35,817 bases of DNA, from assembly GCA_903880675.1 (NCBI GenBank), contig CAIRQL010000226.1, forward strand, positions 1 through 35,817, written 5' to 3'. The position numbers were made by a program, and so were the translations under genes. This stretch comes from an uncultured Holophagaceae bacterium (GTDB lineage: Bacteria; Acidobacteriota; Holophagae; Holophagales; Holophagaceae). Positions 1 through 35,817 of this stretch are shown here, one piece after another (the stretch's first letter is position 1; the number at the start of each line of letters is the position of its first letter). The notes beneath the pieces were generated by a model. The model was not told the DNA's origin. It did no database searches and was given only the letters and a program-made list of their open reading frames with translations.

Positions 1-1
1 C

Positions 2-949
2 GAGGAGGCCCTGGTGGTGGCCGAGCAGATCGGCTATCCCGTCATCGTGAAGGCCAGCTCCGGCGGCGGCGGACGCGGCATGCGCATCTGCAACAACCCG
101 GAAGAGCTGCCCGACCTGTACAACAACGCCCGCAGCGAGGCGAAGGGTGCCTTCGGGGACGACAGCGTCTACATGGAGAAGTACCTCCTGGAGCCGCGCC
201 ATATCGAAGTCCAGATCATGGGCGACCAGCACGGGAATGTGGTGCACCTGGGCGAGCGGGAGTGCTCCATCCAGCGCCGCCACCAGAAGCTCATCGAGGA
301 GAGCCCCAGTGCCGTCCTGGACCCGGCCCTCCGCCAGCGCATCTGCGATACCGCCGTCCGGGCCGCCAAGGCCGTGGGCTACTACAACGCTGGCACCATT
401 GAATTCCTCCTCGACAAGCGCGGTGACTTCTTCTTCATGGAGATGAACACCCGAGTCCAGGTGGAGCACCCCGTGACGGAGCTGGTCACGGGCATCGACA
501 TCGTGAAAGAGCAGCTGCGCATCGCCGCCGGGCAGAAGCTGAGCTTCCGCCAGGAGGATGTGGTCCAGAAGGGCCATGCCATCGAGTGCCGCATCAATGC
601 GGAGGACCCCTTCAAGTTCACCCCCAGCCCCGGCCGCATCACCGCCCTGCACTTCCCCGGCGGCCCTGGCATCCGGGTGGACACGGCCATGCACCAGGAT
701 GCGGTCATCCCGCCCCACTACGACTCCATGGTGGCCAAGCTCATCGCCTATGGCAGTGACCGCGCCGAGGCCATCGCCCGCATGCGCCGCGCCCTGGACA
801 CCCTCGTTATCGAGGGCATCAAGACCACGGCACCCCTGCACCGCCGCATCATGGACCACCCGGACTTCATTGCCGGGACCTTCTCCACCAAGTGGATGGA
901 GACGTTCATGGAAGAGCTCAAGCGGAACCCCGCCGGGGACCCTCGCTAG
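2..949 (+). CDS. accC: Acetyl-CoA carboxylase biotin carboxylase subunit (5' end missing)
   Basis: This is the ATP-grasp biotin carboxylase that carboxylates biotin on BCCP with ATP and bicarbonate, the first half-reaction of acetyl-CoA carboxylase in cytosolic fatty acid synthesis. The frame is already open at the window edge, so the N-terminal pre-ATP-grasp domain lies upstream. Visible are the glycine-rich ATP loop (GGGGRGMR), the [15 protein letters not shown] segment, and [14 protein letters not shown], which carries the catalytic arginine region. The biotin carboxylase C-terminal domain follows ([11 protein letters not shown], then GPGIRVD). The protein ends shortly after that domain with no biotinyl domain, so it is the single-domain AccC type rather than a pyruvate or propionyl-CoA carboxylase fusion. 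tRNA-Thr follows 48 bp after the stop. Confidence 0.95.
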
Positions 950-997
950 CAACCGGGTTGGCCACCGCACCCCCGCCTCCGCTAGACTGGACGCCGT

Positions 998-1073
998 GCC
1001 GCTATAGCTCAGTTGGTAGAGCGCCCGCCTTGTAAGCGGATGGTCGCTGGTTCAATTCCGGCTAGCGGCTCCA
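998..1073 (+). tRNA. tRNA-Thr (anticodon TGT)
   Basis: A full cloverleaf can be folded by eye. The 7-bp acceptor stem (GCCGCTA/TAGCGGC) is perfect and there is a standard D arm with AGTTGGTA. The anticodon loop CTTGTAA places TGT at 1031-1033, reading ACA. The T arm is GCTGG-TTCAATT-CCGGC. CCA is encoded at 1071-1073. The outermost anticodon-stem pair (1024/1040) is a C-A mismatch. A TAGACT -10-like box lies at 983-988. Confidence 0.95.
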
Positions 1074-1168
1074 GTCCTTGCCCCCCGTCCCCGCAGGTTC
1101 TCCTGTTCCGGACCCGGGGCTTGGCCCAGTGGCGTATCAGGCCTCGCCAGGGGACGCCGCCCCCAGGC

Positions 1169-1174
1169 TATGAT
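1169..1174 (+). promoter_or_regulatory. Possible -10 box (TATGAT) for a leaderless mRNA
   Basis: TATGAT lies 6 bp before the ATG of the permease gene, there is no clear Shine-Dalgarno sequence, and transcription would start at about the A of the ATG. No good -35 is visible. Confidence 0.35.
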
Positions 1175-1180
1175 CAGGCC

Positions 1181-1957
1181 ATGCTCCTGCCGCTCTACCT
1201 GGGCATTCTTCATGCCGTGGAACCCGACCATGTGGCCGTGGTGACCGGGGTGTCGCTGTCCGGCGCCCGCCGCGGGGCCTGGAAGGTGGGTGTGGCCTTT
1301 GGCCTCTCCCACATGCTGGCGGTGGCTCTGCTGGCCGTGGCGGCAGCCTTCCTTGGGCAGACCTTCCTGGGGGATGCCTTCTTCCTCTGGATGGACCGCC
1401 TGGCCTGGACCCTGGTGCTGGCCCTGGGCCTGTGGAACCTGGCGGCAGCCCTGGGCCTGCGCACCCTGGCCACGCACACCCACGCCCACCACCACGGCCC
1501 CCTCTCTCACGACCACCCGCACCAGCACACCCGGGGGGCCCGGCCGGTCCGCCTCCGCCTCACCCCTGGCTCCCGGCCGGCCCAAACGCCTGCGCGCCGC
1601 ACGGTGCGGTCTCCCATCCTGCCCCTGCCCCGCCACACCCCCAAGCACCATGTCCGTGGCGCCGCAGTCCATGGCCACCATCACGCCGCCGCTTGGCTGG
1701 GGGCCTTCTTCGGGCTGGGGGGCGTCCGGGGCTTCACCTCGCTGATGAAGAACGCCGGCATCTCGGGCCAGCTGCAGTTTCTGGAGGCCCTGCTGCTCTT
1801 CGGCCTGGGCATCACAGTGATGTTCACCCTGCTGAGCGCCGGAGCTGGCTGGCTGGCCCAGCGCATGGGCAGCCAGCTCCGCTTCCGGAGGGCCCTCTAC
1901 GCCCTCTCCGGCGTGGGCAACGTGGCGGTAGGCCTCTACCTGCTGCTCAAGCCATGA
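1181..1957 (+). CDS. Nickel/cobalt-type membrane permease with histidine-rich loop
   Basis: This predicted inner-membrane protein of 258 residues has hydrophobic segments at roughly 38-60, 70-95, 170-185, 200-222 and 238-256. The first helix contains H11-x4-D16-H17, matching the HX4DH signature of NiCoT nickel/cobalt permeases. Residues 98-117 are very histidine-rich and a second cluster (HHVRG, HGHHH) lies at 155-168, consistent with metal binding in a cytoplasmic loop. The linker at about 118-155 is poor in recognisable motifs and rich in Pro and Arg. The ATG at 1181 was chosen because longer frames run back into tRNA-Thr. A TATGAT box at 1169-1174 would put transcription at or next to the ATG, so the message may be leaderless. 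Substrate specificity is inferred. The stop overlaps the murJ start (ATGA). Confidence 0.7.
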   Translation: MLLPLYLGILHAVEPDHVAVVTGVSLSGARRGAWKVGVAFGLSHMLAVALLAVAAAFLGQTFLGDAFFLWMDRLAWTLVLALGLWNLAAALGLRTLATHTHAHHHGPLSHDHPHQHTRGARPVRLRLTPGSRPAQTPARRTVRSPILPLPRHTPKHHVRGAAVHGHHHAAAWLGAFFGLGGVRGFTSLMKNAGISGQLQFLEALLLFGLGITVMFTLLSAGAGWLAQRMGSQLRFRRALYALSGVGNVAVGLYLLLKP

Positions 1958-3561
1958 GCAGCCCTTCTCGGCCCCCTGGCCTGCTGCGCTCTGCCGCCGT
2001 GGTGTCCTTCATGACGCTGCTGAGCCGGCTCACAGGTCTGCTCCAGACCTTCTTCCTCAGCCACCTCCTGGGAGCTGGCGCTGCCGCTGATGCCTACGCT
2101 GTGGCCTTCCGCCTGCCCAACCTCCTGCGTCGCTTCACGGCGGAGGGCACCATGACCGCAGCCTTCCTGCCCACCCTGGCCGAGGCCGAGGCCGCTGAGG
2201 GCGAGGCCGCGGTGAAGGCCGTGGCGGCCCGCTTCCTGGGAACACTACTGGCCATTCTGCTTCTGGGCGTGGTCCTGGTGCTGCTCTTCATGGGCCCCCT
2301 GGCGGGTCTGCTCATGCTGGGGAGACCGGGTGCTCAGGGGGAGCTCACCGCCCGGCTGGGCCGCATCATGTTCCCCTACCTGGCCCTGGTGAGCCTCACA
2401 GCCGGCTTCACAGGACTGCTGAACCTGCGCCACCGCTTCGCCCTGGCGGCCTCCGTTTCCGTGTTCTGGAACCTCGCCTTCATGGCCTTCGGCTGGACGA
2501 CCCTCCGGGTCCTTGAGCGCAGTGGCCCCGTGCCCTTCGAGACCGTCTCCGTTGTGTGTGCCCTGGCCGTGCTGGCGGGCGGCGTGGTACAGCTGCTCGT
2601 GGTGCTGCCGGCGGTGCGCCAGGAAGGCTTCAGCCTCTCCTTCGGTCTCCACCTGCGGGACCCCTGGGTGCGCAAGGCCCTGGGGCGCATGGGGCCGGGC
2701 CTGCTGGCGGCGGGCATCTACCCCATCAATGCCCTCATCAGCACCATGCTGGCCTCCAGGCTGGCGGACGGCGCCCAGATGGTGCTATTAAACAGCGGCA
2801 TGATGGGCGAGATGGTGCTGGGGCTCTTCGCCATGAGCTTGGCCACCGCCGGCCTGCCCACCCTCAGCCGCCAGGCAGAGGCCCGGGACTGGCCCGCCCT
2901 GAACCGCAGCCTCCTCCAGTCCATCTCGGCCTCGGCCCTGCTGGTGCTGCCCGCCTCCGTGGGCCTGGCCGTGTTGGCTCGGCCCATCTGCGCCCTGCTC
3001 TTCCGCACCGGTGCCTACACCCCGGCCGCCGCGGATTGGACGGCGCTTACCCTGGTCTTCCAGTCCGTGGGCCTGGTCTTCGTGGCCAGCCAGCGCCTGG
3101 GCAACCAGGCCCTCTACGCCCTCAAGGACTACCGGGGCCCCGCCGCCATGGCCGGAGCCTCCCTGGTCCTGAATGTGGTCCTCAGCCTGGCGCTGCTCAA
3201 GCCCTTGGGCACCGGTGGCCTGGCCCTGGCCAATGGCCTGGCCAGTCTGGCGGGCCTCCTGGGCGTGGCGCTGCGCCTCGGGCCGCGGCTGCCGGGCCTC
3301 AACCTGCGTCCCCTCCTGAAGGCCACTGGCCGGGCCCTGGCTGCCGCTGCAGTGATGGGGCTCCTGGCCTGGCTTGGGGGTCTGCTGCTCCACCTGGACG
3401 CCCCCCACGCCTTCTCCCGCTGGGCCCTGAGCCTGCGCCTGCTGCCCCTGGTGGCCCTCTGTGCGCTCACCTATGGGCTGTTGGCCACCTGGCTCGGCCA
3501 CCCCGAAGCCCGGGAGCTGGCCGCCAAGGTGCGCTCGAAGCTGGGACGAGGGAAGCCGTGA
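1954..3561 (+). CDS. murJ: Lipid II flippase MurJ (MviN family)
   Basis: This integral membrane protein of 535 residues should flip lipid II across the inner membrane for peptidoglycan synthesis. The N-terminus (LLRSAAVVSFMTLLSRLTGL), the segment AFRLPNLLRRFTAEGTMTAAFLP and the run of about 14 hydrophobic helices are typical of MviN/MurJ in the MOP exporter superfamily. Length matches the family. The ATG at 1954 overlaps the permease stop, and the gene ends with a GTGA overlap into dtd, so the three genes look translationally coupled. The start has no strong Shine-Dalgarno of its own, which also points to coupling. Confidence 0.93.
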   Translation: MSSPSRPPGLLRSAAVVSFMTLLSRLTGLLQTFFLSHLLGAGAAADAYAVAFRLPNLLRRFTAEGTMTAAFLPTLAEAEAAEGEAAVKAVAARFLGTLLAILLLGVVLVLLFMGPLAGLLMLGRPGAQGELTARLGRIMFPYLALVSLTAGFTGLLNLRHRFALAASVSVFWNLAFMAFGWTTLRVLERSGPVPFETVSVVCALAVLAGGVVQLLVVLPAVRQEGFSLSFGLHLRDPWVRKALGRMGPGLLAAGIYPINALISTMLASRLADGAQMVLLNSGMMGEMVLGLFAMSLATAGLPTLSRQAEARDWPALNRSLLQSISASALLVLPASVGLAVLARPICALLFRTGAYTPAAADWTALTLVFQSVGLVFVASQRLGNQALYALKDYRGPAAMAGASLVLNVVLSLALLKPLGTGGLALANGLASLAGLLGVALRLGPRLPGLNLRPLLKATGRALAAAAVMGLLAWLGGLLLHLDAPHAFSRWALSLRLLPLVALCALTYGLLATWLGHPEARELAAKVRSKLGRGKP

Positions 3562-3992
3562 AGGCTGTCATCCAGCGGGTCCAGCGGGCCACGGTACGGA
3601 GCGGCGAGCTCGAAGCCACCATCGGCCCTGGGCTCCTGGTGCTGGTGGGACTGGAAGCCGGGGACACGGAGGAGACCTGCACCTGGGCCGCCGCCAAGAT
3701 CGCCTCCCTCCGGATCTTCTACGATGCGGACGGCAAGATGAACCTGAGCCTCCAGGACACCGGGGGCGAGATCCTGGCCGTGAGCCAGTTCACCCTGGCG
3801 GGCAGCATCGCCAAGGGGCGCCGCCCCTCCTTTGATCGGGCCATGAAGCAGGATGAGGCCCGGGTCCTCTTCCGCCGGTTCCTGGAGCTGCTGAAGGATC
3901 AGCATCCCTGGGTGAAGTCCGGCTTCTTCCAGGAACACATGGAGGTGGAGCTGGTGAACGACGGACCCGTGACCTTCATCCTCGAGCGCTGA
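3558..3992 (+). CDS. dtd: D-aminoacyl-tRNA deacylase
   Basis: DTD hydrolyses D-aminoacyl-tRNAs (and glycyl-tRNA-Ala) in the cytosol, protecting translation from mischarging. The 144-residue protein opens with the typical KAVIQRVQRATV strand and carries the two signature motifs: SQFTL in the middle and NDGPVT near the C-terminus, the cross-subunit Gly-Pro motif. The GTG at 3558 was chosen because it gives the exact family N-terminus, has GAGGGAAG upstream, and overlaps the murJ stop in GTGA. The gene ends 16 bp before a strong hairpin terminator. Confidence 0.95.
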   Translation: MKAVIQRVQRATVRSGELEATIGPGLLVLVGLEAGDTEETCTWAAAKIASLRIFYDADGKMNLSLQDTGGEILAVSQFTLAGSIAKGRRPSFDRAMKQDEARVLFRRFLELLKDQHPWVKSGFFQEHMEVELVNDGPVTFILER

Positions 3993-4008
3993 GGCGGGGC
4001 TAAATTGC

Positions 4009-4036
4009 AAACGGCCGGGCGGATGCCCGGCCGTTT
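4009..4036. terminator. Bidirectional hairpin terminator between dtd and the S9 peptidase
   Basis: A perfect 12-bp stem (AAACGGCCGGGC/GCCCGGCCGTTT) with a GGAT tetraloop sits between convergent genes. A and T runs on both flanks let it work in both directions. Confidence 0.85.
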
Positions 4037-4054
4037 CGTTCGTAGGTCAGGCGC

Positions 4055-6760
4055 TTACTTCTGCAGCTCGAGGGTGACCACTGCCCCGCCCATCTGGGGC
4101 AGGGTGGCGACGGTCTTCAGCACCTTGCGGGAGACCGAATCCACCCACATGTCGGTGCTCCCAGGATCCCCATCGGCGGAGGTGAGCGTCAGCTTCCAGG
4201 CCTTGAAGCTGCCAGCAGCAACCGTCACGTCCTCTGCAGCCACAACCTTGGCCTGCTTGAGCTGAACCTTCTGGCGCTGGAGGTCCACATTGCGGAAGGT
4301 GACCGTGTAGCCAGCCGCCAGGGGCAGGCAGGCCAGGGCATCCTGGGCCCCGGAGCCATCGGCGTAGGCACCGCCGCCCAGGTCGATGCTGAAGGGCTTG
4401 GGATCCGCGCCCATGGCCATGGAGCCGGTGGCCTTGCTGCCCTCGAAGGCCATCTCGATGGTGACGGGGCCCTGCTTCACCGAGCGCTTGAGGGGCACCA
4501 GGCTTCCTTTGGCCAGGGTGGTGGTGTCCATGGCATCGCCGCCCGGCAGCTTGGTGGCATCGGTGACCACCCAGGTACCAGCCTCTTCCTTGATGGTGCG
4601 GACCATGGAGAGGGGCATGCTCTGGGGCCCCATGGCCAGGGTGCCAGCGTAGGTGAAGGTCCCGGCAGCGGGACTGGCCACGGGCTTGGGCACGCCCACG
4701 GAGCCCGCATCGGCCTTCTTGGCCAGGACCACAGTCTTGGGATCCACCGTGATCTCCGGGAGACGGCTCATCACGTCGGCCTTGCCGCCTTCCTGGAAGC
4801 GGGCCTTGAGGTGCTTGGCCAGGAACTTCTCGGCGGCGGCCATCATGGCCTGGTTGTTCACAGGACGAGCAAACCCGTGGCCTTCGTCCGGGGCACAGAT
4901 GTACTCCACGGGGAAGCCGCGGTCGCGCAGAGCGATGACGATCTGCTCGCTCTCGGCCTTCTTCACTCGGGGGTCGTTGGCGCCCTGCACCACCAGGAGC
5001 GGGGTGTGGATCTTGGCCACGGAGTTCAGCGGGGACTGGCGCTCCAGCTGCTTCTTGCCCTCAGGCGTGTTGGGGTTGCCCATGCGCTCGTGGAAGACGA
5101 TGCGGCCAGCCTCCCAGTAGGGGGGGATGGTCTCGAGGAGGGTCAGCAGGTTGGAGGGTCCGACGATGGACACCGCTGCGGCGTAGACGTCAGGCGTGAA
5201 GGCCACACCCGCAAGCGTGGCGTAGCCGCCGTAGGAGCCGCCCATGATGCCAACCCGCTTGGGATCCACGATGCCCTTGGCCACCAGGTGCTTCACACCC
5301 CAGGTGAGGTCATCCTGCATGCGGTCGCCCCACTGCTTGTTGCCGGCATTGAGGAACTTCTTGCCGTAGCCCGTGGAGCCCCGGAAGTTGGGCGCCAGTA
5401 CCGCATAGCCGCGGTTGGCCAGGAACTGGGCGTAGGGGTTGAAGCCCCACTGGTCCCGGGCCCAGGGGCCGCCGTGGGGGAAGACCACCAGGGGCAGGTT
5501 CTTGGCGGGGATGCCCTTGGGCAGGCTGAGGTAGGCGGGAATTTCCAGGCCATCACTGGACTTGTAGCGGATGGGCTGCATGGCCACCAGGGGCTCCCGG
5601 GGCAGATCCTCACGCGAGACATATTCCAGGGAGAGCTTCTTGGTGCGCCGATCGAAGAGGTAGCGGGTGCCGGGATCGCGGTCGCTGGAGGCAGAGATCA
5701 TGCAGACCTGCTCGTCATCGGTGGTGGAGGCGAGGCTGATCTCCTTGCCCGGCAGCTTCTTCTGGAGCAGCTTATAGTCCGCTTCCCAGGCCTTGTCCTT
5801 CCAGTAGATCCGGGTGCAGTCATCCAGGTAGGTGGTGGCGATGAGCTCGTCTGTGATCTCGGAGAAGATGGCCGAACCGAAGTCCACTCGACCCTGGGGG
5901 TCGGACTCGATCTTGGTCTCCTGCCCAGTGGCGGGGTCGAAGAGCACCAGCTCCACCAGGTCCCGAGCGCCCTTGTTGGTCTCGAGATAGACCCGCTTGC
6001 CGTCCTTGTGGAAGGCCGCAGGGCCTGCGGACTCGAAGACGCCGCACTCGTAGACCTTGGTGAAGCCCTCGGGATCCACCCGGAGGATCTCCGTGTCCCC
6101 CTTTTCCGTGGTGCGAAGGGCCAGGCGCAGGCTGGCCTGCTTATCGAAGACCCAACCGGCAATGCGCTCGGTGTTCTTGCGGAGCAGGGTCCGCTCGCCC
6201 GTGGAGATCTTGACCTTGTAGACGTCGTGCCAGGCTGCATCCCGGTCGTTGAGGCCCACATAGATGGCATCTGGATCCGCCTTGGGGACGGAATAGATCA
6301 TGGCCCTGGCCCCCTTGGCGGCGGTCAGGTTGCGGGCCTCGGCGGCCTCCTTGCCGGGGGCCGGGGTGGCGGCAGGATCCACGGCATAGACGTTGAAGTT
6401 CTCGTCCCCGTCCTTGTCCTGGACAAAGAGGATCTGCTTGCTGTCCCGGCTCCAGAAGAACCCGGGGATGGGCCGCTTGGGATCGGCGGTAATGAGACGA
6501 CCCTTGGTGTAGGGTTCACCGACCTTCTTGACCCAGACGTTGCGGGTCTCCTTCCAGGGCTTCAGGAAGGCAATCCATTTCCCATCAGGAGATAGCTGGG
6601 CACCGGCGATCTCGGGGTTGCCGAAGAACTTTTCGCGGTCGATGAGGGGTGCGGCCTGGGCCTTCCCTGGGGCAGGGGCGGCGGCAGCGGGAAGTGGAAG
6701 GGCTGCAACCAGGGCCAGGCCCGAGCACAGCAGACTGGAAAGATAAAGACGGGCAGACAT
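4055..6760 (-). CDS. Secreted S9 family peptidase (prolyl oligopeptidase / acylaminoacyl peptidase type)
   Basis: This is a 901-residue exported serine peptidase. A signal peptide (residues 1 to about 30, ending in an Ala-Pro-rich stretch) is followed by a beta-propeller (about 40-400, with LSPDGKWIAF-type blades) and an alpha/beta hydrolase domain (about 410-660). The catalytic triad is visible: Ser509 in GGSYGG, Asp596 in GANDPRV, His628 in DEGHGF. Residues from about 680 to the end form an extra beta-rich domain that resembles DUF3108-like folds but is not firmly identified. The ATG at 6760 was preferred over an in-frame codon 27 residues upstream because AGGAGG lies 7 bp before it and it starts the signal peptide. 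It likely degrades peptides in the periplasm. Confidence 0.88.
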   Translation of the reverse strand: MSARLYLSSLLCSGLALVAALPLPAAAAPAPGKAQAAPLIDREKFFGNPEIAGAQLSPDGKWIAFLKPWKETRNVWVKKVGEPYTKGRLITADPKRPIPGFFWSRDSKQILFVQDKDGDENFNVYAVDPAATPAPGKEAAEARNLTAAKGARAMIYSVPKADPDAIYVGLNDRDAAWHDVYKVKISTGERTLLRKNTERIAGWVFDKQASLRLALRTTEKGDTEILRVDPEGFTKVYECGVFESAGPAAFHKDGKRVYLETNKGARDLVELVLFDPATGQETKIESDPQGRVDFGSAIFSEITDELIATTYLDDCTRIYWKDKAWEADYKLLQKKLPGKEISLASTTDDEQVCMISASSDRDPGTRYLFDRRTKKLSLEYVSREDLPREPLVAMQPIRYKSSDGLEIPAYLSLPKGIPAKNLPLVVFPHGGPWARDQWGFNPYAQFLANRGYAVLAPNFRGSTGYGKKFLNAGNKQWGDRMQDDLTWGVKHLVAKGIVDPKRVGIMGGSYGGYATLAGVAFTPDVYAAAVSIVGPSNLLTLLETIPPYWEAGRIVFHERMGNPNTPEGKKQLERQSPLNSVAKIHTPLLVVQGANDPRVKKAESEQIVIALRDRGFPVEYICAPDEGHGFARPVNNQAMMAAAEKFLAKHLKARFQEGGKADVMSRLPEITVDPKTVVLAKKADAGSVGVPKPVASPAAGTFTYAGTLAMGPQSMPLSMVRTIKEEAGTWVVTDATKLPGGDAMDTTTLAKGSLVPLKRSVKQGPVTIEMAFEGSKATGSMAMGADPKPFSIDLGGGAYADGSGAQDALACLPLAAGYTVTFRNVDLQRQKVQLKQAKVVAAEDVTVAAGSFKAWKLTLTSADGDPGSTDMWVDSVSRKVLKTVATLPQMGGAVVTLELQK

Positions 6761-6811
6761 AGGGCATCCTCCTGGGCGTGGTAAGCAGTACGCCATACCC
6801 GTGCGTAGGTT

Positions 6812-6832
6812 GAGGGCTTTTTCTGGGCCCTC
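6812..6832 (-). promoter_or_regulatory. Small hairpin upstream of the S9 peptidase gene
   Basis: A GAGGGC/GCCCTC stem with a 9-nt loop lies in the 80-bp gap between the upstream open frame and the peptidase. It could be a weak terminator or leader structure. The function is unknown. Confidence 0.3.
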
Positions 6833-6840
6833 GGGGCGCA

Positions 6841-7377
6841 TCAGCCGAGGAAGGCCTTGGCGAGCAGATCCTCCAGCTGGGCGGAAGTCTCGCCTCCGGT
6901 CAGCGGAATGAGGACGGTCACGGTCAAACTCATGGGTGGCCCGGACTCAAAACGGAGAACAGCCCGGTGCCCCTGGCGGGTAAAGATGCCATGGAGTAGC
7001 AGATCTGCCCGATACCAAGCCTCATCCTCACCTACCAACCCGTTACCCGCATGGAAATTATCCAACAAGGGGATGTCTATCCTTCCGCAGAGGTGCAGCC
7101 CTCCACCGGCGTCCAGCACTTCCGCAACAACCTGGACGACCTGGCCGGGGCGGATCCGTACCAGGGGTCCCCGGAGGGCACACGGAAGGGTCGGCCCGAA
7201 GACTACGACTGCAGCCCTGGGGGAATCAGACAGAGGTGGAAGGGGATTCTCCACCGGTGACAGGCAGCGCCATCGGCGCCGATGGCCAGAGCCACCCAGC
7301 CCCCCCAAGGACAGACGGAGCGTATCGCCGGTCCTTGTTTCCAAGGTTCTGGGGACCCGACCGGGAGGCAAGTCCAT
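6841..7377 (-). CDS. Unrecognised protein, probable C-terminal half of a frameshifted gene
   Basis: I do not recognise this family. The frame encodes about 178 residues from an ATG at 7377 and stays open upstream past 7470. It contains beta-strand-like stretches such as GPLVRIRPGQVVQVVAEVLDAGG and a C-terminal hydrophobic strand (SLTVTVLIPL). No membrane helix or signal peptide is seen. The neighbouring frame ending at 7415 runs directly into this one. Dropping one base from the four-base G run at 7420-7423 (plus strand) joins the two into a continuous product reading VLRVQPGNGLRVGSRPG across the junction. I therefore think both halves were one protein of about 367 residues. The alternative is two overlapping genes. 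Confidence 0.5.
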   Translation of the reverse strand: MDLPPGRVPRTLETRTGDTLRLSLGGLGGSGHRRRWRCLSPVENPLPPLSDSPRAAVVVFGPTLPCALRGPLVRIRPGQVVQVVAEVLDAGGGLHLCGRIDIPLLDNFHAGNGLVGEDEAWYRADLLLHGIFTRQGHRAVLRFESGPPMSLTVTVLIPLTGGETSAQLEDLLAKAFLG

Positions 7378-7414
7378 GCTCCTGGTTCCGGGGCGGGAAC
7401 CCACTCGGAGCCCG

Positions 7415-7945
7415 TTACCGGGGTTGGACACGAAGCACCTCGGTTCGGGGAAGTCGGCGGGCAATGGCAAGGCTGGGCTGCCGCACCGGGGAGGTGGGGG
7501 CTGGTGCGACTACAGGCTTGTGAAGGGCTGTCAGCGTTGTAAACAGACCGCCCAGGATGTCCCGGAGGTCCACTTCGGGAACCCCGGAGCTTGCCTCGGT
7601 GTCGCCTCCCTGGGCTAGCCAAGCCTTCAGGGGTACGCAGACCTGACCCTCCCCCCGGCCCACCATCAGGCAAAGGACCTGGCCCTCAGGCTTCCGGGGG
7701 CGGACCTTGAACTCGAGGGCAATGCCCTCCATTCGGAGCGCCCCAATGAAGGCGACCACGGCCGGATCGTGGATCCGGAGTACAGCCCCTTTGGGGGCCA
7801 GCAACAAATCCAGGGGATTGGCATCCAGGCGAATCCGGGCCTTGGCCAGCAGGGTGCAGCGGGTGATCGCCATTCTGAGGAGGTCGGTCTGGGAGGAACG
7901 CAAGATATCCACGGGCTGAACCTCAGGAGTGGGGCCACTTTGCAC
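7415..7945 (-). CDS. Unrecognised protein, probable N-terminal half of a frameshifted gene
   Basis: The function is not recognised. From a GTG at 7945 the frame gives 176 residues, with an in-frame ATG at 7876 as the alternative start. An in-frame stop lies just upstream of 7945, and neither start has a good ribosome site. The middle (LLLAPKGAVLRIHDPAVVAFIGALRMEG) looks like a compact alpha/beta domain, followed by a low-complexity Pro/Ala linker. The frame stops at TAA (7415-7417) right after CAA CCC CGG, where a +1 slip on CCC-C would carry translation into the downstream frame. It is transcribed away from the AT-rich island at 7948-8301, which probably holds its promoter. Confidence 0.5.
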   Translation of the reverse strand: MQSGPTPEVQPVDILRSSQTDLLRMAITRCTLLAKARIRLDANPLDLLLAPKGAVLRIHDPAVVAFIGALRMEGIALEFKVRPRKPEGQVLCLMVGRGEGQVCVPLKAWLAQGGDTEASSGVPEVDLRDILGGLFTTLTALHKPVVAPAPTSPVRQPSLAIARRLPRTEVLRVQPR

Positions 7946-7985
7946 ATTTCATACGCAAATTTACTTACTTAAATCAAATCTTCAG

Positions 7986-7995
7986 ACATTAATGT
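7986..7995. promoter_or_regulatory. Palindrome ACATTAATGT
   Basis: This perfect 10-bp palindrome lies about 40 bp upstream of the leftward gene start at 7945. Its half-site recurs upstream of the DUF5131 gene (9161-9187). It is a candidate operator. Confidence 0.3.
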
Positions 7996-8127
7996 GAGCT
8001 GTCAAGGATGGTTCTAATCCGACCTAGAAATCCATTGAGAGGGAGGAATGGCTTGTTTTTATTCAAAAACATTGAGCATTAAGGGATTCCTCACCGAGGC
8101 ATGGTTCCCTCATCTGTTTTTATATAA

Positions 8128-8137
8128 ATCTGGACAA
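8128..8137 (+). repeat. Short repeat ATCTGGACAA, copy 1
   Basis: This is identical to the copy at 8189-8198 and close to ATCTAGACAT at 9177-9186. Confidence 0.4.
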
Positions 8138-8188
8138 TTTTTAGAGGCTGTCTTCTGTTACAAGGTCTCTAGAACTGCCTTGAAAATT

Positions 8189-8198
8189 ATCTGGACAA
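8189..8198 (+). repeat. Short repeat ATCTGGACAA, copy 2
   Basis: This second copy lies 61 bp after the first, again followed by a T-rich stretch. Confidence 0.4.
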
Positions 8199-8301
8199 AT
8201 TTGAGTTGGTGTTCGTGTTTTAGAATTTAATTCATGCGCCTGTCCATTGACCTGGGCAGGCATTAAGATGGCTCGGGGCCCTTGCGGCTGGTTCCGAACC
8301 T

Positions 8302-8955
8302 TCAGCCCTGCCCCTGAGCCTGGGACAGGCCATTCAGGCTCTGGGGAACGGGGCGACACGGGGCGGACAGGCCTGCCAGCTCCCTTGGGCAACCCAGGTC
8401 ACAGCACAGGAAGTGTGTAGCAGCCGGCACGTTGAGCAGGTCCAGGATCCGGAGGGAGGAGGTGCCGGGTTCGGCCGTGGTGGTCCCCAGAGAAACGTTC
8501 GGGGGTGGACTCCCCTCGAGCCAGGCCTCCAGCCAGTGGATCAAGGCCTCCGGGTTGTCGGGCTGGCCGGCCTTTTGGCGAACGGACCGCCGGCCCGCGT
8601 GCACCAGCGCCGACCGCAGCCGCCCCAGGATATTGGCAGGGCTCCGTGTGAGCAGAAGCCAGGTCAGATGTGGGGTTTCCCGCATGGTGTCCAGGGCGAG
8701 AGTCCTGACCCATTCGAGGTTGTCCGCTTCGTCCCAGAAATCTCCAAGACCGTTGGTGAGGATGCTCCGAGGGCGCCCTTCCTGGGAGGCGAGCCGATCG
8801 TAGAACAGGGCCTCCTGCCGAGCGCCCTCCGGGGACGCGTTCGGGCGCAGGACGCGCTGGTCCGGGGGCCTCTGGGGCCCAACACAGGTCAGGCAGGAGG
8901 GTAGCGCCTCTTCCCCGCTGTGCCAGAAGTGGATGATCTTGGACCGCCCCTGCAC
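8302..8955 (-). CDS. DUF5131 family protein (phage Gp37/Gp68-type)
   Basis: The 217-residue protein matches the DUF5131 pattern in order. A short Cys pair (CLTC) lies near the N-terminus. It is followed by LTNGLGDFWDE (family SDLFHE-like), WLLLTRSPANI (family LTKRPERM-like), PPNVSLGTTTAE (family LPNVWLGVSVED-like), and LNVPAATHFLCCDLG (family LxxTPAAVRFVSCEP-like). The family is common in phages and mobile elements and its biochemical role is unsettled. The usual N-terminal cysteine motif is shortened here and the protein is on the small side. The GTG at 8955 was chosen with an AGGGGG-like ribosome site. AT-rich gaps on both sides and the phage affinity suggest it was acquired. Confidence 0.7.
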   Translation of the reverse strand: MQGRSKIIHFWHSGEEALPSCLTCVGPQRPPDQRVLRPNASPEGARQEALFYDRLASQEGRPRSILTNGLGDFWDEADNLEWVRTLALDTMRETPHLTWLLLTRSPANILGRLRSALVHAGRRSVRQKAGQPDNPEALIHWLEAWLEGSPPPNVSLGTTTAEPGTSSLRILDLLNVPAATHFLCCDLGCPRELAGLSAPCRPVPQSLNGLSQAQGQG

Positions 8956-9222
8956 CCGACCCCCTTGTTGCAGGCGCCCCTAGCCGGAGCCTGTCCCGCA
9001 GTGCCCGCCAAGGGGGTACGGTTCCCTACCATGCGGCGATAGCGGCTCCCGTCAAGGAGCGATCCAACGCTTGACCCCGCCCCTCTTCCCCTGCCGGCCT
9101 TGATCCTGAGGGCTTGCGGAGCATGGTCATTGGGTTTGAGGTTATTTTTTTGGCGTAAAGAATGTCAGTTATAAAAATCTAGACATTGCGCCCCAACCCT
9201 TCCCCTCCGGCCTCCTGGAGGC
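8956..9222. other. Gap with AT-rich segment, probable DUF5131 promoter region
   Basis: No gene is seen. The end next to dinB has a GC-rich inverted repeat (9210-9222). An AT-rich segment at 9140-9187 contains, on the minus strand, CTGACA followed about 16 bp later by an AATAAC-like -10. It also holds the inverted repeat AATGTC-N15-GACATT (9161-9187) and a variant ATCTAGACAT (9177-9186) of the repeat seen at 8128 and 8189. A GTCAAG/CTTGAC hairpin lies at 9051-9075. Confidence 0.4.
9161..9187. promoter_or_regulatory. Inverted repeat AATGTC-N15-GACATT
   Basis: These 6-bp half-sites match the GACATT/AATGT half-sites at 7985-7995. The repeat lies in the AT-rich segment upstream of the DUF5131 gene. 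It is a candidate operator. Confidence 0.3.
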
Positions 9223-9741
9223 TTAGACCTTCGGCGCACTAAGGCCGAGCGGAGCCCAGCCTTCCTTGGCGGGACCATAGATGCCGGGGACCACCAGGCC
9301 GGCCTGGCGCATGAGCACGGTCATCTGGCCGCGGTGGTGGGTCTGGTGGGCAACCAGGACCTGGAGGGCGAAGGCGCCAGTCCAGGTTTCCCCGTACAGG
9401 CTGAAGTTCCGCCCCAGCTCGGAGTTGCTCCAGCTACCCACGTGGTCCAGGAGGGACTCGCTGACGGCCCGATAGGCGGCAGCGATCTCGGCCATGGTGG
9501 GGGGCGGTGCACCGATGTACCCGTCCGGCCCCAGGGCCACCGGACCCTTCACCTGCAGACCCAGGCGGTGCGGCAGTTCCAGGAGGGTCTCCACCAGATG
9601 CCACGCCAGGCGCCGCAGGTCCCGGTGGCCCTCGTCCACGGCCTGGTGGGCCGCCGCATCGGGGATGGCCCCGAGCACGAGCAATGTTTTGTCCGCTTCC
9701 TGCTGCCAGATGGTCTTGAAGTCGTCCACGCGTCGGAACAT
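9223..9741 (-). CDS. DinB family protein
   Basis: This 172-residue protein has the DinB/YfiT-like four-helix layout with the conserved metal-binding histidine triad: His48 in the second helix region, and His132 and His136 in AHQTHHRGQ near the C-terminus. Family members are metal-dependent enzymes, often thiol S-transferases (bacillithiol or mycothiol type) or hydrolases. The substrate here cannot be told. The ATG at 9741 was chosen over two upstream in-frame starts because AGGAGG sits 5 bp before it and the N-terminus then begins at the first helix. The length is normal for the family. Confidence 0.8.
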   Translation of the reverse strand: MFRRVDDFKTIWQQEADKTLLVLGAIPDAAAHQAVDEGHRDLRRLAWHLVETLLELPHRLGLQVKGPVALGPDGYIGAPPPTMAEIAAAYRAVSESLLDHVGSWSNSELGRNFSLYGETWTGAFALQVLVAHQTHHRGQMTVLMRQAGLVVPGIYGPAKEGWAPLGLSAPKV

Positions 9742-9840
9742 GCGGGCCTCCTGAAGGGTCCACGGAAGCATAGCGTGCAGGCCCGTGAGCCAGACGAGGC
9801 CGGTCCCCACCGGACCGGTCCCTTTCTCGGAACCGGAGGG

Positions 9841-9868
9841 TTGGTCCAGGCTCGGCCCTGCCTACACT
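9841..9868 (+). promoter_or_regulatory. Sigma-70-like promoter for the cytochrome c' gene
   Basis: TTGGTC (9841-9846), 16 bp, TACACT (9863-9868). The predicted start is about 33 bp before the ATG at 9908. The same spacing recurs at 14999 and 21337. Confidence 0.5.
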
Positions 9869-9907
9869 CCTGGCATCCCGCTTCCTGCGGGGCCCGGAGA
9901 GACCCCT

Positions 9908-10279
9908 ATGAGAAAGATCCCCTTGCTGCTGACCCTGACCACCCTTTGCGTCGCCTCCCTGGCGGTGGCTCAGGCGGAATTGCGCCCCATCCAGAAAGTC
10001 ATGCAGGCTCGTGCGGCCTGGATGAAGGCCATGAACCAGAACCTCGCTGCCAAGGACCTGACGGCCGTGGCCAAGGATGCCGGGGAGCTCTCCGCCCAGG
10101 CCGCCAAGATCGCAGGCGGGGCCGAGGGGGAACGGCGGGTGCTGCACCAGCAGGTCGCAGACCTGGCGAAGGGCGTGGCCGAGGCTGCCACCAAGGGCGA
10201 TGAGGTCCTCACCAAAGCAAAGCTGGGCGAGATCAAGGCCACCTGCGCAGACTGCCACGCCAAGTTCCGGGACAAGTAA
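9908..10279 (+). CDS. Cytochrome c' (class II c-type cytochrome)
   Basis: This is a small exported haem protein of 123 residues. A signal peptide (1 to about 22, ending AVAQA) is followed by an all-helical body and a C-terminal haem site C113-A-D-C116-H117 with the family's AKFR tail. Class II cytochromes c' are periplasmic four-helix bundles with the CxxCH on the last helix, as here, and bind NO or carry electrons. The body is rather short for a classic cytochrome c' (about 130-150 including signal). The ATG at 9908 gives a clean signal peptide, and longer frames add an unlikely Pro-rich leader. It appears monocistronic with its own promoter at 9841-9868. Confidence 0.8.
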   Translation: MRKIPLLLTLTTLCVASLAVAQAELRPIQKVMQARAAWMKAMNQNLAAKDLTAVAKDAGELSAQAAKIAGGAEGERRVLHQQVADLAKGVAEAATKGDEVLTKAKLGEIKATCADCHAKFRDK

Positions 10280-10386
10280 AGCCACCCCGGGCCTGGCCTG
10301 CGGAGTCAGGGAGGGAAACGCTTCGGCGCTGTAAACGCCGCGCCGATGGCCGCGGCAGATGACCCTGCGCATGCGATCCTGAACGG

Positions 10387-11565
10387 ATGGCAGAGGCGGC
10401 AGACTTGGAGCAGAAGGGGATCTTTACGGGCCCCTTCCTGATCCTGTGGGCCTTCTACTTCCTGGTCTTTGCGGCGGGTTATCAGCTGTTCCCGGTGGTG
10501 CCCCTTCACCTCCGGGACATGGGCGCCAGCTTGGCGGAGAGCGGCCGGTTTCAGACAGCATTCATGCTGGGGTCGGGCTTTGGTTCCCTGTTCACAGGCC
10601 CCCTGGGGGACCGCCTGGGGCCCCGCCGGGTGCTTCGTCTGGCCTCGCTGATCTTGGTGCTGATCCTCGCCGCCTACGCCGTCCTGAAGGTGCGCTGGGG
10701 TTTCTACCTCCTGGCACCGGTCCATGGGCTGCTGTGGTCGGCGCTGCGGACCGCCTCCCTTGCCAAGGTGGGAGGCATCCTGTCTCTGGAGCACCGGGCC
10801 CAGGGGATGTCGCTCTTCGGGCTGTCGGGCCCTGGCGGGGTGGCCCTGGGCCCACTCCTGGGGCTCTGGCTGCTCCCCCACCTGGGCTTTGCCTGGATGC
10901 TGTTCGCCCTCGCCGGCGTGTTCGCCGTTCTGCATGCCCTCATTGGCGCACTTCCCAAGGAAGTGCTACCTGCGGGCCCCAAGCCACTGCTTTTCCAGTG
11001 GCCGGACCGGGCCGTGTGGGGCCCGGTGGGCGTGATGATGCTGGTGGGCCTGGGCTTCGGCCCCATGCCGCCCTACAGCGCCCAGGAGGCCAAGGCCCTG
11101 GGTATGGCGTGGCCCTCCACCTTCCTCACCTGCTTCGCCCTGGGCATGGTGCTCATCCGAGGTCTGCTATCGCTGACGGGCATGGGCCGCCGGCCCGTGG
11201 CCCTCCTGCCGGGCATGCTCGCCCTGGCGGCCGCCGGCCATGCCCTCCTGGCCCTGGCCCCGGGCGGTATGGCTCGGCACCTGGCTGCAGGCCTCATCTA
11301 CGGCGGGGGCTACGGCATGGTGCACACGCTGCTCTTCATGCACATCTTCGAGACCACGCCCTCCGAGCGACGGGGCGCTGCAGTGGGAGCCCTCTTCTTT
11401 GCTTTTGACGCCGCTACGGCCCTGGGCGCCCTCATCCTGGGCTGGGTCATGGAGCATGCAGGCTTCCGCTGGGGGTGGCGCACCGGCGCTGTCCTCTTGC
11501 TACTGGCCATCCCCCTGGCCCGGCGCATCGCCGCCCCTGCCCCCTCTGCCATCCTGGAACCATGA
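10387..11565 (+). CDS. MFS transporter, first of a tandem pair
   Basis: This 392-residue inner-membrane transporter has about 12 hydrophobic helices. The MFS loop 2-3 motif is visible as GPLGDRLGPRR after helix 2. It is clearly paralogous to the next gene: both share the Q-L-F-P-x-V-P-L start of helix 1 and the exact segment GASLAESGRF. The substrate is unknown, with drug or metabolite efflux the usual guess. The ATG at 10387 has a weak ribosome site. The stop overlaps the next start (ATGA), so the pair is translationally coupled. Confidence 0.8.
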   Translation: MAEAADLEQKGIFTGPFLILWAFYFLVFAAGYQLFPVVPLHLRDMGASLAESGRFQTAFMLGSGFGSLFTGPLGDRLGPRRVLRLASLILVLILAAYAVLKVRWGFYLLAPVHGLLWSALRTASLAKVGGILSLEHRAQGMSLFGLSGPGGVALGPLLGLWLLPHLGFAWMLFALAGVFAVLHALIGALPKEVLPAGPKPLLFQWPDRAVWGPVGVMMLVGLGFGPMPPYSAQEAKALGMAWPSTFLTCFALGMVLIRGLLSLTGMGRRPVALLPGMLALAAAGHALLALAPGGMARHLAAGLIYGGGYGMVHTLLFMHIFETTPSERRGAAVGALFFAFDAATALGALILGWVMEHAGFRWGWRTGAVLLLLAIPLARRIAAPAPSAILEP

Positions 11566-12707
11566 CGGAGCCTTCCCTTTCACGCCCCCCGCTGATGACG
11601 CGGCAGTTCGCCCTGGCCTGGACGCTCACCTTCGTCACCTTTTTTGCGGCCTTCCAGCTGTTCCCGACGGTGCCCCTCCGCCTGCGGGAGCTGGGCGCCA
11701 GCCTCGCCGAGAGCGGCCGCTTCATGACCCTGTTCACCCTGGGCAGCGCCGTGGGAGCCCTCTTCACGGGGGCCCTGGGGGACCGGGTGGGCCACCGCCG
11801 GCTCGTGGTCGCCTGCGCCTTGCTGTTCGGCGGCTTTCTCGCCGCCTACGGCTTCATGCCCACCCGCTGGGGCTTCTACGCCCTGGCCGCCCCCCACGGC
11901 ATCGTCTGGTCCGGCCTCCTGACCGCCACCATGGCCTCCATGGCCAAAGTGCTCCCCGATGAACGCCGCGCGGATGGCCTCAGCCTGTATGGCCTGGCAA
12001 GTCCCGGCGGCGTGATCGTGGGCCCCCTCTTGGGCCTCTGGATCCACCAGCGCTGGGGCTTTGCGCCCATCGGCATCTACCTCTCGGTGCTCTTCCTGTT
12101 CCTTGCGGCCCTGGGACGGACCCTGCCCGAGGACCACCCCCATGCCCGGGCGGAAGACTTCATGCGGCCGGACTCCGCCGCCTTTGCCCCGAGCGTGGTC
12201 CTCTTCTGCGTGGCCCTGGGCTACGGCGCCCTGGGGACCTACACGGCCCAGGAGGGACTCGACCTCGGCATGCCCGTGCCATCAGTGTTTCTCTCCTGCA
12301 TGGCCGTGGGCATGGTGGGTATGCGGCTGTTCATGCTGCGCCACGGCTTCGGGCATAACCCCAGTCGACGGCTACCAGCCATGCTGCTCTGGGCCTTTGC
12401 AGGCATGGCTCTGCTGGCGGCCCTGCCCGGCGGAACCCCGCGCCATGCCCTCTCTGCCCTGCTCTACGGGGCGGGCTACAGCATGCTCCACACCTTGATC
12501 AACGCCCGCCTGCTGGAGACCGTGGACCCCAAGCGGCGGGGCTCTGCCTTTGGCACCCTGCTCTTCGCCTTTGATGCAGGCATCGGCTTGGGCAGCTTCA
12601 GCCTGGGCTGGGCCATTGGGCAATGGGGCTATCGCACTGGCTGGGCCCTGGGAGCCTTGGCCCTCCTGGCCGCCCTGCCCCTGACCCGCAGGCTCAGCCG
12701 ACCGTAG
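11562..12707 (+). CDS. MFS transporter, second of a tandem pair
   Basis: This 381-residue, 12-helix MFS protein has the loop motif GALGDRVGHRR. It shares GASLAESGRF and the overall helix pattern with the preceding gene, including the LFAFDA segment near helix 11 (FFAFDA in the paralogue). Old tandem duplication is the simplest explanation. The pair could be two independent pumps or a heteromeric pair, which the sequence does not decide. The ATG at 11562 overlaps the upstream stop. Convergent with the SDR gene 15 bp downstream. Confidence 0.8.
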   Translation: MTEPSLSRPPLMTRQFALAWTLTFVTFFAAFQLFPTVPLRLRELGASLAESGRFMTLFTLGSAVGALFTGALGDRVGHRRLVVACALLFGGFLAAYGFMPTRWGFYALAAPHGIVWSGLLTATMASMAKVLPDERRADGLSLYGLASPGGVIVGPLLGLWIHQRWGFAPIGIYLSVLFLFLAALGRTLPEDHPHARAEDFMRPDSAAFAPSVVLFCVALGYGALGTYTAQEGLDLGMPVPSVFLSCMAVGMVGMRLFMLRHGFGHNPSRRLPAMLLWAFAGMALLAALPGGTPRHALSALLYGAGYSMLHTLINARLLETVDPKRRGSAFGTLLFAFDAGIGLGSFSLGWAIGQWGYRTGWALGALALLAALPLTRRLSRP

Positions 12708-12722
12708 TCGGAGTCTCCGAGC

Positions 12723-13490
12723 TCAGACCCTGCGATGCACCTTGTGGATGGCGGCCTGATCCAGGCACTTCACCAGGATCTCGTCGATGTTCACGTGGTC
12801 GGGCAGGCTCAGGCACCAGCGCACACACTCGGCGACGTCCTCGGCCTTGAGGGGATTGACTCCCTGGTAGACCGACTTGGCCTTGGCATCATCCTTCAGG
12901 CGGACGGCGGAGAACTCGGTCTCGGCCATGCCCGGGTCCACGGAGGTCACGCGGATCTGCTCCCCGCAGAGCTCGAGGCGGAGGGCCTGGGCCATGGCCT
13001 TCACGCCGAACTTGCTGGCGCAGTAGACAGTGCCTCCCTCGTAGGGCTGGTGGCCGGCGGTGGAGCCGATGAAGAAGATATGGCCCCAGCCCGCCTGGCG
13101 GAGGTGCGGCAGGCCCGCCCGAATGGTCTTCACCACCCCTTCCACATTGGTGCGCAGCATGGCTTCGAGGTCCTCGTCCGGGATCTCCCACAGCTTGTGG
13201 ACGCCGCTGGCGAGACCGGCATTGGCCACCAGGACATTCAGCCCGCCCAGTGCGGCAGCGGCGGCGGCTACAAAGGCGTTCACGCTGGCCGTGTCCCGGG
13301 TATCGACCTGGCCTGCGAAAGTCTGGACGCCGTGGGCGGAGGCCAGTTCATCCGCGAGGATCTGCACCCGCTCCACGCGGCGGGCGCCCAGCGCCAGGTG
13401 ACAGCCCTGGGCGGCCAGCAGGCGGGCCATGGCAGCACCAAAGCCGCTGGAGGCGCCAGTGATGAGGACAATGGGGTGTTCAGGACGCAT
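12723..13490 (-). CDS. Short-chain dehydrogenase/reductase (YdfG-like)
   Basis: This 255-residue classical SDR is an NAD(P)-dependent oxidoreductase. The Rossmann motif TGASSGFG is at 11-18, NAG is in LVANAGLASG, and the catalytic Ser143, Tyr156 and Lys160 (YCASK) are all present. Arg-rich residues after beta-2 (GARRVERV) suggest NADP preference. The closest well-known pattern is YdfG/serine 3-dehydrogenase (3-hydroxy acid dehydrogenase), including the C-terminal HVNIDEILVKC-like segment. The substrate is inferred only. GAGGAA precedes the ATG. It lies 74 bp downstream of the aminotransferase in the same direction and may share its transcript. Confidence 0.85.
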   Translation of the reverse strand: MRPEHPIVLITGASSGFGAAMARLLAAQGCHLALGARRVERVQILADELASAHGVQTFAGQVDTRDTASVNAFVAAAAAALGGLNVLVANAGLASGVHKLWEIPDEDLEAMLRTNVEGVVKTIRAGLPHLRQAGWGHIFFIGSTAGHQPYEGGTVYCASKFGVKAMAQALRLELCGEQIRVTSVDPGMAETEFSAVRLKDDAKAKSVYQGVNPLKAEDVAECVRWCLSLPDHVNIDEILVKCLDQAAIHKVHRRV

Positions 13491-13564
13491 GGGGTTCCTC
13501 TATAGAATGCAATGCATGGAGACAGCGCAGCGCCGCTCCGTGCCGATCTGCGTGGTGCCGTTGA

Positions 13565-14920
13565 TCAGCGGTAGGACCGCTGGAAGGCGCCGATGGCTTC
13601 AACCACCTTCTGGATTTTCTCCGTGGGCGGCAGGATGGTGGTGCGGAAGTGGGCGGTACCCTCGGCCTGGCCGAAGCCCGAACCCGGCACCACGCAGATT
13701 CCTGTCTCTTCCAGGAGCGCCATGGCGTAGTCGGAGTCCGTTCGACCCGGCGGCAGGGTGATGGCGGGGAAGGCGTACATGGCCCCAGCAATGGTGTTGC
13801 AGGTGATGCCTTCGATGCGATTCAGGCCTTCCACCAGGAGGGTTGCCCGCAGCTTGAGGGCATCCAGGATGGTCCGCCGTTCCTTGATGTAGAGGGGGTA
13901 GGAGGGCATGCCAGGCTTGGGGGGATGCACCATGGCGTAGACGGCGGCCTGACCGACGAGATTGGCGCAGAGGCACACGCTCTGGAGCTTGAGGATCTGG
14001 GCGGACACATCGTCCGGAACATTGCGGTACTCGAAGTACCCGCCCCGCATGCCGCACTCCCCCAAGAGCCCCTTGGAGCAGGAGTGGAAGCTGAAGAGCG
14101 AGACATCCGTGGCATTCAGTGCCTGGTGCACCTTGGCGAAGGACACGAAGGCGTCCCCCTCCCGATAGACGTTCTCCTGGTAGACCTCATCGGCCAGGAT
14201 CGAGAGCCCGTGGGCCTGGGCGAACTCGACAACCATCCGGATGTTGGCCTCGTCCAGGACGCCCCCCGTGGGGTTGCCGGGATTAATGACGCAGATGGCC
14301 TTCACCCGGGTGCCCTCGGCCTTGGCCTTGGCCAGGGAGGACTCCAGCATGGGTCGGCTCAGCTTCCAGTCATTGGCTTCGTCCAGGTAGTAGGGCACCA
14401 TCTGGCCCCGATACAGGGTGATGCTCGCGGAATAGAGCGGATATTGCGGGATGGGGACCATGATGCCGTCACCGGGCCCGGCGATGAGCAGGCGCAGCAC
14501 GGTCTGCACACCCTTGCTGGCGCCGTCCGTAAGCATGATGTTGTCCGGGTCGGTCTCAATGCCATCCCGTTCCCAGATGTAGGCTGCCACCGCCTCGCGG
14601 ATGAAGCGGACTCCCCGGCTCTCGCTATAGGCGCCCAGTCCGTACCGGGTCCCTTCGAGGATGGCCTTGGCCGCGGCCACCGCATCCTCCGGGAAGACGT
14701 CGGCGGCGAGGTCCATGAGCTCCGGATACTCGCACAGAGCCAGGATCTGGCGGTTCCAGGTGAGGGGTTTCTGGCCCAGGGACTGGGGGTTTCCGATGTT
14801 GCAGAAGATGATCTCCCGCCCCTGCTGCTCGAGCTCTCCTGCCCTGGCAACGATGGGCCCTCGCACGGCATATTCGGTGGCAAGGACGGCTGGGCCGATT
14901 TCGTTCAAGTGGACGGTCAT
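13565..14920 (-). CDS. Alanine-type aminotransferase (class I/II, PLP-dependent)
   Basis: This 451-residue fold-type I aminotransferase resembles eukaryotic-type alanine or glutamate:glyoxylate aminotransferases rather than the shorter E. coli AlaA. The N-terminus contains the family hallmark YAVRGPIVARAGEL and IIFCNIGNPQSLGQ. The cofactor pocket includes NPGNPTG, and Lys283 in HSCSKG is the PLP Schiff-base lysine, with the CGMRGGYFE segment just after it. It likely interconverts alanine and 2-oxoglutarate with pyruvate and glutamate in the cytosol. The ATG at 14920 was chosen over one 17 codons upstream because GGAG lies about 6-8 bp before it and the family begins here. Divergent from the acyl-CoA dehydrogenase gene. 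Confidence 0.88.
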   Translation of the reverse strand: MTVHLNEIGPAVLATEYAVRGPIVARAGELEQQGREIIFCNIGNPQSLGQKPLTWNRQILALCEYPELMDLAADVFPEDAVAAAKAILEGTRYGLGAYSESRGVRFIREAVAAYIWERDGIETDPDNIMLTDGASKGVQTVLRLLIAGPGDGIMVPIPQYPLYSASITLYRGQMVPYYLDEANDWKLSRPMLESSLAKAKAEGTRVKAICVINPGNPTGGVLDEANIRMVVEFAQAHGLSILADEVYQENVYREGDAFVSFAKVHQALNATDVSLFSFHSCSKGLLGECGMRGGYFEYRNVPDDVSAQILKLQSVCLCANLVGQAAVYAMVHPPKPGMPSYPLYIKERRTILDALKLRATLLVEGLNRIEGITCNTIAGAMYAFPAITLPPGRTDSDYAMALLEETGICVVPGSGFGQAEGTAHFRTTILPPTEKIQKVVEAIGAFQRSYR

Positions 14921-14998
14921 AGAGACTCCACCCTTCAGTTTATCGGGTACTTTGCCTGTGACCAGGATCATCCTATCCCAGGGTGGGGTTTCCTCCGC

Positions 14999-15026
14999 TT
15001 GGCAGGGCTGGCGGGGACGCTAGACT
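14999..15026 (+). promoter_or_regulatory. Sigma-70-like promoter for the acyl-CoA dehydrogenase gene
   Basis: TTGGCA (14999-15004), 16 bp, TAGACT (15021-15026). It lies in the divergent gap upstream of the gene starting at 15080. Confidence 0.5.
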
Positions 15027-15079
15027 GGCGTTCCCGACACCTCTGACGCAACCGCTTGGCCCCACCCATGGAGACCTTC

Positions 15080-16225
15080 ATGTTCGGATTCACGCTTCCC
15101 TCGGAACTCCTCGCTGCCAAGGAGCGGGCTCACACGTTCGCCGAGAAAATCATGCGGCCCGTCTCCCGCAAGTACGACGAGACCGGTGAGTGGGCTACCG
15201 ATGTCTACCAGGCGGCCTTCGACTTCGGCTACCTGCAGGCCATGGTCCCCGAAGACTGCGGCGGCCCCGGGGCCTCCCAGCTGGAAGAGGTTGTGGTCTG
15301 CGAGGAGCTGGCCTGGGGCTGTGCCGGCCTCTACACCTCCATCATGGCCAACGGCTTGGCCATGACCCCCGTGCTCATCGCCGGCAGCCCGGAGCAGAAG
15401 AAGAAGTGGCTGGGCATGATCGCCGAAGAGCCCAAGTTCGCCGCCTTCAGCCTGTCCGAGCCCAACGCTGGATCCGACGCCGGTGGCATGACCTGCCGCG
15501 CCGAGAAGCGGGGCGACAAGTACATCATCAACGGCACCAAGTGCTACTGCACCAACGGGGGCTACGCCGACTGGTACACCCTGTTCTGCAGCACGGACCC
15601 CACCAAGGGCGCCCGCGGTGCCAGCTGCATCGTGGTACCCCGGGACACGCCAGGACTGGTGGTGGGCAAGGCCCTGGACAAGATGGGCCAGCGCGCCAGC
15701 AACCAGGTGGAGCTCTACTTCAACGACGCTGAAGTGCCCGTGGAGAACCTGCTGGCCAAAGAGGGCATGGGCTTCATCATCGCCATGAAGACGCTGGATC
15801 AGACCCGCGCTGCCGTGGCCGCCGGAGGTGTCGGCGTGGCCCGGGCCGCATTTGAGGTTGCCTTGGATTACGCGAAGACCCGCATTCAGTTCGGCGCGCC
15901 GATCTTCGCCAACCAGGCCATCAGCTTCATGCTGGCGGACATGGCCAAGAAGATCGAGGCCAGCCGCCTGCTCACCTGGCAGGCCGCCTGGATGACCGAC
16001 AACAACATCAAGAATTCCAAGCAGAGCGCCATCGCCAAGACCTTCGCCACGGACACCGCCATGGAAGTCACCACCGATGCGGTGCAGATCCTCGGTGGGA
16101 ACGGCTACAGCCGCGACTACCTCGTCGAAAAGTTCATGCGCGACGCCAAGCTCCTCCAGATCTATGAAGGGACGAACCAGATCCAGCGGCTGGTCATCGC
16201 CAAGGAAATTCAGCAAGGCAACTAG
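15080..16225 (+). CDS. Acyl-CoA dehydrogenase
   Basis: This 381-residue FAD enzyme introduces the alpha-beta double bond in acyl-CoA. The N-terminal helical domain, the middle beta domain (AFSLSEPNAGSDAGGM, with the FAD and substrate contacts) and the C-terminal helical domain are complete. Catalytic Glu363 is in IYEGTNQIQ, and QILGGNGYSRDY is the usual FAD-binding segment. Chain-length preference (short or medium) cannot be fixed. The ATG at 15080 has GGAG 6 bp upstream, while the ATG at 15068 lacks one. There is no electron-transfer flavoprotein gene beside it. The last 49 bp of the gene are repeated downstream at 16302-16350, separated by a hairpin. Confidence 0.93.
   Translation: MFGFTLPSELLAAKERAHTFAEKIMRPVSRKYDETGEWATDVYQAAFDFGYLQAMVPEDCGGPGASQLEEVVVCEELAWGCAGLYTSIMANGLAMTPVLIAGSPEQKKKWLGMIAEEPKFAAFSLSEPNAGSDAGGMTCRAEKRGDKYIINGTKCYCTNGGYADWYTLFCSTDPTKGARGASCIVVPRDTPGLVVGKALDKMGQRASNQVELYFNDAEVPVENLLAKEGMGFIIAMKTLDQTRAAVAAGGVGVARAAFEVALDYAKTRIQFGAPIFANQAISFMLADMAKKIEASRLLTWQAAWMTDNNIKNSKQSAIAKTFATDTAMEVTTDAVQILGGNGYSRDYLVEKFMRDAKLLQIYEGTNQIQRLVIAKEIQQGN
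16175..16223 (+). repeat. 49-bp direct repeat, copy inside the acyl-CoA dehydrogenase 3' end
   Basis: This encodes the last 16 codons and is base-for-base identical to 16302-16350. Confidence 0.95.
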
Positions 16226-16239
16226 CGCCGCTGGAGCGT

Positions 16240-16290
16240 CCGGGTCGCGAGTGGACAGCGCTAAATGCGCTGTCCCGAGCGGGGACCCGG
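16240..16290. other. Long hairpin between the two 49-bp repeats
   Basis: The inner stem GGACAGCGC/GCGCTGTCC (16253-16261 with 16267-16275) has a TAAAT loop. The outer stem is CCGGGTC/GACCCGG (16240-16246 with 16284-16290). There is no T tract, so it is not a typical terminator and looks more like a REP-type element. Confidence 0.7.
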
Positions 16291-16301
16291 CGTTCGTCCA
16301 T

Positions 16302-16350
16302 AACCAGATCCAGCGGCTGGTCATCGCCAAGGAAATTCAGCAAGGCAACT
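16302..16350 (+). repeat. 49-bp direct repeat, downstream copy
   Basis: This perfect copy of the acyl-CoA dehydrogenase 3' end is offset by 127 bp and therefore in a different frame. A TGA follows where the gene copy has TAG. Confidence 0.95.
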
Positions 16351-16392
16351 GAAGGCACCGTCATCAAGTTCTGCCTTCCGTTCTCTTCCTAT

Positions 16393-16416
16393 GAGCCCCG
16401 ACCTTGGCTGGGGCTC
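16393..16416 (+). terminator. Possible terminator after the acyl-CoA dehydrogenase
   Basis: A GAGCCCC/GGGGCTC stem with a 10-nt loop is followed by TTGTGT. The T tract is weak. Confidence 0.5.
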
Positions 16417-16435
16417 TTGTGTCCATACTTGACCC

Positions 16436-18121
16436 ATGCCGACCGTTCCCCCATCCCTGCGCCCAGCCCTGGGCTTGGCGCTCCTGCTCCTCGCCCTCCT
16501 CTTGGTGGCCTGGGCGGCTTGGCTGGACCCTGCCAACGGGTGGATGGTGGCCGCCACCGTGGCTCTGGGTGCCTGGCTGGGGTGGGCCATCCGCCAGTTG
16601 TGGATCTATCCCCGCCTCCTCTCCCGGGCCGAGGTCCACTGGGCCGCCGGTGCTCCGGCCTCGGAAGTGGCGGCCCTGTTGCAGGACGCTTCCCTGGCTC
16701 TGGGCGAGTTGGGCTATCGGATTCACCTCCTACGAAGCCTGGCCCACGCCTCCCTAGGGTACCGGGATCGGGCTTGGCTGGATCAGCTCCACGGGCAGCT
16801 GGCCCGCTTGCCCTGGTGGGTGCGGCCGCTCGCCTCCAGGGCCTTCCGCCGCATCGAAGGCCCGCCCACTCCTCGCCGCCTGGCCTGGGGCGAGCGGCTC
16901 CTACGCTTGGCGCCGACCATGGGGCGCCTCCACCACCTGCAGGGGATCCTCCTGCTGCGAACCTCGGATCCGGAGGCCAGCCAGCAGGCCTGGCAGCACT
17001 TCGAGGCGGCCCTGCCCCTCTCCTGGGATGACCCCCTCCTGCTGGAGGACCTCCTGCTGGCCGCCTTCCAGCAGGGGCACGCCCGGGTTGCCGAGCAGGC
17101 CCTGGGCATCCTCTCCTCCCGCCACGGGGACCCCCGCATCTCCTGGAACCGGGGGGCCGCCGGTATGCACCTCCTGCGCCTAGGACGGGATGTGGAGGCC
17201 CTGGCGCTGGTCCAGGGCATCCCCCCGGACCGTCGGGACCAACCCTTGCCCTGGCTTGTGGAAGCAGCCGGGCGGCGGCGCCTGGGAGACCGCGAAGGGG
17301 CCTGGCGGACCATCGAAGCCGCCATTGAGCGCCTGCCTGAGTCCTTCCCTCTCTGGATGGAGCGCCACAGCATTGCCCTGGATCTCCCGAAGGAGGAAGA
17401 GGCGCACCGGAGCCTGCTCAAAGCCTGGGAGCTCATCCTGGGGGGGCCAGAGGGAGAGGGAGACCGCCTGGAGTGGCTCCTGAGACGGGCCGAGTTCGCC
17501 TTCTGGTGGGAGGATGACCCGGCCTTTGCCCTGGAGCTATTGACAGCGGTTCCCTCCGACCGACAAGGGGGCCACCACCCCCCTCTCGCCCTCCAGGCTC
17601 AGGTGGCCGACGGCCAGTACGAACCCGCCTATGCCGAAGTCACCGCCCTGCTGAAGGAGGCGCCCGAAGATACGGACCTGCTGCTACTGCAGGCGGACTG
17701 CCTGGCCGGAATGTCCGCCTGGGAAGCCCTGCGTCCCTTCCTGGAAAGCCTTCCGGAGCCTTGCCGGGAGCGCCCATCCTTCTGGCACCTGCGGGGCCTG
17801 GCTCGTTCCCACCAGGGGGACCTGCTGCCCGCCCGCCTCGACCTGGAGCGGGCCGTCCGCATGGACCCCCGGGAGCCGCGCTTCCTGTTGGATGCGGGCC
17901 ACGCCTGCGCCGAGCTGGGGGACTGGGATCGCGCAGAGGGCCACTGGCGCCAGGCCCTGCACCTGGAGCCGGAAAGCGAGGAGGCCCTCATCCACCTGGC
18001 CGAGGCCCGCAGAGAGCTGGAGGACCTGGATGGAGCCCGGCGCTACCTCCGGGAGTGCCTGCTCCACCACCCGGACAGCGGGGAAGCCCAGACCCTCCTG
18101 GCGGCCCTGGAGGCGAACTGA
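16436..18121 (+). CDS. Membrane-anchored TPR-repeat protein
   Basis: This 561-residue protein has two N-terminal hydrophobic helices (about 9-30 and 36-53) and then a long all-helical solenoid. TPR-like units are clearest at the C-terminus, in the stretches rich in PREPRFLLDAGHACAELGDW and the following EGHWRQALHLEPESEEAL pattern. No enzymatic motif is seen. Such proteins scaffold envelope complexes or bind partner proteins, and the partner is unknown. The middle (about 100-400) is diverged and rich in Leu, Trp and Arg. The ATG at 16436 has no good ribosome site. It is convergent with another TPR protein (18148-19206). Confidence 0.7.
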   Translation: MPTVPPSLRPALGLALLLLALLLVAWAAWLDPANGWMVAATVALGAWLGWAIRQLWIYPRLLSRAEVHWAAGAPASEVAALLQDASLALGELGYRIHLLRSLAHASLGYRDRAWLDQLHGQLARLPWWVRPLASRAFRRIEGPPTPRRLAWGERLLRLAPTMGRLHHLQGILLLRTSDPEASQQAWQHFEAALPLSWDDPLLLEDLLLAAFQQGHARVAEQALGILSSRHGDPRISWNRGAAGMHLLRLGRDVEALALVQGIPPDRRDQPLPWLVEAAGRRRLGDREGAWRTIEAAIERLPESFPLWMERHSIALDLPKEEEAHRSLLKAWELILGGPEGEGDRLEWLLRRAEFAFWWEDDPAFALELLTAVPSDRQGGHHPPLALQAQVADGQYEPAYAEVTALLKEAPEDTDLLLLQADCLAGMSAWEALRPFLESLPEPCRERPSFWHLRGLARSHQGDLLPARLDLERAVRMDPREPRFLLDAGHACAELGDWDRAEGHWRQALHLEPESEEALIHLAEARRELEDLDGARRYLRECLLHHPDSGEAQTLLAALEAN

Positions 18122-18126
18122 GGCAG

Positions 18127-18140
18127 GCCCCGTGCGGGGC
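18127..18140. terminator. Small hairpin between convergent TPR genes
   Basis: A GCCCC-GTGC-GGGGC hairpin lies in the 26-bp convergent gap. There is no T tract, so this is a weak call. Confidence 0.35.
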
Positions 18141-18147
18141 AGCAGAG

Positions 18148-19206
18148 TCAGGGGAGCTGGCCCCCCTTGATGAGGGCGAGCTTGGCGTCGAAGCGAGCCT
18201 GATTCTCCGGCATCGCATACTTGCGAGCCTTCTCCAGGGCCTTGATGGCATCCTTCTGGCGCCCCTGGGCCAGGTGGACCCGGGCCTGGATCAGGTGGAA
18301 GTCCGGCTCCTGGGCCAGCAGGCGGATGGCACTGCGGATCCGCTTCTCGCCCTCTTCCAGGTTGCCTTCCTGCAGGGCCTCCTCGGCCAGGAAGGCGTTG
18401 AAGAAGGGGTCCTGCTTCCGAACCTCGAGACCCCGCTCCCGGTAGACCTGGGCCTCCTTCTCTCGGCCCTGCGCCTTCAGGAGGGTCTCCAGGTTGCCGC
18501 AGGGGGCGCCATCCCGGGGATCGGCTTCCATGGCCCGCAGGAAGGAGGCCTCCGCTTCGGCTTCCTGTCCCTTGCTGCGCTGGACCACCCCCAGGATGTT
18601 CCAGCCCACACCGAGCTTGGGATCCACGGCGATGGACTGGCGCGCAGACTGGAGGGCCTCGTCCTCTTGAGCTTCCTCCAGCAGCTCTACCGCCCGGTTG
18701 CTGTGAAACAGCGCCACCACTCGATTGAGCTCCAGGGGCGTGATGAGCTGACTATCGCGCCGGACCTCCGGCAGGAAATCCGCTACCAACTGCTGTCCCG
18801 CCATGCCGGAGGACACCACGGCCACGATGTGTCGCTCGTAGCGAACGGTGTTGCCCACCCGCCGCCAGCGGCTGACACGGAGGGACTCTCCGTAGCGGGC
18901 CTCTAGGCCAATGGACCTGCAGGCAGCGACATAGAGGGCCGTCAGGGTGAGGCAGTTGGCCTTCCGGTCTCGCCAGGCTTCGCTGGTGGTGCGGGTGTAG
19001 GCGTTGTCATAGGTGATTCCCAGGCCCCCCTCTGCCGACGGGGCGAAGAACGCCCTCACCATGGCCGAGACCTTCGCGGTGACCCCCTGCTGGCTCATGG
19101 TGTGTCGGCGCGTGAAGGCCTGGAGCTCTGGGGGAGCCTCAAAAGGATCCTCCCCGGCGCCCAGGAGAAGGGTGCTCAGCAGGAAGGGAAGAAGGCGAAG
19201 ACCCAA
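18148..19206 (-). CDS. Exported transglutaminase-like protein with TPR repeats
   Basis: This 352-residue protein starts with a signal peptide (1 to about 18). A transglutaminase-like (papain-fold) domain at about 30-150 has a plausible catalytic triad: Cys85 in KANCLTLTALY, His126 in YERHIVAV and Asp143 in LVADF. TPR repeats occupy about 170-345 (DPKLGVGWNILGVVQRSKG and following). Related proteins act as periplasmic peptidases or crosslinkers, or only as binding proteins. The activity here is not known. The start is TTG at 19206, with GGGAG about 8 bp upstream. The next in-frame Met (37) would remove the signal peptide. Divergent from the formyltransferase. Confidence 0.78.
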   Translation of the reverse strand: MGLRLLPFLLSTLLLGAGEDPFEAPPELQAFTRRHTMSQQGVTAKVSAMVRAFFAPSAEGGLGITYDNAYTRTTSEAWRDRKANCLTLTALYVAACRSIGLEARYGESLRVSRWRRVGNTVRYERHIVAVVSSGMAGQQLVADFLPEVRRDSQLITPLELNRVVALFHSNRAVELLEEAQEDEALQSARQSIAVDPKLGVGWNILGVVQRSKGQEAEAEASFLRAMEADPRDGAPCGNLETLLKAQGREKEAQVYRERGLEVRKQDPFFNAFLAEEALQEGNLEEGEKRIRSAIRLLAQEPDFHLIQARVHLAQGRQKDAIKALEKARKYAMPENQARFDAKLALIKGGQLP

Positions 19207-19284
19207 AGTCAGGCTCCCGGGACAAAAGGTAATACGGGCTTGGAGTCCGGCAGGTTATGAGATGCTCTGTGGGTTGGAGGGATC

Positions 19285-20220
19285 ATGCCTAGCCCGACCG
19301 CCGTCGTGTGCGCCTACTCGAGCGTGGGGACAGCCGCCCTTGAGGGGCTGCTGGAGGCGGGTGTCGAGGTGCTGGCACTTTACACCTACGCCCAGGCCCC
19401 GGACGAGCACTGGTTCACCCCCCCCGCTGCGGTGGCCCAAGCTTGCGGGATTCCAGTCCACCGAGTTCCTGCATTCAATGACGATGCTGTCTTCGAGGCG
19501 ATTGCTGCCCACCGGCCAGACTTCCTGTTCAGCTTCTACTTCCGGGAGATGATCCAGGCCCGGGTCCTGGATCTTCCCCGCCTCGGGGCCTACAACCTGC
19601 ACGGCAGCCTGCTCCCGAAATACCGTGGCCGAGCCCCCCTCAACTGGGTGCTGGTGAAGGGCGAGACCGAGACCGGCGTCACCCTGCACGCCATGACCCC
19701 CAAGCCAGATGACGGTCACATCGTGGCCCAGGCCCATCTGCCCATCGCCTGGGATGAAACGGCCCTGAGCCTGACGGAGAAGGCCGCCACAGCCGGCCGG
19801 GATCTGGTCCGGGCGGCAGTTCCCGGCTTGGTGGACGGCAGCGCCCCCCGCATCGACCAGCGGACCCTGGGGCCCTCCACCTACTTCGGAGGGCGTAAGC
19901 CCGCCGACTCCCGCCTCCTGCCCACCATGACCGTCCAGGAGGCCTTCAACCAGATCCGCGCCGTGGCGGATCCCTGGCCGAACGCCTTTCTTGAGACACA
20001 CCTGGGCACGGTGAAAGTCGCCTGGGCCCTGCCCTGTGCGGAGCCCTGCCCCGTTGGAGCCTTCCGCCTCTCCCGGGAAGGTGTCCTCCTGGGCTTTGCC
20101 GATGGGGCCCTCCGGATCCACAGCCTCAAGTTCCAGGGGCACCGCCTGGAGCGGCCCACCGATCAGGCCGGGGCCCTCCGGGCCATCGGCTTTGATGAAC
20201 CGCCCACCCCGGGGGCCTGA
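19285..20220 (+). CDS. ArnA-like formyltransferase (stand-alone)
   Basis: This 311-residue enzyme of the methionyl-tRNA formyltransferase superfamily transfers a formyl group from N10-formyltetrahydrofolate to an amine. The best match by eye is the N-terminal half of ArnA (UDP-Ara4N formyltransferase), including FSFYFRE, NLHGSLLPKYRGRAPLNWVL and GETETGVTLH. The catalytic trio is Asn104, His106 and Asp142. The ArnA decarboxylase half is absent, and no arn genes are nearby. A true fmt would differ in the N-terminus and have a tRNA-binding C-terminal domain. The product may be a formylated amino sugar, which is inferred. GGAGGG precedes the ATG. The KAS III-like gene follows 56 bp on. Confidence 0.82.
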   Translation: MPSPTAVVCAYSSVGTAALEGLLEAGVEVLALYTYAQAPDEHWFTPPAAVAQACGIPVHRVPAFNDDAVFEAIAAHRPDFLFSFYFREMIQARVLDLPRLGAYNLHGSLLPKYRGRAPLNWVLVKGETETGVTLHAMTPKPDDGHIVAQAHLPIAWDETALSLTEKAATAGRDLVRAAVPGLVDGSAPRIDQRTLGPSTYFGGRKPADSRLLPTMTVQEAFNQIRAVADPWPNAFLETHLGTVKVAWALPCAEPCPVGAFRLSREGVLLGFADGALRIHSLKFQGHRLERPTDQAGALRAIGFDEPPTPGA

Positions 20221-20276
20221 GCCCCTTCCGACTCACTGCAGTATTCTGTCCGCCGATACCCCACTCGAGGAGCCCC

Positions 20277-21332
20277 ATGCGAAGCGTGATCATTGGAACC
20301 GGCATCGGCGTGCCAGCGAACATCGTCACCAACGAGGCCCTCTCCCAGCTCATGGACACGTCCGATGAGTGGATCCGCGTCCGCAGCGGCATCCGGGAGC
20401 GGCGCTACGCCGATCCGGGGCAGAGCTCCTCGGACCTCGGTGTGATTGCCGCCGCCCAGGCCATTGCCCAGGCCGGCCTGACCCCTGCCGATATCGACGC
20501 CGTGATCTTTGCCACCATGACCCCGGACCGCCTCCTGCCGGGGAACGGCCCGCTGCTGCAGAAGGGCCTTGGCCTGCGGGACATCCCCACCTTCGACATC
20601 CGCCAGCAGTGCAGCGGCTTCCTCTACGGTCTGGAGCTGGCTGACCTCTTCATCCAGAGCGGGCGTTACCGCCGGGTGCTGCTGGTGGGGGCTGAGGTCC
20701 ACACGCCCTTCATGCCCTGGCACCTGGGCTGGGACACCCTCATCGGCCAGTCCACCCGGGAGATCACCGAAGCCGAGCGGGCCGAGAACACCCTCACCCG
20801 AGACCGCACCGTCCTCTTCGGGGATGGCGCCGGTGCGGCCGTGATCGAAGGCCGGGAGGGCGAGGAAGGCCTCCGCCTGATCCGCCTCCACACGGACGGC
20901 AGCGGGGCCGATGTGCTCACCATGCACGGGGCGGGCTTCAAGCGGCGCCCCTTTGTCACCCACCAGCAGATCGACGACGGGGAGACCCTGCCTTTCATGG
21001 CCGGCAAGGAGGTGTTCCGCTCCGCGGTGACCCTCATGCCTCAGGCTGTGCGAGAGGTCTGCGAAGCCTCCGGCATCACGGTGGACTCCCTCGACCTGGT
21101 GCTCGTCCACCAGGCCAATCTCCGCATCATCGAAGGGGTGCAGAAGGCCCTGGGCCTCCCACCGGAGAAAGTCCCCCACAACGTCGAGCGCTTCGGCAAC
21201 ACCACCGCCGCCACGCTGCCCATCCTGCTGCACGAGTGCCTCACCGATGGCCTGATTCGTCCAGGGATGAATCTGGTGTTCACGGCCCTCGGATCTGGAC
21301 TTCACTGGGGTGCGGCCCTTTACCGCACCTAG
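20277..21332 (+). CDS. 3-oxoacyl-ACP synthase III family protein (FabH-like)
   Basis: This 351-residue thiolase-fold condensing enzyme has a complete catalytic triad of Cys112 (RQQCSGF), His278 (VHQANLRII) and Asn308 (FGNTTAA). The N-terminal TSDEWIRVRSGIRERR is typical of FabH. It is longer than canonical FabH (about 320) because of an extra stretch around residues 145-180 (after the VGAEVHTP segment) before FGDGAGA. GNTTAAT replaces the usual GNTSAAS. It may start fatty acid synthesis or condense a special acyl group. No acpP, fabD or fabG is next to it, so I leave the symbol open. GAGGAG precedes the ATG. Confidence 0.85.
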   Translation: MRSVIIGTGIGVPANIVTNEALSQLMDTSDEWIRVRSGIRERRYADPGQSSSDLGVIAAAQAIAQAGLTPADIDAVIFATMTPDRLLPGNGPLLQKGLGLRDIPTFDIRQQCSGFLYGLELADLFIQSGRYRRVLLVGAEVHTPFMPWHLGWDTLIGQSTREITEAERAENTLTRDRTVLFGDGAGAAVIEGREGEEGLRLIRLHTDGSGADVLTMHGAGFKRRPFVTHQQIDDGETLPFMAGKEVFRSAVTLMPQAVREVCEASGITVDSLDLVLVHQANLRIIEGVQKALGLPPEKVPHNVERFGNTTAATLPILLHECLTDGLIRPGMNLVFTALGSGLHWGAALYRT

Positions 21333-21336
21333 AGGC

Positions 21337-21364
21337 TTGCCGGACCCGCTGACCGGCCTAGACT
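21337..21364 (+). promoter_or_regulatory. Sigma-70-like promoter for the PepSY gene
   Basis: TTGCCG (21337-21342), 16 bp, TAGACT (21359-21364). It lies 23 bp before the ATG at 21387. Confidence 0.5.
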
Positions 21365-21386
21365 GCCGGTCATCCCCGGAGTCCCC

Positions 21387-21734
21387 ATGCGCATCCACCC
21401 CCTGGCCCTCGCCCTCTGCCTGCCGGCCCTGGTCCTCCCCGCAGGCACCGCCAAAGCCGGGAAGCGAGCCTCTGGCCCCGTCACCTCCAGCAAGGAGGCC
21501 AAGGCCATCGCCGAGCAGGAAACCGGCGGGAAGGCCATTTCAGCCCGGCGCACGGCCCTCAACGGCGCCTCAGGGGGCTGGGAGGTGGAGGTTCGCATGC
21601 CTCGGGACACTCAGGGCTGGCGGTGCATGATCGATGCCGACACCCACCTGATCCATAGCAAGACCCGGATTCCCCAACCCGGAGGCAAGGCCAAGCCGGA
21701 ACCGGCCCCCCGGGTGGTCAAAGGGACCCGCTGA
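21387..21734 (+). CDS. Small secreted PepSY-like protein
   Basis: This 115-residue protein has a signal peptide (1 to about 24). It is followed by one PepSY-like unit at about 34-95 (SKEAKAIAEQETGGKAISAR, then GWEVEVRMPRD and a cysteine-containing MIDADTHLI strand) and a basic Pro/Lys tail. PepSY domains are found in peptidase propeptides and small periplasmic proteins thought to restrain proteases or bind membrane partners. The function here is not known. GGAG lies 5 bp before the ATG. Confidence 0.65.
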   Translation: MRIHPLALALCLPALVLPAGTAKAGKRASGPVTSSKEAKAIAEQETGGKAISARRTALNGASGGWEVEVRMPRDTQGWRCMIDADTHLIHSKTRIPQPGGKAKPEPAPRVVKGTR

Positions 21735-21850
21735 GGGCCTTGGCCGGTCCCAGGGGTTGGTTCACCGGTTTTTCCAACCCTGGGGACGGGACAAGTTGAC
21801 AGTTCGCCCTAGAATCTAATCCGTGGCCTTCGCCACAGGGAGACCGACAC

Positions 21851-22894
21851 ATGGGACTGATGGACTGGGGCAAAGCCCAATTCCTCGACATCCTCGAATG
21901 GCTGGACGATTCCACTGACACGCTGGCCTGGCGCTTCCCCATGCGCGGTCAGGAGATCCAGAACGGCGGCAAGCTGGTGGTCCGGGAGAGCCAGGAAGCG
22001 GTCTTCATCAACGAAGGCCAGCTGGCGGACGTGTTCAAGCCCGGCACCCACAACCTGACCACCCAGAACCTGCCCATCCTGGCCACCCTGAAGGGCTGGA
22101 AATACGGCTTCGAGAGCCCCTTCAAGAGCGACGTCTACTTCATCTCCACGAAGCTCTACAACGACCTCAAGTGGGGCACCTCCAACCCGATCATGATGCG
22201 CGATGCCGACTTCGGCATGCTGCGCATCCGGGCCTTCGGCATCTACTCCATCAAGGTGGTGGACGCCGGCACCTTCCTCAAGCAGCTCGTGGGCACCAAC
22301 GGCGTCTACACCGTGCCTGACATCTCCGAGCAGCTGCGCAAGACCATCATGAGCCGCTTCACCGATGCCCTGGGCGAGGCCAAGATTCCAGCCCTGGACC
22401 TGGCTGCGAAGTACGACGAGCTCTCCGAGTTCGTAAAGCAGAAGCTGCAGGAAGAGTTTGCGACCATGGGCCTGGAGCTCTCCAAGTTCTTCGTCGAGAA
22501 CATCAGCCTCCCCGAAGAGGTCGAGGCCATGATGGACAAGCGCACCAGCGTGGGCATGATGGCCCCCGTCATGGGCGCCTACACCCAGATGCAGGTCGCC
22601 GATGCCATTCCCCTCGCCGCCCAGAATCCCAGCGGCATTGCGGGCATGGGCATGGGCGTGGGCCTGGGCTTCGGCATGGGCAATGTCATGGGCCAGCAGA
22701 TGACCGGCGCAGCCCAGCAGATGGGCCAGCAGCCCTTCCCTGGCGGTTCCGCACCGGCCCCCGCCGCCCCAGCCAAGTCGCTCAAGGAGGAGCTGACCGA
22801 CCTGAAGGAGCTCTTCGACGGCCAGCTCATCACCCAGGCAGAGTTCGACGCCTCCCGGGCTGTGATCATGAAGAAGCACGGCATGGGCAGCTAA
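21851..22894 (+). CDS. SPFH domain protein with C-terminal SHOCT domain
   Basis: This 347-residue protein has an SPFH (band 7/stomatin-like) domain at about 30-235, with the pattern of the virion-core/YdjI-like branch that has no N-terminal membrane helix. A Gly/Met/Ala/Pro-rich linker (about 250-310) leads to a SHOCT module at the end (LKELFDGQLITQAEFDASR). SPFH proteins form large oligomers on membranes, and the soluble branch may respond to membrane damage, as in PspA-type stress. The linker MGMGVGLGFGMGN is low complexity. The ATG at 21851 follows a GGGAG ribosome site. A TTGACA at 21796 lacks a properly spaced -10. Confidence 0.85.
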   Translation: MGLMDWGKAQFLDILEWLDDSTDTLAWRFPMRGQEIQNGGKLVVRESQEAVFINEGQLADVFKPGTHNLTTQNLPILATLKGWKYGFESPFKSDVYFISTKLYNDLKWGTSNPIMMRDADFGMLRIRAFGIYSIKVVDAGTFLKQLVGTNGVYTVPDISEQLRKTIMSRFTDALGEAKIPALDLAAKYDELSEFVKQKLQEEFATMGLELSKFFVENISLPEEVEAMMDKRTSVGMMAPVMGAYTQMQVADAIPLAAQNPSGIAGMGMGVGLGFGMGNVMGQQMTGAAQQMGQQPFPGGSAPAPAAPAKSLKEELTDLKELFDGQLITQAEFDASRAVIMKKHGMGS

Positions 22895-22920
22895 GGCCTG
22901 AACTGATTTCTTTTCCCATC

Positions 22921-22942
22921 TGAGGCGGCGAAGGCCGCCTCA
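22921..22942. terminator. Bidirectional hairpin terminator
   Basis: A perfect 9-bp stem TGAGGCGGC/GCCGCCTCA with a GAAG loop lies between convergent genes. On the plus strand a T-rich TTTCTTTT precedes it. The hairpin includes the stop codon of the CDF gene (22940-22942). Confidence 0.7.
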
Positions 22943-23890
22943 GTGATGTCCACTGCAGTCATGGTGCTCAGACGCTTCCTGATCATGCTGGTGCAGGAAG
23001 CGGTGGTGGTGCCGATCCGCCATGGCCCGGGTCTCGAAGTGCAGGGTGAGGTGGCGGACCCCGTAGCGGGTCGCCAGCAGCTGCTCAATGGCCTGATGAT
23101 GGGCCTCGGTGTCAGCCAGCCGCTCTGCATCCACGATGATGTGGGCGGTGCAGACGCTCAGGTGGCTGCAGACCCGCCAGGAGCGGAGGTCCTCCACCCC
23201 CAGGATGCCCGGCAGGCGGAGCAGCTCCCCCTTGGCCTCCTCCTGGTCGAAGGCGGCCCGGTGCATGAGGATGCCCAGGGCGTCCCGGAGCAGCAGGAAG
23301 GCGCCCCGTAAGATGAGCGCAGCGATCCCCGCCGCCAGCAGGGGGTCCACCCACCGCCACCCCGTGAAGTGGATCACCACCATGCCGGCCATGACCGCCA
23401 CATTGGCCAGGCTGTCCCCCAGGGCATGAAGGTAAGCGCTGCGGAGGTTCAGATCCCGCTCCTGCCCCGTGCCGGCGGCCGGCACCAGCACGTAGGTGGC
23501 GGCCAGATTCAGCAGCAGGCCCAGGGCGGAGAAGCCGATGGCCCAACCGAGGCGGATCGGGTGGGGATGACGCAGGCGGCTCCAGGCCTCCACGAGTACC
23601 GCCCCCGCCAGCACCAGGAGCAGCAGAACCCCCAGAAGCGTGTTGAAGATCTCGATGCGGTGCCACCCGTAGGACCACTGGTCACAAGGCTCTCGGCGGT
23701 TGGCCACCCGGATGCTGCCCAGGGCCAGCAGGTTCACCACCGCATCGTTGAGGTTCTCCAGGCTGTCGGACACCAACCCCAGGGAACCGGTCCACAGTCC
23801 GCCCAGGCCCTGGACAAAGAAGTTCACCGCGAAGATCAGTGAGCTAAGGGCCAGGCGCCCTGTGGTGGTCGGACCATGCCCATGGGCCAT
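22940..23890 (-). CDS. Cation diffusion facilitator family metal exporter
   Basis: This 316-residue, six-helix CDF exporter pumps divalent metal out of the cytosol in exchange for protons. The N-terminus (MAHGHGP) and C-terminal tail (HHHRFLHQH, then HHDCSGHH) are histidine-rich. Helix 5 has the usual H155-x3-D159 (LHALGD). The matching helix 2 site, normally HxxxD in zinc exporters, reads E45-x3-D49 (ENLND). A C-terminal cytoplasmic ferredoxin-like domain follows (about 200-290). The ATG at 23890 was chosen for the typical His-rich start. An upstream in-frame start at 23965 is less likely. The lipoyl-fold gene lies 115 bp upstream in the same direction. Confidence 0.85.
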   Translation of the reverse strand: MAHGHGPTTTGRLALSSLIFAVNFFVQGLGGLWTGSLGLVSDSLENLNDAVVNLLALGSIRVANRREPCDQWSYGWHRIEIFNTLLGVLLLLVLAGAVLVEAWSRLRHPHPIRLGWAIGFSALGLLLNLAATYVLVPAAGTGQERDLNLRSAYLHALGDSLANVAVMAGMVVIHFTGWRWVDPLLAAGIAALILRGAFLLLRDALGILMHRAAFDQEEAKGELLRLPGILGVEDLRSWRVCSHLSVCTAHIIVDAERLADTEAHHQAIEQLLATRYGVRHLTLHFETRAMADRHHHRFLHQHDQEASEHHDCSGHH

Positions 23891-24005
23891 CAGTGCCCCC
23901 TGGAGCGGCCGCCCTGCAGCCTGACCGCCCGCCGGGCACACACCCTCTGCATGGAACCCCCTCACCAGGAATGGTGGTCCCAGTGTAGCCGTTCAGGGTC
24001 CGCCG

Positions 24006-24242
24006 CTAGTTGTCCCGGTCGGAGTCGCCAATCACCACCAGGTCATCGTCCTCGTAGGCGTAGTCCCCTTCCTCAATGAGGACCTCCCGGACCCGTCCGC
24101 ACTCGGGGGCATGGATGTAGAACGACGAGTGGGAGGAATCGGTGCCTTCGAGGATGAGCAGGGGCTCGTCCTCCTCCACCTCCTGGCCAGGACGGACGAG
24201 AACGTCCACCACATAACCCGGCCACTCCGCCCGCACGATCAT
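24006..24242 (-). CDS. Lysine-free biotinyl/lipoyl-fold mini-protein
   Basis: This 78-residue acidic protein matches the single hybrid-motif (biotinyl/lipoyl) fold along its whole length: PGYVVDVLVRPGQEVEEDEP, then LLILE, then APECGRVREVLIEEGD, then LVVIG. In carriers, the hairpin after LLxLE holds the (E)AMKM lysine that is biotinylated or lipoylated. Here residues 32-43 read EGTDSSHSSFYI, and the protein contains no lysine at all, so it cannot be modified in the normal way. It may be a structural or regulatory relative of BCCP or glycine cleavage H protein. GGAGGG lies 4 bp before the ATG, supporting translation. Divergent from ychF. Confidence 0.75.
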   Translation of the reverse strand: MIVRAEWPGYVVDVLVRPGQEVEEDEPLLILEGTDSSHSSFYIHAPECGRVREVLIEEGDYAYEDDDLVVIGDSDRDN

Positions 24243-24371
24243 GCCGCCCTCCGTCCGGCCCCAAGGACCATGGCGGGGAGAGTATGGCGGGAACGGTCCC
24301 TGCGCAAGGGCCAGAAGTGGTTCTTTTTGTAACCCCCGCTCTCTGAGATACTGGATGGCTTGGAGGTCTTG

Positions 24372-25472
24372 ATGGCTGTCGCCTGTGGCATCGTGGGTCT
24401 TCCCAACGTGGGGAAGTCCACCCTTTTCAACGCCCTTACCCGTGCGGGTGCGGCTTCAGCCAACTACCCCTTTTGCACCATTGAGCCCAATACGGGTGTG
24501 GTGGATGTGCCGGATCCCCGCCTGGAGGTGCTGGCCAAGATCGTAAAACCCCAGCGGGTGCTCCCGGCGGCCCAGGAATTTGTCGACATTGCGGGCCTGG
24601 TGCGGGGCGCCAGCAAGGGCGAGGGGCTGGGCAATGCTTTCTTGGGACACATCCGGGAAACGGACGCCATCGTCCAGGTGGTCCGGTGCTTCGAGGACAG
24701 CAACGTCACCCACGTGGAGGGCGGCGTGTACCCGGAGCGGGACGTGAGCATCATCGAGACAGAGCTGGTTATCAAGGACCTGGACGCCGTGGAGAAGGGC
24801 CTGGAGCGGCACCGGAAGGTGGCCAAGACCGGCAACAAGGAAAGCGTGGCCATGGTGGCCGTGCTGGAGCGGGTCTTCGCGGCCCTGGACGGGGGCCAGT
24901 GGGCCCGGACGGCTGGCCTGAGCGAAGAAGAGAAGGTCCTGGTCAAGTCCTACGGCCTGCTCACCCTCAAGCCCACCCTGTTCGTGGGCAACATCGGGGA
25001 AGAGGACATCCGCAACCCCGAAGGGAACCCTCACTACCGTAGCCTCCTGGCCCTTGCCGCCGCCCGCCAGGCCCCCTGCATCCCCATCTGCTCCAAGCTC
25101 GAGGCGGAGATCCAGGACCTGCCCGAGGAGGACCGCCCCCAGTTCCTGGAAGAGGCCGGCCTGGCCGAGCCCGGCCTGAACGTGCTCATCCATGCCAGCT
25201 ACGACCTCCTGGGCCTCCAAACCTACTTCACCGCCGGGGTGAAGGAAGTGCGGGCCTGGACCATCCACCAGGGCGATACGGCCCCCCAGGCCGCCGGAGT
25301 CATCCACACGGACTTCGAGAAAGGCTTTATCCGGGCCCAGGTCATCGCCTACGAAGACTTCATCCAGTGCGGCGGTGAGCAGGGCGCCAAGGATGCCGGC
25401 AAAATGCGGACCGAGGGCAAGGACTACGTCGTCAAGAACGGCGACCTGATGAACTTCCTGTTCAACGTCTGA
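24372..25472 (+). CDS. ychF: Redox-regulated ATPase YchF (OLA1 family)
   Basis: This universally conserved 366-residue P-loop NTPase of the Obg family binds ribosomes and prefers ATP. Visible are the Walker A motif (GLPNVGKS, 9-16), the [10 protein letters not shown] switch region, [14 protein letters not shown] (G3), and the C-terminal TGS domain ending in [15 protein letters not shown], the family's hallmark tail. The ATG at 24372 has GGAGG about 6 bp upstream and gives the canonical N-terminus. A weak promoter (GATACT at 24347-24352) lies just upstream. It is linked to stress and translation control. Length is as expected. Confidence 0.95.
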
Positions 25473-25518
25473 GCCAGAGACAGCCCAGGACTTAATGTCC
25501 CTGCCCAACTTCCCGATG

Positions 25519-25537
25519 CCTCCCTCAAGGTGGGAGG
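25519..25537 (+). promoter_or_regulatory. Hairpin covering the ribosome site of the PilZ-type gene
   Basis: A CCTCCC (25519-25524), TCAAGGT loop, GGGAGG (25532-25537) hairpin ends directly before the ATG at 25538. Its 3' arm is the Shine-Dalgarno-like sequence, so it could mask translation. Confidence 0.5.
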
Positions 25538-26794
25538 ATGGCGCAGCCCAAGACAGCACGATGGTCCGGGCGCGGTGCGCCCTTGGAGGACCCTGCCCAG
25601 ATCTGGCTGGCCATGCTGGACCTCCACCGCCAGGAGACGGAGTTCCAGATCAGGGTTGAGGGGGCCCACACCCTCCCCTACAGCGCCCGCATCGAGGCCC
25701 TGGACCGGGAGAAGGGGCTGCTTTTCCTCAAGCTCTTTCGCCCCTTGCCCCATGAGCTGGCTCTGGAGGCTCCCTTTGCCATGCTATTCACCGCGGAGGA
25801 CCAGCGCTTCGAGGCCCCCACCCTCTTCCGGGGTCGGGAGAGCTACCTTCTCTACCGCTTCACCCTGCCAGCCCTGCTGGTGCCCTCGGACCGCCGCCGC
25901 CACAAGCGCTATCCCTTCCGGCCCCGGGAAAAGGCCTATGTGGTCGCCCAGGACGGCACGGTGCCGGGGTACGGCCTCTCCGGCCCCCTGGTGAACCTCT
26001 GCCTGGGCGGACTGGCCTTCCGGGTGGACCGCGTGCTGAGGCTGGATGACCACATGCGCATCACGCCCAACCTGTCCTTCTACGAGCGGGGCAAGGACCT
26101 CCCGGCGCTGGGCATCCGGGACCTGCCTGGCCTGCAGGTCTTCCAGTGCCGGGGGGTCCTGGCCAATGCCATCGAGCGGGACGGGGAGATCATCGTCGGG
26201 GTGCAGTTCGGGGAGCTGAAGGAGTCAGAGCTGAAGGAGCTCCAGGGGGTCCTAAACCTCCGGGACCTCAAGCAGCGGGCGTCGATATCCCTCGGCACGG
26301 AGGCCCCCCGGGAGGCCGCCTCTCGCGAGCCTGCCTCCCGGAAGCAGGAACCAGCCGGACGGATGTCCCCCGCCGGAGCCTTGAATCCCGAGGCTCTCCT
26401 CCGCCTGGGGCGGCGCAGCACCCGGGTGCTGCTGGCCATGGCCCCTGGACCAGACCGGGATGGCATCTGCGCTGCGCTAGGGGAGGCGGGCTACCTCCTG
26501 CTGGAGTGTGCGGACTCCCTGGGCCAGGCTCTGACCGACCTACCCACCGACCACCACGCAGTGATGCCCCTCCTGCTCTTTGAAGCCTCTTCCCTGGAGG
26601 CGCCCCCCGTGGCTGCTCTCAGGGCGCACCGCCAAGCCGTGGGCGACTGGCTGGACCTGCCAGTGGCTCTGATCTGTCCCCGGGGCCAACCCCTGCCACC
26701 GTCCGGGGACCCAGGCCTGCGCCCCCTCCCCTGGCCCGAGACCGGCGAAGCCGAGTGGACCGAGATCCTCGACGACCTGGCGGGGATACTCTAG
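25538..26794 (+). CDS. YcgR-like PilZ domain protein with C-terminal receiver-like region
   Basis: This 418-residue protein has a YcgR-like N-terminal domain at about 15-115. A PilZ domain at about 117-245 contains the arginine motif DRRRHKRY (R120-x3-R124), and the second c-di-GMP motif reads N153-L-C155-L-G-G158, so the usual Ser is Cys. A Pro/Ala/Arg linker (about 250-285) leads to a degenerate response-regulator-like alpha/beta domain at about 292-418 (RVLLAMAPGPDRDGICAALGEAG), which lacks a clear phospho-acceptor Asp. It probably senses c-di-GMP and acts on motility or the envelope. No flagellar genes are nearby. Its stop shares the CTAG at 26791-26794 with the convergent kinase gene. 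Confidence 0.78.
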   Translation: MAQPKTARWSGRGAPLEDPAQIWLAMLDLHRQETEFQIRVEGAHTLPYSARIEALDREKGLLFLKLFRPLPHELALEAPFAMLFTAEDQRFEAPTLFRGRESYLLYRFTLPALLVPSDRRRHKRYPFRPREKAYVVAQDGTVPGYGLSGPLVNLCLGGLAFRVDRVLRLDDHMRITPNLSFYERGKDLPALGIRDLPGLQVFQCRGVLANAIERDGEIIVGVQFGELKESELKELQGVLNLRDLKQRASISLGTEAPREAASREPASRKQEPAGRMSPAGALNPEALLRLGRRSTRVLLAMAPGPDRDGICAALGEAGYLLLECADSLGQALTDLPTDHHAVMPLLLFEASSLEAPPVAALRAHRQAVGDWLDLPVALICPRGQPLPPSGDPGLRPLPWPETGEAEWTEILDDLAGIL

Positions 26795-28932
26795 GAGCCA
26801 GGCAGGGGCGTGACGCGGGCCACCTGACCTTGCCCATCCACCCGCTGGAACCCGTCCTCGATGCGGTTGCCACCTCGGAGGATGGGATCCGCCGCCTCTC
26901 GCGCCAGCAGGATGCCCCCTCGGGCGTTGCGGTGGACCACACACTCCTCCAGGGTCACCTGGGAGTCATCCAACAGCAGCAGGCCCGAGTCCCGGCCATC
27001 CCGGAGGGTGCATCGGACCAGCAGCAGGCTGCCGCCGGATTCGACCTGCACACCCACTCCGGCATTGCCCACGATCTCGCACCCATCCAGGACGCCCTGC
27101 CCCCCGTCGGCGCAGTCAATGCCGAGGGACCGCCCCTCCGCGAAGGTGGTGGCGCGGACCTGGACGGTGGCCCCCCGGTGGATGAGGAGGCCAGAGCCTC
27201 CGTTGGACCGCACCTGGCAGCCCTCCAGGGTGGCCAGGCCCCGATCCATGACCGAGATTCCGAAGCCTTCGTTCCCGCTCACCTGACACTTGCGCAGGAC
27301 CACATTGGCCCCCGCCAGGACATGGGCCCCCGCACACCCATTGCCCGAAAGCTCGCAGGCCTCCAGGGTGGCCTGGCTCTGCTCCAGGGCCAGGAGGCCG
27401 GCATAGTGGCTGTCCACCAAACGGCATTGGGTGAATTGGCCCCGGGACTCTCGACCCAGCTCCACGGCGCCGGCCGCCCCCGACAGGGTGCTGCCCTCCA
27501 GGGTGGCCTGACCCCGGGCTCCCAGACGCAGGCCCGTGCCTGGCCCAGGCCCCACCTGCATAGCCTGGAGGGTCACCTGGCCCCCGGCCTCTACCCGGAT
27601 CCCTGCCTCCTGGAACCCCTCGATGCTGCCCCCCTCCAGGCGGGCCTGGGCCAGAGCGGCCACGGTCAAGCCCCTGAGTCCTGTTGCCAGGATCCTGCAG
27701 TCCCGAAGCGTCAACTGGCCTCCGGCCACCTCCACGCAGGTGCCCGCTCCGGACAGCGTGCACCCCTCCACGATCGGAAAGCCCCGGTCGATGCGAAGGA
27801 CGGAATGACCCGGGGCTCCCCGGAGGGTCACCCCCCGCAGGACGGGGGCACCGGCTGCCAGCACCAGGGTGGGCCCGCCGACCCCTTCCAGGACCACCTC
27901 GCCGGGTTCTCCGACTCCCAGAATTTCCACATCCTTGTCCACCGTGACACTCTCCCGGTAGATCCCGGGCAGCAGGAGGATCTCGGAGCCTGCCCGGGCC
28001 TGGCGGAGGGCCACCTTGAGGCTCAGACAGTGGGCCTGGCCGCCCTTTCCCACCCGGATCTTTTGGGGGACTTCTTCCTCCCGGCGATCGGACCCCGAGG
28101 AAGCATCCTGCCACTCCCGCAGCACGGCCCGGAGGCAGCTGCCCAGGTCCTCCGCGTCCGCCGGCCGATCCTCCGGGCGCTTGCTTAGGGTGCGCAGCAC
28201 CAGAGGAGCCAGGGAGCGGGGAACGCCTTCCAGGTCCGAGGGCCGCAGGGGGTCCGGCGGGTGCAATAGAATGCGATTGAGGATGGAAGCATTGCTCCCC
28301 CCGGGGAAAGGCTTGCGGCCCCCGGTGAGGACCTCGTAGAGGATCACCCCGAGGGCGAAGAGGTCCGAAGCGGCCCCGGCGGTCCCCTGGTCCAGATATT
28401 CGGGTGCCATGTAGCTCACGGTGCCCACCCGGACCCCGGCTTCCGTGAGGCCCGGATCGCCCATCTGGGCCACCCCGAAGTCCATGACCTTGGCGTGGGG
28501 GCGCTTGCCGTGGCGGGTCACCAAAATGTTGGCGGGCTTGATGTCCCGGTGGACCACTCCGTGGTCGTGAGCATAGGCCAGGCCCTCGCAGACCTGCACC
28601 AGCACCCTCAGCAGCTCCTCTTTGGAGGCCTTCCCCCGCTGGATGATGGCCTCCAGGTCCTCACCGTGGACGTACTCCATGGCCAAGTAGTGCAGGCCCT
28701 CATCCTCGCCGAACTCATAGACCGTGACGATGTTGGGATGGTTGAGGAGGGCCACGGCCCGGGCCTCCCGCTCGAAGCGGGTGTGGGCCTCCTCCCCAAA
28801 GTTGGCGCTGGCACTGATGACCTTGAGGGCCACCTCCCGCCCCAGGGAGGGATCGCGCCCCAGGTAGACCTCCCCCATGGAGCCCTTGCCCAGGAGCTTG
28901 CTAACCACGAATTTTCCGAGGCGTTCCCGCAT
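26791..28932 (-). CDS. Ser/Thr protein kinase fused to a right-handed beta-helix
   Basis: This 713-residue protein has a Hanks-type kinase domain at about 7-275 with the full active set: GKGSMGEVY loop, Lys37 (VALK), Asp130 in HRDIKPAN, Asp151 in DFG and APE. After a short polar linker, residues about 295-713 consist of repeated 20-25-residue coils (TLEGCQVRSNGGSGLLIHRG and similar) typical of NosD/pectate-lyase-like parallel beta-helices. No membrane helix separates the two, unlike PASTA-type kinases, so both parts are predicted cytoplasmic. The ATG at 28932 was chosen. A TTG at 28968 would add 12 residues. The gene follows htpX by 42 bp in an apparent operon with the partner-switching genes. 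Confidence 0.88.
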   Translation of the reverse strand: MRERLGKFVVSKLLGKGSMGEVYLGRDPSLGREVALKVISASANFGEEAHTRFEREARAVALLNHPNIVTVYEFGEDEGLHYLAMEYVHGEDLEAIIQRGKASKEELLRVLVQVCEGLAYAHDHGVVHRDIKPANILVTRHGKRPHAKVMDFGVAQMGDPGLTEAGVRVGTVSYMAPEYLDQGTAGAASDLFALGVILYEVLTGGRKPFPGGSNASILNRILLHPPDPLRPSDLEGVPRSLAPLVLRTLSKRPEDRPADAEDLGSCLRAVLREWQDASSGSDRREEEVPQKIRVGKGGQAHCLSLKVALRQARAGSEILLLPGIYRESVTVDKDVEILGVGEPGEVVLEGVGGPTLVLAAGAPVLRGVTLRGAPGHSVLRIDRGFPIVEGCTLSGAGTCVEVAGGQLTLRDCRILATGLRGLTVAALAQARLEGGSIEGFQEAGIRVEAGGQVTLQAMQVGPGPGTGLRLGARGQATLEGSTLSGAAGAVELGRESRGQFTQCRLVDSHYAGLLALEQSQATLEACELSGNGCAGAHVLAGANVVLRKCQVSGNEGFGISVMDRGLATLEGCQVRSNGGSGLLIHRGATVQVRATTFAEGRSLGIDCADGGQGVLDGCEIVGNAGVGVQVESGGSLLLVRCTLRDGRDSGLLLLDDSQVTLEECVVHRNARGGILLAREAADPILRGGNRIEDGFQRVDGQGQVARVTPLPGS

Positions 28933-28974
28933 GGGTAGCCTATCGGCAGGGGAGCCCGCAGCATTCAATCCCGG

Positions 28975-29814
28975 TCAGCGGGCCTCGATGGGCATCTGCC
29001 GCAGGCGCTCCACCCGCACCTCCATGGGGGGGTGGGTGGAGAACAGCCCCATGACGCCGCCGCCGCTGAGGGGGCTCACGATCATCATGTGGGCGGTGGC
29101 GGGCTGGGCGGATTCCATGGGCAGCTGCTGGTTGTAGCTGTGCAGCCGCTCCAGGGCCGAGGCCAGCATGTCGGGGCGGCCGGTGAGGTGGGCGCTGTAG
29201 TCATCGGCCATGTACTCGCGGGAGCGGCTCACGGCCATCTGCAGCAGGAGGGCGGCGATGGGGCCCAGGATCATGATGGCGATGCCGGCGATGGGATTGG
29301 AGCGGCCCTCGTCGTCCCGGGGCGTGAACCAGATGGCCATCCGCGACAGGAACATGATGGCCTGGGCCAGCACCGCCGCCAGGCTGCCGATGAGGATGTC
29401 CCGGTGCTTGACGTGGCCCAGCTCGTGGGCGATGACAGCCTCCAGCTCAGGCCGACTGAGGATCCGCATCAGACCCTCTGTGACGGCCACCACAGCGTGA
29501 TCGGGGTCCCGCCCGGTGGCGAAAGCGTTGGGCGTGTCCTCGGGGATGATGGCGATGCGTGGCATGGGCAGGCCGGCCCGCTGGGCGAGGTTGGCCACGA
29601 TGGCATGCAGGGCGGGGGCCTCTTCGGGGCCGACCACCTGGGCTCCGTAGCTGGCCAGCACGATGCGGTCGGAGAAGAAGTAGCTGAAGCCGTTGAGCGC
29701 GAGCCCCAGGACCAAAGCCAGCACCATGCCGGACTCGCCACCCACCATTCCGCCGATCCACACCAGCACGCCGGTCATGGCGACGATGAGGAGTAGGGTC
29801 TTGGCCTGATTCAT
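28975..29814 (-). CDS. htpX: Membrane zinc metalloprotease HtpX
   Basis: This 279-residue M48B peptidase degrades damaged or misfolded inner-membrane proteins. Two N-terminal hydrophobic helices (about 5-25 and 28-48) are followed by the zinc motif H130-E131-x2-H134 (AHELGHVKHRD), two further hydrophobic stretches, and the third-ligand region SREYMADDYSA (Glu). STHPPMEVRVERL near the C-terminus is typical. Length is normal. It lies 34 bp after the SpoIIE-type phosphatase on the same strand. Its place between a stress-type partner switch and a Ser/Thr kinase suggests the operon handles envelope stress. Confidence 0.95.
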   Translation of the reverse strand: MNQAKTLLLIVAMTGVLVWIGGMVGGESGMVLALVLGLALNGFSYFFSDRIVLASYGAQVVGPEEAPALHAIVANLAQRAGLPMPRIAIIPEDTPNAFATGRDPDHAVVAVTEGLMRILSRPELEAVIAHELGHVKHRDILIGSLAAVLAQAIMFLSRMAIWFTPRDDEGRSNPIAGIAIMILGPIAALLLQMAVSRSREYMADDYSAHLTGRPDMLASALERLHSYNQQLPMESAQPATAHMMIVSPLSGGGVMGLFSTHPPMEVRVERLRQMPIEAR

Positions 29815-29848
29815 GGATCCGCCTCCGAGTTCAAGAATACCGTTGCCC

Positions 29849-31420
29849 TCAAGGGCCCGTCCGTTTGATGACGACCAGCGTCACATCATCCCGGAAGCGG
29901 CCCTCCCCGAGGTGCTGAAAGGCTGCCACCAGCAGAGCTTCGAACAGGTCGTCGGCATTGGCGTCGGGCATCCGGCGCACCACCTCCGCCAGAGGGCCAT
30001 CCCCGAGGTCCTCCCCCGCCGCGTTTTCCGCCTCGACCATGCCGTCCGTGAAGATCACCAGCACGTCTCCGGGCTCCATTCGGGCCTGACCCTCGTGGAA
30101 GGCCGCCCCGGGCAGGAGACCCACCATGGGCCCGGTGGGAGAGAGGCGGGCCACCTCGCCGGCAGCCCGCACCAGCAGCGGCGGGTTGTGGCCCCCGTTC
30201 ACATAACGCAGGTCCCCGTTCAGGGGGTTGAGGCTGCCGGCGAAGAGGGTGGTGTAGCGATTCCCGTCCCGCACATCATCCATGCGGCGGTTGACCCGCT
30301 CGGCCAGGCGGCCCCAGTCATCGACCCGCCGGTAGGCCATGGCCCGGAGAAAGGCGGAGAGCTGGGTCATCATCAGGGAGGCCGGCAGGCCCTTCCCCGA
30401 GATGTCCCCCACCGCCAGGTGCAGGCGATCCCCCTGGACCTCGTCCCGGGCCATCCAGAGGTCGTAGAGGTCCCCTCCCACGGCCTGGTAGGGCAGGTTG
30501 GCCGCGGCGCACTGCCAGCCCTCCGGCTCCGGGAGGGTCTTGGGCAGGAGGCGGCGCTGGATGTTCCGTGCCAGGTCCAGGTCCTTCTCCATGCGATCCG
30601 CCTGGATCCGCGCCTCGCGCAGGTCCAGGCTGGACAGCTGGGAAGAGGTGAGGTTCAGGAGGGTGCGGAGGAAGACCAGGTCATCCTCGCTCATCTGGCC
30701 CACCGCCGGCTCAGCGGCAAAGGCAAACCCGTGGCTCCGGCTCTGGTCCCGAAGCTCCACGGCGTGAACCAGGTTCCGGGTCTGGACCACCTCGTGCAGC
30801 TCCTCCCCGATGAGGGCGTCCGGGAGGTTGCCGAGACCCTTGGCGTGGAGGACCTCCCCCTGGGGGCCCACCACCAGCAGGCGCATGATGCGGAACTCGC
30901 CCATCAGGGTGTTGGCCATGAGGCGGATCAGGTCCCGCCGGGTCTCCACCACCCCCAGGTTGCGGGTCAGCTCGAAGACCGTGTTGAGACGGGAGAGCTG
31001 CAGCGCCAGGGACTGGTTCTGGGTGCTCCGAACAGCCTCGGCCCGTCGCCAGGCCAGCAGGGGGGCGCTGATGGAGAGCAGGAGCGGGAGGGCGTCGGGC
31101 GCGCTCTCGGCCTTCAGAACCAGATGGCCATAGGTCTCTTCCGCATAAGTCCAGGGAAACACCAGCCAGCCCGGGCCGGGATAGGTGGGAAAGGCCGGGG
31201 CACCGCCGCGCAGGAAGAGCCACGAGCCGCCATCCCAGACACCGCCCTGGCTGGCCTTGGCAATGCCGAGGGCTGTGGTTCCCACCAGGTGGATGAGGTC
31301 TTCTTCAGAGCCCTGACGGGGGAAGGTCTCCAGGAAATCGATGAGAGGAAGCAGCTCCTGGGCTCCCTCGGGGATCTTCATCGCCAGCTGGCGGAGGCGC
31401 TCAAAGGAGTGGGTCTGCAT
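29849..31420 (-). CDS. PP2C-type (SpoIIE/RsbU-like) protein phosphatase with GAF-like sensor
   Basis: This 523-residue protein has a variable N-terminal region (1 to about 130), a GAF-like sensor at about 140-275, and a coiled linker (IQADRMEKDLDLARNIQRRLLP), the usual lead-in to RsbU-type catalytic domains. The PP2C/SpoIIE domain (about 290-520) shows the metal-binding acidic motifs GGDLYDLW, AVGDISGKG, FTDGM and RDDVTLV, and NGGHNPP. It should dephosphorylate the STAS antagonist encoded two genes upstream. The ATG at 31420 lies 19 bp after the HATPase stop. The sensed signal is unknown. Confidence 0.9.
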   Translation of the reverse strand: MQTHSFERLRQLAMKIPEGAQELLPLIDFLETFPRQGSEEDLIHLVGTTALGIAKASQGGVWDGGSWLFLRGGAPAFPTYPGPGWLVFPWTYAEETYGHLVLKAESAPDALPLLLSISAPLLAWRRAEAVRSTQNQSLALQLSRLNTVFELTRNLGVVETRRDLIRLMANTLMGEFRIMRLLVVGPQGEVLHAKGLGNLPDALIGEELHEVVQTRNLVHAVELRDQSRSHGFAFAAEPAVGQMSEDDLVFLRTLLNLTSSQLSSLDLREARIQADRMEKDLDLARNIQRRLLPKTLPEPEGWQCAAANLPYQAVGGDLYDLWMARDEVQGDRLHLAVGDISGKGLPASLMMTQLSAFLRAMAYRRVDDWGRLAERVNRRMDDVRDGNRYTTLFAGSLNPLNGDLRYVNGGHNPPLLVRAAGEVARLSPTGPMVGLLPGAAFHEGQARMEPGDVLVIFTDGMVEAENAAGEDLGDGPLAEVVRRMPDANADDLFEALLVAAFQHLGEGRFRDDVTLVVIKRTGP

Positions 31421-31439
31421 CGGGGGTGGGCGACCGCTC

Positions 31440-31877
31440 TCAGCTGATCTTCTTGATCAGGCAGCACTCATTCCTGCCCGAGTCCTCATCGGCCCGGAAG
31501 CGGACCTCATCCATGAACCGGCTCATGAGCAGCAGGCCCAGCCCACCCTTGCGGGGGTGCTTGATGTACTCGCTGGGATCCGGCAGCACCAGTTGATCCT
31601 CCCGGATGCCCTGGCCGGAATGCCAGATGTGCACCTCAAGGGCCTGGGGGGTGAAGCGCAGCTCCAGCTCCACGCTGTGGTGCCCCTCGCCGCCGTAGGC
31701 ATGGAGGATGACGTTGGTGACCGCCTCGTCCACGGCGATGCTCACCTTCGCCGCCGTCGCATCGTCCAGCCCGGCCACCACGGAGGCGCGCTTCGCCAGC
31801 CCGGTCACCAGGTTCAGATAGCGGGTCTGGCTCGGGATGATGAGCCGGAACTGGGCGTGATCCACCTTGGCCGCCAC
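31440..31877 (-). CDS. RsbW/SpoIIAB-like serine kinase (anti-sigma type HATPase)
   Basis: This 145-residue GHKL ATPase of the anti-sigma family would phosphorylate the STAS partner and hold a sigma factor or other target. The N box is intact (DEAVTNVILHAY, Glu51 and Asn55), and KGGLGLLLM forms the G2-like ATP lid. The G1 box, usually DxGxG, reads H86-S-G-Q-G, so the adenine-contacting Asp is His. GTG at 31877 starts 2 bp after the STAS stop, indicating tight coupling. No sigma factor gene is in the window, so the downstream target is unknown. Confidence 0.85.
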   Translation of the reverse strand: MAAKVDHAQFRLIIPSQTRYLNLVTGLAKRASVVAGLDDATAAKVSIAVDEAVTNVILHAYGGEGHHSVELELRFTPQALEVHIWHSGQGIREDQLVLPDPSEYIKHPRKGGLGLLLMSRFMDEVRFRADEDSGRNECCLIKKIS

Positions 31878-31879
31878 CC

Positions 31880-32233
31880 TCAGCCCCCAGCCTCGGGGGA
31901 AGCAAGGGCCTGGCTCTCGTCGGGGAAGACACGGTAGAGCTGAGTGAATCCGAGGGTGTCGAAGATCGCGAAGACATTGTCCTGGAGGTTCGACAGCAGG
32001 ATGTCCCCGCCATGCTCCCGCACGGTCTCGATCAGGCCCATGATGGCCCCCAGCCCCGCCGAGCTGATGTAGCTGAGGTCGCGGCAGTTGATCAGGATCC
32101 GGTACTGGCCTCCCTGGACCAGCCCCTCCAGGGCCGCTTCGAAGTCCCGGACCGTGTGGGCATTGATGAACCCGGCGGGGAGCACCACTGCCACCTCGCC
32201 AGCCTGCCTGACTGCAATGGAAAGATCCGCCAT
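31880..32233 (-). CDS. STAS domain anti-anti-sigma (RsbV/SpoIIAA-like) protein
   Basis: This 117-residue STAS antagonist is the phospho-switch of the partner-switching trio. The key loop reads YISSAGLG, with Ser58 at the position phosphorylated in SpoIIAA/RsbV. The residue before it, normally Asp, is Ser57. The unphosphorylated form binds the HATPase (next gene) and frees its target, and the SpoIIE-type phosphatase resets it. It is the first gene of the leftward operon, with a promoter candidate at 32258-32287. Confidence 0.9.
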   Translation of the reverse strand: MADLSIAVRQAGEVAVVLPAGFINAHTVRDFEAALEGLVQGGQYRILINCRDLSYISSAGLGAIMGLIETVREHGGDILLSNLQDNVFAIFDTLGFTQLYRVFPDESQALASPEAGG

Positions 32234-32257
32234 GCCTGGACTCCGGGAACCTGCGCC

Positions 32258-32287
32258 ATCCTAGCGGCTCCCCCGGGGTGTGTCCAA
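32258..32287 (-). promoter_or_regulatory. Candidate promoter for the partner-switching operon
   Basis: On the minus strand, TTGGAC (32287-32282), 18 bp, TAGGAT (32263-32258), 24 bp before the ATG at 32233. Confidence 0.45.
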
Positions 32288-32342
32288 AGATACCGGGGCA
32301 GAGCGGGCTCTTGGGCGTCTCTCCAGACCCCTTTGGAGACTC

Positions 32343-32367
32343 TGCGGGGCCCTCCCAGGACCCCGCA
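32343..32367. promoter_or_regulatory. Inverted repeat in a divergent promoter region
   Basis: TGCGGGG/CCCCGCA with an 11-nt spacer lies between the divergent STAS and FYDLN genes. There is no upstream gene for it to terminate, so an operator or leader structure is possible. Confidence 0.35.
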
Positions 32368-32512
32368 AACCCCGTTTTGAGGAGCCCGCCGGGCTATGCC
32401 CGTTCTCGGCAGTGGCCATAATCATGCGGCTGAGATATTTCCGGCCATGGATGACAAGTGGGTCCAATTCTGTTACAACCATGTACTTTTGAGTCTGTAC
32501 GAGGATTTGAAC

Positions 32513-32809
32513 ATGGCTGATCTCGGCAAGAAGCACTCCTGTTTCCAGTGTGGGGCGAAATTCTATGACCTCGGCAGGCTCGAGGCCCTGTGCCCGAAGT
32601 GCGGTGCCAACCAGAAGGCGGCACCGGCCAAACCCAAGGCACTGAAAAAGGAAAAGAGCGTCCATGTCATCGAGGATGACGAGACGCCGGAACCCGAGGC
32701 TGAGGTCCTGGAAGAGCCGTTCGGCGAGCCCGCCGTGGCCATCGAGCGAGGGGGACGGGGTGAGGGTTTCGATCCCGGCGACCTGCGGATGGACGACTAC
32801 GACGAGTAA
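32513..32809 (+). CDS. FYDLN-acid (TIGR02300-type) zinc-ribbon protein
   Basis: This 98-residue protein has an N-terminal zinc ribbon C10-x2-C13 and C27-x2-C30. The diagnostic FYDL (17-20) lies between them, and a Lys-rich stretch and long acidic tail follow. This is exactly the architecture of the TIGR02300/FYDLN_acid family, whose role is not known. The ATG at 32513 is supported by GAGGAT 7 bp upstream and by the family start (MADLGKKHSC). The 279-bp gap before it carries an inverted repeat and AT-richer promoter-like sequence at 32410-32510. Confidence 0.85.
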   Translation: MADLGKKHSCFQCGAKFYDLGRLEALCPKCGANQKAAPAKPKALKKEKSVHVIEDDETPEPEAEVLEEPFGEPAVAIERGGRGEGFDPGDLRMDDYDE

Positions 32810-32842
32810 TCCGGCCACCGGGTTGAGCATACTGTCCCGGTG

Positions 32843-33790
32843 ATGCGCCCCGACGCCCTGCCCCTCATCGACCGCCACACCCACCTGGAAGGGGCCCTGG
32901 ACCCTGTGTGGGTGAGGGTTGCCGCCGCCCAGCGCGGCTTGGTTCCACCGGCTGGGCTGGAGGCCCTGTGGGCTGGCGAGGCCCTGCCCTTCGAGGGGTT
33001 CATTGCGCCCTTCCTGTTCGGCGCCGCCCTGCTGGATGGCGCCGAGGCGGTGCGGGAAGCCGTCCTGGCTGTGGCCCGACGCACCCAGGGAGCCGGCGGT
33101 GCCGGCTTTGACCTCTGGGTCTGCCCCCACTTCCTGGTGATTCACAAGGCCCAGATCAGCCTGACGGACCTGTGGCGGGGCCTGGAAGAGGGTCTGGCGG
33201 AAGCCAAGGGCTGGGGCCTGGCCAGCTGCGTGGTGGTGGAAGCCGTCAACCACTTCGGCCCCAAGCACGGCACGGCTGTCCTGGACCTGGTGCTCCCGGA
33301 GTGCCCCCCCTTCGTGACCGGCTTCTCCACCGGCGGGCTGGAGGGCAGCCCCTTCCGGGAGTGGGCCCCCATCTTCGATCGGGCCCGCTTGGCGGGGTTG
33401 CGCATCGCGGCCCATGCGGGCGAGAACGGGCCCGGCTCCCATGTGCGGGAAGCCGTCCTGGAGGGCGGTGTCTCCCGCATCGTCCACGGCATCCGCGCCG
33501 ATGCCGCCACCCTGGACCTGCTGGCGGAACGGGGCATCCCCGTCGACGTCTGCCCCACCTCCAACCGGGCCCTGGCTGCCGATGTGGTGCCCCACCCCCT
33601 GCCCCGGATGCTGGCAGCCGGGGTGCGGTGCGCCCTGGGCACCGACGACCCAGGGGTCATCCCCTGCGATCTGGCCACCGAGGCCGAGGCCGCCCGGGCC
33701 ATGGGCCTGGGCCCGGCCGAGCTGGCCCTCCTGCGCCGCCATGGGGCCGAGGATGCCTGGTGCCTGGCGCCTCCAGGCGAAGCCCGGTAG
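32843..33790 (+). CDS. Adenosine deaminase-like metal-dependent hydrolase
   Basis: This 315-residue amidohydrolase of the adenosine/AMP deaminase family is a cytosolic purine salvage enzyme. The zinc ligands and catalytic residues line up: H12-x-H14 (RHTHLEGAL), H191 and Glu194 (AHAGE), H215 (VHGIRA), and D268-D269 (GTDDPGV). CPTSNRAL precedes the last motif. The substrate could be adenosine, adenine or a modified nucleoside. It is a little shorter than classic Add (about 330-350). The ATG at 32843 was preferred over a GTG one codon upstream. The ribosome site is weak. A hairpin follows the stop. Confidence 0.85.
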   Translation: MRPDALPLIDRHTHLEGALDPVWVRVAAAQRGLVPPAGLEALWAGEALPFEGFIAPFLFGAALLDGAEAVREAVLAVARRTQGAGGAGFDLWVCPHFLVIHKAQISLTDLWRGLEEGLAEAKGWGLASCVVVEAVNHFGPKHGTAVLDLVLPECPPFVTGFSTGGLEGSPFREWAPIFDRARLAGLRIAAHAGENGPGSHVREAVLEGGVSRIVHGIRADAATLDLLAERGIPVDVCPTSNRALAADVVPHPLPRMLAAGVRCALGTDDPGVIPCDLATEAEAARAMGLGPAELALLRRHGAEDAWCLAPPGEAR

Positions 33791-33810
33791 CGCCCTGAGC
33801 GCTCGGCGCT
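33789..33810 (+). terminator. Hairpin after the deaminase gene
   Basis: AGCGCC/GGCGCT stem with a GAGCGCTC-containing loop, followed by CTAT. It overlaps the stop codon, and the T tract is poor. Confidence 0.4.
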
Positions 33811-33873
33811 CTATCCTGCCGAACCGGGGGTCGAAGCCGAGGCCAGTTCCAGGTAGACTGGGAGATTCGGTGC

Positions 33874-33950
33874 GCGCCCATAGCTCAGTTGGATAGAGCA
33901 TCAGGCTTCGAACCTGAGGGTCGGGCGTTCGAGTCGCTCTGGGCGCACCA
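33874..33950 (+). tRNA. tRNA-Arg (anticodon TCG)
   Basis: The acceptor stem GCGCCCA/TGGGCGC is perfect. The anticodon stem TCAGG/CCTGA has loop CTTCGAA (TCG, reading CGA). The T arm is GGGCG-TTCGAGT-CGCTC. CCA is encoded. A TAGACT box lies at 33854-33859. Confidence 0.95.
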
Positions 33951-33974
33951 CCGGTTGACAATTCGGAAGACCTT

Positions 33975-34059
33975 GCGAGCGTGGCGGAATTGGTAGACGC
34001 ACTGGATTTAGGTTCCAGCGGTTCAACCCGTGTCGGTTCGAGTCCGACCGTTCGCACCA
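33975..34059 (+). tRNA. tRNA-Leu (anticodon TAG)
   Basis: This 85-nt class II tRNA has a long variable arm. The acceptor stem is GCGAGCG/CGTTCGC, the anticodon stem CTGGA/TCCAG has loop TTTAGGT (TAG, reading CTA), and the encoded CCA is at 34057-34059. It lies 24 bp after tRNA-Arg, probably on one transcript. Confidence 0.95.
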
Positions 34060-34119
34060 TTACAGACCCTTCCGAATGCCAGGCCCCCCGCACACTCCCC
34101 CTGATCACCAGGAGCATCC

Positions 34120-35691
34120 ATGTCCGTCACCCTCCACCACCAGTCCCCCACCCGCAAGGCCATCGAGGTGACGGTGCCCGCCGCCGAAGTGGGCCAGGCC
34201 TACGCTGAAGTGTTTGCCAAGATTGCGCCCCAGGCCCGCGTCAAGGGCTTCCGCCCCGGCAAGGCTCCCCGCACGGTGCTCCTGCAGAACTACGGCCGGG
34301 AGATCGAGTCCGAAGTGGCTCAGAAGTTGGTGGAGCGCCACTTCTGGGCGTCTGCCCAGTCCGCCGGTGCCACCCCCATCTCGCGCCCCTCCCTCGAGAA
34401 GCTGGACCTCAAGGAAGGTGCCGACGCGGTCTTCCGCGCCCAGTTCGACGTGGCCCCCGATGTGGCCCTGCCGGACTACAAGGGCATGGTCCTCACCAAG
34501 AAGATGCGCCTCATCGACGACGCGACCGTGACCGAGCACCTGGAGGCCCTCCGCCAGCGGGCCACCAAGTACCTGCCGGTCGAAGACGCCACTGTCGCCA
34601 CGGGCCTGGTGGCCACCTGCGATATCCGCGTGAAGCCCCAGGGCCTCAAGGCCCAGACCTACGAGGACCAGGGCATCGAGGTGGACGGCACCCGCCCCTT
34701 CGACGCAGAGCTGGTGGGCATGAAGGTCGACGAGAAGAAGAGCTTTAACCTGACCCACCCTGCCGAGGACGCCAACAACGTCCTGGCCGGCAAGACCATG
34801 GCCTACGAGGTCCACGTCAAGGACATCCGCCAGAAGGAAGTGCCGGTGCTGGGGGACGAGTTCGCCAAGGATCTCGGCGACTTCGAGAACCTGGAGGCCC
34901 TGAAGGTTGCCGTGAAGAAGGACCTGGAAGAGGCCGCCGACCGGGATGCCACCGCCCGCCTCCACACGACCCTCCTGGACACCCTGCTGGATGCGGCCCC
35001 CTTCGAGGTGCCCCGCACCATGGTCGGCCTCCAGCTGGACGACTACTGCCAGGAGTTCGCCGAGCACGCCCAGAAGCAGGGCATGGACCCCAAGAAGGTC
35101 AACTGGCAGGCCTACCGCCAGTACCGCCTGAACGACGCCGAGCGCGCCGTCCGCAGCGGCTACCTGCTCCAGGCCATCGGCAATGCGGAGGCCATCGAGG
35201 TCCCCGAGGCTGACATCGACGCCGAAATCCGCACCTACATGGCCCAGAATCAGGTTCCGCAGCCCTTCGAGGCCTTCAAGGCCGAGCTGGAGCGCCGCGG
35301 CAACGCCACGGAGATCAAGGGACGCCTGCGCACTGACCGGATCTTCGAGCACCTGCTGGCCCTGGCCCAGGTCACCGAGGAGCGCCTGGACCGGGCGGCC
35401 TTCGAGGCCCTGGTGGAGCTGGAGCGCAAGCGCGAGGCCGGCCTGCCCATCAATCGCTACGATGCGGGCGGCCTGGAAGGCGGCGGCCTGGAAGACCAGG
35501 AGGGCGGCGAGCCCGCCGCCGTGGCCCCCGTCGGGCATGTGCACGGACCCGACTGTGACCACGATCACGATGCCGAGGCCGACGAGGCCAAGCCGAAGAA
35601 GAAGGCCCCCAAGAAGGCCGCCGAGACTGTCGAAGCCGAGCCTGCGGCCGAAGAGAAGCCCAAGGCCCGCAAGGCCGCCCCCAAGAAGTAG
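34120..35691 (+). CDS. tig: Trigger factor with a His-rich and Lys/Ala-rich tail
   Basis: This ribosome-bound chaperone greets nascent chains. The N-terminal domain has the ribosome-docking motif GFRPGKAP (43-50). A diverged FKBP-type PPIase domain follows at about 150-240, and the helical C-terminal arms at about 250-450. At 523 residues it is much longer than the usual 430 or so. The extra C-terminus holds a His/Asp cluster starting near His473 (GHVHGPDCDHDHD) and then a Lys/Ala/Pro/Glu-rich tail resembling histone H1-like sequences. AGGAG precedes the ATG. clpP follows after a terminator-like hairpin, the classic tig-clpP order. Confidence 0.95.
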   Translation: MSVTLHHQSPTRKAIEVTVPAAEVGQAYAEVFAKIAPQARVKGFRPGKAPRTVLLQNYGREIESEVAQKLVERHFWASAQSAGATPISRPSLEKLDLKEGADAVFRAQFDVAPDVALPDYKGMVLTKKMRLIDDATVTEHLEALRQRATKYLPVEDATVATGLVATCDIRVKPQGLKAQTYEDQGIEVDGTRPFDAELVGMKVDEKKSFNLTHPAEDANNVLAGKTMAYEVHVKDIRQKEVPVLGDEFAKDLGDFENLEALKVAVKKDLEEAADRDATARLHTTLLDTLLDAAPFEVPRTMVGLQLDDYCQEFAEHAQKQGMDPKKVNWQAYRQYRLNDAERAVRSGYLLQAIGNAEAIEVPEADIDAEIRTYMAQNQVPQPFEAFKAELERRGNATEIKGRLRTDRIFEHLLALAQVTEERLDRAAFEALVELERKREAGLPINRYDAGGLEGGGLEDQEGGEPAAVAPVGHVHGPDCDHDHDAEADEAKPKKKAPKKAAETVEAEPAAEEKPKARKAAPKK

Positions 35692-35710
35692 TCTGTCCCG
35701 GGGTTGGCGG

Positions 35711-35734
35711 AGAAGGCGCCGAGAGGCGCCTTCT
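35711..35734 (+). terminator. Hairpin between tig and clpP
   Basis: A 10-bp stem AGAAGGCGCC/GGCGCCTTCT with a GAGA loop and a short T-containing tail. It may end tig transcripts or attenuate read-through into clpP. Confidence 0.75.
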
Positions 35735-35764
35735 TGCTATCCTGACCACTCAGCCGGAGGGCCC

Positions 35765-35817
35765 ATGCCCAGCAGTTACTATCCCCCCATCGTCATCGAG
35801 CAGACGCCCCGCGGTGA
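35765..35817 (+). CDS. clpP: ATP-dependent Clp protease proteolytic subunit (3' end missing)
   Basis: Only the first 17 codons fit in the window. They read MPSSYYPPIVIEQTPRG, which matches the ClpP N-terminus (pattern PxVIEQTxRGE), and the gene sits directly after tig as in many bacteria. GGAGGG precedes the ATG. The catalytic Ser-His-Asp region lies beyond the window, so identity rests on the N-terminus and synteny. Confidence 0.85.
   Translation, partial: MPSSYYPPIVIEQTPRG

Follow-up and report, generated by a model that had tools for sequence, protein, structure and literature searches.

A lysine is the defining feature of carrier domains. Small stand-alone biotin and lipoyl carriers, such as those of the Bacillus subtilis BLAP/YngHB type (PRK08225 and PRK05889) and the biotin carboxyl carrier protein (BCCP) domain of Pyrococcus, carry this residue in an AMKM-type motif. 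The barrel-sandwich domains of HlyD and EmrA have the same fold and also lack a prosthetic lysine. Plant BADC proteins, which act with the plastid acetyl-CoA carboxylase, are BCCP-like, lack the biotinylation motif and are separate and non-catalytic (PMC11926652). Their N-terminal region is long, and they are tied to a single enzyme.

Here we describe P2, a 78-residue protein encoded in a 35,817-nucleotide stretch of DNA (the window) from an uncultured Holophagaceae bacterium. Like the BADC proteins, P2 is a separate protein with a BCCP-like fold and no biotinylation motif, although the likeness is at the level of the fold. Unlike them, P2 is a bare domain of 75–80 amino acids with a hairpin longer by three residues, is bacterial and is not tied to one carboxylase. 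It is a kind of non-biotinylated BCCP-like protein, which we do not claim as a BADC. Searches of the open literature (subscription papers lay outside them) for a bacterial lysine-free BCCP, and for Geothrix together with biotin, found no such description.

The P2 gene occupies positions 24006–24242 on the minus strand of the window, and its complete translation reads MIVRAEWPGYVVDVLVRPGQEVEEDEPLLILEGTDSSHSSFYIHAPECGRVREVLIEEGDYAYEDDDLVVIGDSDRDN. The protein starts with MIVRAEWPGYVV and ends with RDN, has histidines at positions 38 and 44 and a cysteine at position 48, and contains no lysine. A Shine-Dalgarno-like GGAGGG precedes the gene (24247–24252, minus strand), and the SD core (GGAG, GAGG or AGGA) is likewise present ahead of P2 at 43 of 49 homologous loci. 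The computed isoelectric point is roughly 4.05, with 21 aspartate and glutamate residues. Thus, the strong ribosome site and the acidic character remarked on in a preliminary description of this DNA, which gave no strand for the gene, are both borne out. Downstream on the same strand is a gene for a cation diffusion facilitator (CDF) transporter (22940–23890), identified by matches to TIGR01297 (203 bits) and Cation_efflux and by gene order in relatives, comparison with which placed its start at the methionine of MAHGHG. A gene named from its sequence as a YchF-type GTPase is divergent from P2 (24372–25472, plus strand), an arrangement shared by Geothrix-type loci, the other genera that have the carrier operon described below and the loci of 1.2-Mb genomes.

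Elsewhere in the window, positions 14–949 (plus strand) encode the C-terminal portion of a biotin carboxylase, truncated where the contig begins, with a Biotin_carb_C match at 584–901; apart from P2, no other biotin-enzyme gene was noticed in the window. At 26791–28968 (minus strand), a protein kinase-like N-terminal region leads into numerous repeats that look like a right-handed beta-helix, which would be an unusual domain pairing.

The Pfam profile Biotin_lipoyl (PF00364) matches residues 9–71 of P2 with 35.1 bits against a cut-off of 22.1, and this match, together with the translation, confirms the initial view of one carrier-type fold devoid of lysine. The score against PRK08225 is 30.5 bits, far under the curated cut-offs for PRK08225 and PRK05889 (95 and 75 bits). 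An AlphaFold2 model, built from an alignment with divergent members and with true carriers that favour a carrier fold in the result, has a pLDDT of 88.6 and a pTM of 0.67; a run on 21 close homologues alone gave a pLDDT of 61 and was left unused. The best VIA-align match to the model is the BCCP of Pyrococcus as solved in complex with biotin ligase (Z of 14.8, rmsd of 0.7 Å over 69 residues), and the top Foldseek matches are BCCPs and pyruvate and propionyl-CoA carboxylases. The small B. subtilis-type and Pyrococcus carriers share the size as well as the fold of P2 (Z of 12.4 for 1z6h and 14.5 for 2d5d). As modelled, the fold of P2 is BCCP-like, in agreement with the fold first proposed.

A profile score above the gathering score and the barrel-sandwich fold of the model place P2 in the Biotin_lipoyl superfamily. 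It lacks, however, the acceptor lysine in an AMKM-type hairpin motif that marks a biotin carboxyl carrier and, judged on the hairpin columns, the lipoyl-accepting lysine that marks a lipoyl domain. The domains of HlyD and EmrA do resemble it (Pfam HlyD_3, 23.1 bits; Z of 12.4 for EmrA and 12.0 for HlyD), but P2 is a single domain of 78 residues without the coiled-coil hairpin insert and the membrane segment or anchor of such adaptors, and it is nearer to BCCPs in both sequence and structure. The invariant serine of 4′-phosphopantetheine carriers is missing too, as position 36 varies among S, A, V and Q in the family. P2 does show the BADC-like combination of a BCCP fold, a separate protein and no acceptor lysine, but not the co-occurrence with a BCCP partner: 25 genomes have P2 without a neighbouring carrier. 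Other BCCPs are still present in most of those that were checked.

Fifty loci were recovered among 84,980 species, and 49 of them encode P2; the remaining one (L080) encodes an ordinary carrier with EAMKVEM. The hairpin codons in the window (residues 32–46, EGTDSSHSSFYIHAP; 24105–24149, minus strand) include none for lysine. Alignment with neighbouring true carriers shows this hairpin to exceed true biotin hairpins by three residues (E-G-T-D-S-S-H-S-S-F-Y-I-H-A-P versus E-S-M-K-M-Q-I-P-V-G-S-P). The hairpin pattern is E-G-T-D-x-x-[R/H]-[T/S]-x-F-Y. Column counts over 40 unique sequences, which span Geothrix to Holophaga types, find no variation at E32, D35, F41, Y42 and P46 and very little at G33 and T34; among 21 diverse members, 26 of 78 columns are invariant, including D35, F41 and Y42.

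A hairpin lysine is found neither in the 40 unique sequences nor in loci L109–L116. The sole exceptions among the homologues read are L107 and L108, from 1.2-Mb genomes that are probably those of the streamlined genus UBA12189 (PMC11561045). Their hairpin is ENKSMEGIPE[AT]VYAP, in which the lysine (K34, in ENKSMEG) lies outside any AMKM-type motif. The claim that P2 cannot carry biotin or lipoate very probably holds, given that the attachment lysine is absent from the hairpin across the family, and the picture that would have spoken against it, a lysine at this site in homologues and only local decay in the window, is not what the homologues present.

The total absence of lysine is not striking, because lysine makes up 3.4% of residues in the neighbouring genes and a lysine-free 78-mer would thus arise with a 6.7% chance (p = 0.067) from composition alone. 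Most relatives have one or two lysines, mainly at positions 50 and 76, and the complete lack is partly lineage-specific, affecting the lineage of the window and a few others. Unremarkable by itself, it is distinct from the conserved absence of the hairpin lysine, which is the meaningful observation.

The residues H38, H44 and C48 were initially seen as a possible hint of metal or redox use, and the window and its closest relatives do carry all three. Of the 40 unique sequences, however, 33 have R and 7 have H at position 38, 34 have N at position 44, and 22 have G at position 48, where the others have C, A or S. Comparison of homologues therefore upholds the conserved lysine-free hairpin, apart from K34 in L107 and L108, but not the conservation of these three residues. 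A metal or redox role is refuted as a function of the family, and P2 is very improbably a protein of this kind.

Alternatively, P2 could be an unusual carrier whose group is attached elsewhere than to a lysine, for instance to D35, S36 or Y42. The invariance of D35 and Y42 would fit this idea, as would the HMMER alignment, which aligns D35 with the biotinyl lysine, and the resemblance of TDS to the phosphopantetheine-type G-x-D-S motif. Yet the variability of S36 rules out phosphopantetheine at this serine, Y42 is replaced by F in the deep members L109 and L113, and we know of no enzyme that modifies aspartate in a carrier fold. We consider such a carrier quite improbable.

A profile search at E ≤ 1e-10 across 396 Acidobacteriota genomes gave 39 positives, all of them Holophagaceae, and no match in the other 357 genomes. 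Within the family, P2 is present in 72 of 77 genomes (E ≤ 1e-16), including all 48 with at least 90% completeness and at most 5% contamination; the five genomes without P2 are 64–83% complete. A looser tally (76 of 77 at E ≤ 1e-5) takes in ordinary carrier matches and was not used. P2 is kept even in Holophagaceae genomes of 0.9–1.2 Mb, and it is a near-universal core gene of the family.

Over 803 pairs, the median dN/dS of P2 is 0.059, and constraint extends to the hairpin (pS of 0.45, pN of 0.07). P2 is thus under strong purifying selection throughout the family. These values bear on whether P2 is a biotin carrier gene decaying into a pseudogene, a view for which the lost lysine and the loss of the adjacent true carrier in the lineage of the window might be cited. 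A dN/dS of 0.06, intact genes in 48 of 48 genomes that are at least 90% complete, and the conserved SD refute this explanation, which is almost certainly wrong. Because the attachment lysine is missing family-wide under such selection, the fold must now serve a different purpose, in line with the original suggestion of a real gene with a repurposed fold.

In five genera (the Geothrix-type g1 and four others, g17, g18, g19 and g22, where g18 stands on loci L071 and L112 and g22 on L113), P2 heads an operon that continues with a 70-amino acid biotin carrier, an enoyl-CoA hydratase (ECH_1, 226 bits) and the CDF gene. The 70-residue protein carries ESMKMQ and, at 80.6 bits against PRK08225, scores as a biotin carrier. 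Two loci read from 1.2-Mb genomes have the same four genes in a tight operon with spacing of 2–36 bp. The window and its two closest relatives lack both the carrier gene and the hydratase gene, and in the window the junction where comparison with relatives would place them (23891–24005, minus strand) holds no recognizable remnant of either gene. In L047, L066 and L069, the carrier has shrunk to a remnant of roughly 35 codons without a biotin site (about 6275–6390; MATLRAEMAGKVLEACRAEG...), next to an intact P2 and a retained hydratase gene. These remnants look like decay caught in progress. In some Geothrix genomes, the stretch separating the carrier from the hydratase holds a further, incomplete copy of the 3′ half of the carrier gene (L051:6018-6668, with second matches in G008, G207, G025, G033 and G010).

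Other lineages arrange the locus differently. In L110, L111 and L115, a dihydroorotase gene (pyrC) follows P2 after 28–42 bp and pnp is divergent upstream, and P2 also adjoins pnp and dihydroorotase in L079. In L076, L078 and L114, P2 sits between infB and dihydroorotase, and in L072 and L075 it is followed by CDF and then dihydroorotase. pyrC is close to P2 in L079 and L114, and a pyrF-like gene is near it in L109. The co-occurrence with CDF that the preliminary description proposed to examine recurs in two arrangements (Geothrix-type loci; L072 and L075) but is absent in L073, L074, L076 and L079. The recurring adjacency suggests an association between CDF and P2.

These placements could mean that P2 has no relation to biotin enzymes and is a fold-only adaptor, one that serves the process of its neighbours (metal export by CDF or pyrimidine synthesis) or some other core process of the family, and the fact that P2 outlives the biotin carrier agrees with such a role. 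However, P2 is closest to BCCPs in fold and sequence, its neighbours differ between lineages, and the family has no conserved histidine or cysteine metal ligands. We regard an adaptor of this type as unlikely, while giving it real weight.

The 70-residue carrier is found in 46 of 77 Holophagaceae genomes, and so is a specific carboxyltransferase (at least 76% identity to L117:9335-10855, which is mmdA-like at 425 bits, under the cut-off of 998.8 for that family). Since the two occur together in 44 of the 48 genomes that have either one, and the exceptions (two each way) are all incomplete at 58–87%, they very probably constitute one enzyme. P2 might then be a dedicated structural subunit of this split acyl-CoA carboxylase, bridging a separate biotin carboxylase and carboxyltransferase. 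The tight operon with the carrier in the five genera and the co-occurrence of carrier and carboxyltransferase favour this view, but P2 is kept in 25 of 29 genomes with neither (the other four are 64–83% complete), and the carrier remnants of L047, L066 and L069 lie beside intact P2 genes. The carrier and its carboxyltransferase have been lost together in many lineages, including that of the window, and P2 stays. It is therefore no dedicated subunit of the split carboxylase, an improbable role that the census largely refutes.

Four genomes without the split enzyme (G022, G030, G035 and G143) have in its place a cluster that encodes a BC-BCCP fusion subunit together with a different carboxyltransferase. 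In genome G347, no carrier was found as a separate protein. The other Biotin_lipoyl domains found there are confined to a single-chain carboxylase of 1,893 amino acids and a frame of roughly 1,188 amino acids with a biotin carboxylase domain. This single-chain carboxylase (L125:3841-9516; 1,892–1,893 residues with BC, BCCP and CT) matches the ACC_central domain of eukaryotic acetyl-CoA carboxylase at 89 bits, and similar open frames of around 1,800–1,900 amino acids occur in G046, G048 and G050. A biotin carboxylase domain is present in 16 of 16 genomes checked, but most bacteria have biotin carboxylase, so its presence is not discriminating.

The neighbouring carrier, encoded by the adjacent gene, has 35% identity to P2 and shares RAE...EDE/EDQ motifs with it, which suggests that P2 may have originated by duplication of this carrier. 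The carrier differs from P2 in having ESMKMQ and in being lost in lineages that keep P2. In a maximum-likelihood tree of carrier domains, however, P2 is monophyletic (97.2/97) and the neighbouring carrier is not its sister.

We hold with high confidence that P2 is a stand-alone pseudo-carrier with a BCCP fold that can be neither biotinylated nor lipoylated. The fuller reading, given somewhat less than an even chance, is that this pseudo-carrier acts by protein binding, docking where BCCP docks, on biotin carboxylase or biotin protein ligase. A docked P2 would serve as a non-catalytic assembly or regulatory subunit, as plant BADC does for acetyl-CoA carboxylase. We rate docking on the carboxylase or ligase as the likeliest form, since these two are the proteins with which the fold naturally pairs, P2 is linked to a carrier in five genera and BADC offers a precedent. 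We hold back from a stronger statement because P2 outlasts loss of the carrier and its binding partner is inferred. Several lineages, moreover, place P2 next to pyrC rather than any biotin gene, which counts against docking. As P2 persists without the carrier and carboxyltransferase and in G347, any target would have to be broader than the BC-BCCP complex. More tentatively, P2 may be a bacterial pseudo-BCCP that evolved independently of plant BADC, belongs to the core genes of Holophagaceae and, by filling the site where BCCP docks on biotin carboxylase or biotin protein ligase, adjusts biotin-dependent carboxylation.

Members of the P2 family are misnamed when automatic annotation labels them, for example, ‘acetyl-CoA carboxylase biotin carboxyl carrier protein’. 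P2 would offer a small, cheap system in which to learn how non-catalytic carrier domains control biotin enzymes. P2 would be a bacterial parallel to plant BADC: a core gene of the family that is kept in genomes of around 1 Mb and past the decay of the adjacent carrier.
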